The notes beneath the pieces were generated by a model. It saw only the letters and a program-made list of their open reading frames with translations, was not told the origin of the DNA and searched no databases. 64,000 bases of DNA from Asticcacaulis benevestitus DSM 16100 = ATCC BAA-896 (lineage in GTDB: Bacteria; Pseudomonadota; Alphaproteobacteria; Caulobacterales; Caulobacteraceae): positions 62,001-126,000 of the forward strand of contig NZ_AQWM01000005.1 in the NCBI RefSeq assembly GCF_000376105.1. Direction: 5' to 3'. Positions 1 to 64,000 of the stretch are shown piece after piece; position 1 is the first letter of the stretch, and each line of letters opens with the position of its first letter. The translations under genes and the position numbers were made by a program.

Positions 1-618
1 GGATCGCCAGCCGCGCTTTATCTGGCGGCGGCGGGAATGGGTACGCTGGGCCTGATCGATGATGACGATGTGAGTTTGAGCAATCTGCAACGGCAGGTGC
101 TGTTCGGTGCGCGCGATATCGGCGCCCCCAAGGTCGAGGCGGCCGCGACCCATCTCAGCGGTCTCAATCCGCATTGCGACTGCCGCGTCCATCGCCTGCG
201 CCTGACGGACGAAAATGCCGCAGACGTACTGGACGGCTACGATATCGTGCTCGATGGCTGTGACAATTTCGAGACCCGCCTGCTGGTCAATCGCGTTTGC
301 CATGATCTGAAAAAGCCGCTGGTGTCAGCGGCGCTTGGCCGCTTCAGCGGTCAGTTGGCCACTTTCGACGGTTCGCCCTGCTACCAGTGCCTGGTGCCCG
401 AGATACCGCCCGATGCCGAAACCTGCGAACGCGTCGGCGTGGTCGGCGCTTTGGCTGGCGTCATGGGCTCTCTGGCGGCGCTGGAAACCATCAAGATCAT
501 CACAGGTGCGGGCGAAACCTTGCGCGGCAAGCTGATGATCTTTGATGGCCTCGACATGACCTCGCGCATTGTAAAACTGCCGTCCGATCCGGCCTGTCCG
601 GTGTGCGGAAACCCGTAA
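1..618 (+). CDS. MoeB/ThiF/HesA-family adenylyltransferase, 5' truncated by window edge
   Basis: E1-like enzyme that adenylates the C-terminal Gly-Gly of a small ubiquitin-like sulfur carrier (MoaD or ThiS). The frame is open from base 1, so the start and most of the Gly-rich nucleotide loop lie outside the window; the visible part opens with GSPAALYLAAAGMG, followed by the D-D-D-D-V and SNLQRQ segment typical of the family. DGCDNFETR is the family's conserved middle motif. Two Cys pairs, CYQC and CPVC near the C-terminus, are the expected structural zinc ligands. A Cys in ETCERVGVVG is at the usual catalytic region. There is no C-terminal rhodanese domain. MoeB and ThiF cannot be told apart from this fragment. 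Confidence 0.9.
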   Translation, partial: GSPAALYLAAAGMGTLGLIDDDDVSLSNLQRQVLFGARDIGAPKVEAAATHLSGLNPHCDCRVHRLRLTDENAADVLDGYDIVLDGCDNFETRLLVNRVCHDLKKPLVSAALGRFSGQLATFDGSPCYQCLVPEIPPDAETCERVGVVGALAGVMGSLAALETIKIITGAGETLRGKLMIFDGLDMTSRIVKLPSDPACPVCGNP

Positions 619-663
619 AAACCCCACCGCCACGCCGCACTTGAGGCATGGCGGTGGGGTTTC
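617..663. terminator. Rho-independent terminator after the MoeB/ThiF gene
   Basis: The arms at 621-636 and 645-660 pair over 16 bases with one mismatch around an 8-base loop. The hairpin is preceded by an A run and followed by only a short T run. It starts just after the stop codon. The flanking A and T could let it act in both directions. Confidence 0.75.
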
Positions 664-766
664 TGGCTTCACTATTCCCGCCTTGCAAAAATTGTGTCAT
701 AAGAAACCAACTATATATACTTGGGAACGAAACGCGCAGGCCAACCGCTTTAGTGGATGCCGCCTG

Positions 767-1417
767 ATGACGACGACAACCGGCCAGCTTATCGATAAGG
801 ATGGCAAGGACGCTCTTTACCCCACCGTGAAACACACGGTGCTGGAGGATATCTACGCCTTCGCCATCGGCTGCTCGTTCATCGCGTTGGGCATCGTCAT
901 GCTCAAGACGGCCGGGCTGACCACCGGCGGCGTGGCCGGCATCGCGCTTCTGGTCTCCTATGTCGCCCCCCTGCCGGTCGGCGTGCTGTTTATCCTGATC
1001 AATATTCCGTTTTTTCTGTTCGCCTGGCCCGCCATGGGCAAGCGCTTCATGATCAAGACGGTGATCGTCAATCTCGCCATCATGGGCATGGCCAGTTATG
1101 CGCCCTATGCCTTCAAGCTGGAAAGCCTGAACCCCTTGTTCGCAGCCCTTTTCGGCGGCACCATCATCGGCATGGGGATTCTGGCGCTGGCCCGCCATGG
1201 CGCGGGCGCGGGCGGCACAGGCGTGCTGGCGCTCTATCTGCAAAAGACGAAAAATATCAACGCCGGCAAGACGCAACTGGCCTGCGACGCCCTGATCATG
1301 GCGACGTCGATCCTGATCCTCAATCCGCACCAATTGTTGTTTTCGGTGATTTCCGCCGCCGCCATGAGCGGTGTCATGGTCGGCTTCCACAAGCCGGAAC
1401 GCTATTTAGGGCGATAA
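767..1417 (+). CDS. YitT family membrane protein, short form
   Basis: Integral inner-membrane protein of the YitT (DUF161) family, whose function is not established. The 216 residues hold about five to six hydrophobic segments (roughly 29-47, 50-66, 70-90, 97-115, 124-143, 175-200). The Gly-rich stretches LTTGGVAGIALL and GAGAGGTGVLALYLQ are characteristic. Family members usually have about 280 residues with a cytoplasmic DUF2179 domain at the C-terminus; this one lacks it and ends straight after the last helix. I chose the ATG at 767 because the longer frame reaches back into the upstream terminator. It faces the following chemoreceptor gene tail to tail. Confidence 0.85.
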   Translation: MTTTTGQLIDKDGKDALYPTVKHTVLEDIYAFAIGCSFIALGIVMLKTAGLTTGGVAGIALLVSYVAPLPVGVLFILINIPFFLFAWPAMGKRFMIKTVIVNLAIMGMASYAPYAFKLESLNPLFAALFGGTIIGMGILALARHGAGAGGTGVLALYLQKTKNINAGKTQLACDALIMATSILILNPHQLLFSVISAAAMSGVMVGFHKPERYLGR

Positions 1418-1419
1418 CT

Positions 1420-1442
1420 CCATAAGAAACTATTTCTTATGG
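1420..1442. terminator. Hairpin between convergent genes
   Basis: A perfect 10-base-pair stem (1420-1429 with 1433-1442) with a 3-base loop, placed 3 bases after the YitT stop and about 60 bases from the chemoreceptor stop. There is no clear T run on either side, so it may be a weak bidirectional terminator or an mRNA 3'-end stabiliser. Confidence 0.5.
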
Positions 1443-1499
1443 CAAGGGCAAGTGCCCGCCGCTGCCTATGCAGCGAGCCTTGGGGGCGCTTGAGCGGCA

Positions 1500-3215
1500 T
1501 CAAGCCGCCGCCACGTCCGACAGAAAGCGATCAACGGTCTGTTTCAGGCTTTCGTTCTTCTGCGCCACCGTGCGGGAGGCGTTCGCCACCCGGCCAGCGG
1601 AATCCGCCGTCTGTGCCGCTTCATCGCGCACGGAAGTCACGTTGTCGCTGACGATGCGCGTCCCTTCCGAGGCCCGCACCACATTGTGCGTAATTTCCTG
1701 GGTCGCCGCGCCCTGCTGCTCAACCGCGCCGGCAATAGCCGTGGTGAAGTGCGACACCTCGTCCATGGTGCGGGTGATATTGGCGATGGCCTCGACCGTT
1801 TCGCGCGTTGATGATTGGATTTCGGCGATCTGGCCCGAGATTTCCGCCGTGGCGCGCGCGGTCTGGGCCGCCAGATCCTTGACCTCGGAAGCCACGACCG
1901 CGAAGCCCTTGCCGGCGTCACCGGCGCGTGCGGCCTCGATCGTGGCGTTGAGGGCCAGCAGATTGGTCTGGGCGGCGATGGCCTGGATCAGGGCCACAAC
2001 GTCGCCGATCTTGGTGGCGGCGCCCGCCAGGCTTTCCACCTTGGTGTTGGTCTCAAGCGTCACGCGCGTGGCCCCGGACACCACCTCATTGGCGCGCACC
2101 ACCTGATCGGTGATCTCGCCAATTGAAGCCGTCAGTTCCTCGGCGGCGCTGGCCACGGTCTGAACATTACCCGAAGCGTCAAAAGCGGCCGAGCCGGCGC
2201 TGGTGGCGCTCGAAGCCGTTTCGGCGCTGGCGCGTGACAGGTCATCGGCGGTGGTCAGAATATCGTTCATGGTCTGGCCAACGCCTTCAAGCGCCGCTTT
2301 CATATCGGTGCGGAAGGCGCCGATCAGGGTTTCGGTCCGAAGCTGGCGCTGTTCGCGGCGCGCATCCTCTTCATCCTTGTGGGCGGCCAGGGCCTGACGT
2401 TCCTGGCCTTGTGTGCGGAAGATTTCGAGCGCGCGCGCCATGCTGCCGATTTCATTGTGCGCGGCGACATAAGGGATGGTGACGGCGTAATTGCCGCCGG
2501 CGATCTCACCCACCGTCTTTTCCAGACGCTGCAGGGGCTGCATCAGGCGGCGCGTCAGCAGGGCCGCTACGATCGAGAGGGCCACCATCAGTACGGCGGC
2601 CATGATCACCAGTTTCATCATCAGGGCATTGGCGGCTTCCTGAACGGTTGCCGTCTTTACCCCGGAGAACAGGATGCCGGTGACATCGCCCCTGGTGTTA
2701 AAGACCGGCGCATAGATGGTGTAGTAGGACGTGCCGAGGATATCGGCCTTGCCAAGATAGGTCTTGCCGGCCTTGATCGGCGCGAAAGCCTTGCTGTCCT
2801 GACCGAGATTGGTGCCGACGGCGCGGCTGCCATCGGGCTTGGTGATGGAGGTGGTGGTACGGATGAAATCATCCTGCGCCGGATCAAAGGCGAAAAGCGT
2901 GGCCTGCTGGCCGGAGACACGGGCGATCTCGTCGATCATGGCGTGATCGGTAAAGGTGGGGACCGTGTCCATAACCACCTTCTGCACATTGCCATCCGGC
3001 GCCCATTCGACGGACGTATCGGGAAACTGGCGGTGCAGGGTGGCACTGGCTACCCGCAGGGCGGAATGCTGATATTTCAGCGCCGTGCTGGCCGTATCCG
3101 CCCGCATCTGCACAACCACGACACCAACCAGACCGCACACGGTGATGGCGACAAACCCCACCATAAGCAGGCCTATGAGGCGCGCCATCTTGAAGCGGCT
3201 GAGCAGATTTTCCAT
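1500..3215 (-). CDS. Methyl-accepting chemotaxis protein with periplasmic Cache-type sensor
   Basis: Transmembrane chemoreceptor that would signal through CheW and CheA. It has 571 residues. A first TM helix lies at about 12-35, followed by a periplasmic region of about 160 residues with the features of single-Cache (sCache/Cache_3-Cache_2) domains, including the [10 protein letters not shown] segment. A second TM helix lies at about 200-222, then a HAMP domain and the cytoplasmic signalling domain. The hairpin tip reads [20 protein letters not shown], the canonical CheA/CheW contact. There is no C-terminal CheR-binding pentapeptide; the protein ends in DVAAA. It stands alone, with no che genes nearby. 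The ligand cannot be predicted. Confidence 0.93.
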
Positions 3216-3313
3216 GTCGGGGGTCCTGTAACACTGATACTATAAGGATACCCTTGGCAATTCATGCTTAAAATTGCTTTAACATCGACCTCAACCCCGC
3301 CGACTGTGGATAA

Positions 3314-3772
3314 TTATTGCATCACGAGAGCGCGCAGCAAGGCGCCCTGATCGACATAGTTCAGCAGTTCGCCAAACGATGACTGTACGCTGCGATCACT
3401 CATCAGATCCTTCAGCGCTTCCTGACCAAGCGCATTGAAAGCGCCGGTGAGGCCCTCCTGTCCGCCGGTCGCGATGGCCGATCTAGCCTCGGCGGCGCAA
3501 TCGCTGCTGATCAGGCGCGTCAGCAGCTTGCCGGTGGCCTTGTTGACCGCCTGGCGCTGAACATCGGTGATCGACGACAGATCGGCCACCTTCGGGTGGC
3601 GCGCCACGACCGTGAAGGCCCAGCGGATCAGGGTGGTGCGGTCCTCCGGCGTGGCCGAGCGCACCAGACAGGCCGACAGGGCCTGGCTGGCCGGATCGGG
3701 CGCGGCCTGCACAGCCGGCGCAGCAGTAACAAGCGCCAACGTAACAGCAAGGATTTTCACGGCGTATGTCAT
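3314..3772 (-). CDS. Small secreted protein of unknown function
   Basis: I do not recognise the family. The 152-residue product has a clear signal peptide (MTYAVKILAVTLALVTA, with cleavage expected near AVQA). The mature part is mainly helical and has two cysteines (in LSACLV and SSDCAA) that could form a disulfide in the periplasm. I chose ATG 3772 over an in-frame GTG at 3778 because the ribosome site GAGG sits five bases upstream of the ATG and would be too close to the GTG. It lies between a chemoreceptor and rlmN and is transcribed away from rlmN. Confidence 0.7.
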   Translation of the reverse strand: MTYAVKILAVTLALVTAAPAVQAAPDPASQALSACLVRSATPEDRTTLIRWAFTVVARHPKVADLSSITDVQRQAVNKATGKLLTRLISSDCAAEARSAIATGGQEGLTGAFNALGQEALKDLMSDRSVQSSFGELLNYVDQGALLRALVMQ

Positions 3773-3902
3773 CTTCACCTCATGTCAGGATACCAGGATC
3801 TTCACTCTGACCGCGCAATGTGGCGGCGATTAGACATTTGCGGCATTATCCGCTATAGACCCGCTCACATCCCGACATTGCCTCCTTTGAAAGCCGCATA
3901 TC

Positions 3903-5126
3903 TTGGCCCATACGCTCGACCTGTCCGTCAAATCCCCGTCTGCGTCGCTTGTGAACATCACCGGCCTGACGCGCGCCGGACTGGCCAAGGCCCTGTTCGA
4001 ATCCGGCGTGGTCGAGGAACGCAAGGCGAAGATGCGCGCCACGCAGGTCTGGCGCTGGATGCACCATTACGGCTTCACCGATTTCGACCTGATGACGGAC
4101 ATCGCCAAGGAGCAGCGCGCGCTTTTCAAGGAAAAGTTCACCCTGGCGCGTCCCGAAATCTCTGAAAAGCAAGTCAGCCAGGACGGCACCCGTAAATACC
4201 TGATCCGCATGGCGCCGGGCATCGAGGTCGAGGCCGTCTATATCCCTGACGTCGGCCGTTCGGGCGCGCTGTGCGTGTCGTCGCAGGTCGGCTGTACGCT
4301 CAACTGCACCTTCTGCCACACCGGCACGCAAAAGCTGGTGCGTAACCTGACCGCCGCGGAAATCGTCGCGCAGGTGCAGGTGGTGCGCGATGATCTCGGC
4401 GAATGGCCGTCGCCCAAGGAAGACCGCAAGCTCTCCAACATCGTCTTCATGGGCATGGGCGAGCCGCTCTATAATCTCGACAATGTGGCCGACGCCATCG
4501 ACATCATTTCCGACGGCGAAGGCATCGCCATTTCGCGCCGCCGCATCACGGTTTCGACCTCGGGCGTGGTGCCGGAACTGGAAGCGCTCGGCACCCGCAC
4601 CCAGGCCATGCTGGCCATCTCGCTGCACGCCACCAACGATCCGTTGCGCGATGTGCTCGTGCCGCTCAACAAGAAGTACAATATCGAGCAGCTTATCGAA
4701 GGCATCCGCAACTATCCGGGCCTGTCTAATGCCCGCCGTGTCACCTTCGAATACGTCATGCTGAAGGACATCAACGACAGCCCCAACGAGGCGCGCGCCC
4801 TGATCAAGCTGCTGAAGGGAATTCCGGCCAAGATCAACCTGATCCCGTTCAACCCCTGGCCCGGCACCGATTATCTGTGCTCGGACTGGCGCGCCATCGA
4901 GTTGTTCGCCTCGATCCTCAATAAGGCCGGCTACGCCTCACCGATCCGCACCCCGCGCGGCCGTGATATTCTGGCCGCCTGCGGTCAGCTCAAGTCCGAG
5001 AGCGAAAAGAAGCGCGCCTCAACCGTGCGCCGCGAACAGCGCGAAGAAACTGCTTCAAATCAGGACAACGCGCCGGCCGAAGTGTCCCTGCCCTTCGCCC
5101 ATCTTGCCGGTGGCATGTTCGACTAA
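3903..5126 (+). CDS. rlmN: Dual-specificity 23S rRNA/tRNA adenine-C2 methyltransferase RlmN
   Basis: Radical SAM enzyme that methylates C2 of A2503 in 23S rRNA and A37 in some tRNAs. The 407-residue protein has the [4Fe-4S] CxxxCxxC motif at C131, C135 and C138 ([12 protein letters not shown]), the FMGMGEPL segment for SAM binding, and the C-terminal catalytic Cys at C360 (ILAACGQL), which forms the methyl-carrying residue. The N-terminal domain for RNA recognition includes the [13 protein letters not shown] segment. The start must be non-ATG: an in-frame TGA at 3888 blocks extension and the first possible start is TTG 3903. It is about 30 residues longer at the C-terminus than E. coli RlmN, with a charged tail. 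Confidence 0.95.
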
Positions 5127-5228
5127 GCGCTTGCCTTATCTGGATAATTGCGCCGTCATATAAATTTTATCCACAGCCGCGCCGTTGGACTTGATCTTGC
5201 AGGAAACTTACCCCTAAAGTGCGCTGGG

Positions 5229-5246
5229 CCGTTGCGATTGCAACGG
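5229..5246. other. Hairpin in the 5' region of the DUF350 gene
   Basis: A 7-base-pair perfect stem (CCGTTGC with GCAACGG) around the loop GATT, about 30 bases upstream of the ATG at 5277. It could be an operator half-site pair or an mRNA leader structure. There is no T run, so it is not a terminator. Confidence 0.35.
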
Positions 5247-5276
5247 GGCGCTGGATGAGCGTTTAGGGGACCAAGC

Positions 5277-5735
5277 ATGACGCCGGATAGTTTTAACTTC
5301 AATTTCCTGTCGCCCGATGTGCTGCGACCGGAGATTCAGGCCTTCGCCACCGGCTTCCCGATCACGCTCGTCCACGCCGGCGTCACCCTGCTGCTGCTGC
5401 TGATCGGCGCCACGGTCTATTCACTGCTGACCCCCTACAAGGAAATCAACCAGATCCGCGAGGGCAATTCGGCCGCCGCCGTCGCCTTTGGCGGTGTCAT
5501 CATCGGCCTGGCCATTCCGCTCGCCGCCTCGATGGCCGCCTCAACGTCCTTGCGCGAAATCGTGCTGTGGGGCGGCGCCACCATCGTGCTGCAACTGTTC
5601 GTCTTCCGCTTCGTCGACTTCCTGCTGACCGGCCTGCCGGCGCGCATCAATGAAGGTGAGGTCTCGGCCGCCGTACTTCTGGTCTCCGCCAAGCTCGCCG
5701 CCGCCCTCGTCCTTGCCGCCGCCGTCGCCGCGTAA
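5277..5735 (+). CDS. DUF350 (YjfL-like) membrane protein
   Basis: Small inner-membrane protein of 152 residues with four hydrophobic segments at about 28-48, 64-85, 94-112 and 127-150. The conserved DUF350 features are visible: TPYKEINQIREGNSAAAVAF, where charged residues precede the second helix. The family is often encoded beside stress or glutathionylspermidine-like genes, but its biochemical role is unknown. The gene is 6 bases upstream of the degenerate trypsin-fold gene on the same strand, so the two are probably co-transcribed. This pairing suggests a shared envelope role. Confidence 0.8.
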   Translation: MTPDSFNFNFLSPDVLRPEIQAFATGFPITLVHAGVTLLLLLIGATVYSLLTPYKEINQIREGNSAAAVAFGGVIIGLAIPLAASMAASTSLREIVLWGGATIVLQLFVFRFVDFLLTGLPARINEGEVSAAVLLVSAKLAAALVLAAAVAA

Positions 5736-5741
5736 ATTCCC

Positions 5742-6563
5742 ATGAAACTGGACTGGCTCCTTTATGCAGCGACCATCACGGCCCTGGTGGTCGTGACCGG
5801 CAAGTGGCACGAGGAATCGAACTCGCCGCCCGCGCCGCCGCCGCCGGGCATCGGTGAAATGTCGCTGTTCGCCAGTTTCACGCCGTTCGCTGTCTCCTCG
5901 ATCATCAACCTGCCGGTCGATGACCAGAAGATCATGACCGGCACGGCCTTCGCCATCTCGAAAAATGGCGAATGGATCGTGGCCAAAGAGAGCGTCGGCG
6001 CCTGCACCCACCCCTTCCTCAATATCGGCGGCAATCTGGCCGTGCCCTTCAAGACGCGCGCCGTGCCGGGTCATGGTAACTATCTCATCGCCATCACCGA
6101 AGGCGCCGGCCGGCCGCTGCCGCTGATCGATCCGGCCAACGTTAAGCCGGGTATGCGCGCCTTCATGCCGGGCTATCCCGGCGGTCAGGTTGGTGAGGCC
6201 ACCGGTCGTCTGATCGGCCGCACGGTCATCGAGCGTTCCAAGCGCGGCCAGCCGAATGAGCCGGTGCTGGCCTGGGCCAAGGCCGGTCAGACCGAAGACC
6301 TGAAAAGCGATCTCAACCAATTGGTCGGCGGCCCGGCCATCGATGACGCCTCGCATGTCGTCGGCATCACCATCAAGGAAAAGCCTCGCCGCGGGCGTAT
6401 CTATACGGCGGTGCCTGAAACCGTGGCTGCATTTGCCGCCAGCACCGCGCGCGCGCCGGATTTCGACGCCGAGGCCACGATCACCAAGCGCAATTACGGT
6501 ATTGTTTCCGATACCCTGCGACGTGAATACCGCGTAGCGCAGGTCGGCTGCATCATATCGTAA
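5742..6563 (+). CDS. Membrane-anchored trypsin-fold protein with degenerate catalytic triad
   Basis: The 273-residue protein starts with a single TM anchor (about 5-20) and a Pro-rich linker (APPPPG, 31-36). It then shows the outline of a two-barrel trypsin-like protease: TGTAFAIS at 66-73, GEWIVAKESVGAC at 76-88, GYPGG at 144-148, and QLVGGPAIDD at 193-202. In active proteases these segments carry the catalytic His (TAAHV) and Ser (GxSGGP). Here the His position reads K-E-S, the Ser position is V195, and I see no obvious Asp, so it is probably a non-catalytic binding protein. It lies directly after the DUF350 gene. Confidence 0.7.
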   Translation: MKLDWLLYAATITALVVVTGKWHEESNSPPAPPPPGIGEMSLFASFTPFAVSSIINLPVDDQKIMTGTAFAISKNGEWIVAKESVGACTHPFLNIGGNLAVPFKTRAVPGHGNYLIAITEGAGRPLPLIDPANVKPGMRAFMPGYPGGQVGEATGRLIGRTVIERSKRGQPNEPVLAWAKAGQTEDLKSDLNQLVGGPAIDDASHVVGITIKEKPRRGRIYTAVPETVAAFAASTARAPDFDAEATITKRNYGIVSDTLRREYRVAQVGCIIS

Positions 6564-6603
6564 TGCTGTCGGATTTGGGCTGATCGCGTGCTACGCCTTA
6601 CAG

Positions 6604-7239
6604 ATGAACGACAATCCTCTTGATCCCGAACACCTCGCGCATCTGGCCGAACGCGATCCGCGTCTGAAACCGCTGACCGAGGCTTTCGCCCATTTGCAGC
6701 ACCGCAAGCGCCCGGGCGGTTTTCCGGCTTTGCTGGGGCTGATCGTCGAGCAACAGTTGTCGGTCAAGGCGGCGGACACCATTTTCGGACGCGTGAAGGA
6801 TGGCCTTATCGAGGTCACACCACGGTCTTTTCTGGCGCATGACGAGGACGCCTTGCGCGGTTACGGTCTTTCGCGGCCCAAGATTGCCTACGCCCGCGCC
6901 CTGGCCGAAGCCTTTCACACGGGCGGCTTTGATACGGATACCCTGCAAGACCTGAGCATCGAGGACGCCGCGCAGCGACTGGTGGCGCTGAAAGGCATCG
7001 GCCGCTGGACCGCCGAAGTCTATCTGATGTTTTCGGAAGGCCGGCTTGATCTGTTTCCGGTTGGTGACGTGGCCCTGCGTGAGGCCGTAGGCTGGCTAGA
7101 CGATCTGCCGGAGCGCCCGAACGAAGCCTATTGCGCCGAACGCGCCGCCGTCTGGTCGCCCTACCGCACTATCGCCGCCCACCTGCTCTGGGGCTGGTAT
7201 GGCGCGGTCAAGCGTGGTGAGATGTCGCGTGAGCTATAG
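6604..7239 (+). CDS. DNA-3-methyladenine glycosylase II (AlkA-like, HhH-GPD)
   Basis: Base-excision repair glycosylase that removes alkylated purines. The 211-residue protein lacks the extra N-terminal domain of E. coli AlkA and looks like the compact HhH-GPD form. The helix-hairpin-helix reads LVALKGIGRWTAEVY (127-141), followed after a short strand by the Gly/Pro-rich loop with the catalytic Asp (FPVGD, D155). QQLSVKAA near residue 50 is the usual first-helix signature of the family. It overlaps the start of a DUF1905 gene, so the two are probably translationally coupled. No SOS or Ada-type site is evident upstream. Confidence 0.9.
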   Translation: MNDNPLDPEHLAHLAERDPRLKPLTEAFAHLQHRKRPGGFPALLGLIVEQQLSVKAADTIFGRVKDGLIEVTPRSFLAHDEDALRGYGLSRPKIAYARALAEAFHTGGFDTDTLQDLSIEDAAQRLVALKGIGRWTAEVYLMFSEGRLDLFPVGDVALREAVGWLDDLPERPNEAYCAERAAVWSPYRTIAAHLLWGWYGAVKRGEMSREL

Positions 7240-7519
7240 ATTCGAAGGAAAACTATGGCGCTGGACTGGCGACGCGCCCGCCTCGTGGATTTTCATAACC
7301 CTGCCCGCCGAGGTCGCTTTTGCCATCAAGTGCGCCAGCGAAAACCGCCGCGCCTGGGGGTCTGTGGCCATTCAGGCACGCATAGGCACCACCGCATGGC
7401 GCACATCACTGTTCCCCGATAAAGCGTCAGGTGGTTATCTTCTGCCGGTCAAGGCGGCGGTACGCAAGGCGGAAAACCTCGGTGAAGGCGATGTCACCGA
7501 GGTCGAGGTGTCCCTCTAA
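7229..7519 (+). CDS. DUF1905 domain protein
   Basis: The 96-residue protein matches the small DUF1905 fold: YRFEGKLWRWTGDAPASWIF at the start, RRAWGSVAI in the middle, and LPVKAAVRKAENLGEGD near the end, the usual signature of this family. The function is unknown. I chose GTG 7229 because a GGTGAG ribosome site lies about eight bases upstream; other in-frame GTGs at 7214 and 7217 are less well placed. It overlaps the glycosylase by 11 bases. Its stop TAA overlaps the stop of the converging gene by four bases. Confidence 0.75.
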   Translation: MSYRFEGKLWRWTGDAPASWIFITLPAEVAFAIKCASENRRAWGSVAIQARIGTTAWRTSLFPDKASGGYLLPVKAAVRKAENLGEGDVTEVEVSL

Positions 7520-7821
7520 CCGATTGGCTTTATCTTGTTGTCCGGTGTGACTTCCACATCCGGCGTCAAGGCATGGCTATTGGCATCTTTCGGGGCGTCG
7601 AACCTGTGGTCCTTTTCCGGATGGAAATATTCCTTGTCCTCACCCGCCTGGTTCAATTCATTGGGCGAAAAGACCAGCTTACCTTCTCGGCTTTGCGGTT
7701 TGTCGCGGTCGGGAGTATCGCTGCCGACATGGAGCTTATCCGCCGGCAGATTGTTTTCCGTCAAGGTCGTGGCCTTCGAATCATGTTCCGCCGGAGGTGT
7801 CTTGAAGGTATCGGGCATCAT
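7516..7821 (-). CDS. Small acidic, probably disordered protein
   Basis: I do not recognise this 101-residue protein. It is rich in Asp, Glu, Lys and Pro, has no Cys, no TM helix and no signal peptide, and contains repeated D-K-x-x-F or D-x-E segments, so it is probably intrinsically disordered. ATG 7821 is supported by AAGGAG seven bases upstream; a second ATG follows directly. Its stop (TAG) and the stop of the DUF1905 gene share the bases 7516-7519. Confidence 0.6.
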   Translation of the reverse strand: MMPDTFKTPPAEHDSKATTLTENNLPADKLHVGSDTPDRDKPQSREGKLVFSPNELNQAGEDKEYFHPEKDHRFDAPKDANSHALTPDVEVTPDNKIKPIG

Positions 7822-7913
7822 GGCGCGTCTCCTTATTTTGGAGACCACACTAGCCCGAACCCTGTAAGAACGGCGTTCCGAAAGCTATGAGCGCCTGTAA
7901 GGGCCGTGTAAGG

Positions 7914-9857
<1,944 letters not shown>

Positions 9858-9958
9858 CTGGCAGTTCCTCAAGGTCTTTTTTACTTGTGGCGAACCTTAA
9901 GGAAGGGGAGCCGGCAAGTCTATAAGACCAATCATAAATTTCTGATTCGAACGGGCGT

Positions 9959-9968
9959 TTAGCGCTAA
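9959..9968. promoter_or_regulatory. Short perfect palindrome upstream of acsA
   Basis: TTAGCGCTAA is a 10-base perfect palindrome, about 100 bases upstream of the acsA ATG and 97 bases upstream of the divergent gene. It is a possible operator, but the size makes chance occurrence quite possible. The rest of 9858-10064 shows no other clear signal. Confidence 0.25.
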
Positions 9969-10064
9969 TCCATGGACTATTGGCGCGTATTGCGACACGC
10001 CGCCTTGCTCTTTCCACGCCGAGGCGCCTATGCTTGTTGCATCTGATATTTGCGGAGTTTCCCC

Positions 10065-10802
10065 ATGCTTCTGGCCAAGTCCACCTGGCGCGAGATCGAT
10101 GAGCGCCTGAAAAGCTCGCGCACCGTCATCATTCCCATCGGCTCCAACGAGCAGCATGGGCCCATGGGCCTGCTCGGCACCGACTGGATGTGTCCGGAAA
10201 TCATCTCCCACGCGGCCGAAAAGGCGGGCAATCTTCTGATCGCTCCCACCTTCAATATCGGCATGGCGCAACACCATCTGGGTTTTGCCGGCACCATATC
10301 CCTGCGCCCCACCACCTTCATGTCGGCCATCGAAGACTGGGTGGATTCGCTGGCCCGCCACGGTTTCGACCGCATCTATTTCCTCAATGGCCACGGCGGC
10401 AATGTCGCCACCATCGAAGCGACCTTTTCCCAAATCTATTCCCACTATTCCTATTCCGGCAACCCGTGCCCGTTCATTCTGAAACTGCGCAACTGGTGGG
10501 ATTTGCCGGGGGTCTTACGCCTGTGCGCCAAGCTCTATCCCAAGGGGCATGGCAGCCACGCCACCCCTTCGGAAATCGCCGTGACCTTTGCCGCCTATCC
10601 GGATTTCGTCAAGTCCGCCGCCATGGAACCGCAGATAGCCCCCGACGGCCCGATCCGTGATGCGCTCGATTACCGCGCCCGCTTTGCGGATGGCCGGATC
10701 GGTTCGGATTCGTCCCTGGCGACCATCGAGCAGGGCCAGCAAATCATCGCCGCCGCCGTCACCGCCCTGATCGACGATGTGGCGAAGTTCGAAGCCGAAT
10801 AA
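10065..10802 (+). CDS. Creatininase-family metal-dependent amidohydrolase
   Basis: Metal-dependent amidohydrolase of the creatininase superfamily (creatininase, mycofactocin MftE, FAPy deformylase). The 245-residue length fits. Metal ligands are visible: E29 and H31 in SNEQHG, D40 in GLLGTD, and H110 in NGHGGN; HGSHATPSE carries the second conserved His and Glu segment. The substrate cannot be assigned. ATG 10065 has GGAG eight bases upstream. No mycofactocin or riboflavin genes are nearby, which makes MftE or ArfB roles unlikely. It is followed directly by a strong terminator. Confidence 0.85.
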   Translation: MLLAKSTWREIDERLKSSRTVIIPIGSNEQHGPMGLLGTDWMCPEIISHAAEKAGNLLIAPTFNIGMAQHHLGFAGTISLRPTTFMSAIEDWVDSLARHGFDRIYFLNGHGGNVATIEATFSQIYSHYSYSGNPCPFILKLRNWWDLPGVLRLCAKLYPKGHGSHATPSEIAVTFAAYPDFVKSAAMEPQIAPDGPIRDALDYRARFADGRIGSDSSLATIEQGQQIIAAAVTALIDDVAKFEAE

Positions 10803-10841
10803 AAAAGCCGTCCGGTCTGAAAGACACCGGACGGCTTTAAA
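10801..10841. terminator. Strong bidirectional Rho-independent terminator
   Basis: Arms 10804-10816 and 10826-10838 pair perfectly over 13 bases with a 9-base loop, an A run on the left and a T run on the right. It serves the creatininase-family gene on the plus strand and the converging small secreted-protein gene, whose stop lies at 10864. Confidence 0.9.
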
Positions 10842-10863
10842 CTACTGCGAAAAGACGCCTATC

Positions 10864-11226
10864 CTATTCGGTGTAGTTGCTTTCAATCGACGCCACGATG
10901 GCGGCCGGGCGCACCAGCTTGGAAATTTCGACCTTGCCATCAACGACGCGGGCCGCGCCATCCACAGCGTAGGCGCCCTTGTCGTTGATATAGTTGTAGG
11001 TGAAGTTGGCGGTCAGCACGCCCTTGGTGACTTCGCAATCCTGCACCTTGATCAGGCGCTTGTGTTGCGCGGGGACCTTGTCGCGGATCTGCGAGGCGAC
11101 GGCATCGGCGATGCTCTGGCCAGCAGCGGCTTCGGTCTTTTGTTCACAGCCAGCAAAAGCCTGTGCTGCGGTCAGGGAAAGCGCCAGGGTCAGGCCGGTG
11201 ATGAGAAGGGGAGTCTTGAAGGACAT
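10864..11226 (-). CDS. Small exported protein of unknown function, possible lipoprotein
   Basis: I do not recognise this 120-residue protein. It has a signal peptide (MSFKTPLLITGLTLALSLTA). Cleavage could occur after AAQA, or the segment AFAGC could act as a non-standard lipobox with Cys modified. The mature domain contains two further regions, VQDCEVTKGVLTANFTYNY and AYAVDGAARVVDGKVEIS, that look like beta strands. ATG 11226 has GTGAG upstream. It ends at a bidirectional terminator. Confidence 0.65.
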   Translation of the reverse strand: MSFKTPLLITGLTLALSLTAAQAFAGCEQKTEAAAGQSIADAVASQIRDKVPAQHKRLIKVQDCEVTKGVLTANFTYNYINDKGAYAVDGAARVVDGKVEISKLVRPAAIVASIESNYTE

Positions 11227-11295
11227 AGGACACACTCACAGTTTGAGACAAAGCTCCATCTGGAACGATGGTAGCGCTCACATAGTGACTCACAA

Positions 11296-11309
11296 TGACA
11301 ACGCTGTCA
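11296..11309. other. Short inverted repeat upstream of the exported-protein gene
   Basis: TGACA-ACGC-TGTCA lies about 70 bases upstream of the exported-protein ATG at 11226 and 55 bases beyond the gpsA stop. It may be an operator or the weak gpsA terminator. No T run follows it. Confidence 0.25.
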
Positions 11310-11363
11310 TCATGGAATATTGCGTTGCAACATTTTGTGATTGTATACGATTTATGGTGTGTT

Positions 11364-12371
11364 TTACGCTCGTTCGGACTTCAACGGGCGCGACAACAGA
11401 GCGTCGATAGCGGTGGCGACGCACATATCGCCGCTCAGCACCGCATTGACCGCTTCGCAGATCGGCAGTTCCGTCTCGAACTTGCGGCCAAGATCGACCA
11501 CAGCCGGCGCGGACTGTACGCCTTCGGCAACCGATACCTTGCCGGCCAGGGCTTCTTCGAGCGTCTGCCCCTGCCCCAGCGCCAGCCCTACGCTCATATT
11601 GCGCGATTGCGGCGACGAGCAGGTCAGGACCAAATCGCCCAGTCCGCACAGGCCCGACATGGTCTCGAAACGCGCGCCCAGCGCCATGGCCATGCGCGAC
11701 ATCTCGGCGAAACCGCGTGTGATCAGGGCGGCGTGGGCGTTACGCCCCAGCCCCTTGCCCTCGGCGATGCCGCAGGCGATGGCGATAACGTTCTTGATGG
11801 CGCCACCGGCTTCGGCGCCGATCAGGTCGGTCGATTTATAGGGACGGAAGGTCGGACCGGCGAGTGTTGCGGCAATGCGCGCGCCCAGGGCTGCGTCCGC
11901 GCAGGCGATGGTAACCGCCGACGGCAGGCCTTGCGCCACTTCGCGGGCGAAGTTCGGACCGGCCAGTACACCGGCGACGGCTTCGGGCAGGACGGCTTCC
12001 AGAACCTCGGTCATCAGGCAGTCGGTGCCGCGTTCGACCCCCTTGGCGCACAGGACGATCGGCAGGCCGGCGCGGACATAGGGTTTGAAGGCGGTGAGCG
12101 TGGCGCGCATATGCTGCGCCGGCGGCACGGCCAGAATCAGGTCGCATTCCGCCAGATCGGCCAGATCGGTGGTGGCAGTGATATCGGCGGAGAGCGTCAC
12201 ACCACCGAGATAAAGGCTGTTTTCGCGGCTGTTGTTGACCGAGGCGACCACCTCGGCTTCACGGGCGTGCAGCAGAACCTGATTGCCGCCGAGCGTCGAG
12301 ACCTGCGCCAGAGCCGTGCCCCAGGCACCGGCGCCGATCACGCCGACCTTTTTAAATGTCTGAACCGTCAC
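11364..12371 (-). CDS. gpsA: NAD(P)+-dependent glycerol-3-phosphate dehydrogenase
   Basis: Reduces dihydroxyacetone phosphate to sn-glycerol-3-phosphate for phospholipid synthesis. The 335-residue length is normal. The Rossmann motif is [15 protein letters not shown] at the N-terminus. The substrate and catalytic lysines are in [13 protein letters not shown] and [14 protein letters not shown]. The start is GTG 12371, which overlaps the tsaD stop in a GTGA arrangement, so the gene is translationally coupled to tsaD. The tsaD-gpsA pairing is common in alphaproteobacteria. Confidence 0.96.
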
Positions 12372-13477
12372 GCTTTCGCTCCCTTGCGGCCGGAATATTT
12401 ATGGATCGGCGCGTTGGCGGCGCTGACCTCATCGAGTGGCCAGCGTGGCCGCGCGATCGTGCTCATGCCCGAGGCTGTATCGGGGAGCGCACCTTTGCCC
12501 AGCTTTTGATAATGTTCAAGACCCGCCAGGGCGATCATGGCTGCATTATCGGTGCAGTATTTCAGCGGTGGTGCTTTCAGTGTGAAACCGTGCTTTTGCG
12601 CGATGGCCGTCAGGGCTGTGCGCAGCGCCTGATTGGCCGCTACACCGCCGGCCACCACGAAGGCGGGATCGGCAACATCAGTCTGTTCGCGGAAAAGCTT
12701 CATGGCGCGTTCGGAGCGCTCGACCAGTTGGCGGGCGATGGCCGCCTGCACACCCGCACACAGATCGGCGCGGTCCTGCTCGGTCTTGACGTGCTCGTAG
12801 GCGATCATGGCAGCGGCGGTCTTGAGCCCCGAAAAGGAAAAATCACAGTCCTTGCGGCCCAGCAGGGCGCGCGGCAGGGTGAAGCGCGCGGCGTCGCCGG
12901 TTTTCGCGCAGGCCTCAAGCGCCGGGCCGCCGGGATAGCCGAGACCCAGCACCTTGGCTATCTTGTCGAAGGCCTCGCCGGCGGCATCGTCGATCGTGGT
13001 GCCGAGGCGTTCATAGTCGCCGACCCCCTTGACGCTCAGAAGCTGGCAATGGCCGCCGGAGATCAACAGCAGCAGGAAGGGGAACGCGACGTCTTCGGTC
13101 AGGCGGGCGGAGAGCGCATGACCTTCGAGGTGGTTGATGCCGATGAGCGGCAAACCGCGCGCCAGGGCGAAACCCTTGGCGAACGACAGCCCGACCATAA
13201 CGCCGCCGATCAGACCGGGGCCGGAAGTGGCGGCCACCAGATCAAGCGGCGGATGGCCGGCGTCTTCCAGCGCCTGACGGGCGAGATCATCGATGGTTTC
13301 GACGTGGCTGCGTGCGGCGATTTCGGGCACCACGCCGCCATAGGCCTTGTGCTGCATCACCTGCGAGTGGATCACCGAAGAGAGGACATGCGTGCCCGCG
13401 TCATCGCGGCGCACCACGGCCACGGCGGTTTCGTCGCAACTCGATTCGATACCCAATACGGTTATGTCTGGTGTCAT
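12368..13477 (-). CDS. tsaD: tRNA N6-adenosine threonylcarbamoyltransferase TsaD
   Basis: Catalytic subunit for N6-threonylcarbamoyladenosine at A37 of ANN-decoding tRNAs, working with TsaB, TsaC and TsaE. The 369 residues begin [17 protein letters not shown], the hallmark ASKHA-type nucleotide motif. Metal-binding His residues are in [10 protein letters not shown], and GGHCQLL and GGPALEACA are also conserved. The reading frame stays open upstream to 14122 across hemC, but family alignment fixes the ATG at 13477. The gene is divergent from hemC with an 82-base shared upstream region. Confidence 0.97.
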
Positions 13478-13559
13478 AGTGGCTCTTAACACCCCGTCAT
13501 ATAGTCGCACGTCAAGTGTTTTGCATTGAATGGCGGCGATAAAGTGGTAGGAACCGCTT
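13478..13559. promoter_or_regulatory. Shared divergent promoter region of tsaD and hemC
   Basis: The 82 bases between the two start codons must hold both promoters. I could not assign confident -10/-35 pairs. The region is more AT-rich than the genes on both sides. Confidence 0.5.
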
Positions 13560-14501
13560 ATGAGCAAACTGAAAATAGGTACACGCGGATCAAAACTGGC
13601 CCTGACCCAGTGCGGCTGGGTGCAAAGACAGATCGTCGCCGCGATGGGCGATGACCCGGCAAGAGCCGATGACATCGCGCCTCTGGTCATCATTTCCACC
13701 GCCGGAGACCGCATCCAGGATCGACGCCTGATCGAAGCCGGCGGCAAGCAACTCTTCACCAAGGAGATCGAGGACGCCCTTTTGCGCGGCGACATCGATC
13801 TGGCTGTCCATTCGCTGAAGGATATGCCGGCGGCCGAGATTCCCGGCCTGTCGCTGGGCGCCATCCCCGTGCGCGAAGACCCGCGCGACGCCTTCCTGAG
13901 CCCCAAATATACCAGCCTCGCCGACCTGCCGCACGGCGCGAAGCTCGGCACGGCCAGTCTGCGCCGACAGGCGCAAGCGCTGAACCAGCGCCCCGATCTT
14001 GACATCGTCATGGTGCGCGGCAATGTCGATACGCGCCTGAAAAAGCTCGAAGACGGCCTGTGTGACGCCCTGTTGCTGGCGTCTGCCGGTCTGAACCGGC
14101 TCGGCCTGTCGCACCACATCAAGTCCTATATCGACGCCGATCTGTACGCCTCGGCCCCCGGCCAGGGCGCGCTGGCCATCCAGTGCCGCACCGAAGATCT
14201 GGACAAGCCGTGGCTGCTGGCCCTGCACCACGAAGAGACGTACCTGCTTATTCACGCCGAGCGCGGCGCACTGGAAGCGCTCGAAGCCTCGTGCCGAACG
14301 GCGGTCGGGGCCTATGCCACGATCAGCGGCGACGAGATGCACCTGTTCGTCGAGGCCCTCAGCGCCGATGGCAAGACACGCTGGCAAAGGCGCGGCATCC
14401 TGAAACACCCGACCAGCCAGACCGCGCGTGACCTGGGCCTGCGCCTCGGCGAAGAGATCAAGGCCGAAGCGGGCCCCGACCTCATTCAGATTGGCGGCTG
14501 A
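13560..14501 (+). CDS. hemC: Porphobilinogen deaminase (hydroxymethylbilane synthase)
   Basis: Polymerises four porphobilinogens into hydroxymethylbilane, the third common step of tetrapyrrole synthesis. The 313 residues include the N-terminal IGTRGSKLALTQ motif, HSLKDMP with the catalytic Asp segment, and C245 in LEASCRTAVGAY, which carries the dipyrromethane cofactor. It begins an operon with hemD, the mitofilin-like gene and the HemY-like gene, with overlapping or nearly touching ends. Confidence 0.97.
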   Translation: MSKLKIGTRGSKLALTQCGWVQRQIVAAMGDDPARADDIAPLVIISTAGDRIQDRRLIEAGGKQLFTKEIEDALLRGDIDLAVHSLKDMPAAEIPGLSLGAIPVREDPRDAFLSPKYTSLADLPHGAKLGTASLRRQAQALNQRPDLDIVMVRGNVDTRLKKLEDGLCDALLLASAGLNRLGLSHHIKSYIDADLYASAPGQGALAIQCRTEDLDKPWLLALHHEETYLLIHAERGALEALEASCRTAVGAYATISGDEMHLFVEALSADGKTRWQRRGILKHPTSQTARDLGLRLGEEIKAEAGPDLIQIGG

Positions 14502-14502
14502 A

Positions 14503-15255
14503 GTGACAAAATCAGCCACGCCACTCGTTTGGGTTACCCGCACGCCAGAGGGGGCACGACGGACGGCCCGCGCCATCGAGGCCAAGGGCTTTGCCACCTT
14601 TGTGGCACCTGTGCTCAAGATCCAGCCGCTCAAGCCGATCATCGATCCACACAGCTTCGATGCTCTGATCATCACCAGCCGCAATGGCCTCAATGCCTTT
14701 AGCGCGCTATGCAGCCGCCGTGCGCTCACCGTCTGGTGCGTCGGCGAATCCACCGCCGACGCCGCCCGCGAAAAGAAGTTCCAGCGCGTGATCTCGGCCG
14801 GCGGCAATGTCCATACCCTGACCGACCGCATCCGTGGCGAGGCCGACAAGCGCACACGCCTGCTCTATGCCGCGCCACGCGAACCGGCCTCGGCCATGAG
14901 CGAAACCCTGCAAGCCGAAGGCTTCCGGATCAGCGAAGTCGCGGTCTATGAGACGCAATACGTCTTGCCGCGCTTTACGCCCGCCGATCTGGAGCGCATG
15001 CGCTTTATTCTGGTCCAGTCACCCAAGGCCGGCCGCGCCATCGCCGAGGCGCTAATTGCCTATCACGATAAACTTTGCTTTCCCAAGATCACCTTTATCT
15101 GTATTTCTGAAGCGGCATGGCAGGGTGTGAAGCGCGGCTTGCGCGACAGTGCTGCACCGGAGATCAGGGACGCGCTTGAAGCGGGCCTGAACCGGCGCAT
15201 CGCCGCCACCCCGACCGAAGGTGCCATGCTGGATGTGATGACAGACGTAACGTAG
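14503..15255 (+). CDS. hemD: Uroporphyrinogen-III synthase
   Basis: Cyclises hydroxymethylbilane to uroporphyrinogen III with inversion of ring D. The 250-residue length fits. HemD sequences are poorly conserved, but the LVWVTRTPEGARRTA start, LIITSRNGLNAF, VGESTADAA and the C-terminal LVQSPKAGR (substrate-loop region) are recognisable, and the position after hemC is decisive. GTG 14503 begins one base after the hemC stop. An in-frame TTG at 14491, inside hemC, is a possible alternative start. Confidence 0.9.
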   Translation: MTKSATPLVWVTRTPEGARRTARAIEAKGFATFVAPVLKIQPLKPIIDPHSFDALIITSRNGLNAFSALCSRRALTVWCVGESTADAAREKKFQRVISAGGNVHTLTDRIRGEADKRTRLLYAAPREPASAMSETLQAEGFRISEVAVYETQYVLPRFTPADLERMRFILVQSPKAGRAIAEALIAYHDKLCFPKITFICISEAAWQGVKRGLRDSAAPEIRDALEAGLNRRIAATPTEGAMLDVMTDVT

Positions 15256-15263
15256 GGCAGATC

Positions 15264-16235
15264 ATGAGCGAACCACTTGATTCCACACTCTCAGGTGAAA
15301 CTCTCGACCAGGAGTTTGCAGCGGAAGACGCGCATCGCAAGGACGCCGCGAAAATGACGCGCGTGTTCCTGCTGTTCGCGGCCCCACTGGTTATCATGAT
15401 CGCCATCGTCATAGCGGCGGTCGCGTTCAAAATGTCTCAGGATTCCAGGGCGATCGTAGCAACAGCGACGCCCGCCGCCAGCGCACCGGCTGTGGCGGCC
15501 TCCGATCCGCAGAAAGACGCTCAGATTGCCGCCCTGCAAAGCCAGATCGCCGCCCTGCAAGGCCAGCTTCATCCCGCTGAGGCCACGGCACCTGCTCAAC
15601 CGCTCTATACCGCCGATCCAACCGCCCTCTCCCAGCTTTCAGCGCGTCTCGATCGCGTCGAGGCCAACCAGCAGGCGCTGGCCAAGGCGGCGGCCTCTGC
15701 CTTTGCCGCCCGCACCCTGCAGCAGGCCGCCCGCACCGAACAGCCCTTCCTGTCGGAACTGGCCGTGGTCGAAGCCGGCATTGATGATCCAAGCCTGGTG
15801 ACGGCCTTGCGTCCCTACGCCGAAAAGGGCGTGCCGAGCGAAGTCACCCTGGCGGTCAAATTCCCCGCCGTGGCGGCCCGCGCCAACAGCGCCGTTCAGG
15901 CCGATGACGGCAAGGACGACCTCTTTAGCCAACTGAGACATGCGCTTGGTGGCTTTATCTCCATCCGCCGCACAGATGACATCAAGGGACAAGGGGCTGA
16001 CGCCATTCTGCAACGCGCCGAAATCCGGCTGAACAACGGCGACCTCAAGGGCGCCGTCGCCTATCTCAACACCCTGTCGCCGGCCGCTCAAAAAGCGCTT
16101 TCGCCGTGGATCGATCAGGCCCGCGCCCGTGTGCTGGTCGATGACATCACGCGCCATATCTCGGAAAGCGCGCTCAATCGCCTGAGCCAGACGACCGCGA
16201 CCGATACCCCCTTGCGCAACGGAGGCGTGCTTTGA
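15264..16235 (+). CDS. Mitofilin-like (COG4223) inner-membrane protein
   Basis: The 323 residues have a charged N-terminus, one TM helix (about 32-56), an Ala/Pro-rich linker, and an Ala/Gln-rich coiled coil (about 80-150, including AALQSQIAALQGQL). The C-terminal helical region is the part related to mitochondrial Mic60. Alphaproteobacterial homologues sit next to the hem genes and are thought to shape intracytoplasmic membranes or contact the outer membrane; here this is inferred from layout and position. It precedes the HemY-like gene, whose TTG start overlaps this gene's stop. Confidence 0.8.
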   Translation: MSEPLDSTLSGETLDQEFAAEDAHRKDAAKMTRVFLLFAAPLVIMIAIVIAAVAFKMSQDSRAIVATATPAASAPAVAASDPQKDAQIAALQSQIAALQGQLHPAEATAPAQPLYTADPTALSQLSARLDRVEANQQALAKAAASAFAARTLQQAARTEQPFLSELAVVEAGIDDPSLVTALRPYAEKGVPSEVTLAVKFPAVAARANSAVQADDGKDDLFSQLRHALGGFISIRRTDDIKGQGADAILQRAEIRLNNGDLKGAVAYLNTLSPAAQKALSPWIDQARARVLVDDITRHISESALNRLSQTTATDTPLRNGGVL

Positions 16236-17782
16236 TCCGTTCGTTTCTGATCCTGCTCGGCATCACCACGCTGGTTGCCCTGACGATCGCCGGTATTTCG
16301 GACGCCGGCACGGCCAGCCTGAACTGGCTCAGCTACCGCGTCGATACCTCGGCGGCGGCGGCCGTCATTATCATCGGCGTGCTGGCCTTCTGCGCCGTCA
16401 CCTTCTGGAACGTCGCTTTGTGGCTGTCGCGTTCGCCGCAACGCGCCGAGCGCGCCCGTGCCGCCACCCGCCGCAAACAGGGTGACGAAACCCTGACCCG
16501 CGGTTTCCTGAGCGTGGCCAGCGGTGATGGCAATGAAGCCCGCCGTCACGCCGCCAAGGCGCTCGATCTGTGTGATAATATCGTGCTGGTACGGATATTA
16601 AGCGCCATGGCCGCCGAAGAAGCCGGTGATGACGTCGCTACCAAAACCGCCTACAGCGCCATGCTCAATGTGCCCGAACTCAAGCTGGCCGGCCTCAAAG
16701 GCCTGATGCAACTGGCGAAAAGTCAGGGCGAAAAGGCCGAAGCGGTCAAGCTTGCCACCGAGGCCTATAACCAGCCGCGCCCGACCATGTGGGCCTTTGA
16801 GACCCTGTTCGAGGCCCGTCTTGAGGCCGGTGAATGGGCGGAGGCGCTCGACCTGATCGAAAGCGCGCTGAACCGCAAGCTGATCTCGCCGATCTTCTCC
16901 GAACGCGCCAAGGCCTCGCTGATGGCCGCGTCCGCAGCCCGCCTCGAAGCCTCAGAAGACGCCACCGTGCGTGATCAGGCGCTCGATTACGCCCAGCGCG
17001 CCGCCAAGCTGCAGCCCGGCTTTACCCCCGCCGCGCTGATCGCCGCCCGCCTTTTGACCCGCGCCAAGAAGCTTGGCCGCGCCGAGGATGTGCTCGAAGC
17101 CGCCTGGGGTGCCCATCCGCACCCGGCCATCTGGCTGACCTACCGCGATCTGGTGTCGAGCGAAACGCCGAAGGAGCGCGCACGCCGCCTGATCGGGCTG
17201 GTCGACCGCAATCCGAAACACCGCGAAAGCCGCATCCTCCAGCTCGAACGCGCCTTGCTTAATGCCGCCCGCCCCGAGATCACCGCTGCCATAGCGGCCC
17301 TGGCCGAAGACGCCACTGAGGACAAGCTGACCAAGCGTATCGCCGGCCTTATGGCGCGTGGTGCGCAGGCCCTGGCCGACATGGACTCAGCCCGCACCTG
17401 GGTGGCGCAGGCCGCCATGGCCAAGGGTGAACCCGAATGGTCGGATATTGATGCCGAAGGCAAGGCATTCGCCTATAGCGCTTCTGACTGGAGCGACCTG
17501 ATCCTGACCTATGCCCGTAACGCCACCCTCGCCCATCCGCGTTATGAACGCGGTGAAAAGGGCCTGGCGGAAGTGCCGGATATGGCGTCGCGCTATGTGC
17601 CGTCGATGCCGTTTATCCGCGCCGCGCAAAAGCCGGCTGTCGGCAAGGTCAATCCTGTACCGCAGCCAGATGATCCCGGCGGTTTCGATGCCGCTATCAG
17701 CGGGCAGGATCTGGATGTGATTGAAGCTGCGCCCGGCAAGCCCGTCCGCACCCGCAAGGCCGCGCCCAAGGCGAGGAAATAG
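16232..17782 (+). CDS. hemY: HemY-like TPR membrane protein
   Basis: Inner-membrane protein with two N-terminal TM helices (about 3-24 and 40-62) and a long TPR-type helical region to about residue 440. The N-terminal signature of the HemY domain is visible (ALWLSRSPQRAERARAATRR, then ALDLCDN). It is not the protoporphyrinogen oxidase also called HemY. Its role in haem synthesis is unproven beyond conserved linkage. The start is TTG 16232, which overlaps the upstream TGA (TTGA) and has GGAGG six bases upstream. The 516-residue length includes a Lys/Arg-rich C-terminal tail. Confidence 0.85.
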   Translation: MIRSFLILLGITTLVALTIAGISDAGTASLNWLSYRVDTSAAAAVIIIGVLAFCAVTFWNVALWLSRSPQRAERARAATRRKQGDETLTRGFLSVASGDGNEARRHAAKALDLCDNIVLVRILSAMAAEEAGDDVATKTAYSAMLNVPELKLAGLKGLMQLAKSQGEKAEAVKLATEAYNQPRPTMWAFETLFEARLEAGEWAEALDLIESALNRKLISPIFSERAKASLMAASAARLEASEDATVRDQALDYAQRAAKLQPGFTPAALIAARLLTRAKKLGRAEDVLEAAWGAHPHPAIWLTYRDLVSSETPKERARRLIGLVDRNPKHRESRILQLERALLNAARPEITAAIAALAEDATEDKLTKRIAGLMARGAQALADMDSARTWVAQAAMAKGEPEWSDIDAEGKAFAYSASDWSDLILTYARNATLAHPRYERGEKGLAEVPDMASRYVPSMPFIRAAQKPAVGKVNPVPQPDDPGGFDAAISGQDLDVIEAAPGKPVRTRKAAPKARK

Positions 17783-17796
17783 CGTCTGGCGTTTGC

Positions 17797-18225
17797 CTAA
17801 ACCTTGCGCGCAGGCCTATCAGCATGCGAACCGACGCGATCGGTGCGACGACGCGATGGGCGCTGGCCCTGCATCGAGCGGCGCAGCGACAGCATGACCA
17901 AAGGCGCCATCACGAGTGCCACGCCCAGCGCGTCCGCCAGCCAGTCGGCGATATTGCCATCACGGCCCACCATAGCCTGAACCACCTCGACTAGACCACC
18001 AAGCGCCAGACAGGCCAGGGCCACATCCCACTTGCGGATCTTCGGCAGGGCCAGCAACGCCACCACCGTCAGGGCGTAGAAGGCCAGCGCATGGGCTTCC
18101 TTGTCAGTGAAGCCGACCTTTTGTTCGAGCCCGCTGAAAGGCCCAAACACCAGAACACCTATGGTTACGGTCAGAACCACAAGGCAGGTGCGGATCATGA
18201 AGGTCATGTTACGGGCGCGGGACAA
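17797..18225 (-). CDS. VanZ-like membrane protein
   Basis: The 142-residue protein has about four hydrophobic segments and the VanZ-like core: DKEAHALAFYAL after the first loop, GLVEVVQAMVGRDGNIADWLADALGV near the third helix. The function of such stand-alone VanZ-like proteins is unknown. TTG 18225 has GGAG seven bases upstream; ATG 18207 is an alternative without a ribosome site. The tail is Arg-rich. It converges with the HemY-like gene. Confidence 0.75.
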   Translation of the reverse strand: MSRARNMTFMIRTCLVVLTVTIGVLVFGPFSGLEQKVGFTDKEAHALAFYALTVVALLALPKIRKWDVALACLALGGLVEVVQAMVGRDGNIADWLADALGVALVMAPLVMLSLRRSMQGQRPSRRRTDRVGSHADRPARKV

Positions 18226-18363
18226 GGCGAAACTCCATCTGTTTAGGGTGTCATCTTACAGACGGGATGCGAAAACGCGGTGAAGAGACGTGGTTAAAAA
18301 GAATTTTGCTTGCGCGCCTGTTTCGGGCGCGTAGTCTCTTGTGAAACATCTCCGGAGCCTTTC

Positions 18364-19263
18364 ATGATCAAGCGTCTTCTTCTGACCGGCACCGCCGCTC
18401 TGTTACTTATGGGCGCCGCCCCGATCACCCAACAGGGAAGCGCCACGCAGGCCTCGCCGCAGGAGGTGCTCGACGCCGCCCCCGCCAGTGCCTGGACCGA
18501 TGTACAGTCCGACGATCTGGTGATCATGACGCTGGCCGATGGCTCCAAGGTCAGCTATCAGCTTGCCAGCGCGTTCGCGCCCGTGCACGTCGCCAATATC
18601 CGCCAGCTTGTGCGTTCGGGCTATTTCGACGGTGCCTCGATCATCCGCGTGCAGGACGCCTATGTCGTCCAGTGGGGTCGGGCCGATGACGACAAGACCG
18701 AGGCCAAGGGCATCAATGCCACCCCGCCGGCCGAATATGAGTTCGCCGCGCCCGGCGCCTTCAAGGCCCTGCCCTACCGCGATGCCTATGCCGAAAAGGT
18801 CGGCCATATCAAATCCTGGCCAGTGGCCAGTGATGGCAAGACGAACTGGCTGATCCATTGTTACGGCATGATCGGCGTGGCGCGCGACGTAGCGCCCGAC
18901 ACCGGCTCCGGCACGCAGCTCTATACAGTGATCGGCCACGCGCCGCGTCATCTTGATCGCAATCTCGCCGTGGTCGGGCGCGTGGTCGGCGGCATGGAAT
19001 TCCTCACCAACCGTCCGCGCGGTACAGAGGAGCTTGGCTTCTACAAGGACGACAGCCAGCGTATAAGGATCGTCTCGACGAAAATGGCCTCCGACCTGCC
19101 CATGGCAGAACGTCCGGCTTATCAGGTGATGGATAGCGACAGCCAGAGCTTCTCGGCGTGGGTCAAGGCGCGCGCCAACCGTTCGGGTGCGTTTTTTGTG
19201 CGTTCGGCCGGCGCGGTCGATATCTGCAACGCTCCGGCGCCGATTCGCCTGAAACCCATGTGA
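18364..19263 (+). CDS. Periplasmic cyclophilin-type peptidyl-prolyl isomerase
   Basis: Proline isomerase for envelope protein folding. The 299 residues start with a signal peptide (MIKRLLLTGTAALLLMGA). The cyclophilin domain starts near DDLVIMTLADG (about residue 52). DGASIIRVQDAYVVQWG matches the active-site strand, with the conserved catalytic Arg retained in IIRV but the usual FHR changed. The C-terminal 60 residues beyond the domain are unassigned. ATG 18364 has GGAG upstream. Confidence 0.85.
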   Translation: MIKRLLLTGTAALLLMGAAPITQQGSATQASPQEVLDAAPASAWTDVQSDDLVIMTLADGSKVSYQLASAFAPVHVANIRQLVRSGYFDGASIIRVQDAYVVQWGRADDDKTEAKGINATPPAEYEFAAPGAFKALPYRDAYAEKVGHIKSWPVASDGKTNWLIHCYGMIGVARDVAPDTGSGTQLYTVIGHAPRHLDRNLAVVGRVVGGMEFLTNRPRGTEELGFYKDDSQRIRIVSTKMASDLPMAERPAYQVMDSDSQSFSAWVKARANRSGAFFVRSAGAVDICNAPAPIRLKPM

Positions 19264-19365
19264 CCCTATACTAACTGATTATACATATAACGATGCTACC
19301 TTGAGCTGTCATAAGCCGCATCAGGCGGTGCAGGGACTTCGGAGCTTCCGGAGCATGGTATAGCG

Positions 19366-21339
19366 TTGTTGTTGAAAATCTCGTCTTTAAAGATTGGCCA
19401 TCTTAAATCTGCGGCCACGGCGCTGTTCGCATTGTTTCGCGTGCCGACCGACAATATGGAACTGGCGCGCGCGCAATACAGCGCCTTCACCAAGCAAATC
19501 CCTCTGCTTTATGTCCTCCTCTCTATCAACACGATCGCCGTCGCCTTTACCTACGCCCCTCTGGCGCCACCATGGCTTGGCATTTACATACCTGCCATGC
19601 TCTGCGTGCTTTGCGTGGCGCGCCTGATACATTGGGCGCGACAATCCAGGACCGAACTGGACGATGACAATGTGCTGCATCAATTGCGCCGCACCAACAA
19701 GCTGGCCATCATCATCGCCGCAGGCTTCACGGCCTGGGCCCTTAGTCTATATGACTATGGCGATGCCTACGCACATGCGCATGTTTCCTTCTACATGGCA
19801 GTTACCGTCATCGGCTGCATCTTCTGCCTGATGCACCTGCGCTCGGCCGCCATCTCGGTGACGCTGGTCGTTAACATCCCCTATATCACCTTCTTCCTGA
19901 TGCAGCCGCAAATCAGTCTGAAGGCCATGGCGCTTAATCTCACCTTTGTCTGCGCCGCCATGATCACCGTATTGATGATCTATTCGCGTGACTTTGCGCG
20001 GCTGGTGGCGTCGCGCGGCGAAACGCACCGTCTCAGCGATGAAAACTTCCGTATTGCCAATCTCGACAGCCTGACCCAACTGGCCAACCGCCGCCTGTTC
20101 TTCGCGGAACTTGAGCGGCAATACGCCAGCGCTTTGATCGATGGTCGCGGCTTTGCGATCGGCATCATCGACCTCGATGGCTTCAAACCCATTAACGACA
20201 CCTACGGCCACACCACCGGCGACCGCGTACTGGTGGAAGCGGCGCAGCGTATTCGACAGGCCTGCGCTGACGACCTCATCCTGGCCCGTCTCGGCGGCGA
20301 TGAGTTCGGCTTCATCGCCAGCCGCAATCCCGCACCGGAAGACCTGCAGGCGCTCTCTGACAGCATCACGGGCCTGCTCCGCCTGCCCTTCAGCATCGGC
20401 AGTTCGAGCGTACAGCTCGGTTGCTCGATCGGTGTCGCCTTTTATCCGCAATCGGCCGATACGCCTGACGTGCTTTTTGAACGCGCCGACTATGCCCTTT
20501 ACCATGCCAAGCGTCATCATCGCGGCGATATGGTCGTGTTTTCGGAGGAACATGAAGAAGAGATACGCAGTCACGGCATCATCGAACGCACCCTGCAAAA
20601 CGCAGATCTCGACGCCGAGCTGTCCATGATCTATCAGCCGATAGTCGATACGACGACGGGCGAGACCATTGCGTTTGAGGCTCTGGCGCGCTGGCATAGC
20701 CCAACGCTCGGTTTTGTCGGCCCTGATCAGTTTATCCCCGTGGCCGAACGCGCCGGTCTGATCCGCCGCGTGACCCGTACCCTGCTGAAAAAAGCGCTGG
20801 CGGCGTTGAAGACATGGCCGGCTGATATGCGAATGTCGTTCAATCTGTCGGCGCACGACCTGTCCGATTCGGAGAGTGTCGTTCAGATCATCGCCCTGAT
20901 TAATCGCTCCGGCATTAACCCCAAGCGCCTCGATTTCGAAATCACCGAGACCTCGGTGTCGCATGACTTCGTCCAGGCACGCGCCGCCGTCACCACCTTC
21001 AAGGCACTGGGTGTCGGCATTTCGCTCGATGACTTCGGCACCGGCTATTCGTCGCTGAGCCACGTCCACAGCCTGCCGCTCGACAAGATCAAGGTCGATC
21101 GGAGCTTCGTCACCGACATCAACACCAATCCAGTCAGTCTCAAGATCGTCAAATCTCTGACAGCCCTGTGCGCTGACATGGACCTGGAGTGCATCATCGA
21201 AGGCGTCGAGACAGAGGCGCAACTGGCCACCTTGATGGAACTCGGCTGCCGCAGGGTGCAGGGCTATTATTTTGCCCGTCCGATGCCGGAATGTGATGTG
21301 CTGCCCTATCTCGATCTGGCGACGGCGAAGCGCGCCTGA
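19366..21339 (+). CDS. Membrane-bound GGDEF-EAL cyclic-di-GMP protein
   Basis: Bifunctional-type protein for making or breaking cyclic-di-GMP. The 657 residues contain an N-terminal membrane region with about five to six helices (about 45-205), a GGDEF domain (about 215-385, signature LGGDEF intact) and an EAL domain (about 395-650). The EAL domain keeps FEALARW, FNLSAHDL, EITETS, DDFGTGYSS, KVDRSF and EGVETEAQ, so phosphodiesterase activity is likely. I see no canonical RxxD inhibitory site before GGDEF. The start is uncertain: TTG 19366, 19369 and 19372 are possible and the first ATG is 19456, none with a well-placed ribosome site. Confidence 0.93.
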   Translation: MLLKISSLKIGHLKSAATALFALFRVPTDNMELARAQYSAFTKQIPLLYVLLSINTIAVAFTYAPLAPPWLGIYIPAMLCVLCVARLIHWARQSRTELDDDNVLHQLRRTNKLAIIIAAGFTAWALSLYDYGDAYAHAHVSFYMAVTVIGCIFCLMHLRSAAISVTLVVNIPYITFFLMQPQISLKAMALNLTFVCAAMITVLMIYSRDFARLVASRGETHRLSDENFRIANLDSLTQLANRRLFFAELERQYASALIDGRGFAIGIIDLDGFKPINDTYGHTTGDRVLVEAAQRIRQACADDLILARLGGDEFGFIASRNPAPEDLQALSDSITGLLRLPFSIGSSSVQLGCSIGVAFYPQSADTPDVLFERADYALYHAKRHHRGDMVVFSEEHEEEIRSHGIIERTLQNADLDAELSMIYQPIVDTTTGETIAFEALARWHSPTLGFVGPDQFIPVAERAGLIRRVTRTLLKKALAALKTWPADMRMSFNLSAHDLSDSESVVQIIALINRSGINPKRLDFEITETSVSHDFVQARAAVTTFKALGVGISLDDFGTGYSSLSHVHSLPLDKIKVDRSFVTDINTNPVSLKIVKSLTALCADMDLECIIEGVETEAQLATLMELGCRRVQGYYFARPMPECDVLPYLDLATAKRA

Positions 21340-21442
21340 AATCTGCGTCTTCACGCGCCTTGACTTGATCGCCAAAGCGCAAGATCGGTCGAGCGTGTTA
21401 TAAGCTTGTGCGGCTAGATGGTTCCGCCACGGAGACAAGACG

Positions 21443-22327
21443 ATGACGGCGGTGCTTCACAACTACCATGCCCGGATGCAGCGGGTGCTGGACTACATAG
21501 ACCAGCATCTTGACGGTGATCTGGACCTGGAAAGCTTGAGCGGCGTCGCGGCCTTCTCAAAGTTCCATTTTCACCGGCAGTTCACCTCAACCTTCGGGTT
21601 GTCCGTGCATCGCTATGTCCAGCTTGCCCGCATGAAACGCGCTTCGCACCAGTTGGCGAACATGGACGGCCAAAGCATCACGGATATAGCGATGGACGCC
21701 GGTTACGATGCACCGGACGCCTTCGCTCGCGCCTTTCGGCAAAGGTTCGGGCAATCGCCATCGTCCTTCCGGAAATCGCCCGACTGGGCGCCGTGGCTAT
21801 CGGCCTTCGGGCCTCTCGACAACGCCAGGAGCAAGCTTATGCCGATCACCTATGACCACAACGACGTCCTGATCCGGGATGTTCCCCCCACGCCCGTAGC
21901 GATTTTGGAGCATCGCGGTGACCGGGCCACTCTCGAAGAGACCATCCAGCGGTTCATTGCCTGGCGCAAGGCCACCGGCTTGTCACCTGAAACGAGCCCG
22001 ACCTTCAACGTTTTCCGTTCGGAGAGAACCCCCGCGAACCCGGCCGATTACAGCATGGATCTGTGTGTCGGGACGAATCTGCCGATCGACCCTGACGACG
22101 ATATCATGAAGGCCGGTGTGATCCCCGGTGGACGCTGCGCGGTGTTGCGCGTCGTGCAAAATACCCACAACCTGGAGCCCGCCGCGCTTTATCTTTATCG
22201 CGACTGGCTGCCCGCCAGTGGCGAGGAGGCGCGTGACTTTCCGATCTATTGTCAGCGGCACTTCTCATTCGCTCCGGACAGGTCATCGCATGACGTGATC
22301 GTGGAACTTTTTCTGCCGTTGAAATAG
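21443..22327 (+). CDS. AraC-family regulator with GyrI-like effector domain
   Basis: DNA-binding regulator of the Rob/SbmC-fused type. The 294 residues have an AraC double helix-turn-helix at the N-terminus (about 10-108; SGVAAFSKFHFHRQF and ITDIAMDAGYDAPDAFARAF) and a GyrI-like small-molecule-binding domain (about 125-294). Such proteins often respond to drugs or small effectors. ATG 21443 has GGAG upstream. No neighbour suggests a target. Confidence 0.9.
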   Translation: MTAVLHNYHARMQRVLDYIDQHLDGDLDLESLSGVAAFSKFHFHRQFTSTFGLSVHRYVQLARMKRASHQLANMDGQSITDIAMDAGYDAPDAFARAFRQRFGQSPSSFRKSPDWAPWLSAFGPLDNARSKLMPITYDHNDVLIRDVPPTPVAILEHRGDRATLEETIQRFIAWRKATGLSPETSPTFNVFRSERTPANPADYSMDLCVGTNLPIDPDDDIMKAGVIPGGRCAVLRVVQNTHNLEPAALYLYRDWLPASGEEARDFPIYCQRHFSFAPDRSSHDVIVELFLPLK

Positions 22328-22331
22328 CGTA

Positions 22332-23966
22332 CTACATCTTTTGCGCGTCAGGATGCTGCTCGGCGCCGAATTTCTCCCGCAGTTCGGTTTTCAGAATCTT
22401 GCCCGTCGCGCTATGGGGAATCTCATCCACCACGATGAAATCCTCCGGAATCCACCATCGCGCCACGAACGGCTCGATGGTGGCGCGCAATTCCGCACCG
22501 GTGATCGTCTTGCCGGGATGCAGGGCCAGAATATAGCGCGGGCGTTCGCTCCACTTGGCATCCGCGCGGGCGATGACGGCGGCCTCACGCACGCTCGGAT
22601 GCTGCAGCGCCAGGTTTTCCAGTTCGATAGAGCTGATCCACTCGCCGCCGGTCTTGATGACATCCTTGACGCGATCGACAATGCTCATGAATCCATCCGG
22701 ATCAATGGTCGAAATATCGCCGGTGCGGAACCAGCCGTCCTTAGTGAACTGGCTGTCGTCGTCGAGATTGTAATAGGCCGAGATCACCCACGGACCGCGC
22801 ACCTCAAGCTCGCCGCGCGCCTTGCCATCCCATGGCAGCGCCCTGCCCTCGGCATCGGTGATACGCATTTCAATGCCGTACGGGCTACGCCCCTGCTTGA
22901 GCATCAGCCCCATGCGCGCCTCTTCGCTTAGGGTTTCGTGGCGCGCATCAAGCACGCTCACCGAACCAAGCGGCGAGGTTTCCGTCATACCCCAGCCCTG
23001 AATGGCCAGCGCCTTGTGGGCGGCGAAGCGCTCAATCAGGGCTTGCGGACAGGCGGCCCCGCCGACCACGACGCGGCGCATCGGCGCCACCGACTGCTGG
23101 TGCTCATCGCAGAAATTGAGCAGGTTCATCCATATGGTCGGCACCCCGGCCGAAACGGTGACACCCTCACCGCGTATCACCTCCAGCAGGCCGGCACCAT
23201 CAAGACGCGGCCCCGGCAAGACCAACCGCGCGCCCACGAGCGGCGCCGCATAGGGCACGCACCAGGCGTTGACGTGGAACATCGGCACCACCGGCAGGAC
23301 GGTCTCGTTCGGCCCAAAGCCAAACATGCCGGGCTGATTGATCGCCAGGGCGTGCAGCACGGTCGAGCGGTGGCTATAGAGCACACCTTTCGGATGGCCG
23401 GTCGTGCCGGAGGTGTAGCAAAGGCCCGAAGCCGTCTTCTCGTCAAACTGCTCCCATGCGTGCACCGGTGATTCCGGCGCGATCAGGTCTTCGTAGCACA
23501 GGGCGCGATGCAGAATATTGCCCGGCATCTGCTCGCGGCTACCCATCACCACCACGCCCTTGACCGAGGGCAGGTTGATGATCATGGCCTCGACCAACGG
23601 CGCAAAACAGGGATCGGTGAAGATGTACTGATCCTGCGCATCGTTGATGATGAACTCGATCTGCTCCCTGAACAGCCGTGGATTGACCGTATGGCACACC
23701 ATTCCGGCGCCGGGCACACCGAAATAGAGTTCGAAATGACGGTAATTGTTCCACGCCAGGGTGGCCACGCGATCACCGGGCTTAAGCCCCAGCGTCTTCA
23801 GCGCATTGGCCAGCTTGCGCGTGCGCACCGCCGCTTCGGCATAGGTGTAGCGATGCAGGCTGTGGTCTTCATTGCGCGACACGATCTCTGTGTTCGGATG
23901 ATATCTCGACGCATAATCAAGGATGGAGGGGATGAGCAAAGGCGCATCCATCATCAGACCCAGCAT
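22332..23966 (-). CDS. Acyl-CoA synthetase (fatty-acid or 3-methylthiopropionate ligase-like)
   Basis: ANL-superfamily enzyme that activates a carboxylic acid to its acyl-CoA through an acyl-AMP. The 544 residues have [18 protein letters not shown] as P-loop, GWGMTETSP as the adenylate motif, WFRTGDIS for ATP/ribose contact and [12 protein letters not shown] with the catalytic Lys. The sequence resembles long-chain or methylthiopropionyl-CoA ligases (DmdB type); DMSP degradation genes are not nearby, so the substrate is open. The gene converges closely with the AraC gene (4-base gap). Confidence 0.9.
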
Positions 23967-24154
23967 GTCACGTTTCCCTTAATCTGTCATTTGCGCGGGT
24001 TAGCCCCGCTTTACGTGAAGGTTAACCTGAAGAGGTCGACTTGGGAAACGGAATCTTGCGCCTCACCTTGCGGAAACCATCCAGCCAGCCTTGAAGAACG
24101 AAGTTATATTTTTCCCGTGTGAAGACATGCCGATTCTAAAACGACCGCTCAAGT

Positions 24155-24170
24155 TGTTGAAATTTCAACA
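24155..24170. promoter_or_regulatory. 16-base perfect palindrome, candidate operator
   Basis: TGTTGAAATTTCAACA is a perfect palindrome in the 328-base gap between the acyl-CoA ligase and the chemoreceptor, 140 bases upstream of the chemoreceptor ATG and 189 bases upstream of the ligase ATG. The rest of the gap is AT-rich, and another 8-base palindrome (GGTTAACC) lies near 24020. The binding protein is unknown. Confidence 0.45.
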
Positions 24171-24196
24171 GTTATTACGCGTGAAAGTCTCACCCG

Positions 24197-24213
24197 CTAA
24201 CAGCTTGTTAACC
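24197..24213 (+). promoter_or_regulatory. Candidate CtrA-binding site
   Basis: CTAA-N7-TTAACC matches the Caulobacter CtrA consensus TTAA-N7-TTAACC with one change in the first half-site. It lies about 82 bases upstream of the chemoreceptor ATG, a typical distance for cell-cycle-controlled motility genes. Only one such site is seen, so this is a prediction. Confidence 0.4.
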
Positions 24214-24294
24214 GTAACGCGTATACAAAAAAACGTCTCACAAGGCTGACGCCATCATAAAATACAGGGACAATGTTCCCAGGAACCAGGGATC

Positions 24295-25782
24295 ATGTTT
24301 TTCTCCAAACAGGCCGCTACCGACGTTAAGGGCATTGTCGCCGCCTTGAGCGCCTCGCAAGCCGTCATCGAATTTACGCCGAAGGGCGAAATTCTGACCG
24401 CCAATGCGAACTTCCTGGAGGCCATGGGCTATCGGCTCGATGAGATCGCCGGCAAGTCACACAACCTGTTTTGCGACAAAGCCTACGCCGCCAGCGACGA
24501 TTATCGCCGCTTCTGGAGCGATCTCAACGAAGGCCGCTTCCAGTCCAGTGTGTTCAAGCGCTTCGGTAAAGACGGCAAGGTCGTCTGGTTGCAGGCCACC
24601 TATAATCCGATCCGCGATATGACCGGCCGGGTTATCAAGGTGATTAAGTTCGCCTCGGATATCACCGCGGCGAAGATGACCGAGATCGACCAGCGCGGTA
24701 AGATCGACGCCCTGCAACGCTCGCAGGCGGTCATCGAATTCACGCCGCAGGGCGAGGTCATCGCCGCCAACGAGAATTTCCTCAATGTGCTGGGCTACCG
24801 TATCGACGAGATCAGGGGACGACCACACAGCCAGCTCTGCGAGCCGGCCTATGCTGCCTCCGCCGACTATCGTCGTTTCTGGGACGACCTGCGCGCCGGC
24901 AAGTTTCAGGCGGCGGAGTATAAACGTATCGGCAAAGGTGGCCGCGAAGTCTATATCCAGGCCACCTACAACCCAATCCTCGATGATACCGGCACCGTTG
25001 TGAAGGTGGTCAAGTTCGCCATCGACACCACCGAGGCGGTGCGCAAGCGCATGCGCAACGAGAACCTTGGCAACACCATCAACAGCGACCTCGGCAGCGT
25101 TATGACGCAAATGACCGAAGCAACGCAGATGACGTCATCGGCCACCACCGCCTCATCGGAAACCGGCGCGATCATCAATTCGGTGGCCGCCGCATCGGAA
25201 GAGTTGAGCCAGAGTGTGCGCGAAATTTCCAACAGCATGGGTAATGCACGCAACAGTGTGCAGGGCGTATTCCGCCATGCTGAAAATGCCAATCAATCAG
25301 CTGCTTCGCTCGATAAATCGGCGGCAGCGATGAACAACATCGTCACCCTGATCCAGAACATCGCCGGCCAGATCAACCTGCTGGCGCTCAACGCCACCAT
25401 CGAATCCGCCCGCGCAGGCGAGGCTGGCAAGGGCTTCGCGGTCGTCGCTTCGGAAGTGAAGAACCTGGCCAATCAGGCCGCGGCCTCGACCAAGACCATC
25501 GCCGCCGAGATCGCCACCATGCAGTCGGTCACCGGCGAGGTGGTCGAAGCCCTCACCCTGATCTCGACCTCGATGAACGATGTGCTCGATAACGTCACCT
25601 CGGTGGCCGGCGCCATCGAACAGCAGGATGCCGTGACCAACGAGATCACCGCCAACATGCAGTCGGCCGTTTCGGCGATCGGCCAGATCAATGACAGCCT
25701 GGGCCACATCAACCACACCTTCCAAAACGTCGCCGAAGCGTCCGAAAAGGTGAAGGCGGATGTCGAGGTTCTCGTCGCCTAG
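24295..25782 (+). CDS. Soluble double-PAS chemoreceptor, BdlA-like layout
   Basis: Cytoplasmic methyl-accepting protein without TM helices. Two PAS domains (about 15-128 and 137-252) are near duplicates: both begin SQAVIEFTP and contain YAAS(D/A)DYRRFW and QATYNPI. A short linker leads to the MCP signalling domain (about 265-490) with the hairpin tip [20 protein letters not shown]. This PAS-PAS-MCP arrangement is that of Pseudomonas BdlA, which controls biofilm dispersion. The tip keeps the CheA/CheW contact. It is a single gene with a candidate CtrA site upstream. Confidence 0.92.
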
Positions 25783-25804
25783 ACGCATGAAGACTTAAAG
25801 GGTT

Positions 25805-26488
25805 TCAACCGAACAGCGTCTTCAGAATATCCGTCGTGCGCTTGGCCGGATCGCGGCGGATGGCGACCTCTTCCGTGCCGACATAATGAAACAGGCCCTG
25901 CAGGGCGAGGCCAACGGCATAATCCCCCAGATAGGTCTTGGCGTCGGTCTTGAAATAGCTCTGCAGATTGTTGCGGCGGATGGCTCGGTCGAAATAATCA
26001 ACGGCGCCGGTCGCCTGCATGGCGCTCTGCATCGGCGGCGTAAAGGCCGTGGTCAGGCGCGGCGTGGTCGTCTTTTTGAGATAGTCGGTGCCGGAGGTGT
26101 TGCCGCCTTTGACAATGCCGACCGCGTCCTTGATCGTCATCGACTGGATGGCATCGACGAACAACCCCTTGGCCACCGGCGCCGCGGTTTCGGCCGCGCG
26201 GTTCATGCGCAGGTGCAGATCATCGAGCACACTGGACTGACCGATCGGCTTGAGCAGCTTTTGAGTCTGCGCCAAGGTCTTCGGCAGGGGGATACGCACT
26301 GCGGAATCGTTCCAGTAGCCGTTGGTCTGCGACAATCGCGTCACGGCGGCTTCGGTGCCCTGTTTCAAAATCTGGCGCAGGCCGCTCTGGGCATCCTTGT
26401 CGGACAAACCCAGCTTGGCCAAAGCCTCTTCGGAAAGCCCCATCGCGAAGAGGCTTAAAGCCCCCGCCATCACATATCTTCTATCCAT
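25805..26488 (-). CDS. DUF4197 exported protein
   Basis: The 227-residue protein has a short signal-like N-terminus (MDRRYVMAGALSLFAMG) and matches DUF4197: GLRQILKQGTEAAVTRLS, NDSAVRIPLP, RMNRAAETAAPVAKGLF, and the C-terminal GLFHYVGTEEVAIRRDPAKRTTDILKTLFG segments are typical. The function is unknown. ATG 26488 has GGGAG seven bases upstream; the frame could extend further but without support. It converges with the chemoreceptor gene and lies downstream of ilvD on the same strand, 66 bases apart. Confidence 0.85.
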   Translation of the reverse strand: MDRRYVMAGALSLFAMGLSEEALAKLGLSDKDAQSGLRQILKQGTEAAVTRLSQTNGYWNDSAVRIPLPKTLAQTQKLLKPIGQSSVLDDLHLRMNRAAETAAPVAKGLFVDAIQSMTIKDAVGIVKGGNTSGTDYLKKTTTPRLTTAFTPPMQSAMQATGAVDYFDRAIRRNNLQSYFKTDAKTYLGDYAVGLALQGLFHYVGTEEVAIRRDPAKRTTDILKTLFG

Positions 26489-26554
26489 GCCCCGGCTCCC
26501 CTGTCTTAAGGGCGCCAAGGTGCGGCAGATTTCCGCCGTTCGCAAGTGTTAAGA

Positions 26555-28420
26555 TCAGCGCTTCAGCAGGCTGAGATCGCGCACGGCGCCGGTATCGGCC
26601 GAGGTGACCATGGCGGCATAGGCCTTGAGCGCGGTCGAGACATAGCGTTCGCGGTTCTTTGGCGTATAGGCATCCTCACCACGATGTTCCTCGGCAGCGC
26701 GGCGCTCGGCGATCTCACGATCCGACAGCACCAGATGGATGGTGCGGTTAGGGATGTCGATCTCGATACTGTCGCCATCTTCCACCAGCGCAATCAGGCC
26801 GCCGGCCGCCGCTTCCGGCGAAGCGTGACCGATGGAAAGGCCCGACGTGCCGCCGGAGAAACGGCCATCGGTCAGAAGCGCGCAGGCCTTGCCCAGACCT
26901 TTGGATTTCAGATAGGTGGTCGGGTATAGCATTTCCTGCATGCCCGGTCCGCCCTTGGGGCCTTCGTAGCGGATCACCACCACGTCGCCAGCCTCGATCT
27001 TGTTGTTGAGGATCGCCGTCGTCGCTGTGTCTTGTGATTCAAACACACGCGCCTTGCCGGTAAACTTCCAGATCGATTCATCGACACCGGCCGTCTTCAC
27101 GATACAGCCCTTTTCGGCGATATTGCCGTAGAGTACCGCCAGGCCGCCATCCTTGGTGAAGGCGTTTTCGACCGAGCGGATCACGCCCGACTGGCGGTTG
27201 GTATCGAGATCATCCCAGCGCTTCGATTGCGAGAAGGCCTGGGTGGTGCGCACGCCACCCGGCGCCGCCTTGAAGAACTCGGCCACCGAGGAATCGTTGG
27301 AGGATTTGATATCCCAGTGCGCCAGCGCCGCCGCCATCGAGGGGCTGTGAATGGTCGGCAGTTCGCCATGGATCAGGCCGCCGCGATGCAGTTCGCCCAG
27401 GATCCCGACAATGCCGCCGGCGCGGTGAACGTCTTCGATATGCACATCGGCCGAGGCCGGCGCCACCTTGCAGATGCAGGGCGTCTTGCGTGAAATCCGG
27501 TCGATATCGGCCATGGTGAAATCAACGCCGGCTTCCTGGGCAGCGGCCAAGATATGCAGCACCGTATTGGTCGAACCGCCCATGGCGACGTCGAGCGTCA
27601 TGGCGTTCTCGAAGGCTTCGCGCGTGGCAATGGAACGCGGCAGCACGCTGGTGTCATCCTGATCATACCAGCGCTCGCACAGATCGACGATGGTGCGGCC
27701 GGCTTCGCAGAACAGGCGCTCGCGGTCGGAGTGGGTAGCAAGCGTAGTGCCGTTACCCGGCAGCGAAAGGCCCAGCGCTTCGGTCAGGCAGTTCATCGAG
27801 TTGGCGGTAAACATGCCCGAGCACGACCCGCAGGTCGGACAGGCGGCTTCCTCGACCGCTTGCACCTGCGCGTCGGAAATGCGTTCGTCACCGGCCTGCA
27901 TCATAGCGTCGACCAGATCGAGCGCGTGGGTTTTTGCCACGCCGTTCTCGTCGGGCCAGACCACCTTGCCGGCTTCCATCGGGCCGCCGGAGACGAAGAT
28001 GACGGGGATATTGATGCGCAGGGCGGCATTGAGCATGCCCGGCGTGATCTTGTCGCAATTGGAGATACAGACCATGGCGTCGGCGCAGTGGGCGTTGACC
28101 ATGTATTCCACCGAGTCGGCGATCAGGTCGCGCGACGGCAGGCTGTACAACATACCGCCGTGGCCCATGGCGATGCCGTCATCGACCGCGATGGTGTTGA
28201 ATTCCTTGGCGACGCCGCCGGCCTTTTCGATCTCGCGCGCCACAAGCTGGCCTAAGTCCTTCAGGTGGACGTGGCCGGGCACGAACTGGGTGAAGGAATT
28301 GACCACCGCGATGATCGGCTTGGAGAAGTCTTCGTTCTTCATGCCGGTCGCGCGCCAGAGCGCCCGTGCGCCCGCCATGTTGCGGCCAAAGGTGGTGGTG
28401 CGGGAGCGTAAAGCGGGCAT
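26555..28420 (-). CDS. ilvD: Dihydroxy-acid dehydratase
   Basis: Iron-sulfur enzyme for the third step of valine and isoleucine synthesis, dehydrating dihydroxyisovalerate and dihydroxymethylvalerate. The 621-residue length is that of the full E. coli-type enzyme. Cluster Cys ligands lie in [11 protein letters not shown] and [11 protein letters not shown]. The C-terminal swivel domain has [13 protein letters not shown] and [12 protein letters not shown], the latter with the catalytic Ser. ATG 28420 is fixed by the conserved [10 protein letters not shown] start. The gene is separate from the ilvC operon, on the opposite strand, and is not preceded by a visible leader peptide. Confidence 0.97.
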
Positions 28421-28544
28421 GGTCGTTACCTGTGTAAGCAAATATAAGAGAAACAAGGCTTTGCGGGATGGGCTCTATATAGGCTTCATGCGGTTTTAGG
28501 CAATGATTTTTGCGATGGCTTTGAGGTGGAGTGAAGAAAAGCGG

Positions 28545-28708
28545 TCCACAGATAAGCCAGATAAGCCCAGATGGTCAGAGCGTTTGGTAGGGGATGGTGA
28601 CTCTTTGTTCGTGCCGTCCGAGCGCCAAAGGCGCTCAATAAGCTTTAGTCTTATTGCACCCAGCCACCTCCTAACGGGCTATCTGTGCTTATCTGGTTTA
28701 TCTGTGGA
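28545..28708. repeat. Intergenic fold-back element with 28-base terminal inverted repeats
   Basis: The arms at 28545-28572 and 28681-28708 are inverted repeats matching at 26 of 28 positions and flank about 108 bases. Each arm is itself a loose direct repeat of the phrase CAGATAAGC. Inside are two perfect hairpins: 28620-28626 with 28630-28636, and 28636-28642 with 28650-28656. I see no convincing target duplication or transposase. The shape is like a small non-autonomous element or a palindromic intergenic unit. It fills most of the 329-base gap between ilvD and the esterase gene, both on the minus strand. Confidence 0.7.
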
Positions 28709-28749
28709 TTCCTTCTCTTTCTAAAAATCTGTGTCATCTGTGGGTGGCC

Positions 28750-29709
28750 TTACTTCACATCGTCGCGCCACATCCACCGCAGAATATCCGGCAGCATCGC
28801 GCCGCCGTGCTGGTCGGAATGGCTGCCATCGCCCCAGACATATTTCAGGTCATAGCGCGCCGGACCCAGCTTCCATGGGTCAGCATTGGCATTGGCCCAT
28901 TCCAGTGACTTGACCATCTGCTGATTGGCCAGGAACCAGTTGCCGTGTTCGTTGTCGAGATCGTTCGAACCATCCTGCATGAAGATACGTAGAGGCCGGA
29001 TCTTCGATTTGCGGATCAGGCCGGGATAGGTGTCACCGCCGGGAACAAAGGGCGTGGTCGCCGTCGCCGGATGCATGCCGATCGAGGTGTAGGAGCCGAT
29101 CAGGCTGATGACATTGCCAAACGCTTCCGGGTGATTCCACGCCACGGTAAAGGCGGCCATCGCTCCAGAGGAGGTGCCGCCGATGATACGCTTTTTCGGA
29201 TCAGACCTAAACACGTAGGTCTTCGCCACCTCGGGCAAAAGCTCCTCGATCAGCATCCGGCCATAGTCATCGCCCAGCGCGTCATATTCCTCGGCGCGAT
29301 GATCGGGATTGCTCATGCCGAGATTATCCGGATAGTGTTCGCTGAGATTGCCGGGCGTGACAAAGACGCCGATCGTGGGCGGGATAGCTCCTTGGGCGAT
29401 CAGATTGTCCAGCACGGTATTGACGCGCAGCGGGCCACCGGGATTGAGCGCGCGCTGGCCGTCCTGAAACACCAAGAGATTGGCAGGGCGTTTGGCGTCA
29501 TAACCGGCCGGCACATAGACCCAATAGCGCCGCACCGTGCCGGGAAAGGCTCTGGCGTGAAACTCGACCGGCCCGATGACCTGGCCATGCGGCACCGCCT
29601 TCACCTCAGAGTCAGCACCGAGCGGATAATCACCCGGCTTTCGCGGCGCTTCAGCCATGGTCTGAGACGAGATAAACAGGCTCAGAATCGCAGCGACGAT
29701 CAGTTTCAT
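28750..29709 (-). CDS. Secreted esterase of the PF00756 (esterase D/antigen 85) type
   Basis: Exported alpha/beta hydrolase. The 319 residues begin with a signal peptide (MKLIVAAILSLFISSQTMAE). The core starts with RRYWVYVPAGYD. The nucleophile is S180 in GGTSSG, and GDGSHSDQHGG near the C-terminus carries the catalytic His. Relatives include ferric-enterobactin esterases, feruloyl esterases and xylan deacetylating esterases; the substrate is open here. ATG 29709 has GGGAG just upstream. Confidence 0.85.
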   Translation of the reverse strand: MKLIVAAILSLFISSQTMAEAPRKPGDYPLGADSEVKAVPHGQVIGPVEFHARAFPGTVRRYWVYVPAGYDAKRPANLLVFQDGQRALNPGGPLRVNTVLDNLIAQGAIPPTIGVFVTPGNLSEHYPDNLGMSNPDHRAEEYDALGDDYGRMLIEELLPEVAKTYVFRSDPKKRIIGGTSSGAMAAFTVAWNHPEAFGNVISLIGSYTSIGMHPATATTPFVPGGDTYPGLIRKSKIRPLRIFMQDGSNDLDNEHGNWFLANQQMVKSLEWANANADPWKLGPARYDLKYVWGDGSHSDQHGGAMLPDILRWMWRDDVK

Positions 29710-29769
29710 GGCGCTCCCTCTTATTTTTATAAGGCATAAGCATGATAGACCTCGCACCTCGCTTGGCAA

Positions 29770-30039
29770 GGGAGGGCGCTTTCCGCAGGGTTATGGTTAT
29801 TTCTGCGTGGGGAGAGATTGTTGCGATTTTTCCGCCGGACTGCCGCGCTTTTTCGTGATTCAGCGCCTTAAATAGAAATAATCCGCCCGCAAATGCCCAA
29901 TTAAAGGCAAATTATTTTGCTGCAATGCCGTAATAGCTTGAAATGCAGGAAAATTTTTCCAATTTTTCCTTTGCAATTTTCAAAAACATCTGACTATATG
30001 GCTTCAACGCACCCACACCGGGCAGCGCGGAGCGGTTCC
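29770..30039 (+). promoter_or_regulatory. AT-rich control region of the ilv leader
   Basis: This stretch is clearly more AT-rich than its surroundings, especially 29880-30000. It has A/T tracts and a tandem 9-base repeat AATTTTTCC at 29952-29960 and 29961-29969, next to the inverted GGAAAA-T-TTTTCC. A promoter could be TTGCAA (29971-29976), 18-base spacer, TATATG (29995-30000), giving a start just before the leader ORF. This pair is a guess. Confidence 0.4.
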
Positions 30040-30192
30040 ATGACCATGGCCAAGGCCATCACCCTGAAGCAAGACAAGACGCAAGAGCTTATCGCTCTGG
30101 CTGTTTCTTTTGCCATGGCTGTCATCGTACTCGACCTCGTATCGCTGCTTATTGGGGGCGTAATTGTACGCCCCATGCTTCCGGAGTGGTAG
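30040..30192 (+). CDS. Leu/Ile/Val-rich leader peptide of the ilv operon
   Basis: A 50-residue ORF in which 19 residues are Leu, Ile or Val, concentrated in LIALAV and AVIVLDLVSLLIGGVIV. GGAG lies seven bases upstream of ATG 30040. An 8-base-pair hairpin (30155-30162 with 30167-30174) lies within the end of the ORF, and a terminator follows it at 30231-30260. This is the layout of a ribosome-mediated attenuator in which starvation for branched-chain amino acids stalls the ribosome. The frame can extend upstream to ATG 29998, without a ribosome site. It could instead be a small membrane protein because the same residues would form a TM helix. Confidence 0.65.
   Translation: MTMAKAITLKQDKTQELIALAVSFAMAVIVLDLVSLLIGGVIVRPMLPEW
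30155..30174 (+). other. Candidate pause/antiterminator hairpin in the ilv leader
   Basis: GGGGCGTA pairs perfectly with TACGCCCC around the loop ATTG. It lies within the Val/Ile codons of the leader ORF, so ribosome position would decide whether it forms. Confidence 0.5.
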
Positions 30193-30216
30193 CGCAGGTT
30201 TAAACACCCGCACTTT

Positions 30217-30260
30217 GAGGATCAACATCCTCCCGCTCCTGATCCGAGCGGGATTTTTTT
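30217..30260 (+). terminator. Attenuator-type terminator of the ilv operon
   Basis: The arms TCCCGCTC (30231-30238) and GAGCGGGA (30246-30253) pair perfectly with a 7-base loop, and seven T residues follow. A competing hairpin is available: GAGGAT (30217-30222) pairs with ATCCTC (30227-30232), overlapping the left arm, and GGATCA (30219-30224) can pair with TGATCC (30240-30245). It lies between the leader ORF stop and the GTG at 30302. Confidence 0.75.
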
Positions 30261-30301
30261 CGCACATCTAAACCCAGACGCACCTGAAAAGAGAGTTTAT
30301 C

Positions 30302-30874
30302 GTGACCATCCAGCCCCTGAGAAAGCAAGAGACCTCCGCTCCGTTTTACGGCGCCGGCGCACTTGTAGGCGCGCAAACGGGTGGTTTCGCGATTATGCAC
30401 GGCACCCTGGCGCCCGAAGGCTGCGTCATCCGCACCGATATGTTCGAGACCGCGTTCGATTGCACGGCCCGCGTCTTCGGTCATGCCGAAGCGGCACAGG
30501 ACGCGATCATGGCCGGCGACATCACCGATGGCGACATCATCATCATGCGCGGCGCCTCCACCGAGGCCCTGACGGCCATCAGCCGCTCGCTGGATATCAT
30601 GGGCCTGGCCGAGGTCAGCATCATCACCGACAGCCGCGTTGGCCACGCCACCAACGGCTACATGGCCCGCGTCATCGCCAATGTCGCGCCTTCGGCCGCC
30701 GCCGGCGGCCCCATCGCGCTGGTGCGTGACGGCGACACCATCCACATCGACCTTGCTGCCCGCCGCATCGACCTGATGAGCGACGCCGCGGCCAAGGGCG
30801 CTCAAACCTTCAACGCCCATGCGCCGAAATCCTTCGCCCCCGGCGAACGTTACGCCCGCATGTTCGGCGCCTGA
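30302..30874 (+). CDS. Stand-alone IlvD/Edd C-terminal-domain protein, active-site motifs lost
   Basis: This 190-residue protein aligns along its length with the C-terminal swivel domain of dihydroxy-acid dehydratase: [12 protein letters not shown], then [34 protein letters not shown], and [19 protein letters not shown]. It has no N-terminal iron-sulfur domain. The phosphate/substrate loop GPKGGPGM of IlvD is replaced by GASTEALTA, and the catalytic-Ser segment GRFSGG by SRVGHA, so it is unlikely to be a dehydratase. It starts with GTG 30302 and is the first gene after the attenuator, 43 bases from ilvC. A complete ilvD is at 26.6-28.4 kb, so this is an extra copy of the domain. Confidence 0.8.
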
Positions 30875-30917
30875 TCCCATCCCAATCCTTCTACTTAAAA
30901 AGACTACGGAGCCTACT

Positions 30918-31925
30918 GTGAAGATCTATACGAATGACGACGTTTCCCCCGACAGCCTGAAGGGTGAGCGCATCGCCATCATCGGCTATGGCAGCCAGGG
31001 CCGCGCTCATGCCCAGAACCTGCGCGATTCCGGCGCCGACGTGATCGTCGGTGTCCGCGCCGGCGGTTCGGGTGAGGAAAAGGCCAAGCACGACGGCCTG
31101 CAAACCGCCGAGATCGCCGACGCCGTCAAGGACGCGACCATCATCGCCATCCTGACCCCGGACATGAGCCACGCTGAAATCTACTCGAACATCATCGAAA
31201 AGCACGCCCCGAAGGGCGCCGCCCTGCTGTTCGCCCACGGCTTCTCGGTGCTTTACGGCCGCGTCATCGCCCGCGCCGACCTCGACGTCATCCTGGTTGC
31301 CCCCAAGGGCCCCGGCGATCTGGTCCGTCGCGAATATCAACGCGGCCGCGGCGTGCCGTCGCTGTTCGCCGTTGACCGTGACGTCACCGGCCAGGCTTCG
31401 CGCAAGGCGCTGGGTTATGCCCGTGGCATCGGCGGCACCATCGGTGGCGTGATCGAGACCACCTTCAAGGAAGAAACCGAAACCGATCTGTTCGGCGAAC
31501 AGGCCGTCCTCTGCGGTGGCACCACCGAACTGGTTCTGATGGGCTTCGAGACCCTGGTGAACGCCGGCTACCGTCCGGAAATCGCCTACTTCGAAGTTCT
31601 GCACGAACTGAAGCTGATCGTTGACCTGCTGTATGAAGGCGGCTTCGCCAAGATGCACTCCTTTGTTTCGGAAACCTGCAAGTACGGCGACCTGGTCTCC
31701 GGCCCGCGCATCATCAACGAAGAAACCCGCGAACGCATGGAAGAAGTGCTGGCCGACATCCAGTCGGGCGACTTCGCCCGCGACTGGATTTTGGAAAACA
31801 TGGCCGGCCGTCCGCGCTACAACGCCCTGATGCGTCAGGATCTGGAGCACCCGATCGAAGTGGTCGGCAAGGATCTGCGTTCGCGCATGAGCTGGCTGCA
31901 GAACAAGGCCAATGTCGAGGCGTAA
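30918..31925 (+). CDS. ilvC: Ketol-acid reductoisomerase, short class I
   Basis: Converts acetolactate and acetohydroxybutyrate to the dihydroxy acids using NADPH and Mg2+. The 335 residues have the Rossmann motif [19 protein letters not shown] (21-39), LLFAHGF with the catalytic His, and [18 protein letters not shown] with the metal-binding acidic residues. The start is GTG 30918 with GGAG six bases upstream. The sequence resembles the enzyme encoded in the Xanthomonas ilvC-ilvG-ilvM operon, as far as I can recall it. Confidence 0.97.
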
Positions 31926-31972
31926 ACATCGATAAAAGAACGTCAGGATTGATCGGGTTTCAATCCGACAGC

Positions 31973-32000
31973 GGCGGCGGACCTAGGCGGGTCCGCCGCC
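31973..32000 (+). other. GC-rich hairpin between ilvC and ilvG
   Basis: A 10-base-pair perfect stem (31973-31982 with 31991-32000) and an 8-base loop. It is followed by a C/T-rich stretch rather than a T run. It may reduce read-through or define an mRNA end, changing the ratio of IlvC to the synthase. Confidence 0.5.
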
Positions 32001-32059
32001 ACCCTTCTTCTCTTCATGGGAAGAAGATCTACCAAGTCACACACACCGAGTAAGATAAG

Positions 32060-33745
32060 ATGAGCAACCAACCCACAGGCGCCCAACTGGTCATCTCCAC
32101 GCTGAAAGCGTTGGGGGTCGAGACCGTGTTCGGCTATCCGGGCGGCGCCATCATGCCCATCTACGACGCCCTGGCCGGTTCCGGCCTGAAGCACATTCTG
32201 GTCCGCCATGAGCAGGGCGCGGCATTTGCCGCTGACGCCTATGCGCGTTCGACCGGCGGCGTCGGCGTCTGCATGGCCACCTCCGGCCCCGGCGCCACCA
32301 ACCTGATCACCGGCATCGCCAACGCCTATATGGACTCAGTCCCGCTCGTCTGCATCACAGGCCAGGTCGCCACGCACCTGATGGGCACGGACGGCTTCCA
32401 GGAAGTCGATATCCTCGGCATCTGCCTGCCGATCGTCAAGCACTCGTGGCTGGTCCGCGATGCCGCCGACATTCCCGCCATCATCGCCGAGGCCTTCGCC
32501 ATCGCCGTCGAAGGTCGCCCTGGTCCGGTTCTGATCGATATTCCGAAGGACGTCGCCGCCTCGAAGGTCGAGGTCTCATCGGTCGCCACCTTCCCGACCT
32601 GGACACCGCCGGCCGCCGATCCGAAGTCGATCGAAGCCGCCGCGAAAATGATTGAAGCCGCCAAACAGCCCCTGCTCTATATCGGCGGCGGCGTTGAAAT
32701 GGCCAATGCCACCCAGGAACTGCGCGATTTTGTCGCCCGCACCGGCATCCCCGTCGTCTCGACCCTCAAGGGCCTCGGCACGCTGCCGACCACGCACGAT
32801 CTGGCGCTCGGTATGCTGGGTATGCACGGCACCCGCGCCGCCAATACCGCCGTTCAGGAAACTGATCTTTTGATCGCCTTGGGCGCGCGTTTCGACGACC
32901 GCGCCACCGGCAAGCTCAATGCCTTCGCGCCCAACGCCAAGGTCATCCATTTCGATATCGATCCGGCGGAAATCAACAAGCTGCGCCATGCCGATGTCGC
33001 CGTGGTCGGTGATCTGAAAGCCGCGTTGAAAGCCCTGAACCCCAAGGTGTCTGGCATCCAGAAATGGGTTGAGAAGTGCAAGGCCGACAAGTGGGAGCAC
33101 CGCTTCAAGTACAATGCTCCCGGCAAGGGCGTCTATGCGCCCGGCCTGCTGAAATCGCTGTCGGAAAAGGCCGGCGACAAGTTCGTCGCCGCCTGTGACG
33201 TTGGCCAGCACCAGATGTGGGTGGCGCAGCACTGCGAGTTCGCCCACAATCGCGGCCACCTGACGTCGGGCGGTTCCGGCGCCATGGGCTATGGCCTGCC
33301 GGCCGGTGTCGGCGCCAAGCTGGCGCGCCCGGATCACCACGTCGTCACCATTTCCGGCGACGGCAGCTTTATGATGAACATTCAGGAGATGGCGACGCTT
33401 AACCGCTATAACATCCCCCTGAAGATCGTTCTTTTGGACAACTCCTCGCTCGGCCTGGTGCGCCAGTGGCAGGAACTGTTCTACCAGGAAAATTACAGTG
33501 AAATCGACCTGTCGGATAATCCCGATTTCGTCGAGGTCGCCAAGGCGTTCGGTCTCTCAGCCTTCCGCATCACCCATCGCCATGAGGTCGAGGGTGCGCT
33601 GGACAAGCTGCTGGCCGCCGAGGGTCCGACCCTGTTGCATGTTTTGATTGATCCCCGCGAAAACGTCTGGCCGCTTGTGCCGCCGGGCGCGTCGAATGCG
33701 GAAATGATGGAGGAGCGTTGGGATGAACCACTTGATTCATATTGA
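32060..33745 (+). CDS. ilvG: Acetolactate synthase large subunit, AHAS II (IlvG) type
   Basis: ThDP- and FAD-dependent enzyme making acetolactate or acetohydroxybutyrate from pyruvate. The 561 residues start with [20 protein letters not shown], and the sequence follows IlvG closely ([27 protein letters not shown]). The catalytic Glu is E51 in RHEQGA, and the ThDP-binding GDGSFMMN motif is near residue 433. It overlaps the ACT-domain gene by 23 bases. I use ilvG because the partner subunit is short, although the gene could be labelled ilvB or ilvI. Confidence 0.93.
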
Positions 33746-34001
33746 GCTGGATCGCCTGGAAGGCTCCCTGCTGCGTATCTTAGGGCTCGTGGAGCGCCGG
33801 GGCTTCAACATCGATGGCGCCGAGCTTTATGATCTCGGTGAGGACAAGCGCGGCCTGTCGCTGACGCTTCGTCCGCGTGAAGCCTCGCGCAATCTCGAAA
33901 CACTTGGTCTTCAGATCGACCGCCTCTACGGCATCAGGCGCCTGAGCGCCGATCCGCGCGGCGTCACGACATCGGCCATAAAGAATAAGGTCAGCGCATG
34001 A
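33723..34001 (+). CDS. ilvM: Acetolactate synthase small subunit, short ACT type (IlvM-like)
   Basis: A 92-residue single ACT domain ([25 protein letters not shown]). IlvN or IlvH small subunits of AHAS I/III-type enzymes in alphaproteobacteria are normally about 160-185 residues and have a second domain; this protein lacks it and matches IlvM, the AHAS II small subunit, which lacks typical valine inhibition. It starts inside the end of ilvG (23-base overlap), so translation is coupled. It is followed by 169 bases with two hairpins, then ilvE. Confidence 0.85.
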
Positions 34002-34042
34002 ACCCTCACGCGATGACATCAAGCATTGGGGATTTGGGGTAT

Positions 34043-34064
34043 CGGGGCCGTGGTCGCGGCCCCG
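34043..34064 (+). other. Hairpin between ilvM and ilvE
   Basis: CGGGGCCG pairs with CGGCCCCG around a 6-base loop. It has no T run. Confidence 0.4.
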
Positions 34065-34075
34065 GCCAAGTATGC

Positions 34076-34111
34076 GGTTTTGCCACGCCTTAGCAAAACC
34101 CCTCTTTTTGG
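34076..34111 (+). terminator. Probable terminator between ilvM and ilvE
   Basis: GGTTTTGC (34076-34083) pairs with GCAAAACC (34093-34100), 8 base pairs and a 9-base loop, followed by CCTCTTTTT. It may end most of the ilvC-G-M transcript, so ilvE could have its own promoter in the remaining 60 bases. Confidence 0.6.
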
Positions 34112-34170
34112 CGCCTGTGAAAAGGCGTACAGAGTTCCCCATTCGAACATATTCAAGATTGCTGAAACAC

Positions 34171-35115
34171 ATGACCAAACTCGCTGATAAAATCTGGATG
34201 AACGGCCAACTTCTCAACTGGGAAGACGCCAAGGTCCACGTCCTCACTCATGCCCTGCACTACGGCACCTCGGTCTTCGAAGGCATCCGCGCCTACGAAA
34301 CCCCGCATGGCTCCGTCGGTTTCCGCCTGCGCGACCACTTGCAGCGCCTGGAAGATTCCGCCCGCATCTACGGCATCAACATCCCTTACACGCTCGATCA
34401 GATGATTGCGGCCTGTAAGGACACCCTGACCGCCAACGGCTTAAAGAGCGCCTACTGGCGTCCGGTCGCTTTCCTCGGTGAAAATGGCCTGGGCGTCACG
34501 CCGAAGGGCGACAACATCAAGGTCGATTTCGCCGTCGCCGCCTTCCCATGGGGCGCTTATCTCGGCGAAGAAGGCCTGACCAAGGGCGTCGACGTCTGCG
34601 TGTCGTCGTGGCAGCGCGCCGCACCGAACACCATCCCCAACGCGGCCAAGATGGGCGGCAACTACCTGTCGTCCTACCTGATCGGCAAGGAAGCGCGCGG
34701 CCGTGGCTATGCCGAAGGTCTGGGCCTCGGCACCGATGGCCGTCTGTCGGAAGGCGCTGGCGAAAACCTGTTCCTGATCATGAACGGCAAAATTCACACC
34801 CCGCCGGTCGCCGCCTCCATCCTGGGTGGCATTACGCGCGACTCGATCATCAAGCTGGCCAAGGCCGATGGCATCGAAGTCATCGAACAGGCCCTGCCGC
34901 GCGAAATGCTGTACCTCGCCGACGAGGTCTTCATGTGCGGCACAGCCGCCGAGATCACCCCGATCCGCTCGGTGGACGACATCCCGACCCGCGCCGCCGG
35001 TCCGGGCAAGGTCACCAAGCGCCTGATGACCCTGTTCCACGGCCTGTTCAACGGCACGACGGAAGACCGCTTCGGCTGGCTCGACCCGATCGAGGCCGCT
35101 GTTCCGGCTGAGTAA
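34171..35115 (+). CDS. ilvE: Branched-chain amino-acid aminotransferase
   Basis: PLP enzyme that makes valine, leucine and isoleucine from their 2-oxo acids. The 314 residues of fold type IV have HALHYGTSVFEGIRAY near the N-terminus, the Schiff-base Lys in NAAKMGGNYLSS, and the phosphate-binding LSEGAGENLFLI segment. The start ATG 34171 is fixed by conservation (MTKLADKIWMNG). It has no clear ribosome site and sits after a probable terminator. Confidence 0.95.
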   Translation: MTKLADKIWMNGQLLNWEDAKVHVLTHALHYGTSVFEGIRAYETPHGSVGFRLRDHLQRLEDSARIYGINIPYTLDQMIAACKDTLTANGLKSAYWRPVAFLGENGLGVTPKGDNIKVDFAVAAFPWGAYLGEEGLTKGVDVCVSSWQRAAPNTIPNAAKMGGNYLSSYLIGKEARGRGYAEGLGLGTDGRLSEGAGENLFLIMNGKIHTPPVAASILGGITRDSIIKLAKADGIEVIEQALPREMLYLADEVFMCGTAAEITPIRSVDDIPTRAAGPGKVTKRLMTLFHGLFNGTTEDRFGWLDPIEAAVPAE

Positions 35116-35131
35116 ACTTTTAAAGTAAGAA

Positions 35132-35281
35132 ACCCCACCACCGCATCTAGCCGAGCACGCTCGGCGTCGTGCGGTCCCCCTCCCCAGCTAGCTGGGGAGA
35201 TATAGGAAAAGCTAATCTTATACCTCCCCGACTTGTCGGGGAGGGGGACCGCGCCGCCCTTGCGGCGTGGTGGTGGGGTGT
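35132..35281. repeat. Large fold-back intergenic element between ilvE and leuC
   Basis: Nested inverted repeats: an outer 11-base pair (35132-35142 with 35269-35279), a perfect 15-base pair (35171-35185 with 35238-35252), and three smaller hairpins at 35150-35165, 35182-35197 (perfect 16-base palindrome) and 35223-35244. The left and right arms are C- and G-rich respectively, forming a branched fold. Similar pyrimidine/purine-arm repeats are scattered in Caulobacteraceae intergenic regions in my recollection. It lies between the ilvE stop and the leuC start and could act as a terminator and 3'-end protector. Confidence 0.75.
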
Positions 35282-35311
35282 CTTGCTTCCTTTAAATAAC
35301 GAGACGAAACC

Positions 35312-36739
35312 ATGACCGCCCAATCTAGCCCTCCAAAGTCGCTGTTTGAAAAAGTATGGGACGCGCACGTCGTCGAGCCGGAGGGCGCCACCAGCCCCGC
35401 CGTGCTCTATATCGACCTGCACCTTGTCCACGAAGTCACGAGCCCGCAGGCCTTTTCCGAACTGGAAGCCCGCGGCCTCAAGGTCCGCCGCCCGGACCGC
35501 ACCTTCGCCACGTTGGATCACTCCATTCCCACCCTGCGCCCCGACGCTGACGGCAACCGCCCCTACATCACGGCACAAGCGGAGATTCAGGTCCATACGC
35601 TGGAAGACAACGCCGCGAAGAACGGCGTGCGCCTGTTCGGCTATGATGCCGAGAACCGCGGCGTCGTCCACGTCATCGGGCCGGAAATGGGTCTGACCCG
35701 TCCGGGCTACACCGTCGTTTGCGGCGACTCGCACACCTCGACCCACGGCGCCTTCGGCTGCATCGCGTTTGGTATCGGCACCTCGGAAGTCGGCCACGTT
35801 CTGGCCACCCAGTGCCTGGCCCAGCGCAAGCCCAAGACCATGCGCATCACCGTCGACGGCAAGCTCCAGCCCGGCGTGACCGGCAAGGACGTTGCCCTGA
35901 CCATTATCGCCACGCTCGGCTTTTCCGGCGGCACCGGCTACGCGCTGGAATATGCCGGCCCGGTCATCGAAGCGCTCGACATGGAAGGCCGCATGACGGT
36001 CTGTAACCTCTCGATCGAAGCCGGCGCCCGCTGCGGCATGATCGCCCCCGACGCCAAGACGGTCGAATGGCTGCGTGGCCGCGAATATGTACCGCAAGGC
36101 GCCGACTACGATGTCGCTGCTGCTGAATGGCTCAAGCTAGCCTCCGACGAAGGTGCCACCTTCGACAAGGAAATCCGTATCGACGGCTCAAGCATCGAGC
36201 CGATGGCAACCTGGGGCACCTCGCCTGACCAGGGCGCACCCATCGTCAAGGGCGTGCCGGTGGCACACACCGAAGACGAAGAACGCGCCCTGAAATATAT
36301 GGGCCTGAAAGGTGGAGACTCGCGAAGCGCCGCCAAGGTCGACGTCGTCTTCATCGGTTCCTGCACCAATGGTCGTATGTCCGACCTGCGCGCCGCCGCC
36401 GATATCTTCAAGGGTCGCAAGGTCGCCGCGGGCGTTCGCGCCCTCGTCGTGCCGGGGTCTGAGTGGGTTCGTCTTGAGGCCGAAAAGGAAGGTCTCGACA
36501 AGATCTTCACCGATGCCGGCGCCGAATGGCGTCTGCCGGGCTGCTCGATGTGCATCGCCATGAACGGCGATTTCGTCCTGCCGGGCCAACTGGCCGTCTC
36601 GACCTCCAACCGTAATTTCGAAGGCCGTCAGGGCCCCGGTTCGCGCACCGTACTGGCGTCGCCGGCCACCGCTGCCGCCTCGGCCATCGCCGGCCATGTC
36701 GCCGATCCCCGTCAATTCATGGCTCTGGAAAGCGCATAA
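35312..36739 (+). CDS. leuC: 3-isopropylmalate dehydratase large subunit
   Basis: Aconitase-family [4Fe-4S] enzyme that isomerises 2- to 3-isopropylmalate with LeuD. The 475 residues have [14 protein letters not shown] for substrate contact and the cluster ligands in IGSCTNGR and CSMC. The gene starts the leuC-leuD-leuB operon, with a 2-base gap to leuD. Confidence 0.97.
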
Positions 36740-36741
36740 AG

Positions 36742-37335
36742 ATGAGCAATCAAGAATCCAACAACAGCTTCTCATCGCGCATCGTCGTTCTGCCGGAAGC
36801 CAATATCGACACCGATCAGATCATCCCTGCCCGCTTCCTGACCACGACCACCAAGGCAGGTCTGGGCAAGGTGGCCTTCAATGACTGGCGCTACAATGCC
36901 GATGGTTCGAACAAGGATTTCATCCTCAATACCATCGACGCCAGCGAGCACCAGGTGCTGGTGGCCGGCAACAATCTCGGCTGCGGCTCCTCGCGCGAAC
37001 ACGCCCCGTGGGCGCTGATGGATTACGGCTTCAGGGCCGTCATCTCGACCGAGATCGCCGACATCTTCAAGTCGAACAGCCTGAAGAACGGCCTGCTGCC
37101 GGTCGTCGTCGACAAGGCGACCTATGACAAGCTGCTCGCCAACCCGCAACAGCGCGTCACCATCGATCTGGAAACCTGCGCCCTGACCCTGGAAGACGGC
37201 ACCGTCTTCACCTTCCAGGTCGAGGAATTCGCCCGCCAGTGTCTGCTGGAAGGCGTTGACGCCATGGGCTGGGTGCTGAAGCGCCTGCCCGCCATCGAAG
37301 CCTACGAGAAAGCCAACAACAAGGAAGCCGCATAA
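36742..37335 (+). CDS. leuD: 3-isopropylmalate dehydratase small subunit
   Basis: Swivel-domain partner of LeuC. The 197 residues have ANIDTDQIIPARF and GNNLGCGSSREHAPWAL, both standard for LeuD. Its stop overlaps the leuB start by one base (TAATG), indicating coupled translation. Confidence 0.97.
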   Translation: MSNQESNNSFSSRIVVLPEANIDTDQIIPARFLTTTTKAGLGKVAFNDWRYNADGSNKDFILNTIDASEHQVLVAGNNLGCGSSREHAPWALMDYGFRAVISTEIADIFKSNSLKNGLLPVVVDKATYDKLLANPQQRVTIDLETCALTLEDGTVFTFQVEEFARQCLLEGVDAMGWVLKRLPAIEAYEKANNKEAA

Positions 37336-38402
37336 TGGGCACTTTTAATATCGTCGTCCTGCCGGGTGACGGCATCGGTCCCGAAGTCGCCGCTGCCGGC
37401 GTGTCGGCCCTGAAGGTCATCGGCGAGGTCTACGGCCACACCTTTAATTTCGACGAAAAGCGCATCGGCGGCATCGCCATCGATACCGACAACAACCCCT
37501 ACCCCGAAGACACCGACAAGGCCTGCCGCGCGGCTGACGCTGTGATCCTCGGCGCCGTTGGCGGTCCGAAGTGGGACTTAGGCAAGCAACGCCCTGAGCA
37601 GGGCCTGCTGGCCGTGCGCAAGGCCATGGGCCTGTTCGCCAATCTCCGCCCGATGGACGTCAAGGCCTCGCAGGTCCACCGTTCGCCGCTCAAGCGTGAG
37701 GTCGTTGAAGGCGCCGACATGCTGATCGTGCGCGAACTGACCGGCGGCCTCTATTTCGGCAAGCAGACGCGCACCGAGACCACCGCTACCGACGAGTGCG
37801 TCTATACGGTCGCCGAAGTCGAGCGCGTCGCCCGCGTCGCTTTTGAAGCCGCTCGCAAGCGCCGCAACAAGGTGACCAGCGTCGATAAGGCCAATGTCAT
37901 CGAGACCAGCCGCCTGTGGCGCGAAACCGTCATCCGCCTGCACAAGGAAGAGTATTCGGACGTCGAACTGGAGCACGCTCTGGTCGATTCCATGGCCATG
38001 CACCTCGTCACCCGCCCGACCTCGTTCGACGTGGTGGTGACGGAAAACATGTTCGGTGACATCCTGTCCGATCTCGCCTCGGTGCTGCCGGGCTCGATTG
38101 GCCTGCTGGGCTCCGCTTCGCTGGGCGCCACCGGTCAGGGTCTTTATGAGCCGATCCACGGCTCCGCCCCGGATATCGCCGGCAAGGACCTCGCCAACCC
38201 GATCGGCACCCTCAAGTCCGTCGCCATGCTGCTGCGCTTCTCGCTCAATCTGCTGACAGAAGCTGACGCACTCGACGCGGCTATTGATGCCGTGGTCGAA
38301 AAGGGTGTTCTCACGCGCGACCTTGGCGGCACGGCTTCCGGTTCGCAGGTTTCTGCGGCGATCAACGCTCAAATTCGTGAAAGCGCCACAGTCGCCGCGT
38401 AA
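37335..38402 (+). CDS. leuB: 3-isopropylmalate dehydrogenase
   Basis: Oxidatively decarboxylates 3-isopropylmalate with NAD+ and Mg2+. The 355 residues have the LPGDGIGPEV start, the metal-site strands in TENMFGDILSDLASVLPGS, and the EPIHGSAPDIAGKDLANP NAD+ loop. It is the last gene of the leuCDB operon. leuA is not in the window. Confidence 0.97.
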   Translation: MGTFNIVVLPGDGIGPEVAAAGVSALKVIGEVYGHTFNFDEKRIGGIAIDTDNNPYPEDTDKACRAADAVILGAVGGPKWDLGKQRPEQGLLAVRKAMGLFANLRPMDVKASQVHRSPLKREVVEGADMLIVRELTGGLYFGKQTRTETTATDECVYTVAEVERVARVAFEAARKRRNKVTSVDKANVIETSRLWRETVIRLHKEEYSDVELEHALVDSMAMHLVTRPTSFDVVVTENMFGDILSDLASVLPGSIGLLGSASLGATGQGLYEPIHGSAPDIAGKDLANPIGTLKSVAMLLRFSLNLLTEADALDAAIDAVVEKGVLTRDLGGTASGSQVSAAINAQIRESATVAA

Positions 38403-38433
38403 AGTCTTCGCATACCTCGCAAAGGTAGACTTG

Positions 38434-38469
38434 GGTTTCAGGGCTTCGGCTCTGGAACCCTTATTTTTG
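38434..38469 (+). terminator. Terminator after leuB
   Basis: A hairpin spans 38434-38461: outer GGGTTT with GAACCC, an inner CAG/CTG pair and a central loop that includes CTTCGG. It is followed by TTATTTTT. It ends the leu operon. Confidence 0.8.
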
Positions 38470-38532
38470 TCTGGCGAGCGGCAAGGACGCACGCTAACCT
38501 TGGTGCATTGCGCAATCGTGGAAGGGAGGCGA

Positions 38533-38973
38533 ATGAAAGGTTTAGTTCTGTCAGCCATCGCTCTCTTAGGGCTGATTGCCCTGCCCGGTCAGGCGGCGCC
38601 ACTCTGGCGCATGGTCGGCGATGAGACGACGTGCAGCGTCAGCCTGGAGCCTCAACTCGACACACTGATCGTGCTCGACAAGACGACACAAGGCGATCTC
38701 CGGCTGGCGATCACGGTGGATACCCTGAACCTGCCGCGTGACTGGTATACCCCCTTCGTCATCATGACCGAGGGCAGCAGTTTCAAAGGCTACGGCGTGA
38801 CCGATGCAACCCAGGTGGCCCTGCCGGCTTCGCAGGACCTGGTCGATGCGCTCAGCCACGACAACACGCTGTTTATTCAGCTCGGAGGGGCTACCCTTGG
38901 CCCGTTCGATATCCCCGCCTTAAGCGCCGACAACCGCATATGCATTCTGGGCATGCCTAATCTGGAAAACTAA
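38533..38973 (+). CDS. Small secreted protein of unknown function
   Basis: The 146-residue protein has a signal peptide (MKGLVLSAIALLGLIALPGQA). The mature part is mainly beta-type and has two Cys (in TTCSVSL and RICILGM) that may pair. I do not recognise the family. ATG 38533 has an excellent GGGAGG ribosome site. The 3' end overlaps that of the converging DUF167 gene by 17 bases. Confidence 0.75.
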   Translation: MKGLVLSAIALLGLIALPGQAAPLWRMVGDETTCSVSLEPQLDTLIVLDKTTQGDLRLAITVDTLNLPRDWYTPFVIMTEGSSFKGYGVTDATQVALPASQDLVDALSHDNTLFIQLGGATLGPFDIPALSADNRICILGMPNLEN

Positions 38974-39229
38974 TCGCTAAAGCCACTTCATCAAGGCCAT
39001 CGATATCAATCTGCTTGAGGCGCGCCGTGTCGCCCGTCACCAGGGTAAGCCGTGATTTCGGCACCTTCAGGCTCTTGGCGAGAAAGGCGATCAGCGCTTC
39101 ATTGGCCTTGCCTTCGATCGGCGCAGCGCGCACCCGAACTTTCAGAAAACGCCGCCCCTTGTCGTCCATATCCCAGCCATCGATTCGTTCGACCGACGAC
39201 TTCGGTGTCAGGCGCACATAAAGCCGCAT
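38957..39229 (-). CDS. DUF167 (YggU) family protein
   Basis: The 90-residue protein has the DUF167 signature: VRLTPKSS near the N-terminus, KVRVRAAPIEGKANEALI, and KVPKSRLTLVTGD. YggU-family proteins are small alpha/beta proteins of unknown function. It follows the YggT gene by six bases, a common alphaproteobacterial pair. Confidence 0.9.
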   Translation of the reverse strand: MRLYVRLTPKSSVERIDGWDMDDKGRRFLKVRVRAAPIEGKANEALIAFLAKSLKVPKSRLTLVTGDTARLKQIDIDGLDEVALAISFPD

Positions 39230-39235
39230 AAGGGC

Positions 39236-39541
39236 TTAGCCGATCAGTTGTTGCAGGGTCATGTAGGCCGGCGGCAGCAGATAGATCTGCATCCCCTTGA
39301 TCACCAGAAAGGCGACTATAAAGCTGATATCGAGGCCACCCATCGGCGGGATCAGCATACGGAAGGGCGCCAGAATCGGCGTCGTGATCCGGTCAAGGAC
39401 GTCCATGACCATGTACATGGCGCGGTTACGGGTATTGATGATGTTGAAGGCCACCAGCCAGCTCAGGATCGCGCTCAGGATCAACGACCAGATAACAAAC
39501 GAAAAAAGCCCGTTGATGATAAAGAAAATAAATCCGGCCAT
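39236..39541 (-). CDS. YggT family membrane protein
   Basis: The 101-residue protein has hydrophobic segments at about 4-33 and 66-92 and the YggT motif LDRITTPILAPFRMLIPPMGGLDISFI. The family has been linked to osmotic or cell-envelope functions, without a defined activity. It is the first gene of the YggT-DUF167 pair. Confidence 0.9.
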   Translation of the reverse strand: MAGFIFFIINGLFSFVIWSLILSAILSWLVAFNIINTRNRAMYMVMDVLDRITTPILAPFRMLIPPMGGLDISFIVAFLVIKGMQIYLLPPAYMTLQQLIG

Positions 39542-39615
39542 GCGTGCGGTTGCCCCTGCGCGTTAAACTCATGTCAATATAGGGTATTTCCTAGCGACTA
39601 CAAGTTAAGGAGCGC

Positions 39616-39643
39616 TTGACAGCGGTCAAACTTGCCTTAATAA
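39616..39643 (+). promoter_or_regulatory. Promoter of tRNA-Ala
   Basis: TTGACA (39616-39621), 16-base spacer, TAATAA (39638-39643), placing the transcription start about 12 bases before the tRNA. TTGAC-AGCG-GTCAA at 39616-39629 also forms an inverted repeat. Confidence 0.6.
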
Positions 39644-39662
39644 CACGGGACCGAAACGGCAC

Positions 39663-39738
39663 GGGGCTATAGCTCAGTTGGTAGAGCGCCTCGTTCGCAA
39701 TGAGGAGGTCTGCGGTTCGAATCCGCATAGCTCCACCA
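39663..39738 (+). tRNA. tRNA-Ala (anticodon CGC)
   Basis: A full cloverleaf can be drawn by hand. The acceptor stem GGGGCTA pairs with TAGCTCC (one G-T), D-stem GCTC/GAGC, anticodon stem CCTCG with TGAGG (one G-T), loop TTCGCAA with anticodon CGC, T-arm TGCGG-TTCGAAT-CCGCA. The discriminator is A and CCA is encoded (39736-39738). It reads GCG codons. Confidence 0.97.
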
Positions 39739-39842
39739 CCGTGCCTTCGGTCCCACCGATCCCTATATCTGGCCAGGCCAATCCTCTTCGGCTTCACGTA
39801 AAACTGCACCGTATCACTACATACAGACGCGTGTGTCGAATT

Positions 39843-39852
39843 ACGTTAACGT
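39843..39852. promoter_or_regulatory. Short palindrome upstream of the small membrane protein
   Basis: ACGTTAACGT, 10 bases, perfect, about 70 bases before the ATG at 39923. Only weak evidence for an operator. Confidence 0.2.
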
Positions 39853-39922
39853 CAAGATTGATGACTTATTTTAAAATCGGCGTATGATGGCCGTTCGGTT
39901 CCACATCCATCTGGAGCACCCC

Positions 39923-40198
39923 ATGCCAGAGTTGTCCCTGCCCGTTAGCCCTTCCGCCGCCTACGTCCCGCCCGTCAATATCAACATGCCGGAGTCGGAG
40001 AGCCGCTATCCCGGCATCTGGGAGTGGATGCCGGCTGAAGCACCACTTCAGGCCAAACGACCGCTTGGCGGCTCCGAAGGCGTGCCGGAAACGCAGCCAG
40101 ATTCTGACGACCTGCTCAATATCGCCATGACGGTTATCGCCGGTATCGGCCTGACCGTGGCGCTGACCACGGCCCTGCGGATCATCTTCAGACGTTAA
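39923..40198 (+). CDS. Small C-terminally anchored membrane protein
   Basis: I do not recognise this 91-residue protein. The N-terminal part is Pro-rich and probably disordered. A single hydrophobic segment (about 64-86, NIAMTVIAGIGLTVALTTAL) lies at the C-terminus and ends with an Arg tail. ATG 39923 has GGAG seven bases upstream; an upstream ATG at 39884 lacks a ribosome site. The stop shares TTAA with the converging HTH gene. Confidence 0.6.
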   Translation: MPELSLPVSPSAAYVPPVNINMPESESRYPGIWEWMPAEAPLQAKRPLGGSEGVPETQPDSDDLLNIAMTVIAGIGLTVALTTALRIIFRR

Positions 40199-40494
40199 GC
40201 CGGATTTTGCGACAGGGTGATGGCGACCTTGTAGAGAAAATCGGAATTTTCATGCATGCGCTTATCCGCCAGACGCAGGGCCTCGGCGATGCGTTCGGGC
40301 GGCGCCGGGTGCCGTTCATCTTTCAGCCAGCGCTCGATCGAGCTTTCCGAAACGCCGATGGCTTCGGAGATCTGGCGGGCCAGCGAACCGCGCGGATCGG
40401 TGCGCCAGGCCAGATCGGCGATTTTGGCGAATTCGAGCGGGGTCAGCAGCGACAGGCGTGTGGTGCGGGCGGGTTCTTGCGGGGTATCGTTCAT
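40195..40494 (-). CDS. Small helix-turn-helix protein
   Basis: The 99-residue protein contains a likely XRE/Cro-type helix-turn-helix (SLARQISEAIGVSESSIERW, about 42-61). The specific family is not recognised. It could be a small transcription factor. The start could be ATG 40494 or GTG 40521; neither has a strong ribosome site. Confidence 0.65.
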   Translation of the reverse strand: MNDTPQEPARTTRLSLLTPLEFAKIADLAWRTDPRGSLARQISEAIGVSESSIERWLKDERHPAPPERIAEALRLADKRMHENSDFLYKVAITLSQNPA

Positions 40495-40561
40495 AACTGG
40501 AATCTCATAAGTTGCGGTCACCCATAAAGGGTAAGGCCGCGCTTAGGAAGCCCTCATTGTA

Positions 40562-40861
40562 TCAGAAATAGTTGCCGACGGTTTCACAATGGACAACTTT
40601 CGGCGGTTCGATGAAAAAAGGACCGGCCAGGGCGCGCCATTGCTGGAAATTATCGCTGCCGCGGAAGCCGACCGTATGGGCCTCGACCGTTTCCCACAGG
40701 ACACGCAGATTATAGACGCCCGGATCTTCGATAACCTTTTCGAGCGACATGCCATGGCAGCCGGCATCAGCCTTGAAATAGGTCGCGGCGGCGGCAACAG
40801 CGGCTTCAAACTCTGCAGACTTGGCGGAATCGATCCGCAGGGTGGCGATTTCAGTGATCAT
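40562..40861 (-). CDS. Antibiotic-biosynthesis-monooxygenase (ABM) fold protein
   Basis: The 99-residue ferredoxin-like protein matches the ABM family: ITEIATLRIDSAKSAEFEAA at the start, GCHGMSLEKVIEDPGVYNLRVLWE in the middle. Such proteins include quinol monooxygenases and haem-degrading enzymes, but many are uncharacterised. ATG 40861 has AGGAG five to six bases upstream. Confidence 0.85.
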   Translation of the reverse strand: MITEIATLRIDSAKSAEFEAAVAAAATYFKADAGCHGMSLEKVIEDPGVYNLRVLWETVEAHTVGFRGSDNFQQWRALAGPFFIEPPKVVHCETVGNYF

Positions 40862-41008
40862 GAGGGCTCCTGTGGCGAGGCGCACCTCTATGTCATGGCG
40901 CGGCTATTTTCTCAAGCCGCTTACCAACACCTTACGCAAGGCGCGCCTGATCGCCAGCGTGTCCTTATCCGCCAGAGTCTACACTGAGCGTCAAACAGGA
41001 GGACATTT

Positions 41009-41425
41009 ATGCCCGATCTCAAAGATATCAGCGATACCCAGCAGGCTGGTGCGCAAGCCCCTTATGCCGGTGATGGCACATCCTCGGCTGAGGTGGCTCA
41101 AGGCCATGGGCCCAGCGATCCCTTCGCGCCAGAGGGCACGGATGAGAAGCTTATCAAGCCCGATCATGTGGCGGATGAGCCGATCAGCGAGGCCGAGTCG
41201 GTCAAGGCCACAAAGGCCGCACTGGGCTACAAGACTGGGCACGCGACAACTCTGGCCATTGTCAGCACCTTTATCGAAGGTTTCCTCAAGGGATTTTTCC
41301 GCACCACGCCGCATAGCACCCATCTGCGGCGCGACAAGGAGATGCGAGACCGTCTTGATGAAGATCAGATCGACTCGATGATCGATGACAGCTTCCCTGC
41401 CAGCGATCCCCCCAGCAGCTATTAG
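41009..41425 (+). CDS. Small hydrophilic protein with SFPASDPPS tail
   Basis: I do not know the function. The 138-residue product has a disordered N-terminus and a central region with TGHATTLAIVSTFIEGFLKG. Its C-terminus carries IDDSFPASDPPSSY, a conserved tail I have seen on many small bacterial proteins of unknown function. AGGAGGA is a very strong ribosome site. A small membrane-protein gene follows 26 bases later and is probably co-transcribed. Confidence 0.7.
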   Translation: MPDLKDISDTQQAGAQAPYAGDGTSSAEVAQGHGPSDPFAPEGTDEKLIKPDHVADEPISEAESVKATKAALGYKTGHATTLAIVSTFIEGFLKGFFRTTPHSTHLRRDKEMRDRLDEDQIDSMIDDSFPASDPPSSY

Positions 41426-41451
41426 AGTTCTGCTTTTCGCACAGGTGAATC

Positions 41452-41676
41452 ATGGATTATGTCGACGCCCCCACCACGGCCGCCCCCTATGCGCCGCTGG
41501 TGAAAGATACATTGAGTATGAAGGCCGAGCGCCTGCTCATCAATTATCGCAATATGCCCAAAACCAGCCTGACCCTGGCGGGGTTGGCCGGTATCGGCGT
41601 TCTGGCCATTTTAGGTGGCATCTGGGCCGGAAAAAACCGTCTGTTTCCACACCCCAAAGAGTCGGAAGACGTTTAG
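41452..41676 (+). CDS. Small single-pass membrane protein
   Basis: The 74-residue product has one hydrophobic segment (about 40-61, LTLAGLAGIGVLAILGGIWA) and a charged tail. The family is not recognised. AGGTGA lies just upstream of ATG 41452. The stop overlaps the stop of the converging cysteine-hydrolase-family gene. Confidence 0.6.
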   Translation: MDYVDAPTTAAPYAPLVKDTLSMKAERLLINYRNMPKTSLTLAGLAGIGVLAILGGIWAGKNRLFPHPKESEDV

Positions 41677-42200
41677 CTTCGCGCTATATTTGCCTCGGCG
41701 CCATTGCAGGTGATGACGTGTTGCTGACCGATGAGTCGACTCATGATCGCGATGGCCGGATCATGAAATTCGGCGCCCTTCTCGCTGGCGCACAAATCCT
41801 TCAAAACCCATGGGCGGATATTCAGCTCAAACAAATCTGTCACCGACTTGAGCACGGAGGTCTCTGTGCCTATGCCGGCGATAAAGACTTCTTTTAAACC
41901 CCAGGTTTTTAACCGCACCAGCAAGGCTTCGGTAACGCAGCTATAGAGTGGCCGGCTGATAATGACGGCATCCTCGCGTGGCGTCAGGGCCAGTTCGGTC
42001 TCCGGGCTTTGTGGCGCCATGGATGCAGAGTTCAGCAGCTTGCGAAACGGCGACGGGTCGGGGTTGTAGAACTTGGTGAAGACGACATAATCAAACTCGT
42101 ATTGCAGGTTCTCGAGCGCCGTCACCACATGCTCAGATTGTGGCGTCACAAAGCCTTTTTGCACATCAACGACAATCAAGACCTGTGACTCTTCAGACAT
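41673..42200 (-). CDS. Isochorismatase-superfamily protein with Ser in place of the catalytic Cys
   Basis: The 175-residue protein has the alpha/beta fold of the cysteine hydrolase superfamily: LIVVDVQKGF with the catalytic D12, and GIGTETSVLKSV, the motif that normally has the nucleophilic Cys. Here the position is S115, and the catalytic Lys position is R83 (ISRPLYSC). True isochorismatases also lack the Cys, but nicotinamidase activity is unlikely. The substrate is open. ATG 42200 has a strong GAGGGG upstream. Confidence 0.8.
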   Translation of the reverse strand: MSEESQVLIVVDVQKGFVTPQSEHVVTALENLQYEFDYVVFTKFYNPDPSPFRKLLNSASMAPQSPETELALTPREDAVIISRPLYSCVTEALLVRLKTWGLKEVFIAGIGTETSVLKSVTDLFELNIRPWVLKDLCASEKGAEFHDPAIAIMSRLIGQQHVITCNGAEANIARS

Positions 42201-42285
42201 GAATTCCCCTCTTCAAGGCGCTTAGAATTTAGCTCACTGGCTTATAGGGTTTCTAGGCCGCTTTGGATCAGTTCTTTTAGTCAAC

Positions 42286-44433
42286 TTAAGCGCAGGATGA
42301 CAAGCCTTCGAGACGTTTTTCATTAATAAGATGAAGCAGTTCGGCAGCAGCGCGTGCATCAGCCAGGGCGCGATGGTGGTTTTTCAGCTCGATATTGAAC
42401 GCACGGCACAGATTGGCCAGGCCATAGGAGGCGTGGCCGGGGTAATGTTTGCGCATCGAGGCGCAGGTACACAGTTTGGGGTGGCGAAAGCGCCGTTCCA
42501 AGCGGCGAAACTCGCTGGCGATAAACCCATGGTCGAATGTCGCATTATGCGCCACAAATATGGCGCCTTCGATAAACATTGCGAAGTCATCGGCGATATC
42601 GGCAAATTTAGGCGCATCACGCACCATATCGTTGCTGATTCCCGTCAGTTGGGTGATGAACTGCGGAATACGTTTCTCCGGATTGATTAGCGACGACCAC
42701 TCACCGATGACGCGGCCATGCTGCACCTTGACCGCGCCAATCTCGGTGACGCGATCATTGGGGGGCCGCCCGCCAGTGGTTTCGACATCGACCACAACAT
42801 AAACCTGATCTGGATCGGTGCGGTAACTAACCCGGCAGATATCGGCCGCGAAACCCAAACTGCGCAACAGGTTCAGCCGCGCCAACTGGTGGCGGCGCAC
42901 GCAGTCGCCCTCGCCCTTGATCTCGACAAAGCGCACCGCGTCGTCGCGGATCAGCACCAGATCGGGGAAACCATCGCGCAAACCATAGAAATCCTCGGCC
43001 ATGTTTTGCAGCAAACCCGCCACAGCGTCGCGCGGGGCAGCGCTTAAGAAGGCAGTGACCAGGTCTTCCAGCCCCTTGAACCAGACAAACAGCCCGTTGC
43101 TCTCGCCATGATGACGCCGGATAATATCGCGCATGTAATCCGTCGCCTCACCTGCGCGCACCCACGCCAGTTTTTGCGCGATCTGATCGGCAAAGCGCGT
43201 GTGGAAGGTGCGATCTTTCAGGCTCTGTGGCCGGCAATCGAAATCCGAACCAAAGCTTGCGGCGCTTTCAAACAGTTCTTCCCAGAACAACAGGCCAAAA
43301 AGCACCGCCCACAGATCATTTTCGCTGTGCCAAGGCGTCCAGCCCTGTTTGGCATAGGCCTGCATGGCGGCGTATTCGGCATCGCCGCGGAACAGTTCAT
43401 CGACCTCTAGCGTCTCGGCCGAACGCAGCAGATGGGTGAAGATACCCATGCGTTGCTGGCCAAACTTGCGGGCATAGAAATCGCTGGCGAAGATATATTC
43501 CTCATCATGCGCCGGGCTTTGCAACATGGCTTCGAGCCGCGCCTTGACCTCATCGGTGGCGCCCATAGCGTAGAGAAGGCGAACACCGCGCTCGTGGCTT
43601 TCGAAAGCACCGGAACGGGCATAGATGTCGAGCGCGCGAGCCGTATCCTTGCGCTTTTCAAACGCCAGGCCGATCTGGTGCAGCAGAGTATCACGCAAGG
43701 TTTGACTGGCCTCGCTCTCAGCCGGCGGCCATGCGTCCAGGCTATCAGCCAGCGCCGTGGCATCGGCCCCCTGCCTCAACGCCTGCAATTGCCGCGTATA
43801 GAAATAGCCGGCGCGCGCTGCCTGCAAGTTATCAAAGCGCGCCTGATAGCTGTCGCGCGCCTTCACCGACACCACGCCGAGATCACGCAGAGCGAAGCTG
43901 GTCATGTTGTCGCTTAAGCGACCGAAATAGAGATAGAGCAGGAAGCCGAGCGTATCCTTGTGTTCCGGCACAAAATGGTCCGAACGCAGGAAGCCGGAGG
44001 CAAAGGCGTCATAGGCCAGATGGGCCTGGATATGATCGGCAAGCCTTGGTTTTGACCAGCCGGACTTGACCTCAAGCCCATGGTCCTTCGCCAGATTCTG
44101 CAAGTCAGGCTTGGCGTGATCGTCGAGACAGGCGTGATAATCCTGCGCGCAAATCTCACGGATGAAGCCATGTTCGCGTAATTGATCGAGCCCGCCCCAC
44201 AGGTCGCCGATCTCCTGATAGTCCAGGTCACCGGGCGAGAAGACCGCCTTTTTGCGGTTGACCATGCGGATATAGAGGCATTGCGCCCATTCATCCAGTT
44301 CTCCGAAACGGCTGATAAAGGCCTGTTCGTCTTCGCCCAGCATGGCGCCATAGACCGACGTCACGAAGCCGATCATCTCCAGAAAGTGATCGCGGTAATA
44401 GAGCGGCGGCAGGGTTATGAAGTCACGGGCCAT
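42286..44433 (-). CDS. FAN1-type VRR-NUC nuclease fused to a DEDDh 3'-5' exonuclease
   Basis: The 715-residue protein joins two nuclease families. Residues 1-485 have the helical FAN1 layout, with a SAP-like segment (LQNLAKDHGLEVKSGWSKPR, about 112-131) and a repetitive helical middle. The VRR-NUC domain (about 488-535) has GFPDLVL (D491), FVEIKGEGD (E504, K506) and the QLARLNLL helix, the metal-dependent PD-ExK active site used by FAN1 on interstrand crosslinks and flaps. Residues 544-707 are a complete DnaQ/PolC-type DEDDh exonuclease: D549 and E551 in VVVDVETT, D634 in AHNATFDHGF, H687 and D692 in HHRALAD. The known bacterial FAN1 (P. aeruginosa) lacks such a fusion. An SOS box lies directly upstream. 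Confidence 0.88.
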   Translation of the reverse strand: MARDFITLPPLYYRDHFLEMIGFVTSVYGAMLGEDEQAFISRFGELDEWAQCLYIRMVNRKKAVFSPGDLDYQEIGDLWGGLDQLREHGFIREICAQDYHACLDDHAKPDLQNLAKDHGLEVKSGWSKPRLADHIQAHLAYDAFASGFLRSDHFVPEHKDTLGFLLYLYFGRLSDNMTSFALRDLGVVSVKARDSYQARFDNLQAARAGYFYTRQLQALRQGADATALADSLDAWPPAESEASQTLRDTLLHQIGLAFEKRKDTARALDIYARSGAFESHERGVRLLYAMGATDEVKARLEAMLQSPAHDEEYIFASDFYARKFGQQRMGIFTHLLRSAETLEVDELFRGDAEYAAMQAYAKQGWTPWHSENDLWAVLFGLLFWEELFESAASFGSDFDCRPQSLKDRTFHTRFADQIAQKLAWVRAGEATDYMRDIIRRHHGESNGLFVWFKGLEDLVTAFLSAAPRDAVAGLLQNMAEDFYGLRDGFPDLVLIRDDAVRFVEIKGEGDCVRRHQLARLNLLRSLGFAADICRVSYRTDPDQVYVVVDVETTGGRPPNDRVTEIGAVKVQHGRVIGEWSSLINPEKRIPQFITQLTGISNDMVRDAPKFADIADDFAMFIEGAIFVAHNATFDHGFIASEFRRLERRFRHPKLCTCASMRKHYPGHASYGLANLCRAFNIELKNHHRALADARAAAELLHLINEKRLEGLSSCA

Positions 44434-44439
44434 AGGATT

Positions 44440-44454
44440 GTTCTATATATGTTC
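44440..44454. promoter_or_regulatory. LexA (SOS) box of the FAN1-exonuclease gene
   Basis: GTTC-TATATAT-GTTC is a perfect match to the alphaproteobacterial SOS box GTTC-N7-GTTC, preceded by TT as in well-known boxes. It ends seven bases before the FAN1-exonuclease start codon on the minus strand and would block the promoter when LexA binds. The divergent lipoprotein gene begins 112 bases away. Confidence 0.8.
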
Positions 44455-44493
44455 CGGACCAATAAAACAAGACGGACATGTCTCGGTTAACGA

Positions 44494-44509
44494 TTGTACA
44501 CGATTACAA
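44494..44509. promoter_or_regulatory. LacI-type operator candidate upstream of the TIM-barrel lipoprotein
   Basis: TTGTACACGATTACAA is an imperfect 16-base palindrome of the form TTGTA-N2-CG-N2-TACAA. It shares the half-site CGATTACAA with the site at 49782-49797, at the other end of the three-gene module. Confidence 0.5.
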
Positions 44510-44566
44510 TTCGTGCTTTTCTCCTGTCACGCGACGACAGATCGCACCTACAGGCAGGAAGATACC

Positions 44567-45499
44567 ATGACCCCTTTCATCCCTTCACGTCGGCATATGC
44601 TATTCGGCAGTGCGGCGCTTTTGAGCGCAGGCCTGCTGGCCGGCTGCAGCAAGGCCCCCGATACCACCGCGCCCAAACCAAAATCCGTGCTGGATACCTG
44701 GCCGGTCGGGATGCAGCTCTGGACGGTCGGTGCCGAACTGGCCAGGGATATTCCCGGCACGCTGAAAGCCATCAAGGGCGCAGGCTATGATGTGGTCGAG
44801 ACCGCCGGCCTCCAGGGCAAGACGGCGCTGGAGTATAAGGGGCTCGTCGAAGCCGCCGGCCTCAAAATTCGTTCGGCCCACACCAACATGCCCAGCCTGA
44901 TCGATCATATGGAGCGCGATATCGCCGATGCCCTGGCGCTCGGTGCCGAATGGCTGGTCTGCTCGTCACCGAAGACACCGACGCCCCTGCCCGCCGGCTC
45001 CGACTGGATCGTCGGCATGACCAAGGCCATGACCGCCGACGCCTGGAAGATGAACGCCGAGCATATGGCGAAGATCGCCCCGATCGTCACCGGCGCCGGC
45101 CTGAAATTCGCCTATCACAATCACCCGATGGAATTCAAAAATTTGGGCGGCGGCCAGACCGGCTACGACATCCTGCTGTCGGCTGCCCCGGCGGCGCAGT
45201 TGCGCGCCGAACTCGACATCGGCTGGGTGGCGGTGGCCGGCCTCGATCCGGTGACGACGATGAAAAAATACGCTGATCGCCTCGACCTGCTGCACATCAA
45301 GGACATGATCAAGGACGACAAGCAAGCTGCCGGTTTCCGCTCAACCGAAGTCGGTCATGGCATGATCGACTGGAAGCCGGTCTTCGCCGCCGCGCAGGAG
45401 CTGGGTGTGAAGAGCTATTTCGTTGAGCAGGAACCACCCTTCCTCAAGCCGGCCATCGAATCGCTGAAAGACAGCCGCGCCTTTATCGCCTCACTTTAA
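44567..45499 (+). CDS. Sugar phosphate isomerase/epimerase-like lipoprotein (AP endonuclease 2 fold)
   Basis: The 310-residue protein has a twin-Arg-containing N-terminus (SRRHMLFGSAALLSAG) and the lipobox LLAGC (C27), so it is probably a lipid-anchored, exported protein, possibly via Tat. The mature domain is the xylose-isomerase-like TIM barrel: WPVGMQLWTVG, GYDVVETAG, AYHNHPMEF, LDIGW, LLHIKD and the C-terminal VEQEPP. Metal ligands are expected at the His and Glu/Asp of these segments. Such proteins are often 3-keto sugar isomerases or hydrolases. It converges with the TonB receptor gene, sharing the stop bases TTAA. Confidence 0.85.
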   Translation: MTPFIPSRRHMLFGSAALLSAGLLAGCSKAPDTTAPKPKSVLDTWPVGMQLWTVGAELARDIPGTLKAIKGAGYDVVETAGLQGKTALEYKGLVEAAGLKIRSAHTNMPSLIDHMERDIADALALGAEWLVCSSPKTPTPLPAGSDWIVGMTKAMTADAWKMNAEHMAKIAPIVTGAGLKFAYHNHPMEFKNLGGGQTGYDILLSAAPAAQLRAELDIGWVAVAGLDPVTTMKKYADRLDLLHIKDMIKDDKQAAGFRSTEVGHGMIDWKPVFAAAQELGVKSYFVEQEPPFLKPAIESLKDSRAFIASL

Positions 45500-47514
45500 C
45501 GATAGCTCAGGCTCAGCCAGACAGCGCGGCCAGTATCGTAGTTGATCGTGCCATCGTTGCTGCGCTGAATCGGCACCGCTGCATCGAGCGCATTATCAAC
45601 CCGCACCGTCACCCCCATATGGGGCGTAAAAGCGTAACCGGCGGACAGATTGAACTTGCTGTAGGCCTTCAGCGGCAAGACATTAAGGTCATCCTCGAAG
45701 CTCTGGCCTTCAAACACCACATCGGCGCGCAGATCGACCTTGGCCAGCCGTCCCGTCATGCCGACGGACGCGCTGTAATCGGGCGCCTGCGCCGGTTGCT
45801 TGCCATTGACCGCGCCTGACGCACCGGCGACGCGGGCATGGGTCACGGTCAGGGAGGATGTCAGGCTTAACCGTTCGCCAAGCACATAGCGGCCTTGCGC
45901 TTCCAGACCATAGGCGCGGATCTCCCCGACATTCTGGCGCTGGCGATAGGCGCCGCCAGCCGGCACGAAACCCGCCAGCGGGAAGGTGCCAGGACCAATA
46001 CCGAGCGTCACATTGGTGATCGGATCGGTCACCACATTGTAGAAAATATCGCTATCCAACGAGAGCCTAGCCCCAGCAAAGCGCCAGCCGAGTTCGGCGC
46101 CTGCCAGGGGTTCCGGTTTCAGGTCGGCATTGGCTTCGGTGATATCGTTGCCAATGCGGAACGGCCGGTAAAGCTCATTGAGGCTGGGCGGCCGGAAACC
46201 GTTATAGGCCGCCACACGCCACGTCGACTGCGGCGTCACCGCATAGGCCAGCCCAAGACGCGCCGAGGCGAGGGTCTGTTCCTTGCCCGCCAAGGCGAGA
46301 TCGAGCACCGGCAGATGGGTGATCAGATCGGTCTCATAGCGATGCGCATTGCTTGTGCGCCACTGATCGACACGCAGTGCACCGGTCAGGGTCAGGGGGC
46401 CGCGAAAACGCGTGCCCTCGGCATAGACACCGATCAGGCTGTTCTCGCCACCGGCCACCCGATAGCGCGTCGGCGCGCCCGCCATATAGCGGTAATATTC
46501 GCGCGACTCGCCATCGCCCGTGCGGGCATCGATGCCGATCTCCCATTCTGATTTCGGTGTTTGGTGACGTATGGCGGCATTGAAGCCGTTGCCTGTGGCC
46601 GGTGTCTTGACCTGATCATTGGCCAGCGTTGTCGCGACGCGGCCCGCCTGCACCGAGACCGAGCGGTTGGCGAGATCGGAATCCTTGTGCCAGATTTGCA
46701 GACGATACCCGTTGCGCTCCTCTGTCGGAGCGCGGGTATAGGCTAGGCTGACCTGATCGCCTCTGGAGCGCGCCGTAGCGCCTTTGAGACCGGTCTCGCG
46801 GACGCTGTCATAGCCACCCGCCAGCAGCGACAGCTCGCCCTCGCCCACCGTCCACTGGCCATTGACCAGCACGCTTTTATCGCGGCCATGGGTCTCGACA
46901 TCGGCCGCGCCGCGCTGGCTGCCGCGCACCGGCACATCACCGTGCAAGGTCTGATCGAGCAGGTGGATACCCAGACCGCCGACCGCAATACCACCGGCAA
47001 AAACACGACTGTCGTTATCGTTGAGACTGACCTCGGCATAGGGTTGCAGGGCCTGTGGCGGCACCAGTGACAGATCGACCACGCCGGTCAGCGCGCCGGC
47101 GCCATAGGCACCGCCACCGGCGCCACGCACGACGTGGGCGCTGCTCAAAGCTTCAGGCGGAAGCGCGGCCCAGATCACCCAGCCGCCGAAGGGGTCGTTC
47201 TGCGGAATACCATCCAGCGTCACCAGAGCACGGCCGGCGCCGGAAGGGGCGATGGCGCGCAGGCTCATGCCCTGCACGGTGGGGTTGGCGGTCAGGCTGG
47301 AGGAACGGCGGAACAGCGAGGCCTGCGCGGCGTCTTTCAAGGTCTGGTCCGCCGCCGCGCCGCGCTGGAGCGCATCGCGCGTGATATCGACACGGCTGAA
47401 AGCGGCATCACCCGCATAGGCACTGAAACGATGAGCGCGGACGATGACCTCGGTCGGCGCCTCCGCCTGCGCCATTCCGGCCAGTGCGATCAGGCCCAGT
47501 CCAAGGTATGTCAT
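45496..47514 (-). CDS. TonB-dependent outer-membrane receptor
   Basis: The 672-residue outer-membrane receptor has a signal peptide (MTYLGLGLIALAGMAQA), a plug domain (about 30-150, including GMSLRAIAPSGAGRALVTLDG) and a beta-barrel of about 520 residues. A possible TonB box is TEVIVRA just after the signal. It is smaller than most sugar or siderophore receptors of Caulobacteraceae. It lies after the PQQ-dehydrogenase gene on the same strand. By context it may import the sugar or quinone-linked substrate, but this is inference. Confidence 0.9.
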   Translation of the reverse strand: MTYLGLGLIALAGMAQAEAPTEVIVRAHRFSAYAGDAAFSRVDITRDALQRGAAADQTLKDAAQASLFRRSSSLTANPTVQGMSLRAIAPSGAGRALVTLDGIPQNDPFGGWVIWAALPPEALSSAHVVRGAGGGAYGAGALTGVVDLSLVPPQALQPYAEVSLNDNDSRVFAGGIAVGGLGIHLLDQTLHGDVPVRGSQRGAADVETHGRDKSVLVNGQWTVGEGELSLLAGGYDSVRETGLKGATARSRGDQVSLAYTRAPTEERNGYRLQIWHKDSDLANRSVSVQAGRVATTLANDQVKTPATGNGFNAAIRHQTPKSEWEIGIDARTGDGESREYYRYMAGAPTRYRVAGGENSLIGVYAEGTRFRGPLTLTGALRVDQWRTSNAHRYETDLITHLPVLDLALAGKEQTLASARLGLAYAVTPQSTWRVAAYNGFRPPSLNELYRPFRIGNDITEANADLKPEPLAGAELGWRFAGARLSLDSDIFYNVVTDPITNVTLGIGPGTFPLAGFVPAGGAYRQRQNVGEIRAYGLEAQGRYVLGERLSLTSSLTVTHARVAGASGAVNGKQPAQAPDYSASVGMTGRLAKVDLRADVVFEGQSFEDDLNVLPLKAYSKFNLSAGYAFTPHMGVTVRVDNALDAAVPIQRSNDGTINYDTGRAVWLSLSYR

Positions 47515-47575
47515 GCTCGTCTCCGCCGGTTACAGCGCTCCTCATCGCCGGAATAAAATAAGAAATCCACTCTAT

Positions 47576-47609
47576 TCTCAAAGAAGGCTGGGTCTCAAAG
47601 AAGGCTAGG
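47576..47609. repeat. 17-base tandem repeat between the PQQ-dehydrogenase and TonB genes
   Basis: Two copies of TCTCAAAGAAGGCTGGG (47576-47592 and 47593-47609) with one difference, followed by a partial third copy that runs into the dehydrogenase stop codon. It may be a slipped-strand duplication. Confidence 0.6.
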
Positions 47610-47611
47610 TC

Positions 47612-49729
47612 TCAGGGCAGGCTGTAGGCGATGATCTCGCCGCCCGGCTTAACCTTGGCGTTCTTGCCGCCGCCGGCGCTGATGACGACATACTGCTTCT
47701 TGCCCACGCTGTAGGTGGCGGGGGTGGCGATACCGGCCGCCGGCAGGGTGGTTTGCCACAACAGCTTGCCGGTGCGCTTGTCAAAGGCGCGGAACCTGTT
47801 GTCATAGATCGTAGCGGCGATGAAAACCACACCACCGGCCGTCACCACCGCGCCACCATAGTTCTCGCTGCCGGTCGTCTGATCGGCCAGTTCGGGATAG
47901 CCGCCGAGCGGGATTTTCCAGGCATATTCACCGGTGTTGACATTGATCGCCGACAGGGTGCCCCACGGCGGCGCGATGGCCGGATAGCCGTCCGGATCGA
48001 GGAATCGCGTATAGCCATCGAAGACATACGGGTCACCGTCGGTCGAAGGATAGGCCGGCGCTTCTTTCTGCGCGGTCTGCCTCGGATCCCCCTTGAGATA
48101 GCCGATGAGGGCGGCACGGTCGGCCGCATCGAACTGCGCAAAGGCCGGCATCCGTCCACCACCTACCGTGATCTGGCGTTCGATCTGCGCGTCGGTCAGG
48201 CGCTGCGCCACCCCGACCAGAGACGGAAATTCCGGTGGAGAGCCCTTGCGCTCGACACCATGACAGGTGGCGCAGGCGTTCTGATACAGGGCCTCGCCGC
48301 TGCGACCCGCGATCAGTGGTGGCTGTTTCTTGACCTTCAAAATCCACGCCATTTCGTTGGCGTTGACATAGAGCAGGCCAGTCTGCGGATCATAGGCCGC
48401 ACCGCCATATTCGGCGCCACCGTCCATGCCGGGCAGCAGGATAGTGCCGCCGATCGAAGGCGGATCAAATGCCCCGCGCGAACGCACGGTGGCGAAGGTT
48501 TTGGCCACCGCCGCATGGGCTTCCGGCGTGCGCTGCGTCAGCAGGTCAGCCGTCAGGGTCTGGCGGGCGAACGGCTCGGGCTTAAGCGGCAAGACCTGCG
48601 TCGAGGAAGTTATCTCGCCGGGAATATCGGAGGCCGGCGGGCGCAATTCCTGCAAGGGATAGAGCGATTGGCCGGTCAGGCGATCGAGGATAAAGACCAC
48701 GCCCGCCTTGGTGACCTGTGCCAACGCCGGCTTGCCGCCCACCGTGATCAGGGTCGGCGGGGTCGGCGGATCACGATCCCAGACGTCGTGTTTCACCAGT
48801 TGGAAATGCCAGCGCCGCTTGCCGGTAGCGGCATCCAGCGCCACCAGCGAGGTGCCGAAAAGGTTGTCGCCGGCGCGATCTCCACCGTAAAAATCCTTGT
48901 TGCCCATGCCGGCCGAACCGAGCGGCACATAGACAATGCCATTCTCCGGATCAAGCGTCAGCCCCGACCAGGCGTTGGCCCCCATGGCGGTCTTCCAGGC
49001 GTCCTTCGGCCAGGTCTCGTAACCGGCCTCGCCCGGATGCGGGATGGTGTGGAATATCCACTTTAGAGCGCCGGTGCGGACATCATAGGCGCGGATATGA
49101 CCCGGCGTATTACCAGTCGAGCCCATGATGATCAGGTCCTTATAAACCACACCGGGCGTCACATTGCTGACCGAAATGGTGGACGGATCGCGGCCAAGGC
49201 CTGCCTTGAGATCGACCTCGCCATTATGGCCGAAACCCTCGATCAGCACACCGGTGCGGGCATCGACCGCCATCAGTTTCGAGCGGAAGGTGAAGAGGAT
49301 GCGCTCTTCACGGGCGTTCGACCAGTACGAAACGCCGCGCAGGCGCTGCTTGGTGTTCACCACATCGCCAAAGGCCGGATCGAAAACCCATAGTTGTTTG
49401 CCTTTGGCGGCATCGAGGCAGAAGACGCGTCCCTTCGGCGATACAGCGTAGAGTTGGCCGCGAATGATCAGCGGGTTACCCTCCATGTCGGAGCCGCTGC
49501 CGCCTTCGCCGAAGCCATCGCCGGTATCGAAGCGCCAGGCCACTTTCAGGTTTTTGACGTTGTCGGTGTTGATCTGGTCGAGCGTCGAATAGTGCGTACC
49601 GTTGGCATTGCCGTGATAGACCGCCCAGTCAGCGCCGGAGGTCAATGAGGTGTCGTCGATCGGACGCTCGCCGGAACAGGCGGCGAGTGCGAACAACAGG
49701 CTCAGGCCAAGGGCTTTGGTTACGTGCAT
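47612..49729 (-). CDS. PQQ-dependent dehydrogenase lipoprotein with inserted cytochrome c domain
   Basis: Periplasmic or membrane-anchored quinoprotein. The 705 residues start with a lipobox (FALAACSG, Cys at residue 18). The eight-bladed PQQ propeller is recognised by WAVYHGNANGTHYS, LQVAW-like strands and many W-x-F/L-D-x-x-T-G repeats. A class I cytochrome c domain (about 475-556, CATCH at C486-H490, axial Met in GGGRMPAF) is inserted before the last propeller blades (about 575-705), not at an end. Electrons would pass from the sugar or alcohol through PQQ to this haem. It precedes the TonB receptor gene. Confidence 0.9.
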   Translation of the reverse strand: MHVTKALGLSLLFALAACSGERPIDDTSLTSGADWAVYHGNANGTHYSTLDQINTDNVKNLKVAWRFDTGDGFGEGGSGSDMEGNPLIIRGQLYAVSPKGRVFCLDAAKGKQLWVFDPAFGDVVNTKQRLRGVSYWSNAREERILFTFRSKLMAVDARTGVLIEGFGHNGEVDLKAGLGRDPSTISVSNVTPGVVYKDLIIMGSTGNTPGHIRAYDVRTGALKWIFHTIPHPGEAGYETWPKDAWKTAMGANAWSGLTLDPENGIVYVPLGSAGMGNKDFYGGDRAGDNLFGTSLVALDAATGKRRWHFQLVKHDVWDRDPPTPPTLITVGGKPALAQVTKAGVVFILDRLTGQSLYPLQELRPPASDIPGEITSSTQVLPLKPEPFARQTLTADLLTQRTPEAHAAVAKTFATVRSRGAFDPPSIGGTILLPGMDGGAEYGGAAYDPQTGLLYVNANEMAWILKVKKQPPLIAGRSGEALYQNACATCHGVERKGSPPEFPSLVGVAQRLTDAQIERQITVGGGRMPAFAQFDAADRAALIGYLKGDPRQTAQKEAPAYPSTDGDPYVFDGYTRFLDPDGYPAIAPPWGTLSAINVNTGEYAWKIPLGGYPELADQTTGSENYGGAVVTAGGVVFIAATIYDNRFRAFDKRTGKLLWQTTLPAAGIATPATYSVGKKQYVVISAGGGKNAKVKPGGEIIAYSLP

Positions 49730-49781
49730 GGGCTTTCCTCCGCTGGCTATTTTGCCCGCTTGAAAGCCAGATAATCATGAG

Positions 49782-49797
49782 TTGTTATCGATTACAA
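49782..49797. promoter_or_regulatory. LacI-type operator candidate upstream of the PQQ dehydrogenase
   Basis: TTGTTATCGATTACAA is a near-perfect palindrome (only one mismatched base pair, in the fifth position). It is about 52 bases upstream of the PQQ-dehydrogenase ATG and overlaps the stop codon of the upstream kinase-EAL gene. It shares the half CGATTACAA with the site at 44494-44509. Confidence 0.55.
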
Positions 49798-52700
49798 CTT
49801 TACGCTTTTAACCGGCGGCTTGCCGATCAGGTGAGCCAGCGATGACGCCGCCATCGGCTTGCCAAACAGATAGCCCTGCATGGCGTGGACACCCGCCGCC
49901 TTGAGGTGGCTGTGCTGGCTGCCGGTTTCGATGCCTTCGGCCACCACCTGCATCCCGAAAGCACGGCCGATGCCGGTGACGGCCTGGATGATCGCCAAAG
50001 CTTCCAGAGCGGGGCGCGGTTCGCCATCAAGCGCCATGACAAATTCGCGGTCGATCTTGATCTTGTCGAACGGGAAACGGTGTAAGGCCGTCAGCGAAGA
50101 ATAGCCGACGCCGAAATCATCGAGCGCCAGCTTGATGCCCAGATTGCGCAATTCTTTGAACAGTTGCCGCACGCGGTCAGGCTCGCCAAGAAAGGCCGTT
50201 TCGGTCACTTCCAGCACCAGCCGTTTCGGATCAAAGCCGGTTTCATCGAGCAGCGCACGCACGCCAGCCACAAATCCCGGCTTGTCGAGTTCGATCGGCG
50301 AGACATTGATAGCCACCGGGATATCCCAGCCCGCGGCGATTTCCAGCACGCGACGGCGCGCGAAGGTGCCGAGGCGCGTGATCAGGCCGGAACGTTCGGC
50401 CACCGGTATAAAGACAGCCGGACCAATGGGCGCACGGTCACCGCGATGCCAGCGCATTAAAGCCTCGGCGCTGATGACCTCGGTACCGGTGCGGTCATAG
50501 ATCGGCTGATATTCCATTTCGAAGGCATGGGCGGCGATATCGGCCTCCATTTCGCGCACCAGCGTCGCTTCGGGATCGTCCTTTGACGCGGCCACAACGG
50601 GCGCGGATTTCTTCTTGGTCTTGCTTTTCGCCGGTTCCGGCTTGGTGGGTTCAGATTGGGCCTCGCCCACTATCACCACGGCCAAACCGGCCAGCGTCCG
50701 TTCCACCCACGATGCGGCCAGGGCGATCTCTTCGGCCGAAACGGCACGGTGCTCGACGCGAATGGCGCGCTCAATCGCGCCAGCCACGCTGGAGACCGCC
50801 TTGGCGCCGATATTCATGCTCATCGATTTCAGCGCATGGGCCGAACGCGCCAGACGGTCCTCGTCGCCCTCGGCGTGGGCGGCCTGCATGGCGGCGATGG
50901 CCTGCGGACCATGGCTGCGATAAAGCCCGACAACACGGCGGACGAAATCACCTCGGCCCTTGTTGATGCCCTCTACCAGAGAGCCCAGCACGGTGCGATC
51001 GAACAGATCGGCGTCATCCTCCGGCAACACCAGAACCGCTTCCTCGGCCACGAGGTCGCCCACCGGCGCTTCACGCAAGGTATCCGGCAGTAGCGAGCGG
51101 AGACTCTGCGCCATATCTTGCAGGGTGAAGGGCTTGTGCAACACATCGTCCATGCCCGCCTCTTTCCACGCATGGGCGGCAGGGCCGATAATGCGGGCAG
51201 TAAGAGCCACGATCGGCAGGCGCTTATCCGTCTCTCTGGCGCGCCATTGCCGCGTCGCCTCAAAGCCATCCATCACCGGCATGGAACCGTCCATAAGCAC
51301 CAGATCGAACGGTTCCGCCGCCATCTTCGCCAGAGCATCGGCGCCATGGACTGCCACGCTGGCCTGGATGCCGAAACGCGCCAGTGCCTCGATAGCGACT
51401 TCGCGGTTCAGTTCGTCGTCATCCACCACCAGGACTCGCGCCGTGGGATAGCTGGCGTCGACGCCTTCGGGATCTGCGTCGGTATCATGGAGTTTGAAAT
51501 CATCATCATCGCGCAGACGCTCGATCAGGGTGTCGATATCACGATGACGTAAAGGACGCGGCAGGACGCAAGCCGCACGGCCTTCGCTGACCCATTGCCC
51601 CGCCTCGAGGTCGTCCGGATGGGCCAGCAGCACCAGACGCTCCGGCGCCACGCCGGCATCGAGGGTCATGCGGCCAGTTTCATCGGCCAGCACAAGGCGT
51701 GGCTTATCGGGACCGAAGCGGACATTGGCCTGCTGGAAGCGCTGCATCACCGCGTCATGTTCCATATCCCCGCGCACGAAGACATGGACGACCGGCCGCA
51801 CCAGATCATGAATGACCGGCGGCGCGCAGGTTTTCATGCTGTCTTCGAGTGCCGGCATCCGCACATGGACCTGCGTGCCTTGATTAGGTTTTGGCCCCTG
51901 CTCGCTGGTCACGGCGATGGCGCCGCCCATGGCCTCGATCAGGCGTTTGGACATCGACAGACCGAGGCCGGTGCCGCCGAAACGGCGCGTCGTCGTCTGG
52001 TCTTCCTGACTGAAGGCGGCGAAAATCGTACCCAGCTTGTCACGCGTGATACCGATGCCGGTATCCTTCACGACCAGACGCCAGAACCCGGATTTTTTAT
52101 CGGGCTCGATGGCGATGATCACATGGCCTCTTTCGGTGAATTTCAGCGCGTTGGACACGAGATTGGAGACGACCTGTCCCAGCCGCACCGGATCGGCCGG
52201 CACCAGACGCGGCGCGTCCGGATGGGCATGGACCACCAGTTCCAGCCCCTTTTCACGAGCACGGTCCTGAAACAGCATGACCGTGTCATCGACCAGATCG
52301 AGGATATCGACCTCGCAGGTTTCGACCTCCAGCTTGCCGGCTTCGATCCTGGAAAAGTCGAGCATATCGTTGATGACCGCCAGCAGGGTGCGGCCCGACC
52401 TGGCGATGGTGCCTGCATGGCGTTTGGCGCGCGCTGACAAGCTTTCGGCGGCCAGCAGTTCGGCCATGACCATCACGCTGCTCATCGGCGTGCGGATTTC
52501 GTGGCTTAGGGTGGCGAGGAAATAGGACTTGGCGGCGTTGGCGGCCATCGCCTCGTCACGTGCGTCCTGATAATCGCGGGTCCGTTCGGCCACCTGGTTT
52601 TCCAGACCGATCAGATGCGCTTCCAGCTTGCCGTCGCGGATGCGGATGGCGTCGATCATGGCGTTGAAACCGGTCACCAGCGTGCCGATCTCGTCCCTGG

Positions 52701-53367
52701 CATCGACCTTCGCCTCAACCCGGCGCGAATAGTCGCCATGGTATGAGATGGCCTCCACCGAGGCGGTCAGTTCGGTCAGGGGCCGGATCATGGCGCCTTG
52801 CAAACGACGCACAATGTAAAGGGCGATGCAAAGCGCCAGGATCACCAGTCCGAACACACCCGCCAGAGCCAGCAACAGGGTGCGGGTAAAATCCTCCGAG
52901 CGGTGGATGATGACCACCTGCCCGATCTGGTGGCCGCCATTCATGACCGGTGCGTGGACCTGAATCGTGCGCGTCGTCACCAGCGCCATGACGCTGGGGT
53001 GACGGCTTTCGGCATCAAGCGCCACAGCGCCTTTCAGGCGCACGGCAGCGCCCATTTCTGCGATGACCGAGCCATCATGCGCCTCAACGCGGGCATAGGT
53101 GATACCGGGGGTGCGGGTGACAGAGCGCAAGGTATTGAAGGCGCGGCCGCGGTCGTTCATCGCCACGGCATCTTCGCTGCCCGAGGCCAGAACATCGGCC
53201 GCGGTCTTCATCACCGACCAGCGCGACTCGGCTTCGCGCGTGGTTTCGCGCACGATGAACAGGCCGGCGACCGGCAGGGTTGACAACAGCACCGAGCCCA
53301 TAACGAGCCAGGTCAAACGTCTGGAAAGGGAGCGCCCACCGCCGCTGGCCGTCCGTGCTTTTGTCAT
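49792..53367 (-). CDS. Hybrid histidine kinase with receiver, HPt and C-terminal EAL domain
   Basis: A 1191-residue single-chain phosphorelay with a cyclic-di-GMP phosphodiesterase output (numbering from ATG 53367). Two TM helices (about 20-42 and 160-187) flank a periplasmic sensor, then HAMP, HisKA (H289 in TLSHEIRTPM), HATPase (DTGIGI, FGGTGLGLSM), a degenerate receiver-like region (about 510-620), a receiver (D693, LMDGSMPVMDG), an HPt domain (H844 in AHALKSMSMNIGA), a Lys-rich linker (about 903-925) and an EAL domain (about 940-1185). The EAL domain retains AEALMRW (E968), INVSPIEL, VTETAF, DDFGVGYSS, KIDREFV and AEGIETGSQ. A GTG at 53391 is the alternative start. Confidence 0.9.
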   Translation of the reverse strand: MTKARTASGGGRSLSRRLTWLVMGSVLLSTLPVAGLFIVRETTREAESRWSVMKTAADVLASGSEDAVAMNDRGRAFNTLRSVTRTPGITYARVEAHDGSVIAEMGAAVRLKGAVALDAESRHPSVMALVTTRTIQVHAPVMNGGHQIGQVVIIHRSEDFTRTLLLALAGVFGLVILALCIALYIVRRLQGAMIRPLTELTASVEAISYHGDYSRRVEAKVDARDEIGTLVTGFNAMIDAIRIRDGKLEAHLIGLENQVAERTRDYQDARDEAMAANAAKSYFLATLSHEIRTPMSSVMVMAELLAAESLSARAKRHAGTIARSGRTLLAVINDMLDFSRIEAGKLEVETCEVDILDLVDDTVMLFQDRAREKGLELVVHAHPDAPRLVPADPVRLGQVVSNLVSNALKFTERGHVIIAIEPDKKSGFWRLVVKDTGIGITRDKLGTIFAAFSQEDQTTTRRFGGTGLGLSMSKRLIEAMGGAIAVTSEQGPKPNQGTQVHVRMPALEDSMKTCAPPVIHDLVRPVVHVFVRGDMEHDAVMQRFQQANVRFGPDKPRLVLADETGRMTLDAGVAPERLVLLAHPDDLEAGQWVSEGRAACVLPRPLRHRDIDTLIERLRDDDDFKLHDTDADPEGVDASYPTARVLVVDDDELNREVAIEALARFGIQASVAVHGADALAKMAAEPFDLVLMDGSMPVMDGFEATRQWRARETDKRLPIVALTARIIGPAAHAWKEAGMDDVLHKPFTLQDMAQSLRSLLPDTLREAPVGDLVAEEAVLVLPEDDADLFDRTVLGSLVEGINKGRGDFVRRVVGLYRSHGPQAIAAMQAAHAEGDEDRLARSAHALKSMSMNIGAKAVSSVAGAIERAIRVEHRAVSAEEIALAASWVERTLAGLAVVIVGEAQSEPTKPEPAKSKTKKKSAPVVAASKDDPEATLVREMEADIAAHAFEMEYQPIYDRTGTEVISAEALMRWHRGDRAPIGPAVFIPVAERSGLITRLGTFARRRVLEIAAGWDIPVAINVSPIELDKPGFVAGVRALLDETGFDPKRLVLEVTETAFLGEPDRVRQLFKELRNLGIKLALDDFGVGYSSLTALHRFPFDKIKIDREFVMALDGEPRPALEALAIIQAVTGIGRAFGMQVVAEGIETGSQHSHLKAAGVHAMQGYLFGKPMAASSLAHLIGKPPVKSVKL

Positions 53368-53577
53368 ATGGCCCACAACTCGATACCGCACCCAACTGTA
53401 CTGGCAGCCCTACGTCACGGCGCAGGCGAAACCGGTCGCGAAAGCCGTGCGACCAACCTAACCCGCAAGTCTTAAAATCTGGCTGACAGGATTTCCCCGG
53501 AGCTTCGGCGACACAAAGGACAGCTTGCGGACTTGCCTCTGCGGCGTTAGCCTTGGGTTCGCCATTTGGAAAGCCGC

Positions 53578-54075
53578 ATGCTCAATCCCAAATCTTCTCT
53601 CTCCGCCCTGCTCAATGCCGACATGCGCCCGGGCACGGTCGAATGGATCGGCCTGCGCTCACAACGGCGCGGCCCGCTGACGGTGGTTGGGACGGTGGAA
53701 CTGGATACAAACACCGGTGTGATCGGCGATCACTACAACAACCCCAAACGCGGCACGCGCCATGTCACGCTGATCCAGCGCGAAGACTTAAGCGCCATCG
53801 CCAGTTACCTCGGCCAGGACGTCACGCCCGAACAGCTCCGCCGCAACATTGTGGTCAGCGGCATCAATCTGCTGGCGCTCAAGGACAAGTCGTTTCGGCT
53901 GGGCACGGCCCTGCTGGAAATGACCGGCGAATGTCACCCCTGTTCGCGCATGGAGGAGACCTTCGGCGTCGGCGGTTACAACGCCGTGCGCAGCCGTGGC
54001 GGCATCACAGCGCGGGTGCTGGAAGGCGGCACGGTCAGGCTGGGCGATGCACTGATGGCTTTGCCCTTGACGTAA
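53578..54075 (+). CDS. MOSC-domain protein
   Basis: The 165-residue stand-alone MOSC protein belongs to the family of molybdenum-cofactor sulfurase C-terminal domains, which bind sulfurylated or oxidised molybdenum cofactor. It has TGVIGDHYNNPKRGTRHVTL, NIVVSGINLLAL and LEMTGECHPCSRMEE, the last containing the conserved Cys used for sulfur or Mo transfer. ATG 53578 has GGAAAG five to six bases upstream. It is divergent from the kinase-EAL gene. Confidence 0.9.
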   Translation: MLNPKSSLSALLNADMRPGTVEWIGLRSQRRGPLTVVGTVELDTNTGVIGDHYNNPKRGTRHVTLIQREDLSAIASYLGQDVTPEQLRRNIVVSGINLLALKDKSFRLGTALLEMTGECHPCSRMEETFGVGGYNAVRSRGGITARVLEGGTVRLGDALMALPLT

Positions 54076-54120
54076 GACCGTTACGGCCGCAATCATCCGT
54101 CTTCGGAGCAGGGGGCTGTC

Positions 54121-55524
54121 ATGAGTGTTAACCGAAAAACAGGCCTGTGGGGCATCGCTCTTTACGGTGCGGCGATGAACTTCAGCATTCGCTGGCTGGC
54201 GACCGGTGCTGCCACCGGCCCGGTGGCCCTGCCGATCTGGATCGCCGCCGCCGTTTTGTTTCTCATCCCGCTCGTCTGCGCCACACTGGAGTTGTCCGCC
54301 CGCTATCCCGAAGAAGGCGCCGTCTATGCCTGGGTGCGCGAAACCCAAGGCCCCTTTCCCGGCTTCATGACCGGCTGGCTCTACTGGGCCTGCAATATCC
54401 CCTATTTCGCCAGTTTGCTTTTCTTCATCGTCAACCTGCTCGGTCAGGCGCTGCGCGGTATCCCAGAGTGCGAACCCGTTGGCGTCGTGATGGGTCAGCC
54501 GCTTGGCGCCTTCACCGCCGCCACGGTGATCCTGACAGGGGTAGCCGCCATGCACGCACGGGGCTTCGGTGTCGGTAAATGGCTGCCGATCGCCTCGGCC
54601 GCCGTCTCGGTTACGCTGCTGTTTTTCATCCTGTGGGCCGCCTTTTATCTCACCGATATCTACGGCCCCGCCACAAATTTCGCCGCCGCCGACTACACGC
54701 CGCCGTTCGACGCCAATGGCGCGATCCTGTGGGCCACCATAGTCTTCGCCTTTGGCGGCATCGAAGGCGTGGCCCTGATGCGCAATGATGTGAAGGGCGG
54801 GGTCAAGACCATCGTTTCGGCCCTGATCCTGATTGGCCTGCTGCAGACCCTCGGCTATGCCGGCGGCACCGCCGCCATGCTGGCCATCGTGCCTCAGGAC
54901 GTGGCGTCGCGGCTCGGCGGTCTGCCCGATGCGCTCGGCGTGGCGCTGAACCGGCTGCACGTCCATGCCTGGCAACCCTATGTGCTGGCCGCCACCGCCC
55001 TGACCTTCCTTGGCGGCATGAGCGCCTGGTTCGGCGCGGCGGCCCGACTGCCCTTCGCTATCGGGGTTGACCGCATGTTGCCGAAGGCCATCGGCCATAC
55101 CGACCCGAAGACCGGCGCACCGACCGTAGCCATCCTCATTCAGGCCGTGCTCGTCGTCATCATCATGGGCTTGAGCACCTTTGGCTCCACCCTGGCAGGC
55201 GCCTATGATTTCGTTGTCAGCATGGGCGTGCTAACCTTCATCATCCCCTATCTGTGGATGTTCATCGCCTATTGGAAAGCCCAAGATCAATCGGATCGCA
55301 AGCTCGACTGGCGCACGCCCGGCGGTAAAACGGGCGCCAGGGCCCTGGCGGTTCTGGGCTTAGTCGTAGCCTTCAGCGCCATCCTGGGCAGCATGGCCCC
55401 CAGCCCCGCTGAGGCCGATCCGCTCGGCGTCTTTCTCAAGCTTCTGATCGCCTCTGCGGTCCTCATCGCCATCGGCGCGGCCATCTATGCCGTCAACGCC
55501 CTCCGCAACAAGGGTCAAGCCTGA
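54121..55524 (+). CDS. APC-superfamily amino-acid/amine permease
   Basis: Integral membrane transporter of 467 residues with about 12 hydrophobic helices. The N-terminal helix with GIALYGAAMNFSIRWLATGAATGP and the ELSARYPEEGAVYAWV segment are typical of APC/glutamate-GABA-type antiporters. It abuts the Rieske oxygenase gene without a gap (stop at 55522-55524, ATG at 55525), suggesting that the permease imports the oxygenase substrate. Confidence 0.9.
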   Translation: MSVNRKTGLWGIALYGAAMNFSIRWLATGAATGPVALPIWIAAAVLFLIPLVCATLELSARYPEEGAVYAWVRETQGPFPGFMTGWLYWACNIPYFASLLFFIVNLLGQALRGIPECEPVGVVMGQPLGAFTAATVILTGVAAMHARGFGVGKWLPIASAAVSVTLLFFILWAAFYLTDIYGPATNFAAADYTPPFDANGAILWATIVFAFGGIEGVALMRNDVKGGVKTIVSALILIGLLQTLGYAGGTAAMLAIVPQDVASRLGGLPDALGVALNRLHVHAWQPYVLAATALTFLGGMSAWFGAAARLPFAIGVDRMLPKAIGHTDPKTGAPTVAILIQAVLVVIIMGLSTFGSTLAGAYDFVVSMGVLTFIIPYLWMFIAYWKAQDQSDRKLDWRTPGGKTGARALAVLGLVVAFSAILGSMAPSPAEADPLGVFLKLLIASAVLIAIGAAIYAVNALRNKGQA

Positions 55525-56562
55525 ATGGACACCACCGACACCCCGCCCAAGCAAAAGGCGCCGGTCACCGCGCCGGCGACCTGGTATGCCGATCCCGCCT
55601 GCTGGCCGACCGAGCGCAAACACATCTTCGCCAACAACTGGCAGTTCCTGACGCATGAGAGCGCCCTGCCGAATGCGCGCGACTGGCGCGCCGATACCCT
55701 GGCCGGCTATCCGGTCATCATCGTGCGCGGGGATGATGGTGCCCTGCGCGCCTTCCACAATGTCTGCCGTCACCGCGCCGGACCGCTGGTGCGCGAAGAC
55801 GCCGGCACCTGCGACGGGGCGCTAACCTGCCAGTATCATGGCTGGCGCTATACGCTCGATGGCCGCCTGCGCGCCGCCCGTGATTTCGGCGCAGCGTCCG
55901 ATTTCGATCCGCGCGATTTCGGTCTGTTCCCGGTGCGCCTGCACATCTGGCGCGGGCTGGTCTTTGCCGGCATCGGTGACGATCTGCCCGATCTGTTGAG
56001 CCAGATGGCGCCGCTCGATGCGCGGCTGGGCGATGCCGACTGGTCAGGGCTCAGGGTCGGTTTGCGTCGCACGCATTTGCTGGAGTGCAACTGGAAGACC
56101 TATGTCGAGAACTATCTCGAAGGCTATCATGTGCCGGCCATGCACCCGACGCTCGATGCCGAGATCATCTGCGAGCAGTATAAGGTGACGGTCGATGGCA
56201 AGGTGGTGCTGCACGATGCGCCGCCGAAATCACCCGACGCGGTCTATGACGGCCTGTGGGGCTGGGTGTGGCCCAATATCGGCATCAATGTCTATAACCG
56301 CGGGCTGATGATCGAGCGCATGTCGCCGGTTGGCCATAAGCAGACGCAGCTCGATTATCTCTACCTGACGCCGGATGGCGAACCTGTGCCGGACGCCACC
56401 CTCGCCATGTCGGATCAGGTGACGGCCGAGGACAAGTGGATCGTCGAGAAGGTACAGGACAACCTCAATGCCGGGGTTTACGAGACCGGCCGGTTATCGC
56501 CTAAGCATGAGATCGCCGTGGCGGCTTTCCAGCAATGGGTCGGTGAATTTCTCACGCGTTAA
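55525..56562 (+). CDS. Rieske non-haem iron oxygenase alpha subunit
   Basis: The 345 residues have a Rieske [2Fe-2S] site (C81, H83, C102, H105; CRHRAG and CQYHGW) and the mononuclear iron site in ENYLEGYHVPAMHP (H202, H207), with the Asp ligand probably in VQDNLNAG. It is short for a ring-hydroxylating enzyme and resembles the choline/carnitine/stachydrine monooxygenase group, which attack N-methyl amines. The adjacent amino-acid permease supports an N-substituted amino acid as substrate. No reductase or beta-subunit gene is adjacent. Confidence 0.9.
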   Translation: MDTTDTPPKQKAPVTAPATWYADPACWPTERKHIFANNWQFLTHESALPNARDWRADTLAGYPVIIVRGDDGALRAFHNVCRHRAGPLVREDAGTCDGALTCQYHGWRYTLDGRLRAARDFGAASDFDPRDFGLFPVRLHIWRGLVFAGIGDDLPDLLSQMAPLDARLGDADWSGLRVGLRRTHLLECNWKTYVENYLEGYHVPAMHPTLDAEIICEQYKVTVDGKVVLHDAPPKSPDAVYDGLWGWVWPNIGINVYNRGLMIERMSPVGHKQTQLDYLYLTPDGEPVPDATLAMSDQVTAEDKWIVEKVQDNLNAGVYETGRLSPKHEIAVAAFQQWVGEFLTR

Positions 56563-56601
56563 CCCATTGCCGTCAGCATCCCTTGTCAGGTTAGATCGCC
56601 C

Positions 56602-59043
56602 CTATTCGTGCCTTAAGGCCTTTCCGGGCTCCGAGCTGGCGGCACCAAAGGCCACGCCTGCCACCGTCACCAAGGCAATGGCCAGAGCGATGCCTGATGC
56701 TAATGGGAAAACCCATAACGGCATGGCAATAGCGTCGTCGAACTGTGATAGCCAGCGTTGAAGCGCCAGCCAGCCCAACGGCCATGCGATCAGGCCAGCG
56801 ATGGCGACCGGACGCAGGAACTGCAACAGCAGTAACCGCACTACCTGCCCTGCCGACGCCCCCAGAACCTTGCGCACGCCGATTTCGCGCACCCTGCGGC
56901 CTGTATTGAAGGCCGCCATGCCATAGAGGCCGATACAGCCGATCAGGGCGGCGATGCCGGCGCCCATGGTGAACAGATTCGTGCGGTCGCGTTCAGGCTT
57001 GTAATATTTGTCGAGATTGTCAGCCGCGCTTGTTACGTCGAAGGGGACGGCAGGGGCTATTTGCCGCCACAGATGCTGCAACTTTTCGCGCATGGCCGGC
57101 GCAGACAATCCTTGATAGCGCACCATACCCACAACGGAATCGGAGGCGTGCGCATCGAATGCGTATAGCTTTGCCGGTATAGGTTCATTGGGATTATAAA
57201 ACCGCATGTCTTCGACGATGCCGATGATGCGCACGGTGTGGTCGTTGAAACGTGCTATTTGATTAAGCGCCGCCTGCGGTGACGGAAAGCCCATATCCTT
57301 GGTGGTGCGGCGACTGATGACGACACTGTAAACACGATCTTTATCGCTCGTCTTGTCATCCCACATCTGGTCCTCGCCACGTTGCACGTCGAAAATACGC
57401 CCAACCAGCACTTTCGTGCCGAGAAGCTCGAAATAATCAGGACCTACAATGGAGGAGCTCACGGTCGGCGACTCGGTTGCGCTATCAACCTGGCCAGGCC
57501 GGACAATACTCGAATTGTTGATCATACTCGTGTCACCCGGAATCGCGTTGGCGATGGTGACATAACTGACGCCCGGCAAGGCGCGTGCTTCCACAGCAAA
57601 GGCGTCCCGTTGTGATTGAGTCACGGCGTTGTCGCGTATCGAATTGACAATCATCAGATTGCTCCGCTGAAACCCGATGTCCGCATTCTGGATGTGGTGA
57701 ATTTGCAGCATGAAACCCATGATCAGGATAAACGCTACGGCCACGGCGGTGAACTGCACCATGGCCAGCCCCGTACGCAAGATGCCGGCCGTGCGGCCGC
57801 CGCCCGGTGTGCGGCTGGACGCCAGAACCTGGGCTGGCTTGAACGCGGACAAGGCGAAAGCTGGGTAAAGCGCGGCAATAAGACCCGCCAACATCACAAT
57901 GGCCAGCACGCTCGCGATCCAGATGGCATCGGCATGGTAATCGAGCTTGAGGGACAGACCGCCAGCACTATTGAGCAGAGGTAAACTAAGTTCAACAAAA
58001 GACAATGCAACCACGAACGCCAGAAGCAGGGTCAGCAGGGCTTCCAAGATAAATTGCAGGCGAAGGACAAGGGGCGCCGCCCCGAGCGTCTTGCGTACAG
58101 CCACCTCCCGTGCCCGCAGCCCAGCGCGTGCCGTGGCCAGGTTGACATAGTTGATTAAGGCAAGCGCCAAGGCAACAATACCGACAACGCCCAAGGATAT
58201 GACGGCGGCTTTCAGCTTAGGCGAAATCAGGTGCACGTCGGCAAGCGGAATGAGTTTTAGCTCCAGCACCTTGTGAGGCATGACGTCAGCGCCAAACGAT
58301 TGCCCGGCCTGGCGATCGGTGAAGGCTGGAAACTGCGCCGCGAAGGCATAGGCTTCCGTTCGGTTTTTGAATTTGAGATAGGTCCCCACTTGTACCGATC
58401 CCCAGTGATGCCAGTTGTACTTAAGCGCTGTCCGTTGCGGCGTGAGAAGGCGCAATATATCGAGTTTCATCACCGAATTTTTTGGCAGGTCGGCAATGAT
58501 GGCGCTAACGGTATAGTTCTTCAATCCCTCCTCGTCGTTTAGGATCATGGTGCGTCCAACGGCGTTCGTCACGCCGAAGTATTTGCGCGCCAGGCTGGCG
58601 CTGAGCACAACATGGGAGGGATCACTCAAGGCATTGGCCGAATTACCGTAGACGACGGGCACACCAAAAAAAGTAAGGAAATTGGCGTCTACCAGGTCGA
58701 TCTGTTCGTTGAAGACATCGGCCCCTTTGTGCACGATGACGCTGTTAGGCCAGTAACGCGTGCCTTCGGTTTGTGGATAGGCCGTCTTAAGCTCCTCCAG
58801 TAGCCCGCCCATTGAGCCGTCGCCTGTATTATCCGTCATACCGGGGAAATGGAAACGCATGCCGATCGCATAGATTTGCGGCAATTTGGGGCTCCAGCTT
58901 TCATAGCTGGTTTCAAAACGATAGAAGAGACTGAGCGCGATGAAAACGGCGATGCCCAGGCTGAGACCCAGCAGGTTGAGCAGGGCATAGAGGGGATGGC
59001 GGACAAACGACCGGTAAAAAGCGGTAAAGGTGCTTTTCAACAT
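56602..59043 (-). CDS. MacB/FtsX-type ABC exporter permease, double-length
   Basis: The ~813-residue permease has an N-terminal TM helix (about 20-40), a MacB periplasmic-core domain, three TM helices with an FtsX domain (about 285-440), a second MacB-core-like domain and a second set of TM helices (about 690-800, ending ASSEPGKALRHE). MacB-type permeases are usually about 400 residues with four TM helices; this one is a fused duplicate. The ATG at 59043 overlaps the ATPase stop (TGATG); GTG 59046 is also possible. It is the last gene of the adaptor-ATPase-permease operon. Confidence 0.9.
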   Translation of the reverse strand: MLKSTFTAFYRSFVRHPLYALLNLLGLSLGIAVFIALSLFYRFETSYESWSPKLPQIYAIGMRFHFPGMTDNTGDGSMGGLLEELKTAYPQTEGTRYWPNSVIVHKGADVFNEQIDLVDANFLTFFGVPVVYGNSANALSDPSHVVLSASLARKYFGVTNAVGRTMILNDEEGLKNYTVSAIIADLPKNSVMKLDILRLLTPQRTALKYNWHHWGSVQVGTYLKFKNRTEAYAFAAQFPAFTDRQAGQSFGADVMPHKVLELKLIPLADVHLISPKLKAAVISLGVVGIVALALALINYVNLATARAGLRAREVAVRKTLGAAPLVLRLQFILEALLTLLLAFVVALSFVELSLPLLNSAGGLSLKLDYHADAIWIASVLAIVMLAGLIAALYPAFALSAFKPAQVLASSRTPGGGRTAGILRTGLAMVQFTAVAVAFILIMGFMLQIHHIQNADIGFQRSNLMIVNSIRDNAVTQSQRDAFAVEARALPGVSYVTIANAIPGDTSMINNSSIVRPGQVDSATESPTVSSSIVGPDYFELLGTKVLVGRIFDVQRGEDQMWDDKTSDKDRVYSVVISRRTTKDMGFPSPQAALNQIARFNDHTVRIIGIVEDMRFYNPNEPIPAKLYAFDAHASDSVVGMVRYQGLSAPAMREKLQHLWRQIAPAVPFDVTSAADNLDKYYKPERDRTNLFTMGAGIAALIGCIGLYGMAAFNTGRRVREIGVRKVLGASAGQVVRLLLLQFLRPVAIAGLIAWPLGWLALQRWLSQFDDAIAMPLWVFPLASGIALAIALVTVAGVAFGAASSEPGKALRHE

Positions 59044-59732
59044 CACAGCACCTGCGCGACGGAGGCGACCAGTTGGCCGTCGAGAATATCGACCTGACGC
59101 CTGGCCTGATCGGCGTGGCTCTGCGAGTGGGTGACCATGATGATGGTAGCGCCTGCGGCATTCAGGCTTTGTAAAATCTGCATCACCTGCGCGCCGTTTT
59201 CCGTGTCGAGATTGCCCGTCGGTTCATCGGCCAGAATCAGGTCGGGCGAACCGACAATAGCGCGGGCGATGGCGGCGCGCTGCTGCTGACCACCGGAAAG
59301 CTGGTGCGGAAAATGGCGGGCGCGATGGGCGATGCCGACCTTGTCCATGGCGCTTTCGATCGCCTTGCGCCGCGAGCCTTTCAGGCCGCTGCGATAGAGC
59401 AGGCCTAGTTCGATATTCTCGTAGATGGTCAGGTCGTCGACCAGGTTGAAACTCTGAAAAATGAAGCCCAGGTGCCCGGCGCGATGTTTGGCAAGCTGGT
59501 TTTCACTGGTCTTCGCCAGGTCCGTTCCATCGAACAGATAGGCGCCGGAGGTCGGGCGATCGATGGTGCCCAGGATATTGAGCAGGGTCGATTTTCCGCA
59601 GCCCGAAGGCCCCATGATGGCGACGAATTCCCCGCGCTTGATATGCAGCGAGATATTATGCAGCGCCGTCGTCTCCACCTCGTCCGAACGATAGAGACGG
59701 GTGATGTTCTGGAGTTCGATCAGGTTGGTCAT
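59043..59732 (-). CDS. MacB/LolD-type ABC ATPase
   Basis: The 229-residue ATPase has Walker A (GPSGCGKST), the Q-loop, the signature [14 protein letters not shown], Walker B ([13 protein letters not shown]) and the H-loop (VTHS). It would power the double-length permease encoded next to it and couple with the HlyD-type adaptor. It overlaps both neighbours: ATGA with the adaptor gene and TGATG or GTGA with the permease gene. Confidence 0.95.
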
Positions 59733-61021
59733 TTTGCGCTCTGAGTTAAACGAAGATGTTGGGCTTTGAGGAAATTGGAGGTGCCGCCGGTGATGACGTG
59801 TTCACCGGGCTTGAGGCCGCTAAGGATTTCGACATATTCCGGATTGCGACGGCCGACGGTGACAACACGGCGGCTGGCCTTATTGCCGCTGCCATCCAGC
59901 ACGAAGATCGAGGCGCCGCCGGTGTCATTGAGCCAGGCGCCTGACGGTACCAGCATGGCCTGTTGGGTGGCGCCAAGTGACAGGCGAACATCGATGGTTT
60001 CACCGCGCTTGAGATCGCTCGGCATGGCGTTATCGAATTCCAGCTCAACGGTGATGCGGCCATTATTGACCTGCGGGAAGATCTTGCTGATATGGACCGC
60101 GGCCGGCTTGCCATGCACATTGGCATTGGCTTTCAGGCCTGTGCTCAGGCGCGACAGATAGAACTCATCAACCTCGGCCTTCAGCTTGTAGGTGCCCTCA
60201 GAGTCGACCTCGCCGAGCGGATCGCCCATCTTGACGGCCTGGCCAGGCTTGAGGTTGAAATCGGTCAGGCGGCCCTCGACCGGCGCCGTCAGGTTGAGGG
60301 CGTTCAGGCCATTGCGCACCTCGTCACGGCTGCGGCGCAGGTCATTGGCCGAGGCGCGAATCTGCGCCGCCTGCGTGGTATAAAACTGTGCCTGCTGCGC
60401 CTGCGTCGCCTTGAGGGCAGCCAGGCGCTGCTTCTGGTAAGCCACCTCATCAATATAGGTCTGGACGGCGGCGTCATTGAGCACACCGTGGTCGCGCAGC
60501 ATCTTGTACTTCACCATTTGTTCCTCGGCCCTGTGCAGGGCGTAGGCGACATCGGCGATGGCCTGTTCGCTGGCCTGCTGCGAGGTTTGCAGATTCATGA
60601 GCTGGTTGTTGGTGTCGCTCAGGCGAGCGGAGATATCGGCCTCGCGTGACGACACCTGAAGCGTCAGATCGGGATTGCCGAGCATGGCCAGCGGCTGGCC
60701 AGGCGTGACCATCGCGCCATCCGAGGCCACCACGCTGATGACGCGGCCATTGGTTTCGGCGGTGATATAGGTGATCTCCAGAGGCAGGACGCCGGCGCGC
60801 AGGGCGACATAGTCCTGAAATGCGCCCATGGTCACCTCGCCGGTATCGAGCGTATCGGCGGCGACCGTCACGGTGTTGGCGGCCGGCATGAAGACGAAGG
60901 CGGTCAGCGTCAGGGCAAGGGCGATGGCGGCGGCCGCGCCGATCTGCACAGGGCGGCGACGCCACCAGGGCTTGGTGAGCAGACGATCGGTGCGGGCTGT
61001 TTTTTGATGACTATCGGGCAT
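59729..61021 (-). CDS. HlyD/MacA-type periplasmic adaptor
   Basis: The 430-residue membrane-fusion protein has an N-terminal TM helix (about 30-48), lipoyl halves (VVASDGAMVTPGQPLAML and APVEGRLTDFNLKPGQAVK), a long coiled-coil hairpin (about 130-230) and a C-terminal beta-barrel region. It is the first gene of the exporter operon and links the permease to the outer-membrane side. It lies 117 bases from the divergent response regulator gene. Confidence 0.93.
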   Translation of the reverse strand: MPDSHQKTARTDRLLTKPWWRRRPVQIGAAAAIALALTLTAFVFMPAANTVTVAADTLDTGEVTMGAFQDYVALRAGVLPLEITYITAETNGRVISVVASDGAMVTPGQPLAMLGNPDLTLQVSSREADISARLSDTNNQLMNLQTSQQASEQAIADVAYALHRAEEQMVKYKMLRDHGVLNDAAVQTYIDEVAYQKQRLAALKATQAQQAQFYTTQAAQIRASANDLRRSRDEVRNGLNALNLTAPVEGRLTDFNLKPGQAVKMGDPLGEVDSEGTYKLKAEVDEFYLSRLSTGLKANANVHGKPAAVHISKIFPQVNNGRITVELEFDNAMPSDLKRGETIDVRLSLGATQQAMLVPSGAWLNDTGGASIFVLDGSGNKASRRVVTVGRRNPEYVEILSGLKPGEHVITGGTSNFLKAQHLRLTQSAK

Positions 61022-61123
61022 GACAAGAGGCTAACACAGGTTTCGCCACAGACATAAACCACTCTTTTTATTTGACTTTCAGGCTTTTTGACCGCTTAAT
61101 GCGGTATCATCACCACTCAAAAG

Positions 61124-61139
61124 TGTCCGTTTTCGAACA
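61124..61139. promoter_or_regulatory. Inverted repeat overlapping the response-regulator start
   Basis: TGTCCG-TTTT-CGAACA is an inverted repeat with one mismatched pair; its last A is the first base of the start codon. The gene has no ribosome site, so this may be an autoregulatory operator on a leaderless or nearly leaderless transcript. Confidence 0.35.
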
Positions 61140-61696
61140 TGTCCAAGCCGCCACGCACTGCTCTGTTTCTCGATGACGACGCCGATATTCTCGACGCCGC
61201 CGGGCTGGTTTTAACGCGCCACGGCATGACCCTGATCAAGGCGCAATCGCCCGAAGAGGCCCGCGAAAAGCTGGCCGCCACGCCGGTTGATATCCTGCTG
61301 CTCGATCTCAATTACCGGCGCGGCGATACCTCGGGCGAGGCCGGCCTCAATTTTCTGGCCGAGCAGATGCGGCTCACCCCGGCCCTGCCCGTGGTGGTAG
61401 TCACGGGCCATTCCGGCATGAGCATCGCGATTCAGGCCATGCGGATGGGGGCGCAGGATTTCGTCGTCAAGCCGTGGAACAATGAGCGCTTCATGGCCAG
61501 CATCCATGCCGCCCTGGCCGCACCGCGCGCGGTCAGTTCGCCCGTGCCGCCGGCCGATCTCAATCTGGAACGCTCGGAAAAAGAACTGATCAAGGAGGCG
61601 CTGAACCGCCACCAGTTCAATATCTCCCAGGCCGCCAAGGATCTCGGCGTCACGCGCGCGGCGCTTTACCGGCGAATGGAAAAGCATGGACTATAG
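61139..61696 (+). CDS. Response regulator with REC and Fis-type helix-turn-helix, no AAA+ domain
   Basis: The 185-residue protein has a receiver domain (D56 in LLLDLNY, VTGH, KPW) and a C-terminal Fis-type helix (NISQAAKDLGVTRAALYRRM). NtrC-type regulators carry an AAA+ sigma54-activation domain between these; it is absent here, so it is a direct DNA-binding activator or repressor of the PrrA/ActR type. ATG 61139 has no visible ribosome site. The kinase gene begins within its last 11 bases. Confidence 0.9.
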   Translation: MSKPPRTALFLDDDADILDAAGLVLTRHGMTLIKAQSPEEAREKLAATPVDILLLDLNYRRGDTSGEAGLNFLAEQMRLTPALPVVVVTGHSGMSIAIQAMRMGAQDFVVKPWNNERFMASIHAALAAPRAVSSPVPPADLNLERSEKELIKEALNRHQFNISQAAKDLGVTRAALYRRMEKHGL

Positions 61697-62909
61697 ACGC
61701 ATCCTTCTTCCGCTGGCCGGTCAGGGCGGCGTCTTCGTACTCGGCGCCTTCGCCTGGCTGGCCTTCACCAAGGGGCTCTATGCCAGCGCCCTGGTCTGCG
61801 CCCTGGGGGCTATTACCCTGGCCACCATGGGACTGACTCACAACGCCTTCTCTTTCGGACGTGACCTGCTAAAACGCAGCCAGCCAGGCGCCACCTTCAC
61901 CTCCGAACTGAGCCGCCGGCGCTTGCAGGTGCTCCTTGACCAGACCCCCTCGCCCCTGTTGCTGCAACCCAATAACGGCCAGTTGATCGCGGTCAACCGC
62001 GCCGCCCGGCAGTTGTTCGATGTCTCCTACGCCCTGCCAGTGGCGGCGCGCAAGGCGCTGCTGGGCGAGGCGACGGCTCTCGGATTGGCCCATATGAGCG
62101 GCCAGATCAAATGGAAGGGCCAGACCTTCGCCGTGCATCTGGCCGAGATGGAAGAAGAGGACGCCCTGTCGCATCTGGCCGTGCTGACCGATATCTCCGC
62201 CGATGTGCGTGCCGCCGAGGCCAGCGCCCTGCGGGATCTGCTGAAAGTGCTGAATCACGAACTGATGAACGCCCTGACGCCGGTGGCTTCGATGAGCAAG
62301 AGTGCCCTCGATCTGCTGGGAGATGACACGCCGGAATCTCGCGCTCAGGCGGCAAAAGCGCTGGAGCGCGTGGTGGCCCGCACCGAAGGGCTGACCGACT
62401 TTATCAACGCCTATCGCGCGCTCACCCGCTTGCCGTCGCCGGTGATCCGGCCGTGCGGGCTTGGTCTGTGGCTGGACGTGCTGACCGAGAGTTTTGAGGC
62501 GCAGTGGGCCGACAAGGGCGTGCGTTTCGAGTTGGAGACAGACGGGACTGACCTGTCGCTGCTGATGGACGAGGACCAGATGTGGCTGGGCGTCTCGAAC
62601 CTGCTCAATAATGGTGCGCAGGCGGCGCTGGAAAAAGCTGATGCGCGCGTGCGTCTGCGCCTGAAGCGCGAGGGCGATGTGATGGTTTTCGAGGTCGAGG
62701 ATTCCGGCAAGGGTATCCCGACCGAGAGCGCCGATCAGGTCTTTATGCCATTCTATTCAACCAAGGTGACCGGCACCGGCGTGGGGCTGAGCCTGGCGCG
62801 ACAGATTGTTCAGGGTCACGGCAGCGCGCTGTTGCTTGTGCCAGTTCAGGAAGTGCGGCCTGATCCGCTGGGCGGTGCGTGCTTCCGGTTTCAGGTAAGG
62901 GTGGGGTAG
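61686..62909 (+). CDS. NtrY-like sensor histidine kinase
   Basis: The 407-residue kinase has two TM helices (about 8-28 and 32-50), a PAS-like region (about 80-170), HisKA with H191 (VLNHELMNALTPV) and HATPase (DEDQMWLGVSNLLNNGAQAAL, DSGKGIP, GTGVGLSLARQI). It overlaps the response-regulator gene, so this is a cognate pair. Located divergently from the exporter operon, it probably controls it. Confidence 0.93.
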   Translation: MDYRRILLPLAGQGGVFVLGAFAWLAFTKGLYASALVCALGAITLATMGLTHNAFSFGRDLLKRSQPGATFTSELSRRRLQVLLDQTPSPLLLQPNNGQLIAVNRAARQLFDVSYALPVAARKALLGEATALGLAHMSGQIKWKGQTFAVHLAEMEEEDALSHLAVLTDISADVRAAEASALRDLLKVLNHELMNALTPVASMSKSALDLLGDDTPESRAQAAKALERVVARTEGLTDFINAYRALTRLPSPVIRPCGLGLWLDVLTESFEAQWADKGVRFELETDGTDLSLLMDEDQMWLGVSNLLNNGAQAALEKADARVRLRLKREGDVMVFEVEDSGKGIPTESADQVFMPFYSTKVTGTGVGLSLARQIVQGHGSALLLVPVQEVRPDPLGGACFRFQVRVG

Positions 62910-62979
62910 AGGCTACGGTATCGCCCCGCTCCCCCGCTACAGGGGAGGGTGAGTTCTTTTCTTTATCAAACGCCCATGC

Positions 62980-63085
62980 GGTAAAGGTTCAGCCTTGAGT
63001 CGCGTGCTAGCCGGCTAGCGACGCGGGTACTAAAGTACCCGCTAGCGACGACTGCGACGCAATCGGCCAAGGATGGACCTTTACC
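62980..63085. repeat. Intergenic fold-back element between convergent signalling genes
   Basis: The outer arms GGTAAAGGTTC (62980-62990) and GGACCTTTACC (63075-63085) pair at 10 of 11 positions. Inside are a perfect 14-base palindrome GCTAGCCGGCTAGC (63006-63019), an 8-base-pair hairpin (63023-63030 with 63035-63042) and a repeated CTAGCGACG (63015 and 63042). The right arm overlaps the stop of the response regulator. It likely serves as a bidirectional terminator and may belong to a repeat family. The remaining bases from 62910 to 62979 show no further feature. Confidence 0.6.
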
Positions 63086-63476
63086 TGGCGGCAGCGATTT
63101 CGGCGAGCACCGTCTCTAGGGTTTCGAGATAGAGCGGCTTGACGAGATGGTGGTCAAAGCCGGCTTCCTGCGTCAGGCGGCGGTGTTCGCTTTCGCCCCA
63201 GCCGGTCTGAGCGATAAAAACGGCCTTGGCCAGATCCGGACGTGATTTCAGCTCGCGGCACAGGTCGTAACCGTTCATGCCGGGCAGGCCGATATCGATC
63301 ATGAAAACATGCGGCCTATAGTCCGCATAGGTGGCGATGGCTTGCTTGGCGTCAGCCGCCAGCTTGTATTCATAGCCGATCATCTCGACCAGCCAGCCGG
63401 TCGTCTGCGCCAGGGCTTCATTGTCCTCGACAATCATGATGCGCATGGTGTCAGCCGTGCCTGTTCCGTCAGCCAT
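63081..63476 (-). CDS. Stand-alone response regulator (receiver domain)
   Basis: The 131-residue CheY-like receiver has acidic residues (IVEDNE), the phospho-acceptor D61 (FMIDIGLPGMNG) and KPL with the conserved Lys. It has no output domain. The segment IAQTGWG-x4-RR and AGFDHHLVKPL closely resembles the receiver of the adjacent hybrid kinase, whose stop it overlaps by eight bases, so it is probably a duplicated partner. An alternative start is ATG at residue 11. Confidence 0.88.
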   Translation of the reverse strand: MADGTGTADTMRIMIVEDNEALAQTTGWLVEMIGYEYKLAADAKQAIATYADYRPHVFMIDIGLPGMNGYDLCRELKSRPDLAKAVFIAQTGWGESEHRRLTQEAGFDHHLVKPLYLETLETVLAEIAAAR

Positions 63477-64000
63477 GGGTTGGTTCTCCCGCTTGGGCAG
63501 TGTGGGTAGGGGACGCTTTTGGCTCGGCTATATCTGCCAGCAGTTGCGTCAGCAGGTCAAGACTGACCGGCTTGGTGATGTGGTGGTCAAATCCAGCCGC
63601 AAACGCCTTCTGGCGATCGCTTTCCTGGCCCCAGCCAGTCTGGGCGATCAACACCTTGTGTTGGGTTTCCGGCATCTGGCGCAGGGCGCGGCAGACCTCA
63701 TAGCCGTCCATGCCGGGCATGCCGATGTCGAGCAGGATGACGTCAGGCAGCAAATCACGGGCGATTTCCAGCGCCTTCGCGCCTTCGTGCGCCACGGTCG
63801 CCTTGTGCCCGATCAGATCCAGCATCCACAGACTTGTCTGGGCGGAATCGACATTGTCATCGACGATCAGCACGTTCAGCGGGTGGGCAGTTTTGCTGGC
63901 TTTTTGCAGCGGCTTACCGATGGCGCCGCCGGCTTCATCGACCAGCGGCAGGCTAACGGTAAAGGTGCTGCCCGTGCCCGACCCGTCGCTGAAGGCGCGA
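63469..64000 (-). CDS. Hybrid sensor kinase C-terminal part, cut by window edge
   Basis: The frame is open from the last base of the window. The first visible segment (RAFSDGSGTGSTFTVSLPL) is the end of a HATPase domain, followed by a short linker and a receiver with LIVDDN, D in VILLDIGMPGMDG and ITKPVSLDLL. The start, sensor and phospho-accepting His domain lie outside the window. The stop overlaps the following receiver gene by eight bases. Confidence 0.88.
   Translation of the reverse strand, partial: RAFSDGSGTGSTFTVSLPLVDEAGGAIGKPLQKASKTAHPLNVLIVDDNVDSAQTSLWMLDLIGHKATVAHEGAKALEIARDLLPDVILLDIGMPGMDGYEVCRALRQMPETQHKVLIAQTGWGQESDRQKAFAAGFDHHITKPVSLDLLTQLLADIAEPKASPTHTAQAGEPTHG

Follow-up and report, generated by a model that had tools for sequence, protein, structure and literature searches.

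A FAN1–DEDDh Nuclease Fusion With Predicted LexA Boxes in Asticcacaulis benevestitus and Other Pseudomonadota

Introduction

What is the role of a single polypeptide that joins a FAN1-type nuclease to a DEDDh 3'-5' exonuclease and is encoded behind a putative SOS box? The question is raised by a gene in a 64,000-nucleotide stretch of Asticcacaulis benevestitus DNA (here called the window), which belongs to a genome assembled into 100 contigs with a total of 5.0 Mb. What is known of bacterial FAN1 comes mostly from structures solved with the aim of understanding the human enzyme. The answer that we consider probable is a LexA-repressed, DNA-damage-induced two-nuclease repair enzyme, predicted to serve at crosslinks or bulky adducts.

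The original prediction knew of no described single-chain version. In agreement with it, as far as a full-text PMC literature search reaches rather than the whole literature (most subscription journals lie outside its scope), neither a description of a FAN1-DEDDh fusion nor a paper on VRR-NUC together with DEDD and exonuclease was found among the matches listed. What seems to be new is the presence of FAN1 and DEDDh in one chain; both families and fusions of DEDDh domains to repair enzymes were already known, and the fusion architecture is already contained in public annotation, where it carries no specific name.

Domain Organization of the Fusion Protein

The ATG of the fusion gene occupies positions 44431-44433, followed by a single frame without internal stop; from stop to stop the frame counts only 718 codons, which leaves room for an alternative start no more than three codons before this ATG. 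The encoded protein, P0001, contains the domains FAN1_HTH, VRR_NUC and RNase_T in this order, each above its Pfam cut-off:

42286..44433, minus strand: FAN1-DEDDh fusion gene encoding P0001, 715 codons (amino acids), stop codon included in the coordinates
44161..44403, minus strand: FAN1_HTH domain, P0001 aa 11-91 (Pfam PF21315, 3.6e-18)
42826..43131, minus strand: VRR_NUC (PD-(D/E)xK) nuclease domain, P0001 aa 435-536, with D491, E504 and K506 (Pfam PF08774, 4e-14)
42334..42798, minus strand: DEDDh 3'-5' exonuclease domain, P0001 aa 546-700, with D549, E551, D634, H687 and D692 (Pfam PF00929, RNase_T, 6.9e-39)

A FAN1-type site and a complete DEDDh site in one polypeptide had been predicted from the letters of the sequence, and all eight residues were indeed found at the positions given, in accordance with the Pfam matches. 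In the comparison with solved structures, aa 9-540 of P0001 were homologous to the Pseudomonas aeruginosa FAN1 (PaFAN1) structures 4r89 and 5y7g (E 3e-29), while aa 540-706 matched the DEDDh domains of PolC (2p1j) and Staphylococcus aureus DinG (SaDinG; 8zef) as the nearest solved exonuclease domains. D491, E504 and K506 pair in the alignment with D507, E522 and K524 of PaFAN1, which are given as its active site (PMC9635880). Thus, the N-terminal part shows FAN1_HTH and VRR_NUC in one chain, homology along FAN1 and the PD-(D/E)xK residues as features of FAN1, and the C-terminal part shows the RNase_T match and the D-E-D-H-D residues as features of the DEDDh enzymes of the DnaQ superfamily. According to PMC4103454, a two-helix insertion is what keeps the VRR_NUC domain of FAN1 monomeric; the stretch of P0001 that precedes the PD motif can be aligned with PaFAN1, and helices were modeled at 454-465 and 469-485, at pLDDT below 50. 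The AlphaFold2 model, built with three sequences, had a mean pLDDT of 46 and was too poor for placing the two active sites.

The exonuclease part found its best NCBIfam match in PRK07883 ("DEDD exonuclease domain-containing protein"; 5.7e-53), although its score of 180 bits is far below the cut-off of 495 and the match is confined to the exonuclease part of the fusion. The partner domain in PRK07883 proteins is presumably a UvrC-like nuclease.

Conservation of the Two Catalytic Sites and Comparison With Known Enzymes

The fused proteins were aligned (n = 61), of which 30 are alphaproteobacterial and 31 belong to family f190 outside the Alphaproteobacteria. D491, E504, K506 and D549 are each present in 61 of the 61 proteins, E551 in 60, and D634, H687 and D692 in all 60 rows that reach them, the remaining row stopping at a contig edge. 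Most of the exonuclease is missing from locus L027, where the contig ends. The exception at E551 is L039, from a Bradyrhizobium-like family (that of genome G503), in which this second acidic residue of the DEDDh site is replaced by G and the FAN1 residues are kept. The distance between K506 and D549 is 43 residues in 61/61 proteins, a constancy that suggests a single joining event behind all of them. A tree of the FAN1 part sets the 61 fused proteins apart from 34 unfused ones (SH-aLRT support of 100); being unrooted and quickly made, this tree shows one group and not the direction of change. As separate groups within it, the fused alphaproteobacterial and the fused f190 proteins received weak support (71 and 16). 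At 31 positions, fused and unfused FAN1s are conserved alike. The frame-broken locus L009, which has no anchor, and the interrupted gene L046 were left out of the trees and of the box test described below, L030 was also left out, L128 was dropped as a duplicate of L064 from the trees and from the control-window and unfused-FAN1 box count, and matches to other exonucleases (e.g., L002, L003 and L032) were set aside.

PaFAN1 (PA1865; 4r89, 5y7g) resembles the fusion in homology across the whole FAN1 part and in the same positions of the catalytic triad, and structure chains of human FAN1 match P0001 over parts; however, both enzymes are devoid of the exonuclease domain which the fusion has. FAN1 orthologues are reported to cut 5' flaps, the Pseudomonas enzyme 4-5 bp past the branch point, and to have some 5'-3' exonuclease activity (PMC4103454). 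With regard to the other half, SaDinG likewise has a homologous DEDDh domain joined to a repair enzyme, but that enzyme is a helicase, and the exonuclease stands at the N terminus; both activities of this DEDDh-helicase fusion are described as necessary for resistance to mitomycin C and formaldehyde (PMC12345164). MrfB of Bacillus subtilis, which is described together with the helicase MrfA, shares with the fusion the DEDDh exonuclease type and belongs to mitomycin C repair as a 3'-5' exonuclease (PMC11194089), whereas it is encoded by a separate gene and has another partner. No chain named MrfB was among the 29 structure matches of P0001.

These comparisons bear on how far the second domain takes part in the repair of the lesion itself. 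The FAN1 part might handle the lesion, with the DEDDh part providing general 3'-end clean-up or proofreading during gap filling and having no special role at crosslinks. The general PolC/DinG/DnaQ type of the exonuclease domain would be in line with this, a plain scaffold would account equally well for the fixed FAN1-DEDDh junction, and one fused member has lost E551. Nonetheless, apart from this one loss the exonuclease site is no less invariant than the FAN1 site, and two characterized DEDDh enzymes, SaDinG (PMC12345164) and MrfB (PMC11194089), take part in the repair of crosslinker damage, so that we regard a mere clean-up role as rather unlikely.

Distribution of the Fusion

Two doubts had been raised with the original prediction, namely that related genomes might lack homologues in which the two domains share a frame and that the frame might be an artefact joined in sequencing. 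Many such homologues were found. The fusion is present in 23 of 25 Asticcacaulis genomes (host genome counted), on contigs of up to 3.7 Mb, and in 21 of them it is uninterrupted; the frame is broken in G016 and split at contig ends in G014. The two-domain frame kept uninterrupted in 21/25 genomes of the genus rules out a mis-joined frame or assembly artefact. Since G019 and G024, i.e., two of the 25 genomes, lack the fusion, the gene is dispensable. Among the genome contigs searched, named relatives were found in Asticcacaulis sp. AC466 (78% identity over aa 1-708) and A. taihuensis (79% over aa 1-709).

Among 149 Caulobacteraceae genomes a match at the cut-off of 1e-30 was obtained in 21, all of one genus, and none in the other genera of the family (one of 22 sampled genera positive). 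Outside Asticcacaulis the fusion is patchily spread across the Alphaproteobacteria. In a sample of 385 genomes of the class, four have such a match, the host genome among them. The FAN1_HTH profile matched 55 of 398 genomes sampled from the Pseudomonadota; the fused form is present in 11 of the 55, in G420 as an interrupted gene, and in the remaining 44 the frame is 539-687 aa long. A pattern search for the first exonuclease motif gave no hit in the 34 of these 44 non-fused frames that were examined. All six alphaproteobacterial genomes positive for FAN1_HTH have the fused form, five from the phylum sample and G069 from a sample of 289 genomes of the class, which overlaps the earlier class sample.

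Of the 147 genomes of family f190, 46 contain the fusion, and of its 52 genera, 15; the nearest named proteins are those of Pseudoalteromonas, at 40-44% identity, and f190 would therefore seem to be gammaproteobacterial. In the family of G503 four of 149 genomes have the fusion, and the proteins share up to 89% identity with the one encoded on a named Bradyrhizobium plasmid. Named records place the fusion on the plasmids pS11L-1 of Bradyrhizobium japonicum and p172_1 of Bradyrhizobium sp. 172, both typed as conjugative, and also on three Pseudoalteromonas replicons. The three annotated named records call the product "exonuclease domain-containing protein." On the B. japonicum plasmid (L067, 4950-7154) the annotated start at 5550 lies far inside the fused frame, which means that the FAN1 N terminus has been missed in public annotation. 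Two copies of the fusion (L038 and L037), each with an exact box upstream, were observed in G385, a Bradyrhizobium-like genome of 8 Mb.

Patchy spread and members on conjugative Bradyrhizobium plasmids, on one of which the fusion lies near a gene annotated GASH, could indicate a mobile-element or anti-phage nuclease brought under SOS control, and PADLOC models do match the exonuclease part. All four PADLOC matches, however, are confined to the DEDDh part, for which reason assignment to a defense system was rejected, and no defense gene was recognized among the neighbors in the clustered flanks. A phage origin was likewise rejected: none of the 141 matching phage records covers 80% of the fusion protein, and the sole match on a viral contig is restricted to aa 45-76 (E 1e-3). 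Together with the presence of the fusion in 23/25 genomes of the genus, on contigs of up to 3.7 Mb, this makes a mobile or anti-phage nuclease an improbable explanation.

Predicted LexA Box and Its Conservation

A perfect GTTC-N7-GTTC box seven bases upstream of the gene had been claimed. The box is there and reads so on the plus strand; the distance needs correction, as six bases separate it from the ATG and its nearest base is at -7. It overlaps a putative promoter:

44440..44454, minus strand: predicted LexA box, GAACATATATAGAAC on the gene strand (GAAC-N7-GAAC; GTTC-N7-GTTC on the plus strand), from motif and orthologue conservation
44442..44470, minus strand: putative promoter, with a TTG-containing -35-like element at 44465-44470, a 17-nt spacer and a -10-like TATAGA inside the box

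If TTG and TATAGA are the -35 and -10 of the fusion gene, as their arrangement suggests, LexA would cover the -10, since TATAGA lies inside the box. When 22 genus loci are aligned on the box, each of its 15 columns carries more than 1 bit, a value exceeded elsewhere only by TTG(C/T) at -16 to -13 and by two isolated columns. The sequence GAACNTATATNGAAC occurs once in the genome, at the fusion locus. The GTTC-N7-GTTC motif accompanies SOS genes of the host: lexA has two boxes, at -79 and -53, and recA has one at -104. A weaker match to the RecA model, which we take to be radA, has a box at -38, and no box was found in the locus of a weak second LexA-domain match (L099).

Within the 64-kb window GTTC-N7-GTTC matches twice against 1.63 expected, which is not significant, so the significance of the box rests on its position and conservation. 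The second match (7857-7871), between the 3' ends of a DNA-glycosylase-like gene and another gene, presumably acetyl-CoA-synthetase-like, is probably due to chance, given the 1.63 matches expected.

GTTC-N7-GTTC is described as the alphaproteobacterial LexA motif and the Escherichia coli motif as common in most beta- and gammaproteobacteria (PMC3323433, PMC12700426). For a uniform test, the 200 nt preceding a conserved tyrosine pair near the N terminus were searched in each locus. The exact box lies upstream in all 23 Asticcacaulis fusion loci, and over the alphaproteobacterial regions exact GAAC-N7-GAAC was found in 28 of 30 against 0.26 expected from shuffles; of the other two, L035 has its box farther upstream, and L097, the one such case in 31 alphaproteobacterial loci, has none within 200 nt. 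For f190, 32 loci from the 46 matching genomes were taken, 14 lower-scoring ones being left out, and 31 were scored. CTGT-N8-ACAG with at most one mismatch was present in 26 of these 31 regions (1.7 expected from shuffles) and the exact form in nine (0.1 expected), and five regions had no good box. In control windows of 200 nt from the same loci the exact alphaproteobacterial box occurred in 0.28% (n = 2,518), and CTGT-N8-ACAG at one mismatch in 5.1% and never exactly (n = 2,639). When the motifs were exchanged, both the alphaproteobacterial motif in f190 loci and the gammaproteobacterial motif in alphaproteobacterial loci were at background. Of the five named plasmid members, four were examined, two from Bradyrhizobium and two from Pseudoalteromonas, and each has the box of its class. 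Many rows of the box test are closely related, so the counts do not represent independent events, and the switch of the motif with the class is the stronger point.

Thus, the fusion has a host-type box at its promoter that is conserved among orthologues, as expected for a member of the LexA regulon, and the proposed SOS control gains support from class-specific conservation, controls and plasmid members. Chance, which the count in the window could not exclude as the origin of the box, is argued against by the orthologues, the shuffles, the control windows and the motif of the other group. An alternative in which the box is no LexA site and something else regulates the gene would fit the chance-level count in the window and is nevertheless highly improbable in view of group-specific conservation in 28/30 and 26/31 regions as compared to the controls and of the same motif at the host lexA and recA.

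Proposed Role of the Fusion Protein

A repair enzyme induced by damage, for which the SOS box had been taken to argue in the original prediction, is the best reading of the locus, with domain identity, single-chain fusion and SOS control supported by the sequence tests. Domains, intact catalytic sets, the conserved fusion and class-matched boxes can be read from the sequences directly. Enzyme activities, substrate, order of steps and LexA binding in the following scheme are those that we infer. We propose that LexA would occupy the box over the -10 region and that its removal upon DNA damage would allow the fusion protein to be made. Where an interstrand crosslink or a bulky adduct forms a block, the FAN1 part would bind the branched or gapped DNA and incise a few bases past the junction in the manner of PaFAN1, and the DEDDh part, kept by the shared chain at a constant distance, would remove nucleotides in the 3'-5' direction from the new or exposed 3' end. 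By combining FAN1 incision with tethered 3'-end trimming, the chain could act in both directions around the lesion; the two nucleases would clear the DNA on either side of it or else shorten the unhooked remnant, and bypass synthesis or recombination would deal with the resulting gap. Such a one-protein system would make incision and trimming separable by point mutations.

SOS Boxes at Unfused FAN1 Genes

Boxes were also found at unfused FAN1 genes outside the Alphaproteobacteria: CTGT-N8-ACAG with at most one mismatch lies upstream in 22 of 34 distinct loci, eight of them exact, as compared to 5.7% of 1,759 control windows (loci with E. coli-type LexA boxes drawn from L102-L131, L051, L054, L056, L064 and L065). 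This suggests that FAN1 may broadly be an SOS gene and that SOS control may be old in the FAN1 family and not tied to the fused form. The PaFAN1 gene PA1865 is reported to be induced by UV-C and ciprofloxacin and repressed by hydrogen peroxide, and the same source assigns it to none of the three damage regulons known in P. aeruginosa (PMC12796719).

A wider proposal, which we put forward tentatively and with some doubt, would combine both lines: the fusion would be a self-contained, SOS-induced incise-and-trim machine for crosslinks or bulky adducts that works without UvrABC, FAN1 making the cut and DEDDh carrying out the 3'-5' resection, and FAN1, fused or not, would be a general member of the LexA regulon in Pseudomonadota, its LexA box being re-made on moves between lineages with different LexA specificity. 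The tie to a 3'-5' exonuclease, together with SOS-type boxes that follow two unrelated LexA specificities, is a pointer to the purpose of bacterial FAN1, and crosslink repair by FAN1 is suggested as a widespread and overlooked SOS function of Pseudomonadota, including genes reported outside known damage regulons.

Gene Neighborhood

No conserved repair operon was recognized around the fusion when the flanking genes were clustered. The neighbors in Asticcacaulis are lineage-specific only (clusters of five and eight loci), and the f190 loci have neighbor families common to up to 16 loci, which were not recognized as repair genes. A small protein with an HNH motif is encoded just upstream on the same strand in seven f190 loci (L047, L077, L079, L085, L087, L092 and L094), the motif being read in the sequences of seven of eight clustered upstream frames; the HNH-like neighbor in L079 matches Pfam HNH above the cut-off (7.8e-6) and NCBIfam HlpB below it. 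On plasmid p172_1 of Bradyrhizobium sp. 172 a gene for an SOS response-associated peptidase (SRAP; L068, 4158-4907) immediately precedes the fusion in the same orientation, and the fusion has its own box in the gap after the SRAP gene.
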